From positions 4,608,202-4,672,201 of the forward strand of contig OY730171.1 in assembly GCA_963422465.1 (NCBI GenBank): a stretch of 64,000 nucleotides of DNA, read 5' to 3'. This document shows, piece after piece, positions 1 through 64,000 of this stretch; within the stretch, counting starts at the first letter, position 1; every line of letters starts with the position of its first letter. A model generated the notes under the pieces. It was not told the DNA's origin and made no database searches. It saw only the letters and a list, made by a program, of their open reading frames with translations. The position numbers and the translations under genes were made by a program. Origin of the DNA: Lichina pygmaea (Eukaryota > Ascomycota > Lichinomycetes > Lichinales > Lichinaceae).

Positions 1-2600
1 AGTTCCTGACTCTTTCCATGGGACCAGGTGGGTGTATTTGGTGAGCTTGTCAACAACCACCAAAATACTATCGTATACCACCTTTGTTGCTGGGTCTGTT
101 GACTTTGGCAACTTGACCACAAAATCTATCATGATAGTTTTCCATGGTGCCTTGGGTAGGTCCATTTGCTGTGCCTGCCCGTAGGGCTTATGTCTTGATG
201 GTTTGTTCTTTGCACACTGTTCGCAGTTGCGAATAAACTCTGTCACCTTGCACTTCATTCTGTCAAAGTGGTAGTTCCTTTGGATTTTTTCCAAGGTTTT
301 ATCTTGCCCAGGGTGTCTGTGCAAAAGTCCATCATGGTACCTCCAGATCACCTCCTCTTGTGCTCTTTCTGGCACAATTTCCTTTTTGTTTGCCACCTTG
401 TGGCCAAGGGTAAGGAGTGGACCTTTTGTTTCAGTTGTCGCCAGTTGGGGTTGGGCATAGACCAGAGTTTGTCCTTTCATCATTAGGATTGGGTGTTCCT
501 CTGTTGTTTTTTCATCCATCAGGTCTGGTCGCCTGCTGAGTGCGTCTGCTTGAGCATTTTCAGTGCTCTTCCAGTAGAGGATTTGGAAGTTGTATGATGC
601 TAACAACTCTGCCCATCAAACTTGTTGTCAGTTTAGCTTCTTTGTTGTTGTGAAGTAAGCTAAGTTCTTGTGGTCTGAGTACACATCCACTGTGTATTTT
701 GCCCTCTCCAAGTAAGGCCTCTATTCTTGGAATACGTTGATGATTGCTAACAATTCTTTGTTGTGAACATCGTACCTCAGTTCTGGGCCAGAGAACTTTC
801 TTGATCAGTACACAACAGGGTGTAAGTGGTTGTTGGTGTCTGGTTGACATAAGCAGGATCCCAATGCTTGGTCTGAGGTATCAGTCTCCAAAATGATCCT
901 CTTCTCAGAGTCAAATAATGCCAAAATAGGTGCGGAGATGAATTTCTTCTTCAACTCCTGGAAGGCCACTTGTTGGCTCTCCCCCCACCTGAAAGATTTG
1001 TTCTTTCTGGTTAACTCTGTCAAGACTGCTGCTGTTCTTGAGTAGTCCTTGATGAATCATCAGTAGAAGTTTGCAAATCCTAGAAAGGATTGTACTTCTT
1101 TGAGGTTTTTGGGTGTTGGCCAGTCTTGTACTGCTGCCGTCTTTGTGTTGTCCATTCAGATTTCTTCTGTTGTTAGGATCAACCCCAAATATTCCACTTC
1201 TTTTGTGTGGAAAACACTCTTATCAAGGTGTAACCTTATGCCAGCTTTCTGGAGTGCATGTAGAATCTTCTTGACATACTGTTTATACTTCTCCAGGGTT
1301 CCATTGGTGTATACCAAGATATTGTCAATGTAGGCAGTGACAAATATGTCCAGGTATTGTTGGAGGACAGTGTTAATGAGTGATTGGAATGTCACCGGTG
1401 TATTCGTAAGGCTGAATGGCATCACAGTATACTTGTAGTGCCTGTACCTTGTACGAAAAGCTGTCTTCTATTCTTCACTGTCTTTCATCCTAACCAGGTT
1501 GAAAGTGCCTTGAATATCAAACTTGGTAAACTATTTGGCTTCTTGGATCTGGTCTTGGATTTCTGATATCAATGGCAGCAGGTAACAGTTTTTCACTGTG
1601 ATCGCATTTAGCCGCTGATAATCAACACACAGTTGAAGTTTGCTGTCTTTCTTTGGCACAAACAATATCAGGTATCCAGCCAGTGATGTTGAAGATCTTA
1701 TGAACCCTTTCACTAGGTTCTTGTCCAGGTAGTCTCTCAGAGCCTTAAGCTCTTTCACTAACAGAGTGTAGATAGAGCTGTGTGTGGGCTTCTTTCTGTC
1801 TTCCAGCAGAATCTTGTAGTCCCACTCCTGATGTTCTGGTAGTGTCGTGATCACTGTTTCTTCGAACATCTCCTGGTATTCTTTATACTCACTTGGCAAC
1901 TGCAGTGCCTGAGTCTTGCCCACAGTGTCTTGCGTGGTGCAAAGTTGTTGTGTTCGGGGTTTCATCCAGGCCACACAGGCCTCCCCACACTGGTGGTGTT
2001 TCTTCTACTGTGTTAGTGAGATTTCCTTAATTATCACTCCTGGTTCTGACTTGACCAGTGTCTTATCCAGAAAGACTAGTTACCTTCTTTTCCAGTCAAT
2101 CCTTAGGTTTTGTTTTTCCAACCACAGAAGTCCCAATATAACTTCATGTGGTATCTGGACCAAGTTGAATTTCTCTGTTCTGATTGTTGTGCCATAGACA
2201 CTCAGTCTCAGGCTCTTGGTCTCCTTCATCACTTATCCTTTGTCTTTGGAGAGTGGTGTTTTGTCCACTACTGTCAACTGGTAAGAGTCTTTCTTGCCTT
2301 GGACTGGAACCTTATTTCTTCTGGCAAAGCTTTCTGACATGAAGTTGCCAGTCACACCAGAGTTGATCATGGCCTTAGCCAACCACCTATTGACTCTGAT
2401 CTTGATGCGAAAGTGCGGGCTGCAGGCTGTTGTGTCAAGGCTTGGCTTGACTCCTTCCTCCTGGGGTGTTGTCTTGCCTGCTCTTCCGACCCCAGTTTTG
2501 AAGAGTGCTGCTAGTTTTTTGAGCTGCCCAGGCCCTGGGCCTGACGCTCTACCACGTGTTGTTTGCATTGTGTGGTGGTGTCTGTGACCTGTGTGATGCT
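1..2600 (-). pseudogene. pol region of gypsy A: protease, RT, RNase H, integrase start (fossil)
   Basis: The minus strand shows a protease-like NSGVTGNF motif, RT segments (including LFVPKKD, CVDYQRLNAIT and a TAYIDNILVY block in the place of the usual YxDD-like box), a tether typical of Ty3/gypsy RT, and RNase H-like sequence with ILETDTSDQALG. Integrase-like sequence occupies bases 1-500. The order protease-RT-RNase H-integrase is that of Metaviridae. The region is broken and truncated at the window edge. Confidence 0.8.
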
Positions 2601-2699
2601 GAGAGTATTGTCAACCTATCGTGGCACTTGTGTCTCCTCTATTTCTGATAGGGTTGTGTCCTGTTGTTGAAGGACAGGTTTGTCAGGGACTGGTGGTGG

Positions 2700-3842
2700 C
2701 TGGGCTTTCTTGTTGTCAACCTGTTCCTCCATGTAGCCAGTTGTGTTGAACTCGGAGATCAGGTCGTCCTCCCAGTGGATTCTGTCAACCTTCCTTCAGA
2801 CCTTGTCAAGGTGGTCCAAGGTTTCTTGAAGCATGGTCTTGAGTTTTTTGGTGTATTGTCAGAGGTCGTCCTCCTCTCTGAGGAGTGCCACCTCAGGGTG
2901 ATTGTGGGGCAGTGTGCCTTGGGGGGCCCTCTAGGGCTCCTCCATCTCTCTGTCTTTCCAGGCACTTGTGGCATTCAACTGCTTCCCTCTGCCCTTGTTG
3001 TTCTTCTTCTTACTTCTGCAGTTCACTGCAAGGTGGCCCACTTTCTGACAGTTGTAACACTTCTGTGTCTCCTTCTTTTGTGGTTCTGCCACATTGATTT
3101 CCATGGGTACCAAGCTGTAGTTATCTTTGGCAGGTGTTGGGTTTTTCTTCACCCATGGTTTTGTCTGCTTGCCTTGCTTCTCAAGCTCTCTCTCAAACTG
3201 TCAGTCATCAATGCGAGCTGCAGTCTTGATCATTTCGTAGAGCTTGGTTGGTCAGTCTCCTTGTACAATGTCATCCTTGACTTGTTCCTTGAGGCCTTGG
3301 TAGAACAGCGCTGTTAGTGCACTGTCCCCTCACTGAGTCCTCACCACTAGTTGTTGGAACTTCGCTGTGAATTCTGATACTGATCCTGTTTGCCACAGTG
3401 CTTGGAGCTTTTGTTCCGCATCTCTTTCCTTGTCAAGGATCCCAAACGTCTTTCTTATAGCTGTCTTAAAAGTCTTCAGGCTTTCCATAACCTGTCGGGT
3501 ATTGTCTTCTTGCTTCTTGGGGTCTGCCTGATTATCTAGGTAATCTCTTAAGTAGACATTGAACCAAGCGAAGGCTGGTCCTTCCAGGTAGGAGGCTGCA
3601 AATAGCACCTTCTCCTGGTCTGTCAGAAACTGGGCTGTGTTGAACCCATAGTAAAGCTCTAGTTGTGAGAAGAACAACTCCAGTCCTCCTCTGGATCCAT
3701 CGTACCTTTTCAGGGCACCTACCTTCAAGAGCTTTAGGGGTAGATTAACAATAGGTGCCGCCTGGACAGTCTGGGCCTGAGCCACCTGAGCAGCTTGGGC
3801 TTGAGCTGACTGAGAAGGGGTAGAGCTTTGTGGATCCACCAT
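2700..3842 (-). pseudogene. gag region of gypsy A (fossil)
   Basis: This is the capsid-like part of element A. The start of the region is rich in Gln and Ala and is followed by a retrotransposon-gag-like segment with the motifs LEGPAFAWF and KTFGILD. Further on there is a zinc knuckle of the form CxxCxxxGHxxxxC, typical of nucleocapsid. The region is broken. It was identified from fold-typical motifs and from its order before protease and reverse transcriptase. Confidence 0.75.
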
Positions 3843-3864
3843 TGTATCAAGTCAGTGTTCTGTA

Positions 3865-4225
3865 TGTTCAAGGCTGAAACTGTTAAAGACTGGGCTGGGT
3901 TCACACAGAAGGTGGTTCAGTCTTGCTGCTTCGCAGGGTGGGTTCTGAACAGGGACTTGGTAGAGGAATAGACAGGTGGGGTAACTCTCCTGTGCTATTG
4001 TCTCAGTACGATGTGTGCATTAGTGTTCAGCCTGGAGAGCTAATCCCTCCGGGCTCTTTGGGGGGTCTTTATACAGATGCCCCGAGGGGGGGGGTCTCCT
4101 CAAGGGGTATCATCCTTTTGCGTGGATGAGCTCCTTGCTTAGAGACTGCTTGTCCACCTGACAAGCTCCTCGCTTAGAGACTGCTTGTCCACCGGATCGG
4201 TCAGATGTTGTTCCGCATGACTAAC
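3865..4225 (-). repeat. 5' LTR of gypsy A
   Basis: The 361-bp block begins TGTT and ends AACA and lies between the gag start of element A and unrelated DNA. It contains a tandem duplication of about 37 bp near 4128-4196, both copies sharing GCTTAGAGACTGCTTGTCC. No partner LTR is visible, so the exact ends are inferred from the TG...CA rule and position. Confidence 0.55.
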
Positions 4226-4261
4226 ATTCCTCCCTCACTTACCTGGGCTGTTCCAGCCTAG

Positions 4262-4407
4262 GCCTTAACAGGCACCAGCTTGTTACTGCAGAGTGCAGTG
4301 GGAGACTGCCAAGTATGTTGTTTTAGAGTGCCCACACCTGCAGCAAGTACACTGCAGTCTATACACTGTGACTACTACTACTGACTACCAGGTGATAATC
4401 TCACACT
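4262..4407 (+). mobile_element. (CAAT)n-tailed LINE, left fragment of the outermost nest level
   Basis: Bases about 4285-4400 align by eye with 29565-29670 in the LINE copy at 29387-29942 (shared stretches such as GGGAGACTGCCAAG and TACACTG, then ACTACTACTGACTA). They encode the Cys/His-rich tail found at the ORF2 end of this LINE family. The copy resumes at 21974, exactly where the inserted elements end, so both pieces belong to one LINE. The left end is poorly defined because sequence before about 4262 is diverged or disrupted by element A. Confidence 0.7.
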
Positions 4408-4508
4408 TGTGACGAGGTAATGGCAGAGCAGAAGTCAAGCCTAACTGATTCAGTAACCTTGACCTGACTTGGCTTGAGACTTGAGACTTGGATTGATGTA
4501 CAAGACGA
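4408..4508. repeat. Solo-type LTR C, left piece
   Basis: A block beginning TGTGACG at 4408 is interrupted at 4509 by gypsy B and resumes at 21799, ending CGTGACA at 21973. It is flanked by the 5-bp duplication ACACT (4403-4407 and 21974-21978) and interrupts the LINE reading described for 4262-4407. No coding sequence is present. About 276 bp remain once B is set aside, a size and terminus pattern that fit a solo LTR. The family is unknown. Confidence 0.65.
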
Positions 4509-5109
4509 TGTTACGACCCATGGAATAGGAGCCACTTATTTATAGGCAATCAGGCTGTGGGCCAGGCAAGAGGACACCATGGAAGTCAAGTGACCAACCA
4601 ACAAGAAGTCACATGACTGTCAAGACACACACAGGAGTCTTGACACAGGATGCATGAAGCATCAAGACAATCTCACCAGTCTTGACACAGGATGTATGAA
4701 GCATTGAGACAATCTCACCAGTCTCAACACAGGATGCATGAAGCATCAAGACAATCTCACCAGTCTCGACGCAGGGTGCATAACATGGTGGGACTGTTGA
4801 GACAATCTCACCTGTCTTGACGTCAAGACTGTTGAGACAATCTTGATTATCTTGACAGGCCAGCACTATATAGTCAGGTGATAGTTCCCTTATGGAACAA
4901 TTGTCTTCAACTCATGTTGTGATCTAGATAACTAGATCTACTTCAATACAATCCTTTTGTACAAAGCTATTGATCAGGTGTCACCACCACTATGTTCCAC
5001 CAAACCCCTTCGCACTTCTTGACACTCCTCTCCTGTGAGAACCAACCTGCCTTCCACCTCTCACCCTAATCCTATACTTGGATAGGACAGTATAGTACAG
5101 ACTGCAACA
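4509..5109 (+). repeat. 5' LTR of gypsy B
   Basis: 601 bp, TGTT...AACA, matching 21200-21798. Its U3 holds about three 42-bp tandem units (around 4632-4757), each containing an inverted repeat GTCTTGA...TCAAGAC. The last roughly 240 bp (about 4866-5109) match the equivalent part of gypsy D's LTR, but the U3 does not. Confidence 0.9.
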
Positions 5110-5127
5110 CTTTGAAGACCCTCAAGA

Positions 5128-7370
5128 ATGAGTACCTCAGGAGCAACCAACCCCAACTTCCCAGATGGAAAGATTAGTGTTGCCAAGCCAGACCTGTTCT
5201 ACAGTGAAAGAAACAAGGTTGACGACTGGCTCATGCAACTCCAAGTCTACTTTCAATTCCAACCAGAGACAAAGCTGCCTAAGGAAAAGTGGCCCCTCTT
5301 CGCAACCACTTACATAAGAGGCAATGCTTATTGATGGATCAAGCCTTACATCAACAAATATCTCTCAGGAAACAGAGACCATGGTAGCACAACAGAATGG
5401 ATGATGAAATAGACATGATTCAAGGACAAGATCAAAAGGATCCTTGGACTATCTAACAAAGACAAAGTGGCTATACAAATGATCCAGTATATCAAACAAC
5501 AACACTCAGCCGCAGAGTACACTACGCAGTTCAAACAATACTCAGTACTGACTGACTGGGACAATGATGCCCTGATAGTCATGTACCAACGTGGACTCAA
5601 GGAAAACATGAAGAATGAAATCACCTTCAATGGACAAGTGGTCAACACACTGGATGAACTCATCACACAAGCAATCAACATTGATGACAAACTATTTGAG
5701 TGAGTGATAGAGAAACACTATGACAGAGGATACAGCCACTCCACATAGTATGTGAGCAACCACTACAAGCCACCTAACAAGGCACCACCACATGACCCAT
5801 ATGGCTATGCACCCATGGAACTGGATGCAGTCCACCACAAGGGAAGGTTCACAAAGAGAAGGAACAACAAAAAAAGGAAAGCACTGAAGTGCTATGCCTG
5901 TGGCAAGCTAGGCCACATAGTGAAAGACTGTTGTTCAAAGAACAAGGTGCACTGACAGCAACTTAATACACTTGACAGAGACTGGAATGTTATCAGGCCA
6001 GAGGACTCACCAGGAGAGGCTTAGCTATCCCTTGAACAATAGGACAACTACAATCAGACATTGGAAGTAGTCCACCAACTGGCAACATCAGGAGGCAAGG
6101 ACCTACCAGAACAGACAGGTCAGGACAAGGGACAGGAGCCCTTAACCACCTCTGATGGGGACTAAGACAAACCCACGTCTATCAAAGAAGAAATACCACA
6201 AGGAAGCTATACTTACAGCATGGACCCACAAAATCTACGGCACAGTGAACTACAGTGGAGGTTTTACATGAAGCACTACTGCACCTACCACAAACAACTA
6301 CAAAGGTATGGAGGACATTCACCCTACCACGCCACCTGCCACAAGCATTGGGTCAATTGTGAGAAGGATGCGTGTGAGATCTATCTTTGGGACAAACACC
6401 AACACACTGCATTCTCTGGGCACACACATGATTGGCACAAACACCTCATGTTCCTACAGCAAGGCAACAACCACAACTGCTACGTCAACAATTGGCAGTA
6501 CTGCCTCAAGCCTGGATGTGACAAGCATCAGCAAGACAAATTCATGAACAGATTCCTCAGGACTGATGGGAATAGCTGGACCTATTGCCCAGTCAGTGGA
6601 AAGACACTTCAATCAGGAAAAGACTGAACTCTCTTGTCAAGGGGTAACATTGGGAGCTCAACAACATGACCCCTAGCAACGCAAAGCACCTGCGATTGCC
6701 TGTGTCACTACACGCCAACACACCAGTACGGACATACACACTTGTTGACTCTGGAGCCAGTGGGAACTACATCTCAAGACAACTTTACAACACCCTCAGC
6801 ACTGGAAGGAGACGCAAGCAGTAGCTCTATCAGCTCGTGATAGCAAATAGACAGACAGAGCTAGTCTGCCATAAGACACAGCCAATGGAAATGGTTACCA
6901 GACACCATGCTGAAAGAATCCACCTTGATATTGTCAAGTTGGCCACTCAGAATATCTATTTGGGGATGCCTTGGCTAAAGAAGCACAACCCAGTTGTTAA
7001 CTGGAGGACAGGAGTACTCACGTTTAGGAACTGCACTAACAACACAGCTCAGACCTGTTACCAGCCGCAGAAAGTGTGGACAGATGAGGAAAGGAGTCCT
7101 CAGTGGAACCTCACTGACAGAAAGGACAACTCTCAAGAGAAGAGGTCCACCTTGACAGGCATACCCCGGAACCAGGTGGCCAAACAGTCAGAGATGAAGA
7201 GAGAGGAAGTTGTTAACCCTCTGGAGATCTCTGAAGAGTACTGACCTGGGTATGATAACCTCTTTCAGGAAGAGACAACAACAGCAGTGTTGCCTAAGCA
7301 CCAACCTTGGGATCATGAGATCAAGTTGCAACCAGGGACAGAGCCAGGATTTGGACCAATTTACCAGTTA
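5128..7370 (+). pseudogene. gag-protease segment of gypsy B (fossil)
   Basis: Starts 18 bp after the 5' LTR with a gag N-terminus that is nearly identical to that of D (17388 leftwards). A zinc knuckle CYACGKLGHxxKDC lies near 5896-5940, and an aspartic protease signature LVDSGASGNYIS near 6745-6775. The segment ends at the LINE1 insertion point just before RT. It is broken. Confidence 0.85.
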
Positions 7371-7381
7371 TCAGAGAAAGA

Positions 7382-7446
7382 GGCCTGCAACAACTCGAAC
7401 CTCCACGTGGTGCAGGCTGGGAACCTCGAGGCAGTTGATGGCGGAC
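7382..7446 (+). ncRNA. Candidate HDV-like self-cleaving ribozyme at LINE1 5' end
   Basis: The first nucleotides of the element read P1 GGCCTGC (7382-7388), then ACC (7399-7401), loop TCCACGT (7402-7408), GGT (7409-7411), then GCAGGCT (7412-7418) and GGGAAC (7419-7424). P1 pairs over 7 bp with a G-U wobble at the cleavage position, as in HDV. P3 is ACC/GGT, and the loop cytosines can pair with the following GG to make P1.1. GATGGCGG at 7437-7444 resembles the J4/2 strand that carries the catalytic C. P2 and P4 are not convincingly resolved by eye. HDV-like ribozymes at LINE 5' ends are known from R2 and trypanosome L1Tc. Function here is inferred. Confidence 0.6.
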
Positions 7447-8498
7447 GGCTTCCCAGACTGCTCGTAGTCGCTGCACCGAGAGCTAATCGAGTCACCGGTC
7501 AAGCTGCTGGTGTTGCGGAGTGACAGGCCACCGGAGGTGTCGCGCAGGCACCCTGGACACCCCTGTGAAACAGCTACAGCAGAACAGAGGACTGCGACCA
7601 AGCTTGGGAGATGAAAACCACCTGACAGACAACTACCGTGTACGCTACAGCCTGAAGCCAGCCCCACAGCTGGTGGATGTGAAGTCTAGGTGTCTGATAG
7701 GGCACCTCTGAAGTAGTCGAGAGGAGTTCTCATCATGTCACCCTCCTAGCAGAGTCTCCAGCTAACACGTGAGGATCTGCTAGGGGGGGAGTGGCCTTGA
7801 CACCGCGGTGTTGTTAATCAAACACAGACCACCTGTTAAAGAAGGAGAGTGGTCGTACGAGGAGATGTCACCGCTCCAGTGCCTAAGGGCTGTGTGATAG
7901 CCAAAGTGCTGGCTTGATGGTTTTGCCTAAGGCCTTGCCACAAAGTCTCTTCGTACAATCCATAATCTGGGGCCAGGGGACTGGGTTATCCAGTGGGCCA
8001 ACAGGTGCAACCGGGGCCCCACAGGTGACAGTGGACCAAGGAGAACTCCTCCCTACTTGGTTAGTGGGCTGGAAAGACAGCTCTGCAGGTGCTGGCACAG
8101 CCTGCAGAGTCTGTAAGGTCTGCGAGGCATGGTCGGCCTTTGTACAAGAGATCTGCGAAGGTAACACAAAACAGTTAACAACTGCGAGGTGTGGCATATA
8201 ATGGCAGTGACAGAGGTAGGGCCTGGGCCTACTACAAGACTGTCTATATGGCCCGAGAGGACGGATGCGTATGCCGGTTTGTACGGAGTGCAGGCTTAGG
8301 CTGCAAACAACAAGCTCAGGGAGCAAACTACAGTTGGAGCGTGGGCTCTGGGCTGGTGACCCAGCGCTCTGAAGCAGGATCCCAGGGGTGAGCATGTACG
8401 GCGGAGTGCAAGAGACCTCGGGACTGTGGGAAAGCGTGGTAGAGACCCTGTGGGGGGGTGCCAACTCTACACTATGTTCTGGTATAGTACGACTGTGG
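7447..8498 (+). other. LINE1 5' leader module
   Basis: This GC-rich block of about 1.1 kb is shared, at roughly 95 % identity by eye, with LINE2 (10262-11312). No conserved domain is visible in any frame. Both strands carry open frames of up to about 200 codons, but these look like products of composition. The block ends at the same base in both copies (the sequence GTACGACTGTGG), after which the copies differ. It is most likely the family's 5' UTR or promoter region. Confidence 0.6.
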
Positions 8499-9885
8499 CC
8501 TTCTGTGATAAGCGCTCTACCACTCTTGTCTTTGATGATTCTGAGTCTTGTTCAATTCCTATTCATTGTGGAGTTTCTCAAGGTTCTCCATTATCCCCTA
8601 TTCTTTTTCTATTCTACATTTCTGAATTGCATGAGACTGTGCATACTCCCTCTTCTGGTGTATCTGCTCTGGGGTTTGCAGATGATACAAATCTGCTTGC
8701 TTTTGGTCACTCCTTGAAAAGTAACCTTCTGAAGTTAAAGAACACACACTTCAAATGTCTATCATGGGCTGCAAGACATGGAATAGTCTTCTCTCCTGAG
8801 AAATATGAAATACTTCATTTTTCCAGAAGAAGATCAGACAATCTTCAGCTCAAGCTCAGACTGGGGAATGTGATTCTCAAACCAAAAGAAGAAGTGTGAG
8901 TACTTGGAGTGTACCTAGATGCAAAGCTCCACTGGCACAAACACCAGAGGATTATTCTTCAAAAAGCACAGAAAGCACTCTCTTCTCTTTCTAGAACTTC
9001 CTATTCTACTTGGGGCTTTCCAGTTCACACATCACGTCTGGTGTACACTGCTATACTGCGATCTCTACTGAGCTATGCAGTGGGGATCTGGTTTAACCCT
9101 CTAAGAAAATCCTCCAATATCTCTTCTCTTGTTTCATTTCAAAACAGATGCCTAAGACTTATTGGGGGTGCCTTCAAAGCCACTCCTTCTTTTCTATTAG
9201 AGAGTGAGCTTTTTCTTCTACCTCTAGACCTATACTTTAAATTTCGCACTGCCTGTTTTCTTTCTTCTATTCAAAACTCCCCTCTCAAATACTTTCTTGA
9301 CAGTATCTTTTCCACTATTTCCAGCTATGCCTCTCTCTTGAAGAAACCTTTAAAGGAATCCTCAACTATCTCTCCTAAGTGGAAATTCACTTGGTTAAGT
9401 CAAATAACTACTAACCAGGCTAGTTTGAAGAAAGAACTACAAAAGCTCTTTACTAAAGAGTGGGAAGACCAATAGGAAGAGAAGAAAAGAAGAAGCTATC
9501 CAGGCTGGCAGACTTTCTGTCAAAAGCCACACAAAAACAATCTGAAGCTCTACAAAGAGTTACAGAAAGCTGAGGCAAGTCTGCTACTGCAAATCAGGAC
9601 TGGAAGAATTGGTCTGGCAAGTTTTCTTTTCAGAGCTGGAGTTCCTGACTTCCCTACCCCACTATGTGTGTGTGGCCAAGCAGAAGAAACTGCAAAACAT
9701 ATCACCTCTTCATGCTCTCTTTATTCAAGACAAAGACAACAAGTCTCTTTTAATCCCCAAGACTTCACTACTATTATTTCAAACTCAGAGCTACTACAGA
9801 AGTTCTTGTACTGGTTTATGTCTTTGGAAAAACTAAACCAGTTTAATCTAGCTTTCAAACTCCACTATTCCCAATCTAATACCTA
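8499..9885 (+). pseudogene. LINE1 ORF2 C-terminal half (reverse transcriptase)
   Basis: The translation aligns along its length with LINE3 ORF2 from the RT palm onward. It includes CGVSQGSPLSPILF, GFADDTNLLAF (catalytic Asp pair present), LHFSRRRSDNLQL, the conserved LRSLLSYAVGIWFNP block and the terminal Cys/His motif (CVCGQAEETAKHITSSC). An in-frame TGA at 8897-8899 replaces an Arg codon position of LINE3 (probably CGA to TGA), and further stops and shifts follow near 9473 and beyond. The upstream half of the ORF is missing. It is not functional by itself. Confidence 0.85.
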
Positions 9886-10195
9886 GATTCTTTTCTCTTA
9901 CCAGAAACTTCAAGATTTCTTTTGTTACATTCCCTAGTCACATGTTGTGGTCTGTACTGTACTGTCCTATCCGAGTATAGAATTAGGGCGAGAGGTGGAA
10001 GGCGGGTTGGTTCTCGCAGGAGAGGAGTGTCAAGGAGTGTGAAGGGGTTTGGTGGAACATGGTGGTGGTGACACCTGATCAACAGCTTTGTACAAAAGGA
10101 TTGTATTGAAGTAGATCTAGTTGTCTGGATCACAACATGAGTTGAAGATGATTGTTCCATAGGGGAACTATCGCCAGACTATATAGTGCCCAGTT

Positions 10196-10260
10196 GGCCT
10201 GCAACAACTCGAACCTCCACGTGGTGCAGGCTGGGAACCTCGGGGCAGTCGATGGCGGGC
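10196..10260 (+). ncRNA. Candidate HDV-like ribozyme at LINE2 5' end
   Basis: Identical to the LINE1 candidate through P1, P3, the loop and GGGAAC. It differs downstream at a few transitions (for example AGTTGATGG versus AGTCGATGG), one of which would turn a G-U into a G-C pair in a possible short P4. As in LINE1, the motif begins exactly at the junction with the target duplication. Confidence 0.58.
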
Positions 10261-11312
10261 GGCTTCCCAGGCTGCTCGTAGTTGCTGCACTGAGAGCTAA
10301 TCAAGTCACCAGTCGAGCTGCTGGTGTTGCGGAGCGACAGGCCACTGGAGGTGTCGCGCAGGCACCCTGGACACCCCCGTGAAACAGCTACAGCAGAACA
10401 GAGGACTGCGACCAAGCTTGGGAGATGAAAACCACCCGACAGACAACTACCGTGTACGCTACAGCCCGAAGCCAGCCCCACAGCTGGTGGATGTGAAGTC
10501 TAGGCGTCTGATAGGGCACCTCTGGAGTAGTCGAGAGGAGTTCTTGTCATGTCACCCTCCTAGCAGAGTCTCCAGCTAACGTGTGAGGATCTGCTAGGGG
10601 GGGAGTGGCCTTGGCACCACAGTATTGTTAATTGAACACGGACCACCTGTTAAAGAAGGAGAGTGGTCGTACGAGGAGATGTCGCCACTCCAGTGCCTAA
10701 GGGCTGTGTGATAGCCAAAGTGCTGGCTTGATGGTTTTGCCTAAGGCCTTGCCACGAAGTCTCTTCGTACAATCCACAATCTGGGGCCAGGGGACTGGGT
10801 TATCCAGTGGGCCAACAGGTGCAACCAGGGCCCCACAGGCGACAGCGGACCAAGGAGAACTTCTCCCTACTTGGTTAGTGGGCTGGAAAGGTGGCCCTGC
10901 AGGTGCTGGCACAGTCTGCAGGGTCTGTAAGGCCTGCGAGGCATGGTCGGCCTTCGTACGAGAGATCTGCGAAGGTAACGCGAAACAGTTAACAACTGCG
11001 AGGTGTGGCATATAATGGCAGTGACAGAGGTAGGGCCTGGGCCTACTACAAGACTGTCTATATGGCCCGAGAGGACGGACGTGCATGCCGGTTCGTACAG
11101 AGTGCAGGCTTAGACTGCAAACAACAAGCTCAGGGAGCAAACTACAGTTGGAGCGTGGGCTCTGGGCTGGTGACCAAGCGCTCTGAAGCAGGATCCCAGG
11201 GGTGAGCAGGTACGGCAGAGTGCAAGAGACCTCGGGACTGTGGGAAAGCGTGGTAGAGACTCTGTGGGGGGGTGCCAACTCTACACTATGTTCTGGCATA
11301 GTACGACTGTGG

Positions 11313-11548
11313 TCCCTACCCCACTATGTGTGTGTGGCCAAGCAGAAGAAACTGCAAAACATATCACCTCTTCATGCTCTCTTTATTCAAGACAAAGACA
11401 ACAAGTCTCTTTTAATCCCCAAGACTTCACCACTATTATTTCAAACCCAGAGCTACTACAGAAGTTCTTGTACTGGTTTATGTCTTTGAAAAGACTAAAC
11501 CAGTTTAATCTAGCTTTCAAACTCCACTATTCCCAATCCAATACCTAG
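11313..11548 (+). pseudogene. LINE2 remnant of ORF2 C-terminus
   Basis: Encodes only the last roughly 80 residues of ORF2: the Cys/His motif CVCGQAEETAKH...SC and the tail ending near KLHYSQSNT, matching LINE1 at 9654-9886. No catalytic part is present. The 3' UTR with the conserved GATCTGCATGGCT element follows. Confidence 0.8.
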
Positions 11549-12025
11549 ATTCTCTTCTCTTACCAGAAACTTCAAGATTCCTTTTGTTACATTCCCTAGT
11601 CACACCCTGCCTTCAGTTTTTATCTCTTCAAAAGTTTTCTGAAGGAGTTCACTATTAGCTAGAAGATCTGCATGGCTGTAAAGCTACTACCAGTGTAAGA
11701 ATCAAATAAATAAAATAAATAAAAATAGTGCCCAGTTCGTGAGCACAGTGAGCTCTGCTCACTTTGCTCACTCGGTAAGATCGGTGAGCTCTGCTCACTT
11801 TGCTCACAGTTTATGCACACTGCGGTGAGCTGGGTGAGCTCTGCTCACTTTGCTCACTTTTCATGCACGCTGCGGCAAGCTGGGTGAGCTCTGCTCACTT
11901 TGCTCACTTGCTTGTGCATATGCATGCTGTGGCAAGCACCCCCTGGTTTGTCTCACCGGTCACGTGACTGGTTCCCGTGCCACACTGTCTGGTACTTCCG
12001 TCCAGTATCCTGTCTGCTGCTTTCT

Positions 12026-12045
12026 GTGAGTATATAAAGACTGTG
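12026..12045 (+). promoter_or_regulatory. Antisense TATA box in gypsy D U3
   Basis: GAGTATATAAAGACTGTG lies 20-35 bp inside the LTR edge and reads towards the accessory ORF at 12108. Gypsy B has CTATAAATGAG at the same distance from its LTR edge in the same relative orientation, although the rest of the two U3 regions is unrelated. The same box occurs in the other D LTR near 17952. Confidence 0.5.
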
Positions 12046-12107
12046 TTCCTCCTGGGTCGTAACACTATCCTCCTCTCCATCTTTCATCATCTTGATGAAA
12101 TCTGGTC

Positions 12108-12512
12108 ATGCCTCCAAAGTCATGTGCGACTGTTAGCCGAACTCAGCTTGCTGCTCAAATCTGCAATCAGGGTTTTGTTTCACGTACACCCTGCGACTTT
12201 TGTGTTCTCTGTGGTCATCTGTGCTTCCAGATGCTGGGAGAAGACAATAAGTTGAAATGTGCTGTGTGCACTCAGCATGGAAGGTCTTGTGTCTCTGTGT
12301 CCTGGGAATCTCTGAACATGTCCCGGGACAACCTCTGTGAGGATGTGGCCACTGACAAGGCAACACGTGATGCACTCTTCAAACAACTTGCCACAGTCCA
12401 GGCTTGTCTGTCTCGGAAGCGAAAGGTGTTGGAGGGCGCTGAGGTCTGTGCGAGGCAGAAGCTTCAGTGCTTGGTGAAAGAGATGGAGTCAGATGGCGAG
12501 GATTTGACTTGA
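12108..12512 (+). CDS. Accessory ORF of gypsy D, opposite strand to pol: Zn2Cys6-like plus coiled coil
   Basis: This 134-codon ORF lies between the D chromodomain end and the D 3' LTR, reading opposite to gag-pol. Six cysteines are spaced CX2CX6CX11CX2CX6C (within residues about 29-60), which fits the consensus of fungal Zn(II)2Cys6 clusters. The basic residues usual between the second and third Cys are missing. A heptad-rich helix (residues about 65-125) follows and may dimerise. A TATATAAA box in the adjoining LTR lies about 75 bp upstream of the ATG and faces this ORF. Gypsy B carries a broken homologue in the same place and orientation. Function is unknown; a regulatory role is inference. 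In D it looks whole. Confidence 0.6.
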   Translation: MPPKSCATVSRTQLAAQICNQGFVSRTPCDFCVLCGHLCFQMLGEDNKLKCAVCTQHGRSCVSVSWESLNMSRDNLCEDVATDKATRDALFKQLATVQACLSRKRKVLEGAEVCARQKLQCLVKEMESDGEDLT

Positions 12513-15110
12513 TCAGTCATTGACACATCCCTCCTGCAGGCTGAGCTGTTCAGTCCTGCTCCTGCCAAAACTGTCGCAGAAGAAGCTGGCAGTTTGCGAG
12601 GTTCTTGAGTGGTTCCCAGGTATTTTCCAAGTCTGGGTATCCTTTCCACTTGACAAGGTATTGCTGACTTTTTCTAGCCAGGATCTGTTCAACTTCAAAC
12701 TGTTGTTCTTCTTCAGGTTGATAATGGAATATTTCCTGCAAGGGTGTGCTCTGGTCGGCTGGTTCAATCATCAATATATGAAAGTTTGGATGGACTCTGG
12801 CATCCCTTGGTAGTCGTATCTTGATGTTGACTGGTCCTGTTTTTTCTTTGACTGAAAATGGTCTGACCTTGATGTTGTCAAGTTTCTTTGTCTTTGGTTT
12901 CTTTGTTTTCCAATTTCTTGTGAGGAGGTAGACTTTATCCCCCTTCTTTAGCTGAGGTGCCATTTTCAATTTCTTGTCTATTTGACATTACATTCTTTCT
13001 GAGGTCTCTTGAAGATAGTGCCTCATCATTGTGTGTGTTTGTCGTAGGAGCTTGTCATGTTGGAGTGCTTTCTCCGTGTTTGGTGAAGCTCTGCTTGGCA
13101 TCCCGATGTTCGCATGTTGTCCAAAATTGGCAAAAAATAGTGATTCCTTTGTTGAGTCTGATCTGTGCTGGTTGATTGCCAGCTGTGCCACCGGTAATAA
13201 CTGTACCCAATTGCTGTGGGTCTGGTTGATGTAATGCTGTAAGTAAGTCTCCAGGACTTGGTTTGCTCACTCTGTCTGGCTGTCAGTTCGTGGGTGATAG
13301 GCTGTAGACATTTTGGGTTTTGTTCCCATGGCTGCACTGATTGTCTTCCAGTAGTTGGATGTGAAGAGTTTATCTCTGTCTGTAATGATCATGATCAGAA
13401 CTCTGTGGTCTCTGACCAATCTGTCCAGTAAGAGGTGTCCCAACTGTTCTGCTGTGTGGGTCTCCTTGAATAGTACTGCTATTAGATATTTTGTGAATCT
13501 GTCCACTATCACCATAATCAAGTTGTAGGTGATTCCTGTGACTGGGTCTTTGGACTTGGGTAGCTTTGTGATGAAGTCCATTGACATGTCTTCCCATAGG
13601 CCTCTCAGTATTGTGTTCGGGTGTCCTTCTCCATATGGCTTATGTCTTCCATGTTTGTTTTTCTGGTATAGTAGACACTTGCTGATGTAGTTTGTGACAT
13701 GTTGTCAGAGGTTAATGATATTGTTCCCTGCCTGTTGGATAAGGTCTGTGGTCTTGGAGATTCCTGGGTGACTATGTGCTGGATTATCATGGTAGTTCCT
13801 TATTAGTTCTTCAGTGTCTTCTGCTGTGAGCTTGTTGATCTGTGGTTGAGGCACCAGGTTTCCTTGCTAGTCCTGCTGTAAGATTGTTCCTTGGTGTTCA
13901 TCATCTTCCATGTGGTTTTTTTGTCAGCTTAGTGCATCTGCTCTCCTATTGTCTTGTCCAGGGGTATACAAGATCTTGAACTTGTGTTGCCCTAGGAGTT
14001 CAGCCTATCTGACTTGCTGTCTGTTCAGCTTCTTGGTTGTCGTGAATGCTGTCAGATTCTTGTGGTCTGTGAGAACAGTGAGTTCAGAACTGCTTTCCAC
14101 GTACACTCTCCAGTGTTCAAGTGTGTTGACAACTGCCAGTAGCTCTTTGTTGTGGATATCATAGTTTTGTTCTGCTTGTGTTATTTTTCATGAGTAGTAG
14201 GCAACTGGGTGTCACTTGCTGTCTGCCTGTTGGCATAGACATGCTCCCACTGCCTGATCTGAAGTGTCTGTCTTGATTCATGTCAGTTGGCCTGTCTTGA
14301 AGTTGAGGAGAACTGGTTCCTTGGCGCAAGTGTCCTTGAGCTGTTGGAATACTTTTTGTTGTCTCTCCGTCCACCGGTACTCCATGTCCTTCTTTGTGAG
14401 TTCTGTCAGTGGTGTTGCCATCTGTGAATAGTTCTTTATGAACTGTCAGTTGAAGTTGGCAAATCCTAGGAAGGCTTGTACTTCCTTAACTGATGTCAGT
14501 GTTGGCCATTGCTGAATCACTTTGATTTTCTCAGGGTCAATCTTGATCTCTTCAATTCCTATGATGTATCTGAGGAATTCAACTTCCAGTTTGTTGAACT
14601 TGTATTTCTTCGGGTTGAGCTTAAGCCCTGCCTGTTGTAGGCATCGTAGAACATCCTTCACGTGTTTGGTATGTTCCTGTTGCGTGTTCAAGTAGACAAG
14701 AATGTCATCCAGGTAGGTGATAGCTGTTTGGTCCAGGTGTGCTCTGATGATGTTATTGATCAATGCTTGACATGTTGCTGGTGTGTTCGTGAGTCCAAAT
14801 AGCATCACCAGATACTTGTAGTGTCTGTATCAGGTTCTGAAGGCTGTCTTCCATTCTTCTCCTTCTTTCATGCATATCAGGTTGTATGCTCCTTTCAAGT
14901 CCAGCTTGGTAAAGATTGTAGCTTGGCTGATCCTGTCTTGCAATTTGTTTGTATTTGGCAACAGATATCAGTTCTTGATAGTAATGTCATTGAGTTTCCT
15001 GTAATCCACACAAAGTCAAAGACTTCCATCTTTCTTTGGTGCAAATAGTATCAGGTATCCTGCTGGCGATTGAGATTCTTGAATGAAACTCTTTTTCAGG
15101 TTTTCCTCCA
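12513..15110 (-). pseudogene. pol segment of gypsy D: RT, RNase H, integrase, chromodomain (fossil)
   Basis: Minus-strand translation shows RT with TYLDDILVYL (YxDD-type box, about 14720-14690), RNase H with LLAVVNTLEHWRVYV-like sequence, an integrase zinc region and core (FITKLPKSKD, DRFTKYLIAV and DRDKLFTSNYW blocks, about 13590-13350) and a chromodomain with [17 protein letters not shown] near 12660-12610. The chromodomain places D and B among the chromoviruses. The segment is broken. Confidence 0.85.
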
Positions 15111-15147
15111 GGTACTCATGAAGTACTTAGAGCTCTTTCTCTGATAA

Positions 15148-17388
15148 CTAGTAAATTGGTCCAAATCCTGGCTCTGTCCCTGGTTGCAACTTGATCTCAT
15201 GATCCCAAGGTTGGTGCTTAGGCAACACTGCTGTTGTTGTCTCTTTCTGAAAGAGGTTATCATACTCAGGCCAGTACTCTTCAGAGATCTCCAGAGGGTT
15301 AACAACTTCCTCTCTCTTCATCTCTGACTGTTTGGCCACCTGGTTCTGGGGTGTGCCTGTCAAGGCAGACCTCTTCTCTTGAGAGTTGTCCTTTCTGTCA
15401 GTGAGGTTCCACTGAGGACTTCTTCCCTCATCTGTCCATGTCTTCTGCGGCTGGTAACAGGTCCGAGCTGTGTTGTTAGTGCAGTTCCTAAACATGAGTA
15501 CTCCTGTCTTCCAGTTAACAACTGGGTTGTGCTTCTTTAGCCAAGGCATCCTCAAATAGATATCCTGAGTGGCCAACTCAACAATATTAAGGTGGATCCT
15601 TTCAGCATAGTGTCCGGTAACTATTTCCATTGGCTGCGTCTCATGGCAGACTAGCTCTGTCTGTCTATTTGCCATCGCAAGCTGATAGGGCTGCTGCTTG
15701 CGTCTCCTTCCAGTGCCGAGGGTATTGTAAAGTTGTCTTGAGATGTAGTTTCCGCTGGCTCCAGAGTCAACAAGTGCGTATGTCTGTACTGGCGTGTTGG
15801 CGTGTAGTGACACAGGCAATCGCAGGTGCTTTGCGTTGCTAAGGGGTCATGTTGTTGAGCTCCCGATGTCGCCCCTTGACAAGGGAGTTCAGTCTTTTCC
15901 TGATTGAAGTGTCTTTCCACTGACTGGGCAATAGGTCCAGCCATTCCTATCAGTTCTGAGGAATCTGTTCATGAATTTGTCTTGCTGATGCTTGTCACAT
16001 CCAGGCTTGAGGCAGTACTGCCAATTGTTGATGTAGGAGTTGTGGTTGTTGCCTTGCTGTAGGAACATGAGGTCTTCGTGCCAATCATGTGTGTGCCCAG
16101 GGAATGTGGTGTGTTGGTGTTTGTCCCAAAGATAGATCTCACACGTATCCTTCTCGCAATTGACTCAATGCTTGTGGCAGGTGGCGTGGTAGGGTGAATG
16201 TCCTCCGTACCTTTGTAGTTGTTCGTGGTAGGTGCAGTAGTACTTTGTGTAAAACCTCCACTGTAGTTTGCCGTGCTGTAGATTTCGTGGGTCCATGCTG
16301 TAAGCATAGCTTCCTTGTGGTATTTCTTCTTTGATAGACACGGGTTTGTCTCAGTCCCCATCAGAGGTGGTTAAGGGCTCCTGTCCCTTGTCCTGACCTG
16401 TCTGTTCTGGTAGGTCCTTGCCTCCTGATGTTACCAGTTGGTGGGCTGCTTCCAATGTCTGATTGTAGTTGTCCTATTGTTCAAGGGATAGCTGAGCCTC
16501 TCCTGGTGGGTCCTCTGGCTTGATGACATTCCAGTCTCTGTCAAGTGTATTAAGTTGCTGTCAGTGCACCTTGTTCTTTGAACAACAGTCTTTCGCCATG
16601 TGGCCTAGCTTGCCACAGGCATAGCACTTCAGTGCTTTCCTCTTTTTGTTGTTCCTTCCCTTCGTGAACCTTCCCTTGTGGTGGACTGCATCCAGTTCCA
16701 TGGGTGCATAGCCATATGGGTCATGTGGCGGTGCCTTGTTAGGTGGCTTGTAGTGGTTGCTCACATGCCATGCGGGGTGGCTGTATCCTCTGTCGTGGTG
16801 TTTCTCTATCACTCACTCGAATAGTTTGTCATCAATGTTGATTGCTTGTGTGATGAGTTCATCCAGTGTGTCAACCGCTCATCCGTCAAAGGTGATTTCA
16901 TCCTTCATGTTTTCCTTGAGTCCATGTCAGTACATGACCATCAGGGTGTTGTTGTCCCAGTCAGTCAGTACTGAGTATTGTTTGAACTGCGTGGTGTACT
17001 CTGCGGCTGAGTGTTGTTGTTTGATGTGCTGGATTATTTGTATAGCCACTTTGTCTTTGTTAGATAGTCCAAGGATCCTTTTGATCTTGTCCTTAAATTA
17101 CATCTATTTTGTCATCCATTCTGTTGTGCTGTCGTGGTCTCTGTTTCCTGAGAGATGTTTGTTGATGTAGGGCTTGATCCATCAATAAGTATTACCTCTC
17201 ATGTAAGTGGTTGCAAAGAGGGGCCACTTGTTCTTAGGCAGCTTCATCTCTGGTTGGAATTGAAAGTAGACTTGGAGTTGCATGAGCCAGTCGTCAACCT
17301 TGTTTCTTTCACTGTAGAACAGGTCTGGCTTGGCGACGCTAATCTTTCCATCTGGGAAGTTGGGGTTGGTTGCTCCTGAGGTACTCAT
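15148..17388 (-). pseudogene. gag-protease segment of gypsy D (fossil)
   Basis: Gag begins at 17388, 18 bp from the 5' LTR, with sequence nearly identical to B. A zinc knuckle CYACGKLGHMAKDC lies near 16640-16575, and an aspartic protease LVDSGASGNYISRQL near 15790-15745. The protease part is the longest uninterrupted stretch. The segment as a whole is broken. Confidence 0.85.
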
Positions 17389-17406
17389 CCTTGAGGGTCT
17401 TCAAAG

Positions 17407-17986
17407 TGTTGCAGTCTGTACTGTACTGTCCTATCCGAGTATAGGATTAGGGCAAGAGGTGGAAGGCAGGTTGGTTCTTGCAGGAGAGGAGTGTCAAGGA
17501 GTGCGAAGGGGTTTGGTAGAACATGGTGGTGGTGACACCTGATCAACAGCTTCGTACAAAAGGATTGTATTAAAGTAGATCTAGTTGTCTGGATCACAAC
17601 ATGAGTTGAAGACGATTGTTCCATAGAGAAACTATCGCCAGACTATATAGTGCCCAGTTCATGAGCACAGTGAGCTCTGCTCACTTTGCTCACTTGGTGA
17701 GATCGGTGAGCTCTGCTCACTTTGCTCACAGTGTATGCACACTGCGGCGAGCTGGGTGAGCTCTGCTCACTTTGCTCACTTTTCATACACACTGTGGTGA
17801 GCTGGGTGAGCTCTGCTCACTTTGCTCACTTGCTTGTGCATATGCATGCTGCGGCAAGCACCCCCTGGTTTGTCTCGCCAGTCACGTGACTGGTTCCCGT
17901 GCCACACTGTCTGGTACTTCCGTCCAGTATCCTGTCTGCTGCTTTCTGTGAGTATATAAAGACTGTGTTCCTCCTGGGTCATAACA
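17407..17986 (-). repeat. 5' LTR of gypsy D
   Basis: 580 bp, TGTT...AACA, partner of the interrupted LTR at 9943-12064. It carries the four GTGAGCTCTGCTCAC-type units at about 17669-17832 and the TATATAAA box facing outward near 17952. The target duplication TCACA follows at 17987-17991. Confidence 0.9.
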
Positions 17987-18130
17987 TCACACTCTGCCTT
18001 CAGTTTTTATCTCTTCAAAAGTTTTCTGAAGGAGTTCACTATTAGCTAGAAGATCTGCATGGCTGTAAAGCTACTACCAGTGTAAGCATCAAATAAATAA
18101 AAATAAAATAAATAAAAATCAGAGAAAGAG

Positions 18131-20740
18131 CTCCAAGTACTTTGTGAGTACCTGGAGGAAAACCTGAAAAAGAGTTTCATTCAAGAATCTTAATTGCCAG
18201 CAGGATACCTGATACTATTTGCACCAAAGAAAGACAGAAGTCTTCAACTTTGTGTGGATTACAGGAAACTCAACAACATTACCATCAAGAACTGATATCT
18301 GTTGCCAAATGCAAACAAATTGTGAGACAGGATCATCCAAGCTACAATCTTTACCAAGCTGGACTTGAAAGGAGCATACAACCTGATACACATGAAAGAA
18401 GGAGAAGAATGGAAGACAGCCTTCAGAACCTGATACAGACACTACAAGTATCTGGTTATGCTATTCAGACTCATGAACACACCAGCAACATGTCAAGCAT
18501 TGATCAACAACATCATCAGAGCACACCTGGACCAAACAGCTATTGCCTACCTGGATGACATTCTTGTCTACTTGAACACGCAACAGGAACATACCAAACA
18601 CGTGAAGGATGTTCTACGATACCTACAACAGGTAGGGCTTAAGCTCAACCTAAAGAAATGCAAGTTCAACAAACTGGAAGTTGAATTCCTCAGATATGTC
18701 ATAGGGATTGAAGGGATCAAGATTAACCCTGAGAAAATCAAAGTGATTCAGCAATGGCCAACACCGACATCAGTTAAGAAAGTACAAGCCTTCCTAGGAT
18801 TTGCCAACTTCAACTGACAGTTCATAAAGAACTACTCACAGATAGCAACACCACTGACAGAACTCACGAAGAAGGATGTGGAGTACTGGTGGATGGAGAG
18901 ATAACAAAAAGTATGCCAACAGCTCAAGGACACTTGCACCAAGGAACCAGTTCTCCTCAACTTCAAGACAGGCCAAATGATACAAATCAAGACAGACACT
19001 TCAGATCAAGCAGTGGGAGTATGTCTATGCCAACAGGCAGACAGCAAGTGGCACCCAGTTACCTACTACTCATGAAAAATAACACAAGTGGAACAAAACT
19101 ATAATATCCACGACAAAGAGCTACTGGCAGTCGTCAACACACTCGAACACTGGAGAGTGTACGTGGAAAGTAGTTCTGAACTCACTGTTCTCACAGACCA
19201 CAAGAATCTGACAACATTCATGATAACCAAGAAGCTGAACAGACAGCAAGTCAGATGGGCTGAACTCCTAGGGCAACACAAGTTCAAGATCTTGTACACC
19301 CCTGGACAAGACAATAGGAGAGCAGACACACTAAGCTGACAAAAAGACTACATGGAAGATGATGAACACCAAGGAACAATCTTACAGCAGGACCAGCAAG
19401 GAAACCTGGTGCCTCAACCACAGATCAACAAGCTCACAGCAGAAGACACTGAAGAACTAATAAGGAACTACCACGATAATCCAGCACATGGTCACCCAGG
19501 AATCTCCAAGACCACAGACCTTATCCAACAGGCAGGGAACAATATCATTAACCTCTGACAACATGTCACAAACTACATTAGCAAGTGTCTACTATGCCAG
19601 AAAAACAAACATGGAAGACATAAGCTATATGGAGGAGGACATCTGAACATGATACCAAGAGGCCTGTGGGAAGATGTGTCAATAGACTTTATCACAAAGC
19701 TACCCAAGTCCAAAGACCCAGTCACAGGAATCACCTACGACTTGATTATGGTGATAGTGGACAGATTCACAAAATATCTAATAGTGGTACTATTCAAGGA
19801 GACCCACACAGCAGAACAGCTGGGATACCTCTTACTGGACAGATTGGTCAGAGACCACAGAGTTCTGATCACGATCATTACAGACAGAGACAAACTCTTC
19901 ACATCCAACTACTGGAAGACAATCAGTGTAGCCATGGGAACAAAACCCAAAATGTCTACAGCCTATCACCCACGAACTGACAGCCAGACAGAGCAAGCAA
20001 ACCAAGTCCTGGAGACTTACTTACAGTATTACATCAACCAGACTCACAGCAATTAGGTACAGTTATTACTGGTGGCACAGCTGGCAATCAACCAACACAG
20101 ATCAGACTCAACAAAGGAATTACTATTTTTTGCCAATTTTGGATGACATGCGAACATCAGGATGCCAAGCAGAGCTTCACCAAATGTGGAGAAAGCACTC
20201 CAACATGACAAGCTCCTACAACACACACACACAATGATAAGGCACTACCTTCAAGAGACCTCAGAAAGAATGCAACATCAAATGGACAAGAAATTGAAAA
20301 TGGCACCTCGGCTAAAGAAGGGGGATAAAGTCTACCTCCTCACAAAAAATTGGAAAGTCAAGAAACCAAGAACAAAGAAACTGGACCATGTCAAGGTCAG
20401 ACCATTTTCAGTCAAAGAAAAAACTGGACCAGTCAACGTCAGACTGCGACTACCGAGAGATGCTTGGGTACACCCAAACTTTCACATCTCAATGATCAAA
20501 TTAGCCGACCAGAGCACACCCTTGCAGGAAACATTTCATTACTAACCAGAGGAAGAATAGGAATTCAAGGTCAAACAGATCTTGAAGAGAAAAGGTCAGC
20601 GATACCTTGTCAAGTGGAAAAACTACCCAGACTCGGAAAATACCTGGGAGCCACTCAGGAACCTTGCGAACTGCCAGCTCCTCCTGCAACAGTTCTAGCA
20701 GAAGCAGGACTGAACAGCTTGGCCTGCAGTGCGGACACGT
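18131..20740 (+). pseudogene. pol segment of gypsy B after the LINE1 insertion (fossil)
   Basis: Continuation of gypsy B: RT with IAYLDDILVYL (about 18540-18575), RNase H with DHKNLTTF, an integrase core with FITKLPKSKDPV and DRDKLFTSNYW, and a chromodomain with YLVKWKNYP near 20600-20640. It matches D throughout. It is broken in several places. Confidence 0.85.
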
Positions 20741-20744
20741 CAAT

Positions 20745-21165
20745 AACTGTTGCTGATAAGTCTTCACCATCCACCTCTATTTCAGCAACAAGGCACTGGA
20801 GCTTCTTCTTCACTCAACCCTCAGCACCTTCAAGAACTTTTCACTTTCAGGACACACAAGCCTGCAGCTTGGCAAGCTGCTCAACAAGAGCATCCCGCTT
20901 GGCCTCATTAACAGCCAAATCCTCGCAAAGGTTATCTCGGGTCATGTTCAGTGACTCCCAAGAAAGTGACACACAGGACTTCCCACGACAAGTGCATTCA
21001 GCGCACTTCAACTTATTGTTGTTGTCAGATATTCAGAAGCAGGACTTGTGGTTCAAAACACAGAAGTCACATGGAGCAAGCGACACAAAGTTATGATCAC
21101 AGATCTGGGCTGCCAGTTGTTTTCAGTAAGTAGAGGCACATGATTTTGCAGACATACTCAAGAAT
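20745..21165 (-). pseudogene. Broken homologue of the accessory ORF in gypsy B (fossil)
   Basis: Minus-strand sequence between the B chromodomain and the B 3' LTR is clearly homologous to the plus-strand ORF of D at 12108-12512, including the cysteine-bearing segment and the SWESLN-like block. It lies in the same place and reads opposite to pol. It is not open over its length. Confidence 0.65.
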
Positions 21166-21199
21166 TCATCAGGACGATGAATGAAGGAGAGGAGGGTAG

Positions 21200-21798
21200 T
21201 GTTACAACCCATGGAATGGGAGCCACTCATTTATAGGCAATCAGGCTGCGGGCCAGGCAAGAGGACACCATGGAAGTCAAGTGACCAACCAACAAGAGGT
21301 CACGTGACTGTTGAGACACACGGGAGTCTTGACGCAGGATGCATGAAGCATCAAGACAATCTCACCAGTCTTGACGCAGGATGCATGAAGCATCAAGACA
21401 ATCTCACCAGTCTTGACGCAGGATGCATGAAGCATCAAGACAATCTCACCAGTCTTGACGCAGGGTGCATAACATGGTGGGACTGTCGAGACAATCTCAC
21501 CCGTCTCAACGTCAAGACTGTCAAGACAATCTTGATCGTCTTGACAGGCCAGCACTATATAGTCAGGCGATAGTTCCCTTATGGAACAATCGTCTTCAAC
21601 TCATGTTGTGATCCAGACAACTAGATCTACTTCAATACAATCCTTTTGTACGAAGCCATTGATCAGGTGTCACCACTACCACGTTCCACCAAACCCCTTC
21701 GCACTCCTTGACACTCCTCTCCTGCGAGAACCAACCCGCCTTCCACCTCTCGCCCTAATCCTATACTCGGATAGGACAGTACGGTACGGACCGCAACA
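21200..21798 (+). repeat. 3' LTR of gypsy B
   Basis: 599 bp, TGTT...AACA, matching 4509-5109 and followed by the target duplication GACGA. It contains the three 42-bp units with GTCTTGA...TCAAGAC arms (about 21325-21455). A CTATAAATGAG box lies near the left edge, facing the accessory-ORF remnant. Confidence 0.9.
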
Positions 21799-21973
21799 GA
21801 CGAAAGACAAGGAAGGAAGAAAAAGAGAAAAGAAGAAGAGAAGAAGCTGGGGGAGCAGGAGAAGTTCTTATAGGCAGGGGATACGGCAGAGCAAGCAGGC
21901 AACAGTGCAGATGGGACTTCCCAGCAAGGTGCGTGACTTGTGCCAGATATGCAACTGGACCAGAACCGTGACA
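21799..21973. repeat. Solo-type LTR C, right piece
   Basis: Continues the block begun at 4408 and ends CGTGACA, a near inverse of the TGTGACG start. The ACACT duplication follows at 21974-21978. It is purine-rich at its left side (about 21800-21860). Confidence 0.6.
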
Positions 21974-22257
21974 ACACTGACAGCCAGCCACCACTCTCAC
22001 CTTGTGGATCCTACACCACAGAGTTCTCTCCCAGTTCTCCTGGGCTCAGGAGCAGCTGGATACTGGCTACTAGCCAGTCCACCCCCCCCCTCCCCCCCCC
22101 CCATGTTCTACAGATTACTTGAGAGGATAGCACTACCCAAGCTGCTGCAGGGAGAGGTTTTTCTACTCTTTGGAGTTTTTCTAGCCTAATTTCATAGTTG
22201 ATCCAGTGTAGTCTAGATACACTAGTGCTAGAATAGTGTAGGAATTCAATCAATCAA
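21974..22257 (+). mobile_element. (CAAT)n-tailed LINE, right fragment of the outermost nest level
   Basis: Matches 29690-29942 of the other copy: CTCCTGGGCTCAGGAGCAGC, the ACTGGCTACTAGCCAGTC stretch around the ORF2 stop, the 3' UTR with CTAGATACACTAG, and a tail of CAAT units ending near 22257. It continues the fragment at 4262-4407. Confidence 0.8.
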
Positions 22258-22412
22258 AACTGAGTATAGATGTATAACAGATCTTGAATAGATACATACA
22301 GGTCTAGATCTACCAAGGACAAATATCACGAAGGAGCATCGAGGTATGTATACTATGTTGGATGTTGGACGTCGTCATGTTTGCTCTTCCCCCATGCATT
22401 TAGAGCAGTCGC
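22258..22412. other. Intergenic, no feature seen
   Basis: AT-rich sequence between the LINE tail and the assembly gap. No ORF or repeat recognised. Confidence 0.5.
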
Positions 22413-22612
22413 NNNNNNNNNNNNNNNNNNNNNNNNNNNNNNNNNNNNNNNNNNNNNNNNNNNNNNNNNNNNNNNNNNNNNNNNNNNNNNNNNNNNNNNN
22501 NNNNNNNNNNNNNNNNNNNNNNNNNNNNNNNNNNNNNNNNNNNNNNNNNNNNNNNNNNNNNNNNNNNNNNNNNNNNNNNNNNNNNNNNNNNNNNNNNNNN
22601 NNNNNNNNNNNN
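22413..22612. other. Assembly gap (200 N)
   Basis: Exactly 200 undetermined bases. The round number suggests a gap of estimated or default size, so distances across it are uncertain. Confidence 0.99.
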
Positions 22613-22759
22613 CAACAACAACAAACATCGTCATCCTCTTCTGCTGTGCCTCCAGAATCGATCATACTATTGATGGTCACACACAGACCTACCAAGCACA
22701 CACTGACTGTACCCACAACAGATTTATGACGTAAGGTAGGACGATCATCTCCAGAAAAG

Positions 22760-22880
22760 AGTCGTTGATGCGCTGGGTGTATGGTTGGATGGATGAACAG
22801 ATGAACAAATGAATGGCTGAACAGATGAACAGATGAACGGGCGAACAGATGGACAGGTGAACAGGTGGACGGGTGGACAA
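22760..22880. repeat. Degenerate short tandem repeat (GATGAACA-like)
   Basis: About a dozen diverged 8-bp units of the type GATGAACA, drifting to GGTGGACG at the right end. Noncoding. Confidence 0.75.
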
Positions 22881-22889
22881 GGTGTGAAT

Positions 22890-23430
22890 GGATAGAGACC
22901 AGACGAGAGACGAGGCGGATGCATCTATCCTCCGGCTGGAAAAGCCTTTGGGGAAGGATGACTGAGGAGCCATGCGACATTCAAGGGTGTGTCGTCTCAC
23001 GAGCGACAGAAAGGGAGATGAGGATGAGCAGACAGAGACCAAGCAGAGACAAGGCTCGTGCGTGTATTCTCCGGCTGGACAAATTTCTCGGGAAGTATTG
23101 AATAGGAGAGGTATTGGAGACCCGTGAGTGAATTGTCTCGTAAGAAAGAGAGAAGGATGAACGAACATAGACAGGGCAGGGACAAGGCTCATGCATATAT
23201 CCTCCAGCTGGAAAATTCTCTGGGGACAGATTACCGGAGAGCCATGTGACATCCATGGGTGAATCTTCCTGTGAGAAGAGAGGGATGCGCGGATGGAGAC
23301 AGGGCAGAGACGAGAATCATACATGTATCCGCCAATTCGGAGAGGGGTCACTGCAGAAGATGAAGGTGGGAGAAGCACGGAAAGCCCATGGACACATCGT
23401 CTCGCGATAGAAGAATGAATGAATGAGAAG
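22890..23430. repeat. Degenerate minisatellite, period about 130 bp, four units
   Basis: The core CAGAGACRAGGCTCRTGC followed by TATCCTCCGGCTGGA-like sequence recurs near 22905, 23045, 23178 and 23305, with a GTCTCGYGAG-type segment between cores. Units are diverged. A 274-codon open frame on the minus strand (23513-22689) runs across them because the unit lacks stops in that frame; there is no domain evidence for a protein. Confidence 0.65.
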
Positions 23431-23647
23431 ATTATTTCAGGAGAGATGGATGGGAGGGGAAATTCGTTGGGCGGGGTGAGAGATGAACAGATAGACAAGA
23501 GGACAGGATCCATGAGAGAATCGCCACGTTAGAGGACGAGCCAACGAAGAAAACAAGAGAGGCTCGTCTGGTACAGGATATGTACAGGGATGACAGGGAA
23601 TCTTCCGCCGGCAAGGCACGAGCCGAGAGCCGAGAACCGAAAGGTGG

Positions 23648-26600
23648 TCACCGACTCGACGATAGGCTCGGACTTCTCGAAGGCATGGTCATGGTCTGCG
23701 GCATGGACTGACCGTGACCGTGACCGTGCTGCGCCGCTCTCGACGCAGTCCCGCTCGACTTTGCCGCGGCGCGCTGATTCGGCTGCCCGCTGCTGCGAGC
23801 ACTGCTCCTTGCCGTTCGTAGCGGTGGCCGCTGCGTAGGATGCAGAGGAGGAGGGGGGGAAGAAGAAGGAGAAGGAGAACAAGAAGGAAAACGATCGGTG
23901 AACCAGCCGCCGCGCTCCCACTCGCCGGGCGTGTAGACGCTCTTTGTCCGTGCCTCGCCGTCGAAGATGCCGGACAAATGTCGACGGAGACCGTCAAAGT
24001 CGATGGGCTTCAGGATCCAGCCGTCGAAACCCGTGGCCATGTATTGCTCGCGGTCGCGCTCGACGAGAGAGGCCGAGACGGCGAAGATGGGAATGTGGCG
24101 GTGGTGGTGGTGGTGATGATGGCGAGGGGACCGTGAGACGGCCGAGGAGTCCAAGCCCAGAGAGGTAGAGCCCGAGAGAGACGACCTCCCCGAAGGAGAT
24201 GCCGACGTTTCTTCGAGCGCCCGGATCTTCCTGGTCGAGACCATGCCATCCATTATGGGCATCTACATTGCGATACGGTCAGGATGGGCCCCACTGGTCA
24301 CCAGAACCAATCGCGACTGCAACCACAACCGAAAAAAAGACAACGGATCGGCTGTGGAAACGACGGATGAAGGCAGTCTCCCCCGGGTACTGACCTGAAC
24401 GTCCATCAAGATGACGTCGAACCGCTCGCCATCCTTCTCGTAAGCCCGCGCGCACTCCTCGCCGTTGACCGTCAGCGTGACCACGTACCCGAGCTTCTCG
24501 AGCCGCTTCTTGACGATCTTGCTGTTGATCGGGTCGTCCTCGGCCACGAGCACTCGCAGCCGCTCCGCCGTCGAGGACCGCGGTCGGCTTCGGTTCGAGT
24601 TCGTCGGCGACCGCGCCGGCCCTCCCAGAGACAAGCCTCGTCCGCGAGCCGGCACTTCGTAGTCGCCCCGGATCCTCACTGCCCGCAACGGCGTCGCGCT
24701 GTCCTTGATTTTCTCCTTTCCCGGTGAGAGGCGTGTAGGAGACTGGTCGGGCCTCCTGACGGCCGATGAACGTTCGTCTCGGCCGACAGGCGATTGCGAG
24801 CCACCACTACCGCCGCCGCCACCACTACCGCCGCCGCCGCCGCCGCCCTCGGCCGGCTGCGGGATCGTCGTCGTCACCGCGATATTCGAATGGCTGCCCC
24901 TCGGCGTCGCGGGACCGTCAGACGACGGCGGAAGGCCGACGATGTGCGGCTCCTGCATGGCGCCTATCAGCCGATCGACGTCGCTCTGGGTGCTCCTCAC
25001 GCTCGCCTGGCTTCGGACGCTGTTCTTGCTCTCGGCGCTCCCCCGCCGTCGTAGCGACGGCGGCCTGCTCGGACGAACCGGCTTCGGGCTGCCATGTCCG
25101 ACGAGCATCACCTCGCCCAATTTCGGCGTTGGCGGCGGCGGCGGCGAGGTCACCGATGGAGTGAGGGTCTGCGGCATCGGGGAGGCGGGGGCCGGCTCGT
25201 CTCCAGCCTCGGGCAAGAAGAAAGGTAGCTGGATCACGAAGCGGGAGCCCTTCCCGGGTTCGGACTTGAGCCTCAGCTGTCCTTCCATGTTCCGCACGAT
25301 CCTGGCCACCGTGGCCAGGCCGAGGCCCAGCGCTCGTCTGTCCGCCGCCACAGGCCCTCCCCCCAGTACCTGCATCGTCGTGACGTCCTCGTGCGTCTGG
25401 ACCTGCTCCATCTCCCGGAAGAGCGCGTCGAGCTGATCGGTCGACATGCCGACCCCGCTGTCCTCGACGACGATGTCGACCTCGACCCGGTCGTCGAACC
25501 GACGGACGACCTCCAGCTCGACCCGGATCGCGCCGGTCGACGTGTGCTGCACGGCGTTGCTGAGCAGGTTCGAGACGGCCTGGCGCACGCGTCTCTGATC
25601 GCCGAGGACGAAGCGGGGCAGGCCAGGGCCGTGGCTGACGTCGAGCGCGATCTCCTTGCGGGCCGCGTCGGCCGAGAAGACGTCGATCGCCTCCTGCACC
25701 GTGCCGGTGAGGTCGAAGACCTCGTCCTTGATCAGCGCCTGGCCCTCCTCGGTCTTGGTCAGGTCGAGCAGGTCGTTGATGACGCAGATCAGCGACTTGG
25801 ACGCCGAGTGGGACCTTGACAGGTACTCGCGCGTCTCGCCGTCGAGGTTCCCTTCGAGCGCGATCTCGAGGTAGTTGATGACGGCGTTCAGCGGCGTCCG
25901 CACCTCGTGCGCCGAGTTGGCCAGGAGCAGCCGCGTCAGCTGGCTGCGCTGGATGGCCGCCTCCTTCTGCCTCCAGACGGCGATGAACTTGCCGTAGACG
26001 AGGCACAGCACCGCCGCCGTCTCGATCTGCTCCTCGGTCCACTCGCGGCACTTGCCGGCGACGACCTCGGTCCAGACCTTGAAGCTCCGGCGCGGCTCGA
26101 GGTAGGCCTCGGTGCCCTCCTTGACCGTCTTCTCGTACGGGTTGCCGGCCCATCGGACGTGCTTGAGCTGGCTCCGGCGGAAGAAGACGATGAAGTCCTC
26201 GCCGCTCACCGACAGCGGCGCCAGGAGCAGGCCGGCGATGACCTGGAAGCCGGGCGGGTAGCGCAGGTCGGGGAAGTCCTCGCGGATGTCCTGCGACGCG
26301 ACGACGGACGAGATCCGCCGCAGGCGCACGTACTCGAGCATGGCCAGGGCCTCGTGCGACTGCTCCACCTTGCCGAGGATCTTGGTCTCGTCGCGGATGG
26401 CGAGCACGCCAAAGTCGGCGTCGAAGAGGCGGAGGAGGTCGTCGGACGAGGCGACGATGTAGCCCGACGGGTTGTTCTCCGTCGGCACGGTGTTGATGAG
26501 CTTCCGCGCCTGCAGCCTCGACGCGTACGAGAGACGCTCGATGTTGCGCGAGGCCGAGTCGCCGACGAGGCGGCACATCTTCCGGATCGGGAAGGACACG

Positions 26601-28417
26601 CGCATGCCCCTGGGCCCGTACGAGTGGCAGGCGATGAGGCCCCAGAGCTCGTCGAAGGCGTTGATCGAGATGGACATCGAGGCCCGCACGGCCATGTTGG
26701 CGAGGTACTTGATGTGGATCGGCGACATGGCGCGCAGGTACGAGTAGCTGAGGTCGAGCGGGGTCTCGAGGTCGTCGAGGGTGCGGCAGACCAGCCTCGC
26801 CGTCGGCTGGTCGCGGTCGTACAGGAGCCGGACCCGGTTGATCCGGTAGAGGTCGCGCGCCTGCTTCGGGATGTCCGAGGCCGGGAAGTGGAGGCCCTTG
26901 TACAAGTCGCGCGTCGCGCGCGGGTCGACCAGCTCGGCCACGACGCGTCCGTTCCAGTTGCCGTCGAACTGGTAGATCATGGCGCGGTGGAAGCCCGTGA
27001 GCTCCTTCACGACCCCGGCGAGGACACGCAGGAAGAGCTCGAGCGTCGGCGCCGCCGCGAGCTGCTCCTGAACCTGCGACATGATGTTGAAGACCTCCAT
27101 CGCGGCGGCCTCGCCGCTGCGTTTGCGGGCGCGCCGCAGCACGCGCAACGGCTTGCTCGCGACGCTCGTACTCTCTTCGTACTCCTCCGTGGTGGGGTGG
27201 ATCATCAGGACGTCCTCGGGCTCGTCCACGGTGGCCTCGCCGGCGGGGAAGGGCGGGTGGGCTCGGTCGTCGTCCAGCTCGAACTCGCAGATGATGAGGT
27301 CCGGGTTGGCGTCGTTGACGTGCATCGCGCACCAGAGCTTGACGGAGCGCCGCCCCGGCGGCCGGACCGAGAGGATGAAGACCTCGGGTCCGTTGGCGGC
27401 CAGATCGGCCTCACCATCGCGGATGAAGTCGACGTGGTCGAGGAAGTTGTCCTCTTGGTCCTTGGACAAGATGTCGCAGAAGCTATCCAGGCGAAACAGG
27501 GTCTTGGGGGAGTGTCCGATGATCCTCTCGGAGTTCTCGCTGACTACACGGACGACGAACCTCCCGTCGCCCTCCTCGCGCAGGGCGATCAGCAGGCCGA
27601 AGCCCTGAACGGCGCCGGGGATGTGGATGGGTTCGTCCTCGCAGCGCTGGACCGCATCGCCGTCGAGGCCGGTGATGATGGCGTGCCCGTCCGCCGTCGG
27701 CACGTGCTGGAATCGATTGGTCACAAAGCCGTCCATCGAGGATCGGTCGTGCGTCGCGCCGCTCCTGACGGAGCCGGTGGTCTTGGACCTGACGTCGGCC
27801 GGCGGCGCCTCCCACGTGGCGTTGGGCACGCTCTGGGTCGCCGACGCCGAATTGGCCTGAGTCTGTCGCATCAGGAGATCTAGATAGCCCGACTTGGAGA
27901 CGGCACCTCCGACATGGCCATCCGTGCTGTCGCGCCTTGACATCGAAGCGGAGGCTGTGGTTGTGGTTGTGGCGGCGGCAGCATCGTATGACGCGGACCG
28001 GCTCTGGCGGGATGACACGTCGGTATGCCGAGCCGGGATCGGGCCCGCGGAGGGTGGCGACGAGTTGCCGGCGGCTGCCGGTCCTACTGAGCTGCGGCCG
28101 TTCGAGGTGTAGCTCGAAGATCGAGAGGAGCGGTGAGGTATCTGCGTGGATGGTCCCCGCATGCCGTCGAGCCGACTCGGCCGGGCCGTCGGTTCGACAG
28201 ACACGACCGACCTCACCGGGAAGACGCGCGCCGACGAGCCCGAGCTGATGACGGAGTCTAGTTCCGTCGACGTCGGCGAGAACCCCGCCTCCATGCCCCG
28301 CGGCGCGGGCGTCACGGGCGTCACGGGTGATATCTCCCTTGGCTGCTGCGTCTGTTCCGCCGGTCGCCTCTGATGTTGCGCTGAGGCCGGCGGTGATGGC
28401 GACGTTCGAGAGTCCAT
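23648..28417 (-). CDS. Fungal phytochrome, hybrid histidine kinase
   Basis: A red/far-red photoreceptor kinase, expected in cytosol and nucleus. Exons 28417-24395 and 24262-23648, with a 132-bp GT-AG intron (24394-24263) placed just after the phospho-acceptor Asp; 1,545 aa from the first in-frame ATG used here. Order: a Ser/Thr-rich N-terminus (1-250); PAS with the biliverdin Cys of RCEDEPIHIPG (about residue 259); GAF with FPASDIPKQAR (511-521); PHY with a tongue-like RRSF; HisKA with AHEVRTP (His about 837); HATPase with the NAVQHT N box and DSGVGMS; a receiver starting LRVLVAEDDP (about 1286) with acceptor Asp about 1339 and Lys in ILKPIDF. The receiver holds a Ser/Gly-rich insert with seven consecutive His. 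It lies alone, between repeats. The start is uncertain because the open frame continues upstream without ATG. Confidence 0.93.
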
Positions 28418-29033
28418 CGTGTTGGCACAGGGGCGGCGTGTGCCAGCGGCGACCGTGGTGGCCAGATCGGGCTCGGGCTCCGAGAAGCCACCGCTCCTCA
28501 CGCTCCCCACCCCTTGCTGCTGGCACAAGCGACGTCAGGGTCGACCCAAACATCCGGCGGCATGGACCCCACTAGGAGGTCCGCCGGCGTAGCGGTCAAT
28601 TTGCAGGCAAAGACCGGAATCTGGAAGGAGCCGTAGATATCCAGCGTCTTCTATCTGGGCACAACGAGCACTTATCAGCGGATCAATCCTGGGTTGACGG
28701 TTCTGGGAAGGCGTATACGGACGATGCCGATGACGACACTTATGTCGGCAGATGGCAAAGGGACAGAATCCCAGCCTTTGACGCTCATCGACCAAAGACC
28801 GTCAGCTTAACTGCGAGGATGTGACCGCACAAAGGACAGTTGCTTGTGATGTTACGGAGGCGGAAGCTCTGTTCGAACATGAGCCAGGTCGAGATGTGGT
28901 CCGGTTTGAGGCTCTGCGGCTTCGCAGCGTTGAGATCCGACGCCTTTCCGAACAGGACTTACGAGGAATACTCGAAGGAGACCCTCGAGTACTTTTATCT
29001 GGCCGTTGTGCCTTGGACCTGCACCGGCAGGTA
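28418..29033. promoter_or_regulatory. Phytochrome 5' region, no other gene seen
   Basis: About 600 bp between the phytochrome ATG and a TIR element. The frame upstream of the ATG stays open to about 28528, so an additional coding exon cannot be excluded. No other feature was recognised. Confidence 0.35.
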
Positions 29034-30358
29034 CCCGCGCCACGGGGGGGTGATACCCCCCTCCTCCCGCATCTTCAGTACTCGTACGTCCAGAACACCC
29101 CTCCATCCGGAGGGGTGTCGGACAGTTCAACTGTCCGGACAGTTCCACCGTCGTTCTCCTGTCGCAACAAATTGCAATGACCATAACTCTGCAACGCAAC
29201 GACTGAATAAAAAAGTAAGCGGCTCATTTGATTCCTCTACTTCTGTTCTGTAATCGCTGAAGTTGCAGGCTTCTCTTGATTTTTTTGGTGTTGCTGAGAA
29301 GTTACCGTACAGTAGTTATCGCTCAACAATGAAGTATCAACAACATCAATTTCACAACACTTATAACTCTACTATCAGATAGACAAACCCAGACCCCGGA
29401 GTGGGTGATAATTGGAAGCCGGATAAGATGCCGGCTCCGCGCTGGCCTCTCCAAAGCGCAGAGCAGTATCTTGACGCAGATACGTACAGGTAAGGTCGGG
29501 CTGGCTGCCTTTCTTTGCAAACGTCGAGTCCCCGGCTTTCCGACGCCTGCCTGCAGCTGTGGGGCACAGTGGGAGACTGCCAAGCACGTCATCCTGGACT
29601 GCCCACGGCTGCAGCGAGTACGTCGCAGTTTATACACTGCGGCTGCTACTACTGACTATCAGGCGATGATATCGCGCCCGCGGCCCGCCGCCGCTCTCAC
29701 CTCGTGGATCCTACGCCACGGTGTCCTTCCCCAGTTCTCCTGGGCTCAGGAGCAGCTGGAGGCTGGCTACTAGCCAGTCACCCCCATGTTCCACAGATTA
29801 CTCTATAGGATAGCGCTGCCTTAGGCGCTGCAGGGAGATGTTTCTTACTCTTTGGAGTATTCCTAGCCTAATTCTATAGTTGACCCGGCGTAGCCTAGAT
29901 ACACTAGAGCTAGAACGGTGTAGGAATTCAATCAATCAATCAATCAGATAGACAAGTACTTTTTTCATGTGCCTATCAGATTCCTGTACTCTTTTTCCAT
30001 CATCCATGAGGTTGCCAGACGTCCGCTGACAATGCTGCTGTTGTGTTGTAGCCGTTGCAGCCTGAGTAGTAGCTCAGTGTGGCCTTCTCACGAGAGCTCA
30101 CTTTGCTTACTAATACGTACATTTTCTTCTCTCAAAGTCACTGTGCTAGAATATTAAGACCTTTGGCTAGAATTGAGATACTGTAGTAGCTTTTTTATGG
30201 TTGGAGATGGAATCTATAGCCTCCCTGTTGCGATTCTCACTTCCTCGTACAAATCGGCCATGTTGTGGTGACTATCAGCAGATTTGTTAGGGACGGTTGA
30301 ACTGTCCGGACGTACCGAAGGTGCGGGATGAGGGGGGTATCACCCCCCGTGGCGCGGG
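29034..30358. mobile_element. Non-autonomous TIR element, copy 1 (MITE-like), split by a LINE
   Basis: Flanked by TA on both sides (29032-29033 and 30359-30360). The ends are inverse: CCCGCGCCACGGGGGG at left and CCCCCCGTGGCGCGGG at right. Without the LINE insertion about 756 bp remain, homologous along most of its length, in inverse orientation, to the copy at 35496-36311. The TIRs are GC-rich and contain short palindromes. No transposase. TA duplications and size fit a Tc1/mariner-pogo type MITE. Confidence 0.8.
29387..29942 (+). mobile_element. 5'-truncated (CAAT)n-tailed LINE inside TIR element copy 1
   Basis: Flanked by the 13-bp duplication ATCAGATAGACAA (29374-29386 and 29943-29955). 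It encodes the last roughly 120 residues of an ORF2: RTGKVGLAAFL, then a zinc-like motif CSCGAQWETAKHVILDC, with a stop near 29773. A 3' UTR with CTAGATACACTAG follows, then a CAAT tail. It is the same family as the outermost nest level but less mutated. Confidence 0.88.
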
Positions 30359-30360
30359 TA

Positions 30361-30753
30361 ATGTAACGACCAAACGAGCTGCGGGTTCTTCTATCAAAGT
30401 CAGTTACAGCCCAAAGCTCAACCTGTTACGACTACGACAGACTTGGGAGATCATGTGACCATCACGCCAGCAGATGCCGAAACAGACCTGGCACTCGCAC
30501 GGTGCAGCCCTACAGTACACGTTACAGTATGAGATCGAGACGCAGAAATGACAGGATTTTCACTAGTACGAGTAGTTGTCGCCCTTTCCTCTGTGAGGGC
30601 TATGTGTCGAGGTACAGTATCATTTACGATCGCTCAAAAGTCGCACCTGACGCTTCCAGCTCCGTCATCATTCAGCATTGACCTCCGAGCTCAAAGGCAA
30701 TGGAAAAAGCCCAGACCAGTCCGAAATGAGTCACGCGATGCTCTTCGTACTGC
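30361..30753. other. Intergenic, no feature seen
   Basis: About 390 bp between the TIR element and a small candidate ORF. No recognisable gene. Confidence 0.4.
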
Positions 30754-31014
30754 ATGACGTCTTCCACACTCTTTACGACAATGGCGGAGAGTGGCGCAGG
30801 TGGTCTCAAACAGGCACTCGGCCGCTTGACGCTTAGCAACGCCGTGGCGTCCCGTAGCGTGGCGGATTCGCCGCCCGATGACCTAATCGTCGGCAATCCG
30901 TGCATCGTCAAGCCACAACAGGCCAACTACCAGATCATGCTTCGACTGCACGACGGCGCCGATCTGGACTCGGACGACGAGCAACAGTACAGGATGAATC
31001 ATCCGATTATGTGA
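30754..31014 (+). CDS. Small hypothetical protein (86 aa), tentative
   Basis: The ORF starts ATG at 30754, with a second in-frame ATG at 30781 in a better context. Composition and third-position GC resemble host genes. The protein is mainly polar, with an acidic DGADLDSDDEQQ stretch near the C-terminus; no signal peptide, membrane segment or known domain was seen. It ends 75 bp before the upstream MsrB start and could instead be part of that gene's leader. Not recognised. Confidence 0.3.
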   Translation: MTSSTLFTTMAESGAGGLKQALGRLTLSNAVASRSVADSPPDDLIVGNPCIVKPQQANYQIMLRLHDGADLDSDDEQQYRMNHPIM

Positions 31015-31088
31015 TGCAGATAACGAGGCTGCATTACGTATATACGTACAGTACAGTGAACCTCCCTCAACCGCCGTTGCCTCTATCG

Positions 31089-31786
31089 ATGCGCTTCCGA
31101 TCATTCCTCATAGCGATCCGTACCGTCTACACTGCCGCCAGACTTCCGTTCACCATCGACCCCACAGCCGGCCAACGACCAAGCCAGCTCTCCAGGCAAA
31201 CCGTAAGATCGATGCCCACGCTGCCCTTTCTTGGCTCGCTGTTCGGTACCTCGTCGTCGTCCCGGAACATCGTGTCGTACCCGACGATGAAGAGCGATGA
31301 GGAGTGGCGCGCCGTCCTGAGCAAAGGTGCGCCTGTCGCCCGAACGGCCCTAGAGTCTTCATCCTCACGCGCAATGCTTGAGTGGTCTCATTGATCTAAC
31401 TCGATGACGTCGCAGAGCAATTCCGTGTGCTGCGGCGAAAGGGCACCGAAGCCCCGTACACCGGCGAGTACGATCAACACATGCCTTCCTCGGGCGTCTA
31501 CTGTTGCGCCGGTTGCGGAACACCTCTCTACAAAGCCAGCCACAAGTTCAAGTCTGGCTGTGGCTGGCCGGCCTTCTTCGATGCCGTCCCCGGCGCGGTG
31601 ACGCGACACACCGACCGTGCCCTGGGCATGGTCCGCACCGAGATCGTCTGTTCCAACTGCGGTGGCCATCTGGGCCACGTCTTCAAGGGTGAAGGCTACG
31701 CAACCCCGACGGACGAGAGGCACTGCGTCAACAGCGTCAGCATCAAGTTCGGCTCCGACGATCCAGTCCATGGCGACCGAGATTAG
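31089..31786 (+). CDS. Peptide-methionine (R)-S-oxide reductase MsrB
   Basis: Reduces methionine-R-sulfoxide in proteins, using thioredoxin. Exons 31089-31326 and 31416-31786 with an 89-bp GT-AG intron; 202 aa. The join restores SDEEWRAVLSKEQFRVLRRKG, a conserved MsrB block. Zinc-binding cysteines are at about 110/113 (CAGC) and 158/161 (CSNC), a GCGWPAF motif at about 127-133, and the catalytic Cys at about 183 in RHCVNS. Translation from 31089 adds 41 residues rich in Arg, Ser and Thr and poor in acids, typical of a mitochondrial presequence. The in-frame ATG at 31212 would give a cytosolic form. Which start is used cannot be told from sequence. Confidence 0.92.
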
Positions 31787-32478
31787 GGAGAGATCAAGGC
31801 CCAACGGTCGGGACGAGGATCTCTTCACGGTTCGATGCGTCATGACCCTGAATGAACCGTCTAGTGGTTCTGCTGACGCCTCCACTCCTGGTCTCTGACG
31901 TCTTCGTGTACATCTACTACTTGGTGTATCATGGATAGCCGTTGGTAACGAAGCGGTATGTAACTAACGGGTGTTGTTATCACGGCACCCACTCATGCTA
32001 ACACGACACTCTGAGATTTGTTAGCAGAACACTCATTGTAGCAGGCACGGCAGGACACCCTTTCTAGCACTCTTTAACCCCTACTGGAGACACTCCCGTA
32101 CAGTAATACGTATGCAAGTGTAGATGTACAGAGGTACTTACTGAATGACATCTCCTCCAGCATGAGTGGGAACATACACTTTACCAAGGAACCCCACATG
32201 AACTCAGGTGTTTCTTGACTTGCAGAGACTGCAGAGACCATAATCTTGAAGACATTTACATGACCAATCTTTTCCATTTGTACTTTTTAGCAAGTTATAC
32301 CCAGTAGCCAGCTCTATGTTCACATCAGAAACTGATTTTTTGATGCCGTACATGATTTTTTTAGAGGTGCAAGAGTATCTGCCAACTCACTTGACGGAGG
32401 TCTCACGGAAGGCTGGCCTGTCAAAAGCTCAGGACTACTTCTTGTCCTGCCAGATCACACCACATCTCAAAGTGCGTA

Positions 32479-34300
32479 GGCGACCCTGGAAGTGAGCCAC
32501 CCCCCCTAGTGAGCCACTCGCCAAAATCTACTGATTGAGTGACTTGATCATGAAAATAGTTGTAGACAACCACAAATGAATTAGATTTGGAATTCAAATA
32601 GGCAGTCTTCAAATCTAGCTATAGTAGTAGCTCCCACAGCAATTTGAGCTTGTCACTGTGTTGCATGTTGCTGATTTTCAGCCCTTTGCTGCTTCTCCTC
32701 CTCAAGTGCCCTCATGATGTTCTCGATATTTAAGAATTGGGTGTTTGGATCTACCATGACTTGACGCTGTGTAGGTTGCCCCTCCAGCTCCCTAACCCAT
32801 GCCTCAAGCATCTTAATACACTTAGTATGCTCTGCTTGGAGTACAACAGCCTCCTCAAGTGCCTTGCGTGTTTTGTTGAAGAATACCTGACATCTCTCCC
32901 CAGGGAATCCATCGGTAGAAAGTTGTGCAGCAACCTCAGCAAATCGAGCTGGCTTCCGGGGGGTCTCAAACCCCATTGTCGTACTATTCCGAGAACGTTT
33001 GCGGGGTTGGGGAGATAGTGACTGCTGGTCTCGAGAGTGTGCCAGTACCTGGGATGAGTTGATGACAGATTGGGGGTTGTATAGCACTAAACCTGTGGCT
33101 CTCCACCCTGCCTGTATGACTCTTGTGGTCAGGCCTTCCTCCCGAGCTTGATGGTAGCATTTGACAAAGCGCCTTTTCTTGACAGGAGCTGTATTATCAA
33201 GGATAGCAAGCTCAAAGATTTGCTTGCGGTAGTGGCTTTTTACCACAGAAAAACAACTCAGATCCAGAGGCTGCAAGACATGGGATGAGTGTGGAGGAAT
33301 GTAGACTACATGGACGTTATTCTGCTTGCAAATCCATTGGAATTCCACTGTAGTATGGCTTCCATGTCCATCAAGTAGAAGCACCTGTGGCTGTTCCCCC
33401 CACCTGGTTTCTGGCAAAAAAAGCTCATTCAACCAGTTGATAGCAACATGGTTTGCAGTCCAGCCACGGTCTGATGTGGTATAGATCCAGTCTGGTACCT
33501 CCTCATGCGTAAACCAGCTGGTTTGTGGTACCTGTCCTTTGAAAATAACAAGAGGATGAGTCTTTGCTCCAGCAGCAGAGATTGTCTCCAGAATGGACAC
33601 CCACTCTTGATTCCCAGGCATTTTCTTGTATGTCTGCTTCCTGGAGGAGTCTCCAATCACCTGGCTATTCGTACAGGTCTCTAGAGCTATCCCAGTCTTG
33701 TCCATGTTCTCCTGGTGTTTGATGTTGTTCTGGAGTTGCATAGTCTTGAACCAGTGGAAGAAGTTGTTAAGAATGTCTGGATGGGTGTTATCAATCCTAG
33801 AGGATATAATAGGCCTTCCAATGATTGAGGCTATTGATGGATGACGCTGAATGAACTTCCGCAGCCATTTGTTGCCAAGATCCGTATTGTCTCCATTCGC
33901 ATGTAGGATTTGAGTTGCCATATCTTGGGCAAAACTATGGGAGGGGGGGTGTCCTGTTGCTTCCTGCTCAAGGATCCATGTGACCAGGTACTCCTCCTGG
34001 TAGGGAGTCAAGCACCGCTCAGGTTCATGGGCAATTGCTCGTGATGGCCGACCCTTCATGCATCAACCAAGAGTGGCTCATGAGATGTTGTACGCAGTTG
34101 CTGCAGCCCGGATTGAGCTGAATGACCAGCTTCCAGATCCTCAATGGCCTCCTGAATAGTCTCCTCAATAGAATCACTATTGTTTGGCACCATAGCGTTG
34201 ATAATTACTACATTTTGTGGTATTAATGTGGTGGAGTTACCCAGTCACTAGATTTTACAAGTGGCTCACTAGGGGGGGGTGGCTCACTTCTGGGGTCGCC
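32479..34300 (-). mobile_element. Fot1/pogo-family DNA transposon (degenerate)
   Basis: 1,822 bp flanked by TA (32477-32478 and 34301-34302). The terminal inverted repeats are about 65 bp, starting GGCGACCC and containing a direct repeat AGTGAGCCAC on each side of a C-run and TAG. A single transposase gene lies inside on the minus strand. The TA target, the transposase type and the size agree with Fot1/pogo elements. Confidence 0.92.
32653..34203 (-). pseudogene. Pogo-like DDE transposase
   Basis: From ATG 34059 to 32653 an uninterrupted 468-codon frame encodes the CENP-B-type second HTH (LTPYQEEYLVTWI...NKWLRKFIQRHP) and the DDE domain. Its acidic residues lie at about 120 (MDKTG), 230 (LLLDGHGSH) and 266 (PLDLSCF), a D35D spacing. 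The C-terminus is coiled. Upstream, the first HTH is recognisable but broken. A start at about 34190 reads MVPNNSDSIEETIQEAI, then a frame change is needed to reach IRAAATAYNIS. Two TGA codons lie at 34085-34083 and 34070-34068, where relatives have Arg (CGA to TGA). A protein started at 34059 would lack the first DNA-binding helix. Confidence 0.88.
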
Positions 34301-34302
34301 TA

Positions 34303-35495
34303 CGTACTTGTGATAATAATCTAGCCCGACCGGGCGCTTAGTCAGTTAGATCCTGACTAGGCAGGCGGGTGCAGCCGCACTTATCTATCGTGAGTACGTA
34401 CGGGTACAAAGATGTCGGGCACAGTCGGAAGACGCTAGAGCACAACGGCCAGAAATATCCACACACAACAAGCCGACTACAATACGGCTACACTCAACTG
34501 TGACGGGGCACCCCTACAGAGCATGGACAACTTCCTAGGGCAGCAAGACAATCAATTGCTCCCTAGTACGTCTCCATCTCAGAGATGAATCCCGCGATCT
34601 TTTTAGCTAGGAAGCGAAAATCTCTTTTGTGCGCCCCGGAGTAATGTTCTTCCGCTCAGAGGGCTGTTTAGTCATCGACCCCCTGACAGGCACTAAGCCC
34701 AGACATAGTAGTCTTTTGGCTCAGTTCCACTCTAGCCTACTTCGTACGACTGCGCGCGACAGTAAGTGATAATAGGAGTATAGAAGTACCTGTACAAGTA
34801 CTTCACAGAGGTGTGTCTCTAATAGCTAAAAGGGTGCTAGAGAGGGGTCCAGCTAACAAAGCTGACAGATCTCAAGGTGTCGTGTTACCATAAGCGGGTG
34901 TCGAGATAACAACAGGCACTTACTCATCAGCAAGCTTCTTGCCATCTACGGAATAGTACGTACGTACATACGTACATACGTACCTTTGTACTCTGTGCGT
35001 AGCTTCCAATCTGGTACGTACTCGCGCGTACTTGTAGGCGACTCTTATAATGTTAGCGTGGGACTTTGGTTGAGCCGCATAATTACTAGATTGAGCAAAA
35101 GTCTTGAGATATCTAATACTTGATGAAGAGCCTATTGCACACATGTAGTGAAAGACTTTTGCTTACTGCGGCTTCAAATACAGCTTAACAAAAGTCAGGC
35201 GCTATCATTATAAGAGTCGCCTACGAGTACTGTAACGTACGGAAGTACGGAGTACAGTGGCACAACACAAGTCTGTGTACAGAAGTACGTAGTACACATG
35301 ACCAGCTTTGGGTAGGTCCACCTAGTCGTTAGTATTGCCACTGTACGTACGTACTATCGTGGAGAAGTGTTGATTTTGTCGTATCACCTACGTATGCTTA
35401 CTGCGACTGACAGTACCTATGCGTAAAAATATGTGGGGATGTACACAAACTTGTGTCGCGACACTGTACGGAGTACGTATGTACAATAAGAGGTA
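34303..35495. other. Intergenic, GTAC/TACGTA-rich
   Basis: No gene recognised. Dense runs of GTAC, TACGTA and TACGGAGTAC occur at about 34965-35000, 35015-35035, 35225-35250, 35285-35300 and 35345-35355. The left 620 bp belong to the old TIR element described above. Confidence 0.6.
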
Positions 35496-36311
35496 CCCGT
35501 GCCAAGGGGGGGCACTCCGTACCCCCCTCCTCCTGCACCTTTGGTACGGTCGGAACACCCCTCCTCCAGGAGGGGTGTCGATCAGCTGTCTGATACAATC
35601 AGCTGTCCGATACATTTTCACGATAGATTCAACTGCAATGTCTATAACTCCACAACAGAGTGACTAAACAGAAAAGTAAGTGGCTTATTTGATTTGCCTG
35701 CTTCTGCACTATAATCTCTGAAGTTTTAGGTCTCTGATTGAGCCATGATAGTAGATGAAGTAGAAAACAAGAAAGAGTGATGAAAATCCCACATATCTGG
35801 GAGAAGTGAAGCGAGTGACTCAAGCTTCTATGGTACTGTAGCCAACATGGTTTTAGTAGCTAGAGCAGCTACTCAACAACGCCAGCAAAATCAGGACAGA
35901 CTTGCAGCCTCAGGGATGATGGAAAGAAAGTAGGAGAATCAGATAAGCACATAAAAACTGCTGTTTGCCCATCTGATTGTGAAGTTATAGACTTTATAAG
36001 GTTGATGTTGTTGAGAGCTTGGTTCTGAACAACAACTGCTGTAACATCTCACTAACGTCACAGAAATCTAGAGAAGTCTATAACTTCAGGGATTGTAGTA
36101 GACAGGTAGAGGAATCCAATAAGCCACTTCCTTTTCTGTTTAGTCGCTCTGTTGTGGAGTTATAGACATTGCAGTTGAATCTATCGTGAAAATGTATCAG
36201 ACAGCTGGTTGTATCGGACAGGTGATCGACACCCCTCCGGGAGAAGGGGTGTTCCGACCGTACCGAAGGTGCAGGAGGAGGGGGGTATGGAGTGCCTCCC
36301 CTTGGCACGGG
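35496..36311. mobile_element. Non-autonomous TIR element, copy 2 (MITE-like)
   Basis: 816 bp flanked by TA (35494-35495 and 36312-36313), with TIRs of about 260 bp beginning CCCGTGCCAAGGGG and ending CCCTTGGCACGGG. It includes near-perfect palindromes (ACACCCCTCC...GGAGGGGTGT). The interior is homologous to copy 1 in reverse orientation. No ORF of note. The long inverted arms could fold into a hairpin. It lies 366 bp upstream of the ArfGAP start. Confidence 0.85.
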
Positions 36312-36313
36312 TA

Positions 36314-36676
36314 CTCACTCATCTCCTCGGCTTGCCAGGAGTCGCCTACTGTAGACAGACACGACAGGGCTCTGTTGAGCAAACCTTAGTGCTGTGGCCT
36401 CTACGGCAGAGATGAAAGATGCCTAATCTCAGCGGCGCGAGTCCTTAATTGCCGTTACCTTCGTACCCCTCGTACATCCTCACACGCGGTGCCCACGTGT
36501 ACCTACCGTATTGTACTAGACATTTTCCGGCGTTTCAACGTCCATATCTTCTACCCCGTTTCTACGGGTGCCAGGCAGCATCGCTAGGGCATACAAAGAT
36601 CTCACCGGGGAGCGGCACCTTGAAGTGAGTCAAGTCTTAACGCTGCCGGCGTCTCTGTCGCCTGTCGCCCGTCGCC
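36314..36676 (+). promoter_or_regulatory. ArfGAP 5' region
   Basis: About 360 bp between the MITE and the ArfGAP ATG. No specific element is assigned. Confidence 0.3.
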
Positions 36677-38821
36677 ATGTCACGACGTCCAGCCAACCCG
36701 GCGACAGACCGCGCCGCGCAGAATCAGCAGATCCTCAAGAACCTGGTGAAGTTGAACGGGAACAAGAGCTGTGCCGACTGCAAGAGGAACAAGCGTGAAT
36801 CCCCGTCCCTGGCGCCTTGTCGTTGTCTTCGCGCACGACGGACTCGAGTGACGGCTGACCGTTCTTTATCAGACCCAAGATGGGCGAGCTGGAACCTCGG
36901 TGTCTTCGTCTGCATCCGGTAGGAGCCACCATGATGACCAGACCATGACGGACGTCAATCTAGGTACAGCGTCTGACCTTGACGCAGATGCTCTGGCATC
37001 CACCGCAGCATGGGGACGCATGTCAGCCGGATAAAGTCGGTCGACCTGGATGCCTGGACCGACGAGCAGATGAAGAGCATCCTTCAATGGGGGAACTCGA
37101 GGGCGAACAAGTGAGCTTGGGCGGCTATGCGTGTGCGGCGTGGAGCCTAGCTCACGGTCCTGCAGGTATTGGGAGGCCAAGCTCGCGCCTGGTCACGTAC
37201 CGTCCGAAGTGTATGGACCTCCCGTGATTCGACGCTTGCCAAATTGTCGTCCGACGAGCTGCTGACCTGGGCCGCAGAAAGATTGAGAACTTCATCCGCA
37301 CCAAGTATGAGTCGAAGCGATGGGTCATGGACGGGCCCATGCCGGATCCGGCTACCCTGGATGGCGACGGCGACGAGGACGTGGTAAGCTCCTCCCACGG
37401 CCGCCCCTACAGACTCGTCACCGATGCTGAATTGTTGGCAGCCTCTCGAAGTGGTCCGGAACAGGCAGCAGCAGCAGCAGCAGCAGCGGCAACTCGACCG
37501 GCCGATGTCAAACCCGGCTTCGTCATCGACGGGCCGGCTAGCCCAACCGCCCAAACCAAGCCAGACCATCGATCTTTTCGGGCCTGGAGACGTTTCCGCA
37601 CCGCGACCGCGCACGACGGAGCCAACCCCGAGATCGGCGCCTCCACCCGCAGGAACCAGCAGACCGTCCAAGCCAGCGGACACCCTGCTCGGTCTGGACT
37701 TTCTGGGCCCTTCGACGTCTCCTACGGCCGGCAAGATGGCGAATGATGCCTCTGCTTCTCGGAATCCTGCGACCTCGTCTCGGCCCGACCTCAAACAGTC
37801 CATCCTCTCTCTCTACGCGTCAGCGCCGCGACAGGCTGCGTCGGCAACCGCGGCAGCAGCACCTCCAACCGACCCGGCCGCCTCGGCACGACAGCCTCTT
37901 CCAGAGGTGAATCCGTCGCAGCAGGCCTTTGGCGGTCTCTCGGATGCCTTTGGCGGGCTCAGCTTCGCGACGCCGTCATCTTCGGCGTACGCGCAGCCAG
38001 CCCAGGCCTCTCCGTTCTCGCAGCTGTCCGGTGTGACGGGTCAGAAAGGGCCGGCTGCCGCCCCGCAGCTGTCATCCCCGTCCATGCCTGACGGCGGCTT
38101 CTTCGGTTCGGGATCCAAGCCGGTTGCGAACACCATCCGCAGCGCTCCTATCACGGGCCCCAACCCGTCTGCTGCCTTCTCGAAAGGCTCGGCTGCTCCG
38201 ACGCCAGCGTCAGCTGCCAAGATGCCAACATCGAGCGCCGGCCAGGCGACGGCAGCCGCGGATTTTGACAGTCTGCTTGACATGTCGGCACCAAGAGCTC
38301 CGACCCCGCCCCCGAAACCCGTCACAAAGCCGACGACGACGACGCAACAGTCGGTCTTCAACCTCTCGGCGCCTCTGCCGGCGTCTCAGACCACGTCGAC
38401 GATCGCAGGCAAACGCGCCGATCCGAAGAACGGCCTCGACCCCGGCTGGGCGCTTGCCGACGCATGGGGCTCGAACGACGCGTGGAAGAACGGAGGCTCG
38501 ACGTCCGCGACATCGGCCACGACGAAAACTTCAAATCCGACCGCCTCTCCAGGGATGACGGCCTCGACGAACGATCTCGGATGGGGCGGAAGCAGCCTGG
38601 CCTCGGCAGCGCCGAGCGTGGGGTCGATCCGAGGCACGCCGAACACGACCTCGGTGAGCGCGGACGAGGACTTTGGGGGCTGGGCCAGCGCCGTGCCTGT
38701 CACGCCCACGACTTCCACGCAAGCGTCCTCCAGCACGGCGGCGGCCAGCAAACCTCTTCCGACCACCAGCGGCGGGGGATTTGGCGGCAGCGACGATCTC
38801 TTCTCCAACGTCTGGGAATGA
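36677..38821 (+). CDS. Arf GTPase-activating protein (fungal Age/Ucp3-like)
   Basis: Stimulates GTP hydrolysis on Arf GTPases in vesicle traffic. Six exons (36677-36794, 36873-36918, 36988-37110, 37166-37210, 37278-37383, 37442-38821), five GT-AG introns of 55-78 bp, 605 aa. The joins rebuild the ArfGAP zinc finger: Cys at about 32, 35, 53 and 56, with HPRWASWNLGVFVCIRC followed by SGIHRSMG, whose Arg (about 61) is the catalytic finger. The finger spacing is CX2CX17CX2C, one residue longer than the usual CX2CX16CX2C. The domain ends near residue 140. The remainder is low-complexity (Q7 tract, Ser/Pro/Ala/Thr-rich) with FGGLS repeats and a C-terminal DDLFSNVWE. No UBA domain was clearly seen. 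Confidence 0.92.
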
Positions 38822-38995
38822 CGTTTTCTCGTCTCTCGTGTGTTCTAGAGGGTGCTCCCCCCTATCCTGCTTCAAATCTTTGTCTACTCCCATCATCATT
38901 ATCATCATCACCAACGTTGTCTTCAGTCATGAGGCATGTTCATTCTGAGGTTTCCTTGTTTGATGGAAGAAGTTGGGCAAGATGAATAGGCTGTA

Positions 38996-39071
<76 letters not shown>

Positions 39072-39090
39072 TCTCTCTCTCTCTCTCTCA
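38996..39090. repeat. (GT)n-(CT)n microsatellite
   Basis: About 35 GT units followed by about 10 CT units, downstream of the ArfGAP stop. Confidence 0.97.
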
Positions 39091-39246
39091 CTGTGCTTCA
39101 TCAGTCATGAGAAGACAGATGAGCGGAATCGAAAGCGAACACCCATGTGTATTCACGAAGCTTCTATATCAAGAGACATACAAACTACAGGCTCTACCAC
39201 TTACATATATACATACATGTATCAATATATTCTCCAAACACCTTCC

Positions 39247-39279
<33 letters not shown>
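39247..39279. repeat. Poly-C / (CT)n tract
   Basis: A run of C followed by about 9 CT units. Confidence 0.95.
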
Positions 39280-40246
39280 CGAGGTGCACAAACCATGACT
39301 GTACAAGTCTGTTCTTGACAACGAAGGGTTTTTCAACGGAGAAGTCTCTTATGACAAAGAGTTTTTATAACAGAGAACTTTTGTGATTCACTCAACTCAC
39401 TCCTGACCACCCAGCACCTTCCTTCACCCAGGACTCTGGTTCCACTTACAGGTGTGTGAGTTGTAAGTATGAGGGTACAGTGAGGGAATCCAGTATGGGA
39501 GTGCAGAATGTCATGTCCTGTTTGTAAAATGTATGCATTCAATCATGTCTGTGATCAGTATACTTCTGTGCAGCCAAGAAGAGCAAGACGCATGGACTGG
39601 AGAGACTTTACTGGAGAGTCACATATAGTACTGCATTGGAAAGACTCATGCTGTCAAAGGAGCTACGTACAGTACTATTATTTGTTTTAACGCTGCCCTT
39701 ACTACTCCCGTACGCTTCTGTACACTTACCCGCACCAACTGAAGACACAATTTATCTGGAGGGAATGTAAACAGTACGGAAGTACGGAACGTACAGTAGA
39801 AAGGAGATGGTGTGGGTGCGTTGGTGATTAGGGAATGGAAATTATGGAGAGGAAAAGAGGAGGTGAGGACTCCTGGTCCACTGCGTCTTATGCGGCGTAC
39901 GTTTCGGCGAGATGACGGGATGTTTGTGCCGAGATTGCTGCTAGAGCGGATGATGGTTGAGGATATTGATGATGACGATGACGATGACGATGAGGGGGAG
40001 GCGGTGGGGGAGGAGGAGGACGATGAGAGTGAGGGCCAGGGCCAGGGCAGCGGCCGTCTAGAATAGAGATGGACAGGGTATAGGAGGAATGTAGAGTCCA
40101 TGTGTGGCTATGAGGGTGACGTGGTGTCTTCGATCCGGCCGTTCGATGCACAGTGGGTGGTGTACAGGCAGACACCGTATTCAGTAGATCTGGATCTCAA
40201 CGTCCAGTGTCACCCATCGTCATTGTGCTCTAATCCATATGGCAAC

Positions 40247-40726
40247 CTAGATAAAGAAACCCCAGATCCACCAGAGCAGGATGACGACGCCGACGATCAT
40301 AGCGGCCAGTTTGAAGATGGCGACCTTGTTCCCGGAGCCAGCCATGCGTGTGACTCGCCCTGCACTGCTCTTGAGCGAGGTAGACAGGCTCGAGAAGACT
40401 TCATTCTGGAGAGCGGTAGAGAGGAGTCGATCGTGTCAGCCTGTACGGTGTTCCCATCCCGGGGATTCTTCCTGGGGAAAGCGTCTTATAGGATCAAGAG
40501 AAACTAACCGAGCTGTCGATGATCTCGTGACTCCGTGCATTATCGTATATATCCACGGTCACCCCCCGCAAGGCAGACACCTTGGATGACAGTTCCTCCA
40601 GGCGGGAGTTGTTCTGTCTGGTGACGGTCACCGTCGATCGGTTAGCGGCGAGCATTTGCCCATGTAACAGAAGGCGCAGACTGAGAGATGCTGTCCCCAC
40701 CTCTCTCGTTCGTACGCCTCCGACAT
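40247..40726 (-). CDS. Qc-SNARE, Sft1/Bet1 type
   Basis: A tail-anchored SNARE of early secretory or intra-Golgi traffic. Three exons (40726-40701, 40617-40509, 40405-40247) with GT-AG introns of 83 and 103 bp give 97 aa. No single open frame shows the gene; the joins rebuild SRLEELSSKVSALRGVT, then DIYDNARSHEIIDSSNEVF and SLKSSAGRVTRMAGSGNK, the SNARE motif of this family. A transmembrane anchor ends ILLWWIWGFFI. Reading frame is kept across both introns (the Arg codon split AG/A, then phase 0). The length is normal for Sft1 (about 97). Sft1 versus Bet1 is not settled by sequence alone. It is divergent from the Ysc84-like gene at 41322. Confidence 0.88.
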
Positions 40727-41321
40727 GGTTGAGAAATCAAGCTGCAGCCTGGTAGAGCGCGTCGCGGTCACCGTTCGGAGGCGGTCGTCCAGAGGCAGGT
40801 GTGGCTGATGAGGGGCGCGAACGTCACGTGGTGATAGGCCTGCGATTGGATGGTGTGGCTTGGCGGCGGTCAAGCCACACATCGAGGGGGCTCGTGAAAA
40901 CCAACCGCAAGCTCACCTCCGTCCGTCGCCGGGTATCTGCATTCCGCCAACTACGGTCCGCTTATTCCAGTCTCCAGTTGGCGTCTCGACCGACCCGACA
41001 CTCGCTATCAGGCCATCTTCCGTGACGAGCTGCCGATGCTGTCCGAATATAACAGCTGACCCTCGACGCGATCGGTCTCGGCCTGCGAGCAACAAGCGTT
41101 TCGGATCGAAGACAGCCATGGTATTGCCGTCGACTGCCGGTCTACTTATAGACGCGCGACGTCTTTGACAACAATCTGAATAGCCGGGCTCCATTGATTC
41201 GCGTTCAACAGTATTCGCAGAGCAGGAGCGCGAGCGCAACTGAACATCCCGTTACTTCTCTTGAACAGCCGGACCTGTTCTTGGTCGAGGAGGGTGCTGT
41301 CGCATCTCGAAAGCGGACAGT
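40727..41321. promoter_or_regulatory. Shared SNARE / Ysc84 divergent promoter interval
   Basis: 595 bp between two divergent start codons. A palindromic CACGTG lies at 40825-40830 and an inverted CCAAT (ATTGG) at 40845-40849, both nearer the SNARE. The motifs are common and their use is inferred. Confidence 0.35.
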
Positions 41322-42806
41322 ATGGGGATTCACAATCCGCTGCCGTCGTCGCTAGGAAGTAAGGTCGCGCAGGTCGTACCAATCGCGATGGCGAGCAGAG
41401 TGCTGACCTTGCGCTCGGTCCGAACAGGCGAGTGTAAGAAAGTAGCCAAGATCCTGGCGTCGTTCGTTGACCCGCGACAGGCCTTTGGGCCGGACAAGGT
41501 CATTCCGCCGGCCATCTTGGCCAATGCGAAGGTGAGATCGACCGCTTGAATATTCGATCTTGACCCGGGGCACCGCTGACCTGCAGCCCGCGCGCAGGGT
41601 CTCGCTATCATGACCGTCATCAAGGCCGGGTTTCTGGGATCGGCTCGATTGGGCTCTGGCGTCGTCGTCGCCAAGCTGAGTGACGGCGGCTGGTCTGCGC
41701 CGTCGGCGATAATGATCACCGGCGGGGGCCTTGGCGGCCAGATCGGGATCGAGCTCACGGACTTTGTCTTCATCCTGAACGACGCCTCGGCCGTCAGGAC
41801 TTTTGCTCAGACGGGGAGCTTCGAGATCGGAGGCAACGTGTCCATCGCCGCAGGACCGGTGGGCCGCAACGCCGAAGCGGCCGGTGCCGTCAGCATGAAG
41901 GGCGTCGCTGCCATCTTCTCCTATTCCAAGACGCAGGGGCTGTTCGCGGGCGTCTCGCTCGAGGGCGCGCTCCTGATGACCCGGAAGGACGCCAACTCCA
42001 AGATGTACCAGAATCCCAACATCACGGCGACGCAGCTCCTGAACGGAACCATCCCGCCGCCTCCGGCCGCCGATCCGCTCATGCGCATCCTTCACTCGCG
42101 CATCTTCTCGAGCGGCGCGCCCGCGCAGGCACCCGACAGCATGTACAACGACGTCCCCGTCTACGATGACCGACACGACGACGTCATCTGGGAAGGCCGA
42201 CGGGGGCCGGGCTACGGGGAGGGCGTGCGGCGAGACCGATCCGGCTCGGCCACGGAGGGGTCCGGCGTCGGCGGTCGAGCGCGCCGTAGCACGTGGATGG
42301 ACGACACGTACGACCGACCACCGAGCTACTTCAGCAGCAGCTACAACACGGCGCGGGCGTCGACCTTCTCGGGGGGCAGCGCCGCGAGCGGCCGTACACG
42401 AGACAATCGATTTCGCGACAACGACGACGACGACGACGACGACGCCGCCACCACCACGGCCGCCTCCGTCTACAGCGACTCGAGGCCCAGCCGACCGACG
42501 GCGGCGAAGCCGAACTTCAAAGCGAAGCCGAAGGTCGGGAGCCTCGGTCCGAGCCAAGCGCTGGCCAAGTTCAACTTTGACGGGGACCAGCCGGGGGACC
42601 TGGCCTTCCGAAAGGGAGAGGTCATCACCATCGTCAAGCGGACCGACAGCCAGAACGATTGGTGGACGGGACGGATCGGCGAGAAGGAGGGGATTTTCCC
42701 TAGGTATGTGATGTGATACGTAGTGTCCTGTGTCGCGTGAGCAGATGTGAGCGGTCCACGCTGATCAGTAATCACATGTTGTAGCAACTACGTTGATGTT
42801 GCCTGA
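41322..42806 (+). CDS. Ysc84/Lsb3-like SYLF-SH3 protein
   Basis: Binds actin and phosphoinositides at endocytic patches (family knowledge). Four exons (41322-41358, 41428-41531, 41598-42703, 42785-42806) with GT-AG introns of 69, 66 and 81 bp give 422 aa. The first join gives MGIHNPLPSSLGSECKKVAKIL, in pieces typical of the SYLF N-terminus. The SYLF domain runs to about residue 215 and contains FLGSARLGSGVVVAKL and MITGGGLGGQIGIEL. A low-complexity linker with an Asp run follows, then an SH3 domain (about 362-422). The final 22-nt exon turns FPRYVM-stop into FPSNYVDVA, restoring the canonical SH3 end (PSNYV), so the unspliced reading at 42716 is not the true stop. Confidence 0.93.
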
Positions 42807-43981
42807 CGGGCAATCCTCCTCGGTGAACAATTTGTAACCTCCAAACAGAGTGTGGCTGAGAGAAGCATCTGTCTGGGCGCACAGTACGGCCTGCGCAGCC
42901 AGCTATCGTCACTCCTGCTTTCATAGTCCTACATCATCTCACCCTTCTCCTTCTCTCCCTCCTCTGTCTCCTCCCTCTTCTTCCTACTCCACCCCCTTCC
43001 CCCCCTCTCCTCTTCTCAATCCACAATCCCAACAAAGTCCTCTAACACCTCCAAAACAAGACGTCACTCCTCTTCTTCCTCCACCGCTTGGATTTCCCTC
43101 CAACCCTCCCTCCTCATCCACCGTCCACATTCTCATCCCCCCACCCAAATCCTCACCTCTTCTCTCTTTCGTCTCTCGCATGTAAACTGTAATTGCTTGG
43201 CACAAGAAGGCCACTCGTTGGCACAGGCAAGCAACCCGTCGGCCACATCCAACACAGTACGTTTCTATCCGTCCCTCAACACTCCTTTGGGGCTGCTCCC
43301 TCTTTCTCACAGCCATCCCACGGGTTGTTCCCTCGATGGACATGCCTGTCATTTGCGTGATGGGCAGGCTTGTCTTGACAGGCGAACTTGTCTTTCTCTA
43401 CGGACATACTTGTCTTTTCTCGACGGGCATGCTCATCTCGACCGCCATCCTTCTCCCTATTCCACTCAATCTCAACCATTTCTAAAGATGATACACGATG
43501 CCTTTATGCGGAAACACATGCTATATCCTGTCCTTGTGCTATCTTTTCAGACACCATCTGTTCAGACGCTATCTATCCCCCCAGCCACTGTCTCTTTATC
43601 CATGTGTCCCCCTGATCGCGGCACTATCCATCCGTCCGTCGGCCCGATCATGGCACTATCTATCGATTCATCCATCCCTCCGATCACGACACTATCCATC
43701 CATCCCTCGCCATGACCACAGTTCTCTCTTGGCGAGGGGTTTTTTCTTGCAAAGTCGATCAGTCTTCTTGGTGCTCGGTCCTTTTTGGACCGAACTCTGG
43801 TCTTTTTTTGGATTGAAGTCTGTTCCTTTTCGAATGACCCTCGCCATCATTGATCCTCAGCCCTCGATTCAGGGTCATTGTAGCACGGTCATTGGTCCAC
43901 AGTCATTGGTCCAAGGTCGTCCATCCACGGTGCCATGTCAGATCTTTACGTCGCCAGTCGTCCTTTGTTCAATCACTCTGT
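42807..43981. other. Intergenic, pyrimidine-rich spacer with diverged repeats
   Basis: Long C/T-rich stretches (about 42930-43150), then diverged tandem blocks: GGACATRCTTGTC-like units at about 43335-43440 and CACTATCCATCCATCC-like units at about 43615-43715. The open frame at 43498-44211 reflects the repeat and runs into LINE3. No gene called. Confidence 0.55.
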
Positions 43982-44639
43982 ATCTGTCTCTCCGGAAGGA
44001 TCTTTTCCCAGTACAACTACGCCCAAGGACCATCACTTCTGACAATCACCGCATTTTGTCAGAAGTCCTGGAAACCAGCCGAGTTCCACCCTCAAACCAC
44101 CAAAACCTTAAGGTGAAAACCCATCACTTTGGAAAACTCACCCTGTTTGTCAAAAGTTGTGATCCCAGACTCTACGATCTTCAACTTCAACAAGCAACAG
44201 ACTACCAATAACAAGAGAGAGAGTGGCCAGTGGTTTTCTGGAGAACTGAAGACAGGCCCCAATTACCTAGGAACACTCAGTCTTGGGGTGTGGTCCCAGG
44301 ATTGAGTAAGTACTCCCAGTTCAAGAGGAAAACAGAGAGTGGAAAAGTGGAATAACTTGAGCTCTACTCTTGGCTGGCAGAATCTAAGAATTCAAGGAAA
44401 GTCTAGATAGGGGGTCTGGTCCCTAGTCTAGGTGAATACTCCCAGACCTAACCCAGAGCTTAGAAGGAAGAAGCTGCCCAGGAAAGTCTAGCTCTGAGGT
44501 CTGGACTCAGGGCTAGATCACTACTGCTGGGAAGTCAGGGTACTCTTCTCTTTCCCTTAACTCTCTCAACTCTCTAAAGGTATCACTACTGGAAACCCAG
44601 AGCTATAGCCTCAAAAAAGAAAAAACCCAGTCATCCCTA

Positions 44640-46059
44640 ATACAACTCTAGAGTACCAACCTCTATACTGGCTCCCAGATCCCCCAACATCCAATCCAGC
44701 TCTTCTTCTTTATCTATTCCCCCAGAGCCAAGCCAACAAGATACCTCTCTGGCAACACCAGACCAACAAGCTGGAGAAAACACACTGCCAGTATCCCAGA
44801 TTGTTGAAGTCTGGCTAAACCAGTCTAAAGCTCCCCCAAAGGTACAGGCAGCATGGAAGAAAATCACCACCCAGCTAGCAAGCCATATAGCTACACCTTC
44901 CACCACTGGACAAGAGATCCAGAAAGTTCTCCAGAGACTGGACAGAATTAAGAAAAATATGCAAACACCAGCATCTAATCTCTCCTATGCCCAAGCAGTC
45001 CAGAAAGCTACAGTTCAGGAAATTCCAGTTCCCCAGAGAATCTTCAGTAAGATTACTATCAGACCTGGAGTCCAAATAGCACAGACAGGAAACAGAACAC
45101 TCTCCCAGCTTGTGCAGGCTATCAAGAACAAAGTCCCTACATCTTGCCAGAAAGATATCAGAGCAGTCAGAAAGCTTCCTTCTGGTGATATTATCATCTC
45201 TCTGGAATCTCCCTCAGCCAAGACCCAACTAGAACAGAACAAAGACTGGATCTCTGCAGTGTTCTCTGAAGAAGCTAAGATCTCTTCCAGAATCTTCCCA
45301 GTCATGGTTCATGGAGTTCAAACAAAGGACTTTAACCCAGATAACCTGGAAGAGACAACTAAGACTATCTTCAGACAAAACCCTGATATGGAAAACCAGG
45401 TCAAAATCCTGAGAACCTACTGGACCAGAAAGTCCAAACTTCTTAAGAAATCTGTGACATCTCTGCACATAGATCTTGCAACACCTGAGCAAGCTAATCT
45501 ACTGATCAAGAGAGGAGTTGTACTTGGCCACATGATCCATGAAGTAGAACCAGCACTTCTGGATACATCAGTGGTCTAATGCTACAAATGCTCAAAGTTT
45601 GGACACCAGGCAAGAACCTGCCAAGCTCAAGCACAGTGCCTGGCATGTGGAGAAAAACATGCCAGAAGAGATTGCCCAATTCCTCAAGAAAAGCTAGTTC
45701 CCAAATGTGCTAACTGTGGAGGGAAGCACTCTGCTTAGGAAAAAGCCTGCCCTAAAAAGCAGGAAGCTACACAGAAAGCTAGAGAATCCTGGCTCACCAG
45801 ACCTGGAAGATACACCACTCCAGAAAATATCTCTTCCACTTTTATCTTCTCTCCAAGCCAGACTACTAATACTGGAAGTGGCCCTAATCTATCTGATAGA
45901 GAGGATGGGAAGAAAAGAAAACAGGGAGAGCTGGTGAGAACTAGATCAAGTGCAAGACTTAGCTCTCAAGCAACCTCTCTGCAAAACCTGAAGACTACCA
46001 CTAATCTTCCAAAACAAAACTCTTTTGAGATACTTGTGGATTCTAACCCAGAGGTTTGA
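44640..46059 (+). pseudogene. LINE3 ORF1 (gag-like, zinc knuckles)
   Basis: An RNA-binding ORF1 in frame with the ATG at 44959; the frame is open further left, so the true start is unclear. It contains a helical N-terminal part and three CCHC-type knuckles near 45580-45755: CYKCSKFGHQARTC, CLACGEKHARRDC and CANCGGKHSA...KAC. Two nonsense codons interrupt it, TAA at 45577-45579 just before the first knuckle and TAG at 45736-45738 within the third; both are explicable by single transitions. The frame otherwise continues to TGA at 46057-46059, whose last base is the first base of the ORF2 ATG. Confidence 0.85.
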
Positions 46060-49000
46060 TGAGTACACCAACTCTCAACCTTCTCCAGTATAATGTGCAG
46101 AAAAGCCAGACATGCCAAGATCTTCTACTAGCTAACCCCAGACTCCAGGAAGTGGATCTGATTGCACTTCAAGAACCTTGGAGAAATCCATACCAGGAAA
46201 CAAGTACCTCAACAGTCTTCTCAGCCTTCTACCCTCTTCAAGACCAAGTGTTAGGGAGAACTCTAGTTCTAATCAACAGAAGAATACAGAGGTCAGCTAT
46301 AACCCCTGTGTTCTGGAGCAAGGATTTAACATCACTGGAGATAAGAGTGCAAGCAAAAGTGTTCTGGGTACATAACCTGTACTTCACACCCACAAGCCAG
46401 GAAAACTACAGAGTATCAGCAGAAGCTCTACTGGATGTACTGGCCCAGGCACTGGAGAAAGAAGGAGAACATATTCTTCTGACTGACTCAAACCTCCACC
46501 ACCCATCCTGGTCAAAATCCTCCCAACTCTACTCTGAACTAGCTACTAAGTTCAAAGAACTCACAGATGATCAAGGACTAGAGCTGGCAATAGCACCTTT
46601 CACACCAACAAGAGCAAGAACACTGGCAGAGCCTCCCTCCTCTGCTATTGACTTATCTTTTATTTCTATATCACTTCTTAATTCCTTTATTTCTTCCCAG
46701 ATTAACCTAGACTTCCATACAGGTTCAGACCATAGACCAGTTCAGACAATTCTAAGTCTGGAAACACCAAAGAAAGCCAGAACCCACCAAAGAAACTGGA
46801 GAACACTAGATCTGGACCAAGTCAAGAAAGAAGCTAAGAATCTTCCCCCTATTCCACCACTACTTAACAGAGAGGAAGTGGACAACTATCTGGAGAATCT
46901 GGACAAAGCTCTTCAAGAACTGGCTGACAAGACAACAAAACCTCTGAGAGACTCAAAGTACACTGTTCCCTGGTGGAACCAAGAGATTAAAAAGAAAATT
47001 AAAGAGGAAAGAAAACTAAGAAGAAAAGTCTTCCAAAACCAAGAACCAGTCTACAAACTTGAAAAGGTAATAAAGGAAAAGAAACACCTGATCAAGAATA
47101 CTAAAAGAAAGACATTCAGAGAACAACTCCAGAACCTGGCTGAAACACAAAAGTACTGGAAAATAGCCAAGTGGGGTAAAGAAAAAGCTGGCAAACCACC
47201 AGAACTTCCAATTGTTCCAGAGCTCACAAAGGAAGATGGAGAAACTGCCAGAACTTTCACAGAAAAGGTAGAAGTATTCAAAACCCAGTTCTTCCCTCTA
47301 CCTCTCCAGCCAGTACCAGAATCCCAGGACCAGCCAGCCAACCACCAACAACACCAGCTATCTCAGGAGATCTCCAAAGAAGATATCCACAATATTCTGA
47401 AAAAGAAAAAACCTTTTACAGCTCCTGGGAAAGACACTCTACCCAATGGATTTCTAAAGGTATTAGGAGACTCTTTCAATGAAAAGATAGCCAAAGTTCT
47501 GGAGGCCTGCTGGAAGCTAGAATATTTCCCTGACAGATACAAAGCAGCCAGAACAATATGCTTGAGAAAGCCTAGCAAAGGATCCTATTGCTATGCCAAA
47601 GCTTGGAGGCCAATAGCACTTCTCAACACAATTGGGAAGCTGATGGAAGCTCTGGCAGCCACAAAGCTAAGTGAACTGGCTGAGAAAGAAAACCTACTAC
47701 CAGAAATCCAGATAGGCTTTAGAAAAGGAAGATCAACTGAGTCTGCACTATTTCTACTCACTTCCCAAGTTGAAAAAGTCTGGAAGAAAGGAATGGTAGC
47801 GAGTCTTCTTTCTCTGGATATCTCAGGAGCTTATGATAGAGTTCTGCCAGAAATTCTCAAGAAAATCCTGGAGAGAAAAGGAATCCCCAGCTGCTTTGTT
47901 AACTGGATCTTTTCTTTCACTACCCAAAGAAAAACCTCTCTTGTCTTTGATGATTCAGAGTCTTCTTTTTTTCCAGTACACTGTGGAGTCCCTCAAGGTT
48001 CACCTCTCTCTTCTATTTTATTTCTTTTCTATATTTCAGATCTTCATAATACTGTTCATACACCAGAGAAAGGTGTATCAGCTCTGGGCTTTGCAGATGA
48101 TACAAACCTTCTGGCATTTTCCCCTTCTCTTAAAAGCAATCTCCTGAAGCTAAAGTCTACTCACTCCAAGTGTTTAGACTGGGCAAGAAAACATGGAATG
48201 AAGTTTGCACCTGAAAAGTATGAACTTCTCCATTTTTCTAGAAGAAGAACAGATAATCTTCAGCTCAGTCTAAGACTTGGAGAAGTGGTACTACAGTCTA
48301 AGGAAGAAGTGCGTATTCTGGGACTACACTATGATTCCAAGCTTCTCTGGAAAAAACACCAGAAAATCATGTTACAGAAAGCTTCCAAGTTTTTCTCAGC
48401 ACTTTCCAGAACTACTTTTTCTACATGGGGTCTACCTGTTCTCTCTGCTAGACTTGTCTACACTGCAATACTGAGATCACTTCTCAGCTATGCAGTAGGA
48501 GTCTGGTTCAATCCCCACAAAAAACCTTCTAATATTTCTTCTCTAAATCTTTTCCAGACTAAGTGTCTAAAAACTATAGGAAGTGTCTTCAAAACTACTC
48601 CTACATTTCTTATTGAAGGAGAACTATTCCTACCACCTCTTGATCTTTATTTCAAATTTAGAACAGCAACTTTCCTACAATCTTTCTATTTTTCCAATAC
48701 TTCTTCTAATCCTCTCTCCTCACTTCTCTATAAGCTCTTTTCCCAGATCACTGTTTTTGTTTCTACTCTGAGAACACCTCCAAAGTCTCTGTCTACTATC
48801 ACACCTAACTGGAAAGCAAGATGGCTAGAAGAACTAACCACTAACCAAGATTACTCTAAGAAACAATTTCAAGAAGTGTTTCAGAAAGAGTGGGAAGCCA
48901 GATGGCAGGCAAACAGACAGAAATGTTCTTCAGTCTGGGAGCTATTTTGCAGACTACCCCAAAAGAAAAATCTCAAAGTTTTCAAAGACTTGAGAAAAGC

Positions 49001-49319
49001 TGAAGCTAGTCTTTACTTGCAGATTCTATCAGCAAGGATAGGACTAGCCAGCTTTCTTTTCAGAGCAAATGTTCCTGACTTCCAATCCCCTCTATGTTCC
49101 TGTGGTTTTGGAGAAGAGACTGCTCAACATATTACTTTCTCTTGTAACAAGTTTCTTACTCAAAGACAGCAAGCCACTTTTCTTTCCTACAATTTCTCTA
49201 CTTTACTTCAAAAGCCTAAAGTGCTTAAAGAATTTCTTCTCTGGTTTATGTCTTTGAAAAGACTAGACCAGTTTAACTTAGCACACCAACTCTTACCAGA
49301 AAACCTATCATCTCTGTGA
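46059..49319 (+). CDS. LINE3 ORF2: APE endonuclease and reverse transcriptase
   Basis: Encodes 1,086 aa with no interruption. The apurinic-type endonuclease (1-235) shows QYNVQKS, DLIALQEPW, LLTDSNLHHPSW and GSDHRPVQ. The RT (about 430-720) shows WRPIALLNTIGKLMEA, IQIGFRKGRSTESA, SLDISGAYDRV, CGVPQGSPLS and GFADDTNLL (about 675-685). A C-terminal region carries LRSLLSYAVGVWFNP and a Cys/His motif CSCGFGEETAQH...SC. No RNase H domain was recognised. The start is the ATG overlapping the ORF1 stop in TGATG. Catalytic residues look intact, so the element might still be able to move other copies, although its own ORF1 is interrupted. Confidence 0.93.
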   Translation: MSTPTLNLLQYNVQKSQTCQDLLLANPRLQEVDLIALQEPWRNPYQETSTSTVFSAFYPLQDQVLGRTLVLINRRIQRSAITPVFWSKDLTSLEIRVQAKVFWVHNLYFTPTSQENYRVSAEALLDVLAQALEKEGEHILLTDSNLHHPSWSKSSQLYSELATKFKELTDDQGLELAIAPFTPTRARTLAEPPSSAIDLSFISISLLNSFISSQINLDFHTGSDHRPVQTILSLETPKKARTHQRNWRTLDLDQVKKEAKNLPPIPPLLNREEVDNYLENLDKALQELADKTTKPLRDSKYTVPWWNQEIKKKIKEERKLRRKVFQNQEPVYKLEKVIKEKKHLIKNTKRKTFREQLQNLAETQKYWKIAKWGKEKAGKPPELPIVPELTKEDGETARTFTEKVEVFKTQFFPLPLQPVPESQDQPANHQQHQLSQEISKEDIHNILKKKKPFTAPGKDTLPNGFLKVLGDSFNEKIAKVLEACWKLEYFPDRYKAARTICLRKPSKGSYCYAKAWRPIALLNTIGKLMEALAATKLSELAEKENLLPEIQIGFRKGRSTESALFLLTSQVEKVWKKGMVASLLSLDISGAYDRVLPEILKKILERKGIPSCFVNWIFSFTTQRKTSLVFDDSESSFFPVHCGVPQGSPLSSILFLFYISDLHNTVHTPEKGVSALGFADDTNLLAFSPSLKSNLLKLKSTHSKCLDWARKHGMKFAPEKYELLHFSRRRTDNLQLSLRLGEVVLQSKEEVRILGLHYDSKLLWKKHQKIMLQKASKFFSALSRTTFSTWGLPVLSARLVYTAILRSLLSYAVGVWFNPHKKPSNISSLNLFQTKCLKTIGSVFKTTPTFLIEGELFLPPLDLYFKFRTATFLQSFYFSNTSSNPLSSLLYKLFSQITVFVSTLRTPPKSLSTITPNWKARWLEELTTNQDYSKKQFQEVFQKEWEARWQANRQKCSSVWELFCRLPQKKNLKVFKDLRKAEASLYLQILSARIGLASFLFRANVPDFQSPLCSCGFGEETAQHITFSCNKFLTQRQQATFLSYNFSTLLQKPKVLKEFLLWFMSLKRLDQFNLAHQLLPENLSSL

Positions 49320-49505
49320 TTTTATTTTCTCCAGACACTGCATATTCTTCCAGATAATTCCCTAGTCTTACCCAAGTCTCAGTTTTTATTCCTTCAAAGG
49401 TTTTCTGGGAAAAAAAGCATGTATCTAGAAGTTCTGCATGGCTCACCAGCCAAATCAGAGTAAGAATAAAATAAAATAAATAAATAAAAAAAATCTGTCT
49501 CTCCG

Positions 49506-50430
49506 TCTCTCTCTCTCTTCTCACTGCGCCTTTCTCTTCCCTGGCTTCTTTCTCCCCCTGTATCTTCCCCTTTCTTTCCCTCTTGCTTCTTTGTTCCCCT
49601 TTGTAGTCTCCCATTCCCTCTGTCTCTGTCTCTCTCTCTCCTACAATGTTCTCCCTCTGTCTCTTTTTCCTCGGCTTCTTTCCCCCTCTTTTTCTTTTCC
49701 TGTTGCTTGCGTCCGCATCCTTTTCTTCTTCTTTCTGGATTCGTCCTCTTTTTTCCACCTCCCTTCCCCCCCCCCCCCCAAACTCCTGCCTTCTCCATGA
49801 AAAAGAGGTCTAGTTGACGCGGCACATTATGCTACAGTAGGCCACAGTGTGGTACAATGTGATGTGATGTGATGTAACATGCCGTGCTGCAAGGGTGGAA
49901 GCGCAATCATGAAACTGTTACACAACTGCCAAGGGCTTCCTCCATTCTTGGAAAAATTGGTGCTGGAGACAGAGTGATGTTGTAGGTAGAAAGAGACCTC
50001 GTAGCACAGCAATACAGCCTGTTGGAGAGACATGACTAACTGTATGTTTGGCCCAAAAACCACTAGAATAAAGTCTTACATGTTTGTCCCAAGACCACTG
50101 TGACAAAGCATCGCAGCCTGTTGCAGAACCACTGAAATGTTGTGTTTGGCTGACTGGCTGCCTCCCTGCCTGCCTCCGGGCCTGCCTCGCTGTCTGAAAG
50201 CTCATCTTGGATTTTGGCCTTGGCCTCGGTCTTGATCATGACAATGGAATTGATCCTACAGTGACACTTGATCTAGGAGATTAGGTCTGGGAATTGATCC
50301 TAAGGGCTGATCTTGAGGGCTAGTGACACTGCCATGCATTTTACTTCCACAAGGAGGAAACCGACAGCAATCTCAAAGTCGACTTGACTCGACTCGACTA
50401 GGCTTCCGTCAGACGAAAAAGGCTCATGTT
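49506..50430. other. Intergenic: CT-rich tract and spacer
   Basis: Pyrimidine-rich low-complexity DNA to about 49800, including a C run at 49768-49779, then about 600 bp of unremarkable spacer containing a short GATGTGATGTGATGT repeat near 49860. No gene recognised. Confidence 0.55.
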
Positions 50431-51684
50431 TCATTCCCATCGAGACCATCGAGGGTCGTCTTCTTCTTCTTCTTCTTCGTCGTCGTCGTCATCGTCGTCG
50501 TCACTCTCGTGGACATGTTCCGCGCCGAGACTACTGCCTCTTAATGCATCTGAACTCGTCTTGACCGAGTTCGCCCAGTGCTTCGTCTGTCCCTGTCCAG
50601 TTGCTGCTTCGGCTGCCTCATCGGCCTTATCCCGAGCATTCGAATGGCCCAACTCTCCACCCTCTCCACCGTCACCATCACTACCACCACCACCACCCAC
50701 GATCCCAGCCCTTAGAGCCTCCCTCTTCAGCTTCAGCCTAGAAAGACGAGCCTCAAACGACTCCATTGCGTCCAGCTCCTCTTCCAACCTCCTCTTGGCA
50801 TCCTCTTCATCCTCGTCGAGCATCTCGCGCTCACGGTCTCTTCTTCGTTGCGTCTCTTCTTCGGCGCTCTTGGTCCCGGACGGTGGCTGGATGGCGAGAT
50901 CCGCCGCTGATACGGCAGGCGCGGATATTGTGGATGGTGCCGCTAGGACTGATAAAGTGCTTCTGGAGGTAGGCCCGTCCGTGACGGTCTCCGACGCTGT
51001 CGCAGCAATGTCTTGCTCGAACTGAGTCCATTCGTCTTCGTCGACGGCATTGCCTTTCGTGTTTGGAGGAAATTCAGCCACGTCGGGAGGCTGCCCTTGC
51101 GATGGAAGCCCTTGGTCGAAGAAATCTGCCGGAAGAGTCTTGGACGGTGGTACGGGCTGTCGGTCATGCGCCGGGTCCGGTTCATGCGCATTGGCTTGTA
51201 GGAGTTGAGACAACCGCCTCTCCTCTTCCGCGTCCTCCCTTGATTCCTCTGGGCCGGGCTGTCCCTCGTCCTCTTCTGGGTCAGGTTCAGCGTCGAAGAA
51301 TCCCTCGGGCAATCCATCGACCTCAGTCTTTGTTGTCTTTCTTGCGGATTGGTCCTCGCCTCTTGCTCTCTTTCGTCCCTCGTCCGTCCGCTCCACATCC
51401 GCATCGTCGTGTTGTGTCTTTCGCTTCTTGTGTTCGTCGCCTGGAAGCTGTCCGCCGACACCACCAGCTGACTTTCCCTTCCCGAGAGCTGCAGCGCGAG
51501 CAAGATGATACGGTGAGCGAAGATGAGTCTCCCATAACGACTGCGACTTGATCTGCTGTGCGCAGAGCGAACATGTCAGCGTGCCTGTAGAGGTGTAGCT
51601 TGCGTAAGGATGGCTGATTCGTCGAGATGCCAGTTCTGTTCGCAGAAGGGTTCGAACATCTGTCGCCATCGTATGATCTGGCAT
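50431..51684 (-). CDS. ZNF830-like C2H2 zinc-finger coiled-coil protein
   Basis: A single open frame of 417 aa. The N-terminus has ISHPYASYTSTGTLTCSLC followed by a matrin/U1-type C2H2 finger (C...C...H...H, about residues 38-60; SLWETHLRSPYH), as in ZNF830/CCDC16, a nuclear protein linked to splicing and genome stability. The middle is acidic and charged, with a QGLPSQGQPPDVAEFPPNFK-like region. A coiled coil (about 295-340) and an acidic tail of Asp/Glu ending DDPRWSRWE complete it. A second ATG at 51669 (MATDVRTLL) is a possible start. It is divergent from the Bye1-like gene. Confidence 0.8.
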   Translation of the reverse strand: MPDHTMATDVRTLLRTELASRRISHPYASYTSTGTLTCSLCAQQIKSQSLWETHLRSPYHLARAAALGKGKSAGGVGGQLPGDEHKKRKTQHDDADVERTDEGRKRARGEDQSARKTTKTEVDGLPEGFFDAEPDPEEDEGQPGPEESREDAEEERRLSQLLQANAHEPDPAHDRQPVPPSKTLPADFFDQGLPSQGQPPDVAEFPPNTKGNAVDEDEWTQFEQDIAATASETVTDGPTSRSTLSVLAAPSTISAPAVSAADLAIQPPSGTKSAEEETQRRRDREREMLDEDEEDAKRRLEEELDAMESFEARLSRLKLKREALRAGIVGGGGGSDGDGGEGGELGHSNARDKADEAAEAATGQGQTKHWANSVKTSSDALRGSSLGAEHVHESDDDDDDDDEEEEEEDDPRWSRWE

Positions 51685-52450
51685 CAGGTTTCAGCAGCCA
51701 TGCAGTAATTAGGGTGGACGAACAGCCTTGGATGACTAATCATCGAGCGCTATAACCTAGACCAGACTAGACTACGTACGGAGTACAGAGATGCTTAGTA
51801 ATCGCTTGTTATCTGCCCACTTTTCAATGCCAGTTCCCCAACAGACACCGCAATCCGCAACAAGCTCCCTTCCACTTCGGTCCCACCGCAACGACGACGC
51901 AGAGTCTATCGAGTCGTGATCTCCGAATAATCTGCATCACAACGGCGGTGCTTGTGGTCTTGTCACAACAGGACCTGAGCCCCCTCTGCTCATCCAAATC
52001 CGCAACGCACAGCGAAGATTCGACAGCTCGTCGGGGAGCTTCCCCGCTCGTTTGAGACAGCTGTGGCTGCATTACCTCAACGTCGCTCGACTGCATCCAA
52101 GGCTTTGTCAAGCTCCGCTACGCACGCTACCACGCTATAGCGGATAGAGCCTTCTGCGATCTACAGGCAGGGACACGCGTTCGGCTGGTCGGTTGGATTG
52201 GAGGCTGGCAGTGTATCTTTGGTCGTCGGCGTCGTGTCCACGCGGATGATGGTCGAGTGAAGCATCACATACGTCCATCTGTAGACCGTACCCGTACTGG
52301 AGCTCGTCCAGTCCAGGTCATCCTAGCTGTACGAAAATACGCCCCCGGAAGCGATATTACAGCCTACCATCCGGATATCCGACGACGAGCGTAGATATAC
52401 ACTGTATCACATCGCTTCGGCGTGTCCGTCACGCCTCCGCGCGACGGATC
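51685..52450. promoter_or_regulatory. Divergent promoter interval, ZNF830-like / Bye1-like
   Basis: 766 bp between divergent starts. A TACGGAGTAC occurrence lies near 51778. No other element is assigned. Confidence 0.35.
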
Positions 52451-55400
52451 ATGAGTGGTGAGTTTAGATGCCCAAAACGAGCATTGTGGCCCACCAAGGG
52501 TCATCGTCCGTCTGCCTTGTCGTTTTCTTGATGCTAAAAGGGCACCGGCTGACGTGGGCGCATCGCAGCGGACGAACCTCGACGCTCTGGCCGAGCGACC
52601 AAAGGCCAGCATACAAAGAACTTCGAGGTCGAGGTCCCGGTTCCGATGAGACAGACCAAGGCGAAGCCCCGCAGGCGCCCCAAGGCCGAAGAAGGAGCAC
52701 ACGATGGTGACGAGGGTGAAGCCTTGATCCGCTGTCTGTGTGGCGCCGAGGTTGGAGATTCCGGCGGCATGATGGTCTGCTGCGACAAGTGCTCCTGCTG
52801 GCAGCACAACCGATGCATGGGGTTCCCACAGGACCCCAAAGCCCTGCCTGAGACATACCTGTGCGAGAGATGCAATCCCGAAGGCCATCAGCAGTTGCTG
52901 GAGAAGATCGGCCGTGGGGAGAAACCATGGGAAGGCCGTGGCTGGAAGAGGCAGTCGCAGCCCGACAAAGGAGCCCGTGCAAAGAACAATGGCGCTGCAA
53001 AGAAGCAGGATACCCCGAAAAAAGACGAGCCGGCAGAGGCAGCCGACGCGCCAGGGACGGTCCACAGCCAGCCCGCTCCGGAGGCGCCTGCGGCCAAGAA
53101 GAGGAAGTCGAGGGGTGAGGAACCTGAGGGCGCAGCCCGCAATGGACAACTGGTGAGAGCCTTCGTCCCTATCTGGTCTTCACGGTCCGAAGTTAACGAC
53201 GAACAGGAGCCACAACCAAAGGTCCGCAAGGTTCAGGACCCACCACCGGTCAAGCCGGCCATGTCCCCGCCTCCCCTTCCCAAGCTGGATACGCGCAAGA
53301 TCCAGCCTCATGCAAGCGCCGGCGATGCCGCCAAGGGGTCAACGAGCAAGGCAGCGGCGAAGCCGAAGTCCAAGCCCGAAAGCGAACAAGATATCAACCA
53401 GACGGAGCCCGTTGGTCGTGTCGACGAGCTGCTGAACGCGCTTCGCCGAAAATCGGCCGAGACGCTGGCTATCAAGATCATCGGAGTCATCGCGGAGGAT
53501 GCTGGGGGGGGGAAATACCCGATCCCCGAGGGATCGACAGCTCAGAGCCTGGGGACTCGTCTGGGTATAGAAGTAGAGCATGCCGTACATCTTAAATTCT
53601 CCAACAGACCCGGTGATCCGTCGCCGGCCTATCGTCAGCGAGTCCGAACGCTCATGTTCAACGTCGCGAAGAACCACGCGCTCTGCGAAGGGCTCGTGCG
53701 AGGCACTCTCACCCCCGACGTCTTGTCCCAGATGTCCAGCGACGCACTCGCGAGCGAGGAGCTGCAGCGACGTGACGCCGAGATGCGACGGGAATCGGAG
53801 AAGCAGCACATCCTCATCAGAGAGGACGGACCACGCATCCGCCGCACCCACAAGGGAGAGGAGATCGTGGGAGGCGACACGGAACAGGGCGACACCGGAG
53901 AGTCCGTCTTCACGGCGGCCCCAACGCATCGTCGAGATTCCGGAGTCGTGCCCGACACGCCGGTGACGGCATCGTCGGGGCACGGCATGAGTCCGCGGAC
54001 GCCACGGTCGACGACCTTCGCCGAGGGGGCAGCCTTCGAGACGTACGGCAGCGCCACCTCGCCCGCCGACGTGCGGGCTCTCACCATCGACACCCAGGGC
54101 AGCTCCGCCAGGGCTGGAGATCGTGAGAGGAAGCAATCGTCGACGTTCGACATGCAGGAGGAGTGGTCGAGCGTGCAATCGCCAGAAGAGGCCGGGTCGC
54201 GGCACCATAGCGCATCCCACATCGAGAAGCTGCCGTACGAAACAGCCAGGGGCGTCATCGAAGGCGTTGGAAACGTCGCGGCCGACCCGGAAATCGACGA
54301 GCTGCTCAAAGGCGACGAGGCCGAATCGCCGCCGTACTCGCCGACGGAGCATCCTGCTGACCCGTCCGTGGTCTGGCGCGGGAAGATGACGATGTCCAAC
54401 GTCGGTGAGTTCACGGGGACGGCCAAACACGTCGCCGGCGCAGATCTGAGCGCAACGGTGCCCTGGTCGGACCTGATCCCGGAGCCGCTGAGAGTCGACG
54501 GCCGGATCATGGCCGAGCGAGCAACGAAATATCTGTGTGAGCTGCGGTACAGTCGGACGACGGATGTGATCGTGATCGCCATCCGTCCGGGTGGCGGGCC
54601 ACGCTCGACGGACGAGTTCGACAGGGTGTGGACGTACTTCAGCACTCGCGGCCGGTACGGCGTGGTGACCAAGAACAATCACGCCGGCGTCAAGGATACT
54701 TATGTCATCCCGGTCGATGCCGGGTCCGGCAAACTCCCGGTGTTCATGGAGATGCTCGAATACAACACCCTGGACGAGCCCCGCCCGGAACGCGTCATCC
54801 TCGTGACCTTTGTCTTCAAGAACACGCCGAAGGACGCTTCTGCCGCCGGCGCCGCTGGGGGGCAAGGGCGCGTCGGCGCCAGCCCTGCCGAGCCACAGAC
54901 GCCGACGCCGATCACCGCTGTGGCACCGGGCTCTGCTGCGCTCTCTGGCGGTGTTGCGTTTACCCCTGCCCAGTCGCAGACACCCCCCTATGACCCCGCT
55001 AGCCGCGGCGCTGGTGGCACCGACAACGGCACATCGCGACCGGCGTTAAGTCCCACGGGACCGACGGTCTTGCCGCAGTACGGCGCTTCGTCCTATGGTT
55101 CCGCAGCAACTGTTCCTGCACCGGCGGCACCGGCGGCACCGGCGGCACCGGCGGCGCCGGCGGCGGCAGTGTCGTCCGACAGCCCAACCACCCAGTCCAC
55201 CGTGCCGCAAATGCCGAATACCGCCGCGGTCGCAATGGCGCCGTCGCTCACTTCCATAGCCACCCCGGTCTCAGCCAGCGCACCTCAGGCGACGAGTTCC
55301 ATGGGATCACCCAGTTATCCGCATGCCGCCACGGCGGCGGGCGCAGCCACAGGCGCAGCGCAGCCATCGACGACGCTCTCCCTCGCGACGCGGGTGCTAG

Positions 55401-55573
55401 GCCCGCTGGTCGACTCGAGCGTCATACGCCAGCTCTTCGCCCAGTCGGCCGAGATGGGCGTCGTGCAGCTGACGGTGATCAAGGAGATTCTGGAGCGGGT
55501 GCCGACCGCCAGAGATGACATTGCGCTGTTCACGCAGCTATTGACCGAGAGGGGGCGGAACCAAGGGCGGTGA
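52451..55573 (+). CDS. Bye1-like transcription regulator (PHD, TFIIS central, SPOC)
   Basis: Binds RNA polymerase II and methylated histone H3 (family knowledge). Exons 52451-52457, 52569-53152 and 53207-55573 give 985 aa. The 7-nt first exon (ATGAGTG) joins to give MSADEPRRSGRATKGQHTKN, split across the intron and typical of this family. The second intron (54 bp, a multiple of three, with GTGAGA, a TTAAC branch-like site and CAG) is inferred, because the frame also reads through it. PHD finger at about 56-106 (Cys/His series ending CERC); TFIIS-M-like domain at about 290-440 (RTLMFNVAKN, RRTHKGEEIV); SPOC at about 590-750 (WRGKMTMSNVGEF, YLCELRY). The tail contains an Ala-Pro repeat from GGCACC units. 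Confidence 0.9.
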
Positions 55574-56904
55574 AGGGTTCATTCACTTCTCTCTTTGGTC
55601 ACCGTCGTTGCTGTGGTATTCTTTCTGTGACTGGGCGATGGCTGCATGAGCCTGTTATTATCGTGCGTCGTTGGCCCTTCTCCGTGAAGGTCTCGTCTTC
55701 CTTCTGTTGGATTCTTCTTCTCGGCTTTCAATCTCACTTCCTGCGTCCTGCCAACCTCCTTCTCTCCCACTTTCCCTCACCGCTCTCTTTCCCCTCCCCA
55801 TTGCCCTATCTGTTCGTCTCGGGCCTGTCTCTCATCCAGACACCTGTCTAGAGCACTTGTACGTCCTGTACAGTACGCATTGTATGCGTGATCCGTCCCA
55901 TCAAGCCCATCACGGGGAGCAGCTTATACTCTCTTCTCCTCCACCCCCTTTTTCCTTTTCCTCCTTTCCCTTGCCACAGCCGCTTCTTTCCCCCTTCATC
56001 CTTTCTTCTCATCCTTCCTTCTCCCTCTCCACCAAGAACTCATGTCGTCCGCACAGCCAATGGTCACCAGAGTCAACCCAGTCAACCCAAAGGAACACGT
56101 GATGGTAGACGTGGGGCTATGGCCCTTTTGCCAAGCCGTGCAAGTTTCTCTTCCGTAGGGCAGATTCCATCGGCTCGGCCGTGCTCGTCTCAGAGTCTTG
56201 CCTTTTGCATCCACACTCTAGGTTTCACTGAGTTGCGTACGTCCCCGTTCTTTTGCGACTGCAGAACGACGCGGCTCTACGCAGTGACGTTTCATTTAGC
56301 TGGCACTTGATGTGGTCTTGTACTGTAGTGGACATGTACAGTAGTCACTCGACACATACTGTAGTTGCTGGAAACATACTGTGATTACTGGACACATACT
56401 GTACTGAAACTAGAAGCATACTACACCAAACACGTAGTCTTCCACACCGTTTTCGACCCTCGGAACTTTCAGCCAGTTCCGCTGTCGTCGTCTTAGACGC
56501 TCACGGTGCCATCTACAGCCACCTACTGTACTTACCCATGAACGAGGTTAAATTAGATCAAAGCACAAAAACCCAACTACGATAGGGCACGACTGAGATA
56601 TGGTAGTCTGGTTTTTTGTGGCGAAGGAATAAAGGGGGAGGGAGGGGGGGTCGAAGGGCTTGAAAGGGATATTCGTAGGGGGTGGAGATACGGGGACGGT
56701 GGCATTTTTAACTCGGTGTTTGATTCGTAATCGCCCGAGTGGGAGACGCATCTAGTGGATGAAACGAGTGACTTTTTTGGTCACTCGGAATGAAGGGACG
56801 AGCGGTGCAAGAAAGTTGGTCGTTCGAGTCTCCTCGGGGTGACGATTGCTTCGTCTGAGCCGCGTGCAAGACCGTAGCTGTCTGATAGACCGAGACGGTG
56901 TCCA
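55574..56904. other. Intergenic between convergent genes
   Basis: Pyrimidine-rich 3' flank of the Bye1-like gene to about 56050, then spacer. A short tandem repeat with ACATACTGTA cores (about four units) lies at 56325-56405. A G-rich run is at about 56635-56655. No gene recognised. Confidence 0.5.
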
Positions 56905-58476
56905 TCATAGCCCCTCTCCAGTCTCCTGTCGGACCAGCTGGTACGACCAAAACGCGTGGCGGCCGGAGTTCAGCGGCTCGTCGCTGTAGATCGGCGCGTC
57001 GGAGGCATCTCCCGCGACGAGTTTCCACTTGGGCGACTGGATCTTGGTGACGAGAGCGCCGACGAGCACGGCGATCATGCGCGGGCCGAAATCCTTGGTC
57101 GCCGGGCAGAGGAAGCGTTTCACCCCGAACGGCATGAAGGCGGCGTAGGGCATCTTTTCCCTGTCCTCGGCGTCCGTCTTGATGTTCTTCCATCGCGACG
57201 GCTTGAACTTGAGCGAATCCTCGCCCCAGATATCTTGCCTGCGGTGGCACTCTTCCAGGTCGGCGGCGACGTCCTGAGAGCTCTCTTCCGGCAGCTGGAA
57301 CCTTCGGTAGATGCGTCGTGTCGGGGGGTAGAGGCGGAGCGCCTCGTTGACGATGTGCTCCGCCGACACCCCAGTCGGCCTCCACTTGTTCCTCAAGGCC
57401 ACCAGCGACGGTCCCGTCACGAACGCTGTGACGATCTGCCGCCAGTGGGGAGAATCGGCTTCGCCTCGAAACGCAACCTCGACGAAGCAGCGAAGCACCA
57501 CGCGCCAGAGGGTTTCGTAGGCCGGGAGGATGAGGTTCAGAGGGTTCGTCCGAGAGGTGACCTCGACAGGCGGAAGCATGCCATGCCATACCGTTGGCAG
57601 GACGCGACGGGTAAGTCCCTGGAGAGACCGATACATCGGCACGGCGTAGGTGAAGAGGAAGCCTTGTGGCATGTCCGGGACGACCGTTCGCAGAGCTCGG
57701 GCAAGCTTCCCTTCGTCGACCAGGGCCAAGCTGCTCCCCTCCGTGTGCCCTTTGGACCCGAGCCACAGGCGGTTGATCTCCTTCGCAACCACGGCGGACC
57801 CCTCGTCGTCGACATTCAAGGGATCGATGTCGAAGAGGACGAACAGGACGACCTTCAACGACAGGAGCTGTACGATCTCCACCAGGCTCACAGCCGGGGC
57901 ATCGACGAGCCGATGCTCCACGAGCAACAGAGCCTTGCGCCCCACATCCTCCCAGGTCTCGGGGGTGAGACTCAGTTTCCTCTCGGCAGAGTTCCTGAAA
58001 CGCTGGCAGTACTTCTCGTCCAAAGTGGTGAACGAGTTGTCGACCCCGAAAGCTTCGCGGAGGCGCTTGTTCGGTAGAGACCTCGAGCTGACGCCTGGTA
58101 AGACATTCCGAAAGGGAGAGCTCGCCATGTTGTCACGCTTCAGGAGTGCGCGATCGTCCAGGCCGGTCGTCGCCAAAATGTTTCTGCAGATGATGGGATC
58201 GGAATACGTCGACTTCTCCGGAGAATGCGGCGCTGACAGGTAGCCCATCCAGCCACTGTAGGAGAAGGCGAGAAGGACAGCAGTGACGGGCAGGGCGGGC
58301 CCCCTGCCTAGAAATACCCATAGACGCCAAGCTCCTACGGTCATGGCGAGGAGAGCACATGCCTTGGCGCCACAATGGTGCCAGCGGAGGCTGGCTCTCC
58401 GAGAGCCCTGCCATAGCACATTCAAGCCGACGGCCGAGAGTAGAGTTAAACCGACTGTCGCAGCTACGACTCCCAT
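56905..58476 (-). CDS. Cytochrome P450, divergent
   Basis: A haem monooxygenase, membrane-bound through an N-terminal hydrophobic region with two or three segments (about residues 3-22, 38-56 and 60-80). A single open frame of 523 aa. The K-helix ExxR is at 378-381 (NEALRLYPP), the PERF-like FKPSRW at 424-429, and the haem loop FGVKRFLCPA has Cys 457. The I-helix shows PAYETLWR (318-325) in place of the usual [AG]Gx[DE]T[TS]: Glu-Thr are kept but the flexible Gly is not. Substrate unknown. No other secondary-metabolism gene lies nearby, so a stand-alone role is more likely than a cluster. Confidence 0.85.
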   Translation of the reverse strand: MGVVAATVGLTLLSAVGLNVLWQGSRRASLRWHHCGAKACALLAMTVGAWRLWVFLGRGPALPVTAVLLAFSYSGWMGYLSAPHSPEKSTYSDPIICRNILATTGLDDRALLKRDNMASSPFRNVLPGVSSRSLPNKRLREAFGVDNSFTTLDEKYCQRFRNSAERKLSLTPETWEDVGRKALLLVEHRLVDAPAVSLVEIVQLLSLKVVLFVLFDIDPLNVDDEGSAVVAKEINRLWLGSKGHTEGSSLALVDEGKLARALRTVVPDMPQGFLFTYAVPMYRSLQGLTRRVLPTVWHGMLPPVEVTSRTNPLNLILPAYETLWRVVLRCFVEVAFRGEADSPHWRQIVTAFVTGPSLVALRNKWRPTGVSAEHIVNEALRLYPPTRRIYRRFQLPEESSQDVAADLEECHRRQDIWGEDSLKFKPSRWKNIKTDAEDREKMPYAAFMPFGVKRFLCPATKDFGPRMIAVLVGALVTKIQSPKWKLVAGDASDAPIYSDEPLNSGRHAFWSYQLVRQETGEGL

Positions 58477-59862
58477 GCTGACAATGCTGATCCGGGACGA
58501 CGAAGACTGAACGAGGGGTCGCTCCAGCTTGAAGTATCAACGTCTCCATACCTCCAAGATGAGCGAAACAGGAAACATGCATGATCTAGAATGATCATGC
58601 TCAGGCACGTCGTTTCCATGGAGGTCAGATCGAGTCCGTCGCAAACAAGATAGTGGCATTGACAGTTGAGGGTGACTGCAGGCTGCATCTTGTATAGCAT
58701 ATCTCGGAATCCGGCTGTATCGAGCGACTCCTTGTCCTGCAGGACCTCAAGGCAAGCATGGATTTCTTTGTTCTGTGAGCTCAACTGCGTGGCAAGGAAG
58801 TAATGTTGCCGCCTAGGGTTCTGTATCGGTTTACGAGGACTGGAAGGAAGTTTGGCAGACTGTCTTCACTACGGAAGGACCGAGACTGATGCTTTGTTGG
58901 CATCACGACAGCATTGCACTGCGTGCTTCGGCATGCCGTTTGCCGTCTCTGTTTGGCGTCCGAGCCAGCTGGTCTTTGTTTGATGTGTAGTGGCAGATGG
59001 GGACCACCCTTCCATGGATTGATCGGCCCCTGTCCGCAGCTGATCGGGTTAGTCGTCGTGCCTGTCTTTCGCGAAGACTTGCTTGACCTCGTGGTCGTCT
59101 GATATGTTCAGCGACTTTCTGATCAACAGGTCTGGTGTCAGACTTGTATTGAGCAGATTGAGATATTCTACTTGACGTAGGCGCGGTAGGATCTAAGATC
59201 CACTTCGTGCCCCTGAGGAGTGCCAAAGCAGAAATTCTCACTTGGTACTTTGTGGTACCTAAGTACGTTGCGTACTGTACGTACGAGTACTGTACCATAC
59301 GTACATACGTACCTCCGTACGTAAGTTATGTACGGAGTAGGCGCGGTCACGATGAGGGTACCGTATTCTAAAAGTCATGAGACGCAGTACTTGCACAAGG
59401 TGAATTGCGAAGCGGTACGATACGTAGAATCATTACAGCACTCGATTTCTCCTTTTAATTGCTGGTATGCTCCAGAAGTTATAGGACTCTCCACAGTATA
59501 TGTCGGCAGCGCCGAGGCTGAGCCCTTTGTGGTGTCCTAGGCCGCGTCCCTTGAGGCGTTGATAATGTGCGTCCGTGCTTACTCGTCTATATAGTTAGCG
59601 TAGCTCGCTCCAATGAAGAATCATCGTCTCTCGCACCCAGCTTCTCTTCCGCTGTAGACCGGCATCGAACAATACGCACCCGAACCTGGCTCCAGCGCTG
59701 CTGCTCTTCTCACGACTGTGCCTGTTCTGGTCAGGACCCTGAGACAACACAATAACAGAGATATACCTGTCTCTACCATCAGGTAAAGCCAGGGCCTTAT
59801 CGTGAATCCCCTGCAATGATGTCAAATACTAATTCTAAGCGTTGGCAGATTTTGAAGGTACA
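58477..59862. other. Intergenic; no gene recognised
   Basis: About 1.4 kb with small unconvincing ORFs (for example 58784-58464 minus, 106 codons). A dense GTAC cluster lies at about 59248-59340 (CGTACTGTACGTACGAGTAC and following). This interval is presumably the promoter of the receptor gene. Confidence 0.5.
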
Positions 59863-62800
59863 ATGCCTCTGACAGCCACGATGTCAATCCGTAACAACTA
59901 CACCGTTGGCTGGATCTGTGCCATCGTTCCCGAGGGTGTTGCCGCACGGGAATTTCTCGACGAAAAGCACGAAAAGCCAGAAGACCTGCCACCCAACGAC
60001 AACAATCATTACACGTTAGGAAAAGTTGCGAAACACAACGTGGTCATCGCCGTCTTGCCTACCGGAGAATATGGCATCGACAGTGCTGCAAGTGTTGCCA
60101 GAGACATGCTGCGCAGCTTTCCAAAGGTCAGGATCAGTCTGATGGTTGGCATTGGTGGCGGTGTACCAAGTCCAGAACATGATATCCGTCTGGGTGACAT
60201 TGTCGTCAGCACTCCTCGTGATGGGCAAGGTGGTGTGTTCCAGTACGACTTTGGCAAAACAATACAAGATCAGGAGTTCTGCAAAACACGAGTCCTGAAC
60301 CAGCCACCAACAGTTCTGCGGACAGCGATGAGTGGGCTCCAGCTCCGGTATGAAAGCGATGGGCATCAGCTTAAAGAGATGATCAACAGCGTTCTTGAGA
60401 AGAAGAAAAAACTTCGACGGAAGTACGAGCGGCCGGACTTGAGAAGTGACAGATTGCATCAACCCGGGGTCATCCACCCTCCCGACGAGAAACGAAGCTG
60501 TGCGGAAGTCTGTGCTGATCATCTGTCGAACTTGATATCCCGAAGAGAGCGGACCGAGGAGGATGATGATCCGACCATTCATTACGGTCTGATCGCATCG
60601 GCTAACCAGTTGATGAAGGACGCATTGGTCCGGGGAAAGCTTGGGAAAGAAAAGGATGTGCTGTGTTTCGAGATGGAAGCGGCAGGGCTGATGAACCACT
60701 TTCCATGCCTGGTCATTCGCGGCATATGCGATTACTCGGACTCCCATAAGAACAAGGCGTGGCAGGGGTATGCCGCAATGGCGGCAGCTGCATATGCCAA
60801 AGATCTTCTCAATGAGATTCCTCCGAACAGGGTAGAAGCGGAGAAGAGTATTCTGGACATTGTTTCTTGCGGTTAGTGAGCAAGTCCAAGGTATACAAAT
60901 CATCTGTTAACAAAACTTCTAGTTAAGGAAGATGTGAATGAACTCTGTGATACCGCTCAGGACATTGGTAATGATGTAAAAAGCTTGGGCACTGAGCATA
61001 GGCAAGGCAAGATCAGACAGTGGCTGCAAGCACCAGATCCATCAAAAGAGTACAACAAAGCCTTAGAGCAACGCCACAAAGACTCAGGTTGTTGGTTCTT
61101 GGAGCACGACGCCTTCGCGAAATGGAAGACACGGCCGAACTCCTTCCTATGGCTTCATGGCATTCCTGGATGTGGCAAGACAATCCTCAGCTCGACTATC
61201 GTTCAGGATCTTGGAAGCACCCTTCCCTCTCAGCCTGTCCTTTACTTCTACTTTACCTTTACTGAACCAGAAAAGCAGTCGCTTGACAGGATGATCCGCT
61301 CACTCATCAGTCAACTCTACTCCAAACACGAGGATGTTCGGAAACAGCTAGATTCGCTCTTCTCAGCCTGCGACAGTGGACACCAACAACCGACTACAGC
61401 GTCATTGTGTGCGACTTTCCTGCACATGCTACAGCAGGTTGGTGAAGTCTGGATTGTACTGGATGCCCTTGACGAGTGCCATACAAGGAAAGGGAAACAG
61501 ACCGAGGGGGTGCTGTCATGGATGAGAGACCTTCTAGACGCTGAGAAAGGCAACATCCATGTCCTTACAACAAGTCGGCCAGAACAGGACATCAAATCGG
61601 AAGTACGCCAATGGGCAAGTGGTGGTGATAGTATAATGTCTATTCAGGGCAACGGTGTTGCTGATGATATTCGTGCATATATTCGTACAAGAGTTAGAGA
61701 AGATGGTGACCTTAAGAGGTGGCGATCACGCCCAGAAGTCCAGGATGAGATTGAGACCAAGCTTATGGAGAAGGCTACTGGAATGTAAGCGATATTCTGC
61801 ACTATATTACTCTCCTAGTATAGAATGACTAAGGTGTCACAGGTTCCGGTGGGCAGCTTGCCAGCTGGACGCCTTAAAGGACTGCCTTGACTATAAGTTG
61901 CTTACAAACGCACTCGCATCACTACCGGAAACACTGGACGAGACATATGCCCGAATCCTAGACTCTATCCCTAGAAGCCATAGAGATACAGCGACCAGAC
62001 TTCTCCAACTCTTGGCATTCTCAGAGCGGCCACTGCGGATCAAAGAGGCTGTTGATGCAGTGGCAGTAGATCCTCAAGGGAAACAACGCTTCGATCCTGG
62101 AAATAGGATGCCTGAGCCACAGGAGATCTCGCGGTACGGCTCAAGTCTAGTGGTCATGGCATCAGTACAAGAGGTCTCTGATTATGAGGACATCGAAGAA
62201 GTACTAGTGCTTCAGCTGGCCCATTTCTCTGTCAAAGAATATCTGACATCAGGCCGGGTCCAAAGAGAATTCACGCAGGTTTTTCAAGAGACTACGGCCA
62301 ATGCATCAATTGCAACAGTTTGCCTGGCATATCTGTTGCATTTGGACCAATATCTTCAGCTGCAAGAAATAAGAAGGAATTTTCCATTTGCGCAGTATTG
62401 TGCGGAGTACTGGATGAAGCATGCTGCCGGGGGTAACGAACAAGGCGAGGAATTACACTGCTTAGCCATGGAGTTTTTCCTCCATGAAAAGGTGTATACC
62501 AACTGCTGTCACCTATATGATCCGGATCGACTGTGGCGGGCCTCCGTGCCATGGTACCCAGAACGTCTACCAGATGCTTTGTACTATGCATCACTTGGGG
62601 GCCTAACACATGTAGTCGAAGGTCTTATACAGAGAGATGCTAATATCAATGCCCAAGGAGGGAAGTATAGCAACGCACTCCAGGCAGCATCATCTGGAGG
62701 CCACGACAGGATTGTTGAGCTGCTGCTTGGCAAAGATGCTGATGTTAATGCCCAAGGAGGGGAGTATGGCAACGCACTCCAGGCAGCATCATATAGAGGC

Positions 62801-64000
62801 CACGACAGGACTGTTGAGCTGCTGCTTGGCAAAGGTGCTAATATCAATGCCCAAGGAGGGCAGTTTGGCAACGCACTCCAGGCAGCATCATCTGGAGGCC
62901 ACAACAGGATTGTTGAGCTACTGCTTGACAAGGGTGCTGATGTTAATGCCCAAGGAGGGTTGTATGGCAACGCACTCCAGGCAGCATCATCTGGAGGCCA
63001 CGACAGGACTGTTGAGCTGCTGCTTGGCAAAGGTGCTGATGTTAATACCCAAGGAGGGAAGTATAGCAACGCACTCCAGGCAGCATCATCTGGAGGCCAC
63101 GACAGGATTGTTGAGCTGCTGCTTGGCAAAGGTGCTAATATCAATGCCCAAGGAGGGAGGCAGCATCATTTGGAGGCCACGACAGGACTGTTGAGCTGCT
63201 ACTTAGCAAAGGTGCTGATATCAATGCCCAAGGAGGGTAGTTTGGCAACGCACTCCAGGCAGCATCATATAGAGGCCACGACAGGATTTTTAAGCTACTG
63301 CTTGACAAGGGTGCTGATGTTAATGCCCAAGGAGGGTTGTATGGTAACGCACTCCAGGCAGCATCATATAGAGGCCACGACAGGATTGTTAAGCTGCTAC
63401 TTAGCAAAGGTGCTAATATCAATGCCCAAGGAGGGTATTATGGTAACGCACTCCAGGCAGCATCATCTGAAGGCCACGACAGGACTGTTGAGCTGCTGCT
63501 TGGCAAAGGTGCTGATGTTAATGCCCAAGGAGGGGAGTATGGCAACGCACTCCAGGCAGCATCATCTGGAGGCCACGACAGGATTGTTGAGCTGCTGCTT
63601 GGCAAAGGTGCTGATATTAATGCCCAAGGAGGGAGGTATGGCAACGCACTCCAGGCAGCATCACTTGGAGGCCACGACAGGATTGTTGAGCTGCTGCTTG
63701 GCAAAGGTGCTAATATCAATGCCCAAGGAGGGAGGTATGGCAACACACTCCAGGCAGCATCATTTGGAGGCCACGACAGGATTGTCGAGCTGCTGCTTGG
63801 CAAAGGTGCTTATATTAATGCCCAAGGAGGGAAGTATGGCAACACACTCCAGGCAGCATCATTTGGAGGCCACGACAGGATTGTCGAGCTGCTGCTTGGC
63901 AAAGGTGCTTATATTAATGCCCAAGAAGGGAAGTATGGCAACACACTCCAGGCAGCATCATCTGAAGGCCACGACAGGATTGTTCAGCTGCTGCTTGGCA
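59863..64000 (+). CDS. NLR-like receptor: PNP-NACHT-ankyrin (runs off window)
   Basis: A fungal STAND protein, family linked to non-self recognition. Exons 59863-60871, 60923-61784 and 61843 to beyond 64000, with GT-AG introns of 51 and 58 bp. A nucleoside-phosphorylase-like domain (about 10-325: GIGGGVPSP, RLGDIVVS, CFEMEAAGL, RGICDYSDSHK) is followed by NACHT with Walker A GIPGCGKT (about 416-423) and Walker B WIVLDALDEC. A winged-helix-like region follows, then at least 14 ankyrin units of 33 residues. In unit 6 a 19-bp deletion shifts the frame, and unit 7 has TAG in the ankyrin frame. The shifted frame stays open to the window end, so the product would end in a different 33-residue repeat. 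It may be a null allele, a real variant or an assembly artefact. Confidence 0.88.
62636..64000 (+). repeat. 99-bp ankyrin-coding tandem array, about 14 units
   Basis: Each unit reads GADVNAQGGxYGNALQAAS, then xxGHDRIVELLLGK. Units are nearly identical in DNA; changes concentrate at the residue after the Gly pair (K, E, Q, L, R, Y), at the Ser/Tyr/Phe/Leu plus Gly/Arg/Glu pair, at Ile/Thr after Arg, and at Glu/Lys/Gln before LLL. High internal identity with a few variable sites is typical of fungal STAND arrays that shuffle units. The array continues past the window. Confidence 0.95.

Follow-up and report, generated by a model that had tools for sequence, protein, structure and literature searches.

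Why do two LINE-containing insertions at one locus of Lichina pygmaea begin, at the same base, with a sequence that resembles an HDV-like ribozyme, and to which RNA would that ribozyme belong? The locus lies in a window of 64,000 nt (the whole stretch of DNA analysed; contig OY730171.1, positions 4,608,202 to 4,672,201). Combining the two window copies with the other copies in the genome, we find it likely that an HDV-like self-cleaving ribozyme forms the first 112 nt of a 1.1-kb leader RNA, which was joined to LINEs by template jumping.

Two insertions with the same front end

The two insertions and the element that separates their parts are laid out as follows.

7370..7381, + strand: 5' target duplication of copy 1, ATCAGAGAAAGA (second copy at 18118-18129)
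7382..7493, + strand: HDV-like ribozyme fold of copy 1, 112 nt
7382..8498, + strand: whole non-coding leader of copy 1, 1117 nt, subfamily A
8499..9942, + strand: 5'-truncated LINE of copy 1 (partial RT), first part, ending with the nested element's 5-bp target duplication
9943-17986: nested LTR-like element inside copy 1, with TG...CA ends and 5-bp duplication TCACA
10183..10195, + strand: 5' target duplication of copy 2, ATAGTGCCCAGTT
10196..10307, + strand: HDV-like ribozyme fold of copy 2, with one P2 mismatch and the first P2 pair lost
10196..11312, + strand: whole leader of copy 2, 1117 nt
11313..11724, + strand: last part of the copy 2 LINE, with A-rich tail
11725..11737, + strand: 3' target duplication of copy 2, ATAGTGCCCAGTT
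17992..18117, + strand: 3' end and A-rich tail of the copy 1 LINE, displaced by the nested element
18118..18129, + strand: 3' target duplication of copy 1, ATCAGAGAAAGA

Since copy 2 lies inside the nested element, which itself lies inside copy 1, the order of insertion was copy 1, nested element, copy 2. In both copies the target duplication abuts G1 of the ribozyme, and the HDV-like fold stands exactly at the 5' end of the insertion, as the sequence-only reading had claimed. Within the nested element, four tandem units of about 50 nt with the core GTGAGCTCTGCTCACTTTGCTCAC occupy 11737-11922.

The ribozyme fold and its Rfam matches

The architecture of copy 1 was assigned from Rfam alignments, from pairing by eye and from an alignment of 40 distinct copies.

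7382..7388, + strand: P1 5' strand GGCCTGC; predicted cleavage just before 7382
7392..7398, + strand: P2 5' strand; first base A in copy 1, so that the first P2 pair is lost
7399..7411, + strand: P3 ACC/GGT enclosing L3 TCCACGT
7412..7421, + strand: P1 3' strand GCAGGCT (7412-7418) and P1.1 GG
7425..7480, + strand: P4, a long interrupted hairpin that includes GATGGCGG
7481..7486, + strand: J4/2 AGCTAA, adjoining the P2 3' strand on its 5' side; the C at 7483 is predicted to be catalytic
7487..7493, + strand: P2 3' strand TCGAGTC

The strands of P1 (7382-7388/7412-7418) are separated by 23 nt and its first pair, at the cut site, is G-U; GGGAAC follows at 7419-7424, and GATGGCGG 12 nt later at 7437-7444. 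In order and pairing, P1, P2, P3, P1.1 and P4 make up the nested double pseudoknot required of an HDV-like ribozyme. The letters, pairings and spacings on which the sequence-only reading relied are present at 7382-7446 and repeated at 10196, and the P1, P3, TCC loop and P1.1 GG that it named are borne out by the Rfam and 40-copy alignments. Its catalytic strand has to be moved, as GATGGCGG lies inside P4 and the predicted strand is AGCTAA at 7481-7486. P2 and P4, which it had left unresolved, can be placed at 7392-7398/7487-7493 and 7425-7480, respectively. The P2 of copy 1 starts with A in place of G, and copy 2 shows the same loss of the pair.

When 221 bases of copy 1 were scanned against 4227 Rfam families, the three best of four matches were HDV families starting at 7380 or 7382: RF00094 (30.0 bits, E 0.008), RF01787 (21.3 bits, E 0.032) and RF02682 (17.0 bits, E 0.46). 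The fourth was a weak microRNA family. The covariance-model search thus favours HDV models over all others for copy 1, but all three scores fall below the respective gathering scores, and a scan of the whole window at gathering scores returned no match. Other genomic copies score higher against RF00094, at 38.7 bits (E 1.3e-4) for L004 and 43.9 bits (E 1.3e-5) for L031, the latter being the best score found; no match reaches the gathering score of 50. The curated RF00094 model is narrow, and we therefore class the feature as HDV-like and not as RF00094. Searched through the genome, this model gave 85 matches among 86 scored candidates (1614 at first look; best E 6e-4), and all 85 are 5' ends of one leader family, as checked by coordinate or reading for 72 and by retrieving the sequence for 13. 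Searched through the genome, RF01788 found 1 weak match (12.9 bits) and RF01787 found 37, likewise weak (best 20.2 bits); several of the RF01787 matches fall at leader 5' ends.

Conservation and covariation across copies

From the 40 distinct copies, RNAalifold recovered P1, P3 and P4 unprompted, and P2, which was assigned by hand, is paired in 91.8% of its cells. In total, 96.9% of 1480 cells pair, compared with 29-39% when the partners are slid by 1-3 columns. The pairing is weakest at two positions of P2: pair 15-109 is broken in 15 of the 40 distinct rows and pair 11-113 in 6. Both the covariation score and the percentage paired exceed those of all 500 shuffles, a result to be read with the kinship of the copies in mind, as related sequences may beat shuffles without any structure. 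Four pairs show double changes; 147 of the 500 shuffles had as many or more, and 306 of the 500 had as many pair types or more. Subfamilies A and B of the leader are separated by two of the double changes, one in P2 and one in P4, each from G-C to A-U, and the two others occur in single copies. The covariation by which the sequence-only reading would have its fold checked is present in part: P2 pairs across copies and carries a double change between subfamilies, but independent events are few and the independent evidence that they offer is small.

The letters of the core are kept far more strictly. G1.U37, the purine-pyrimidine pair at the cut site, is retained in 81 of 82 rows (81 places) and is G-U in 39 of the 40 distinct rows, and the TCC of L3, the GGG after P1 and the CTAAT with the C of J4/2 are each found in 82 of 82 rows. 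These kept letters agree with HDV-class cores. The HDV-like fold is very likely real, and the predicted ribozyme is probably active.

A 1.1-kb leader found throughout the genome

The fold heads a non-coding leader whose 5' core pattern, with at most 2 mismatches, occurs at 241 places (113 + 128) in the 32.5-Mb genome of 8 contigs. A reversed control pattern gave 0 matches in the same 32.5 Mb, and the core pattern is absent from the viral contigs and the bacterial and archaeal genome contigs searched. As copies were found through the ribozyme core, 5'-truncated leaders are under-counted in this figure, as they are among the places with flanks considered below. In subfamily A the ribozyme spans 112 nt and the leader mostly 1117 nt, and in B 111 nt and most often 1124 nt; among the copies read, the two are about 82% alike on average. 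Of the 81 places with usable flanks, 80 begin with GG, and the flanks are mutually unrelated. The base before G1 at these 81 places is T in 35, C in 23, A in 16 and G in 7, so that G is rarest at the predicted cut.

The 3' end was also used as an entry point. Contigs 1-3 hold 40 exact A-type 3' ends, and for 28 of these a listed 5' end lies 1114-1118 nt away. Eleven of the remaining 12 were retrieved: six extend to leader position 1 or 2, four leaders start at 102, 242, 596 and 1071, and L092 is interrupted.

No reading frame is common to A and B. A 204-codon minus-strand frame is present in most A copies (e.g., window 10697-11299); it is not kept in B, and a protein-coding leader was rejected on this ground. 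For the two copies tried, leader folding lies about 4 and about 3 s.d. below the mean of 12 shuffles. A Pol III gene was considered and set aside, as the two leaders tried contain nothing within two mismatches of a B box; one-mismatch matches to the A box are so numerous as to be uninformative. Of 730 differences between the A copies and L004, 352 are G>A and 241 C>T, an excess as expected of repeat-induced or methylation-linked mutation.

Junctions between leader and LINEs

In all 77 physical junction loci found, the leader ends in ...ACTGTGG, the very sequence (two mismatches allowed) by which these loci were located; a small number of copies that have the 5' end of the leader stop short of it (e.g., L027 and L041). 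The 77 loci represent 71 distinct junctions, 6 of them common to two loci each. Among the 74 junctions with distinct downstream sequence, 71 run into a 5'-truncated LINE, and several LINE families are involved: 56 downstream sequences match the DNA of L087 (65-100% identity) and 15 match LINE proteins (weakest E 8e-4). The other three do neither, L015 leading into a B-like leader and L090 and L091 offering fewer than 100 bases to test. In L015 (1501-2617 on), a full A leader is followed by a B-like leader that sets in at about position 46, which looks as if the enzyme had made its jump while copying leader RNA. Both leader subfamilies are also partnered by a GC-rich LINE type, which lies downstream at L007, L016, L021, L022, L023, L042, L050, L052, L056, L059 and L060.

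L087 is a full-length LINE with a target duplication identified by eye (ATGCATATGCACA). It has a frame of 494 codons without Pfam match and an open frame of 1083 codons with Exo_endo_phos_2 and RVT_1. Open frames of 1083 codons hold 17 of the 150 scored RT matches in the genome (889 candidates), which implies that recently active LINEs exist. Relatives of the ~50-nt GTGAGCTCTGCTCACTTTGCTCAC repeat flank L087.

The combinations of leader and LINE are informative in both directions. Leaders L037, L039 and L044 are identical over 1124 nt and yet have different LINE junctions, so that the simplest account of the leader is a distinct RNA attached through template jumps. Conversely, 4 of the 6 shared junctions allowed the leaders on both sides to be compared, and in none of these is the partner the nearest neighbour; it ranks 14th of 34, 32nd of 34, 20th of 27 and 12th of 34, where the last pair consists of two decayed copies and its rank says little. 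The same leader with different LINEs and the same LINE point with different leaders fit RNA-to-RNA jumps and not one spreading chimera. The structure of the loci is that of template-jump chimeras, with a full-length non-coding RNA, a fixed 3' end, and a LINE truncated at variable points; in the two window copies, target duplications were read as well. Pyrimidines predominate at the first two LINE bases retained, with 71 of 74 at +1 (C 54, T 17, A 2, G 1) and 68 of 74 at +2 (C 54, T 14, A 4, G 2). Trans-splicing of the leader was rejected, for among the loci where L087 shows the lost LINE bases an AG precedes the junction only in L032. The copies read give good support to the view that the ribozyme stands at the head of a leader acquired by template jumping, and not of the LINE.

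Proposed mechanism

The junctions suggest the following sequence of events. A LINE protein would start target-primed reverse transcription on LINE RNA; copying, as the junctions show, stops part-way, usually where the last copied LINE bases are two pyrimidines, mostly CC. Judging from the fixed junction, the enzyme would then jump to the 3' end of the leader RNA (...ACUGUGG) and copy it to its 5' end, the product being inserted with a target duplication, as is seen in both window copies. The 5'-truncated leaders support this order of copying, LINE first and then leader. If R2 and L1Tc are a guide, the most likely function of the ribozyme is to cleave, immediately upstream of G1, the read-through transcripts that arise from integrated copies; leader RNAs would then start at the same base wherever transcription begins. 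Release of the leader RNA is our best reading of the role of the ribozyme.

As to what the leader is, one reading, to which we give somewhat less than even odds, is a mobile element of its own that spreads by template jumping only; the WEIRD RNA of rice blast would then be of the same kind. The ribozyme would free such a leader at G1 from any read-through transcript, and its 3' end would catch LINE reverse transcriptases in mid-synthesis; the leader would need neither an enzyme of its own nor a LINE-like 3' tail.

Alternative explanations

The leader might instead be a host non-coding RNA of an ordinary kind that LINE jumps picked up passively, with a ribozyme that serves the host or is incidental to mobility. 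This view is held of WEIRD in the portion of that report available to us (PMC2104539), and both the folding of the two leaders tried and the want of a frame common to A and B would suit it. We nevertheless consider it rather unlikely. No solo gene was met among the 77 junction loci (two short ones are unclassified), and the two ~82%-alike lineages each have identical or near-identical young copies, which implies that at least two leader sources were active. HDV-like ribozymes at a 5' end are otherwise typical of retroelements, as far as the accessible text of PMC4035085 and PMC3774820 goes.

It is improbable that the fold is an HDV look-alike without catalytic activity. Every Rfam score is below gathering and covariation events are few, as such a look-alike would have it. 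Against this, the fold sits precisely at the end of the unit, the core letters (G1.U37 and those of L3, GGG and CTAA) are kept as described above, P2 carries a paired change between subfamilies, and RF00094 found nothing but leader 5' ends (85/85).

Much less probable still is the reading from which this work started, that the ribozyme belongs to the LINE and trims its transcript as in R2 or L1Tc. In its favour, the ribozyme is located at the very front of insertions that contain a LINE and are flanked by target duplications. However, L087, the single LINE read at full length, opens with unrelated sequence; it lacks the leader, and its 5' region gives no HDV match. This contradicts a LINE-owned ribozyme for the L087 family. 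Moreover, the leader forms 71 distinct junctions, with LINEs of several families, and identical leaders precede different LINEs. The feature that had been taken for a part of the LINE heads a separate 1.1-kb non-coding leader.

Least credible is a unit-length, self-cleaving circular RNA replicon that is sometimes copied by LINE enzymes: a self-cleaving motif at the 5' end of a unit of near-fixed length, with no common reading frame and no solo copy met, would fit it, but we rejected it since there is no head-to-tail dimer (among 14 matches to a dimer pattern, the three with ACTGT-GGCC adjoining are ordinary flanks), each of the two copies tried has a branched fold of 23 hairpins, the minus strand has no ribozyme-family match, and the minus-strand frame found in most A copies is not maintained in B.

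Comparison with known systems

The closest parallel is MINE of rice blast, in which a full-length 1113-nt non-coding RNA, WEIRD, is fused to a 5'-truncated LINE (PMC2104539). According to the available text of that paper, 33 chimeras at 28 sites were described, WEIRD had no solo copy and no similarity elsewhere, and its function was called unknown and read as that of a housekeeping RNA. MINE shares with the present case an RNA of about 1.1 kb joined to 5'-truncated LINEs at many points, target duplications, the lack of a solo copy, and pyrimidine-rich jump sites, some of them used twice; the pyrimidine-start junctions found here resemble the GCC-type jump sites of rice blast (PMC2104539, same text). 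It differs in that this text makes no mention of a ribozyme, and in that the Lichina leader is found at about 241 places, in two lineages and with several LINE families. Three 20-nt MINE/WEIRD primers (from the accessible part of PMC3978060) matched the leader within the range of shuffles, the comparison being confined to these primers.

HDV variants have been reported in fungi, with 230 examples in 26 species and self-cleavage shown for two (PMC5640933). Their role was left open, and the main text, in which 'transpos' does not occur, does not tie them to transposons. With them our copies share an HDV-class fold in a fungal genome and the extra nucleotide between P2 and P3, the latter according to the RF00094 alignment. 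A C-G pair at the cut site and a loop E within P4 are typical of the variants, whereas the present copies have G-U and no loop E in P4 was seen in them by eye; compared by the description in that main text, they fall outside the variant class (PMC5640933). The sequence-only reading knew of no description in a Tad-type fungal LINE. In the open-licence literature searched, we found no fungal LINE and no MINE-type chimera described as carrying an HDV-like ribozyme, but HDV-like ribozymes in fungi as such were already published in PMC5640933.

In R2 and R2/R1 SIDE elements, an HDV-like ribozyme is likewise found at the exact 5' end; in hybrid SIDEs it is joined to the 3' end of another LINE, and template jumps of R2 to U12 or tRNA are known (PMC3774820, PMC3414825, in their available portions). 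A stable 5' HDV-like fold aids R2 insertion, as stated in the accessible part of PMC11331408. The difference is that the R2 ribozyme, as those texts present it, is the LINE's own, whereas in the Lichina copies it stands in front of a 1.1-kb RNA that is foreign to the LINE and joined to it at many points. The Pr77 ribozyme of trypanosomatid L1Tc/SIDER is similarly HDV-like, common to LINE-related elements and able to free RNA from co-transcripts, but in the text available to us it is part of the 5' end of the LINE clade itself (PMC4035085). Mammalian U6-L1 chimeras, as PMC2104539 describes them (see also PMC4476161), likewise consist of a full-length small RNA and a 5'-truncated LINE joined through a template jump.

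One difference from those chimeras lies in the joined RNA. To our knowledge, U6 is a known host RNA that has no self-cleaving ribozyme, unlike the leader with its putative one.

Significance

A fungal non-coding RNA with a putative ribozyme, repeatedly fused to pieces of LINEs, suggests how the exact front end of such chimeras may originate. It links the HDV-like ribozymes described in fungi (PMC5640933) with the non-coding RNA that fronts LINE chimeras (PMC2104539), so far as the available text of both reports allows. If our interpretation is correct, an RNA that has neither a reverse transcriptase nor a LINE-like tail can reach about 241 places in a genome by way of template jumping.
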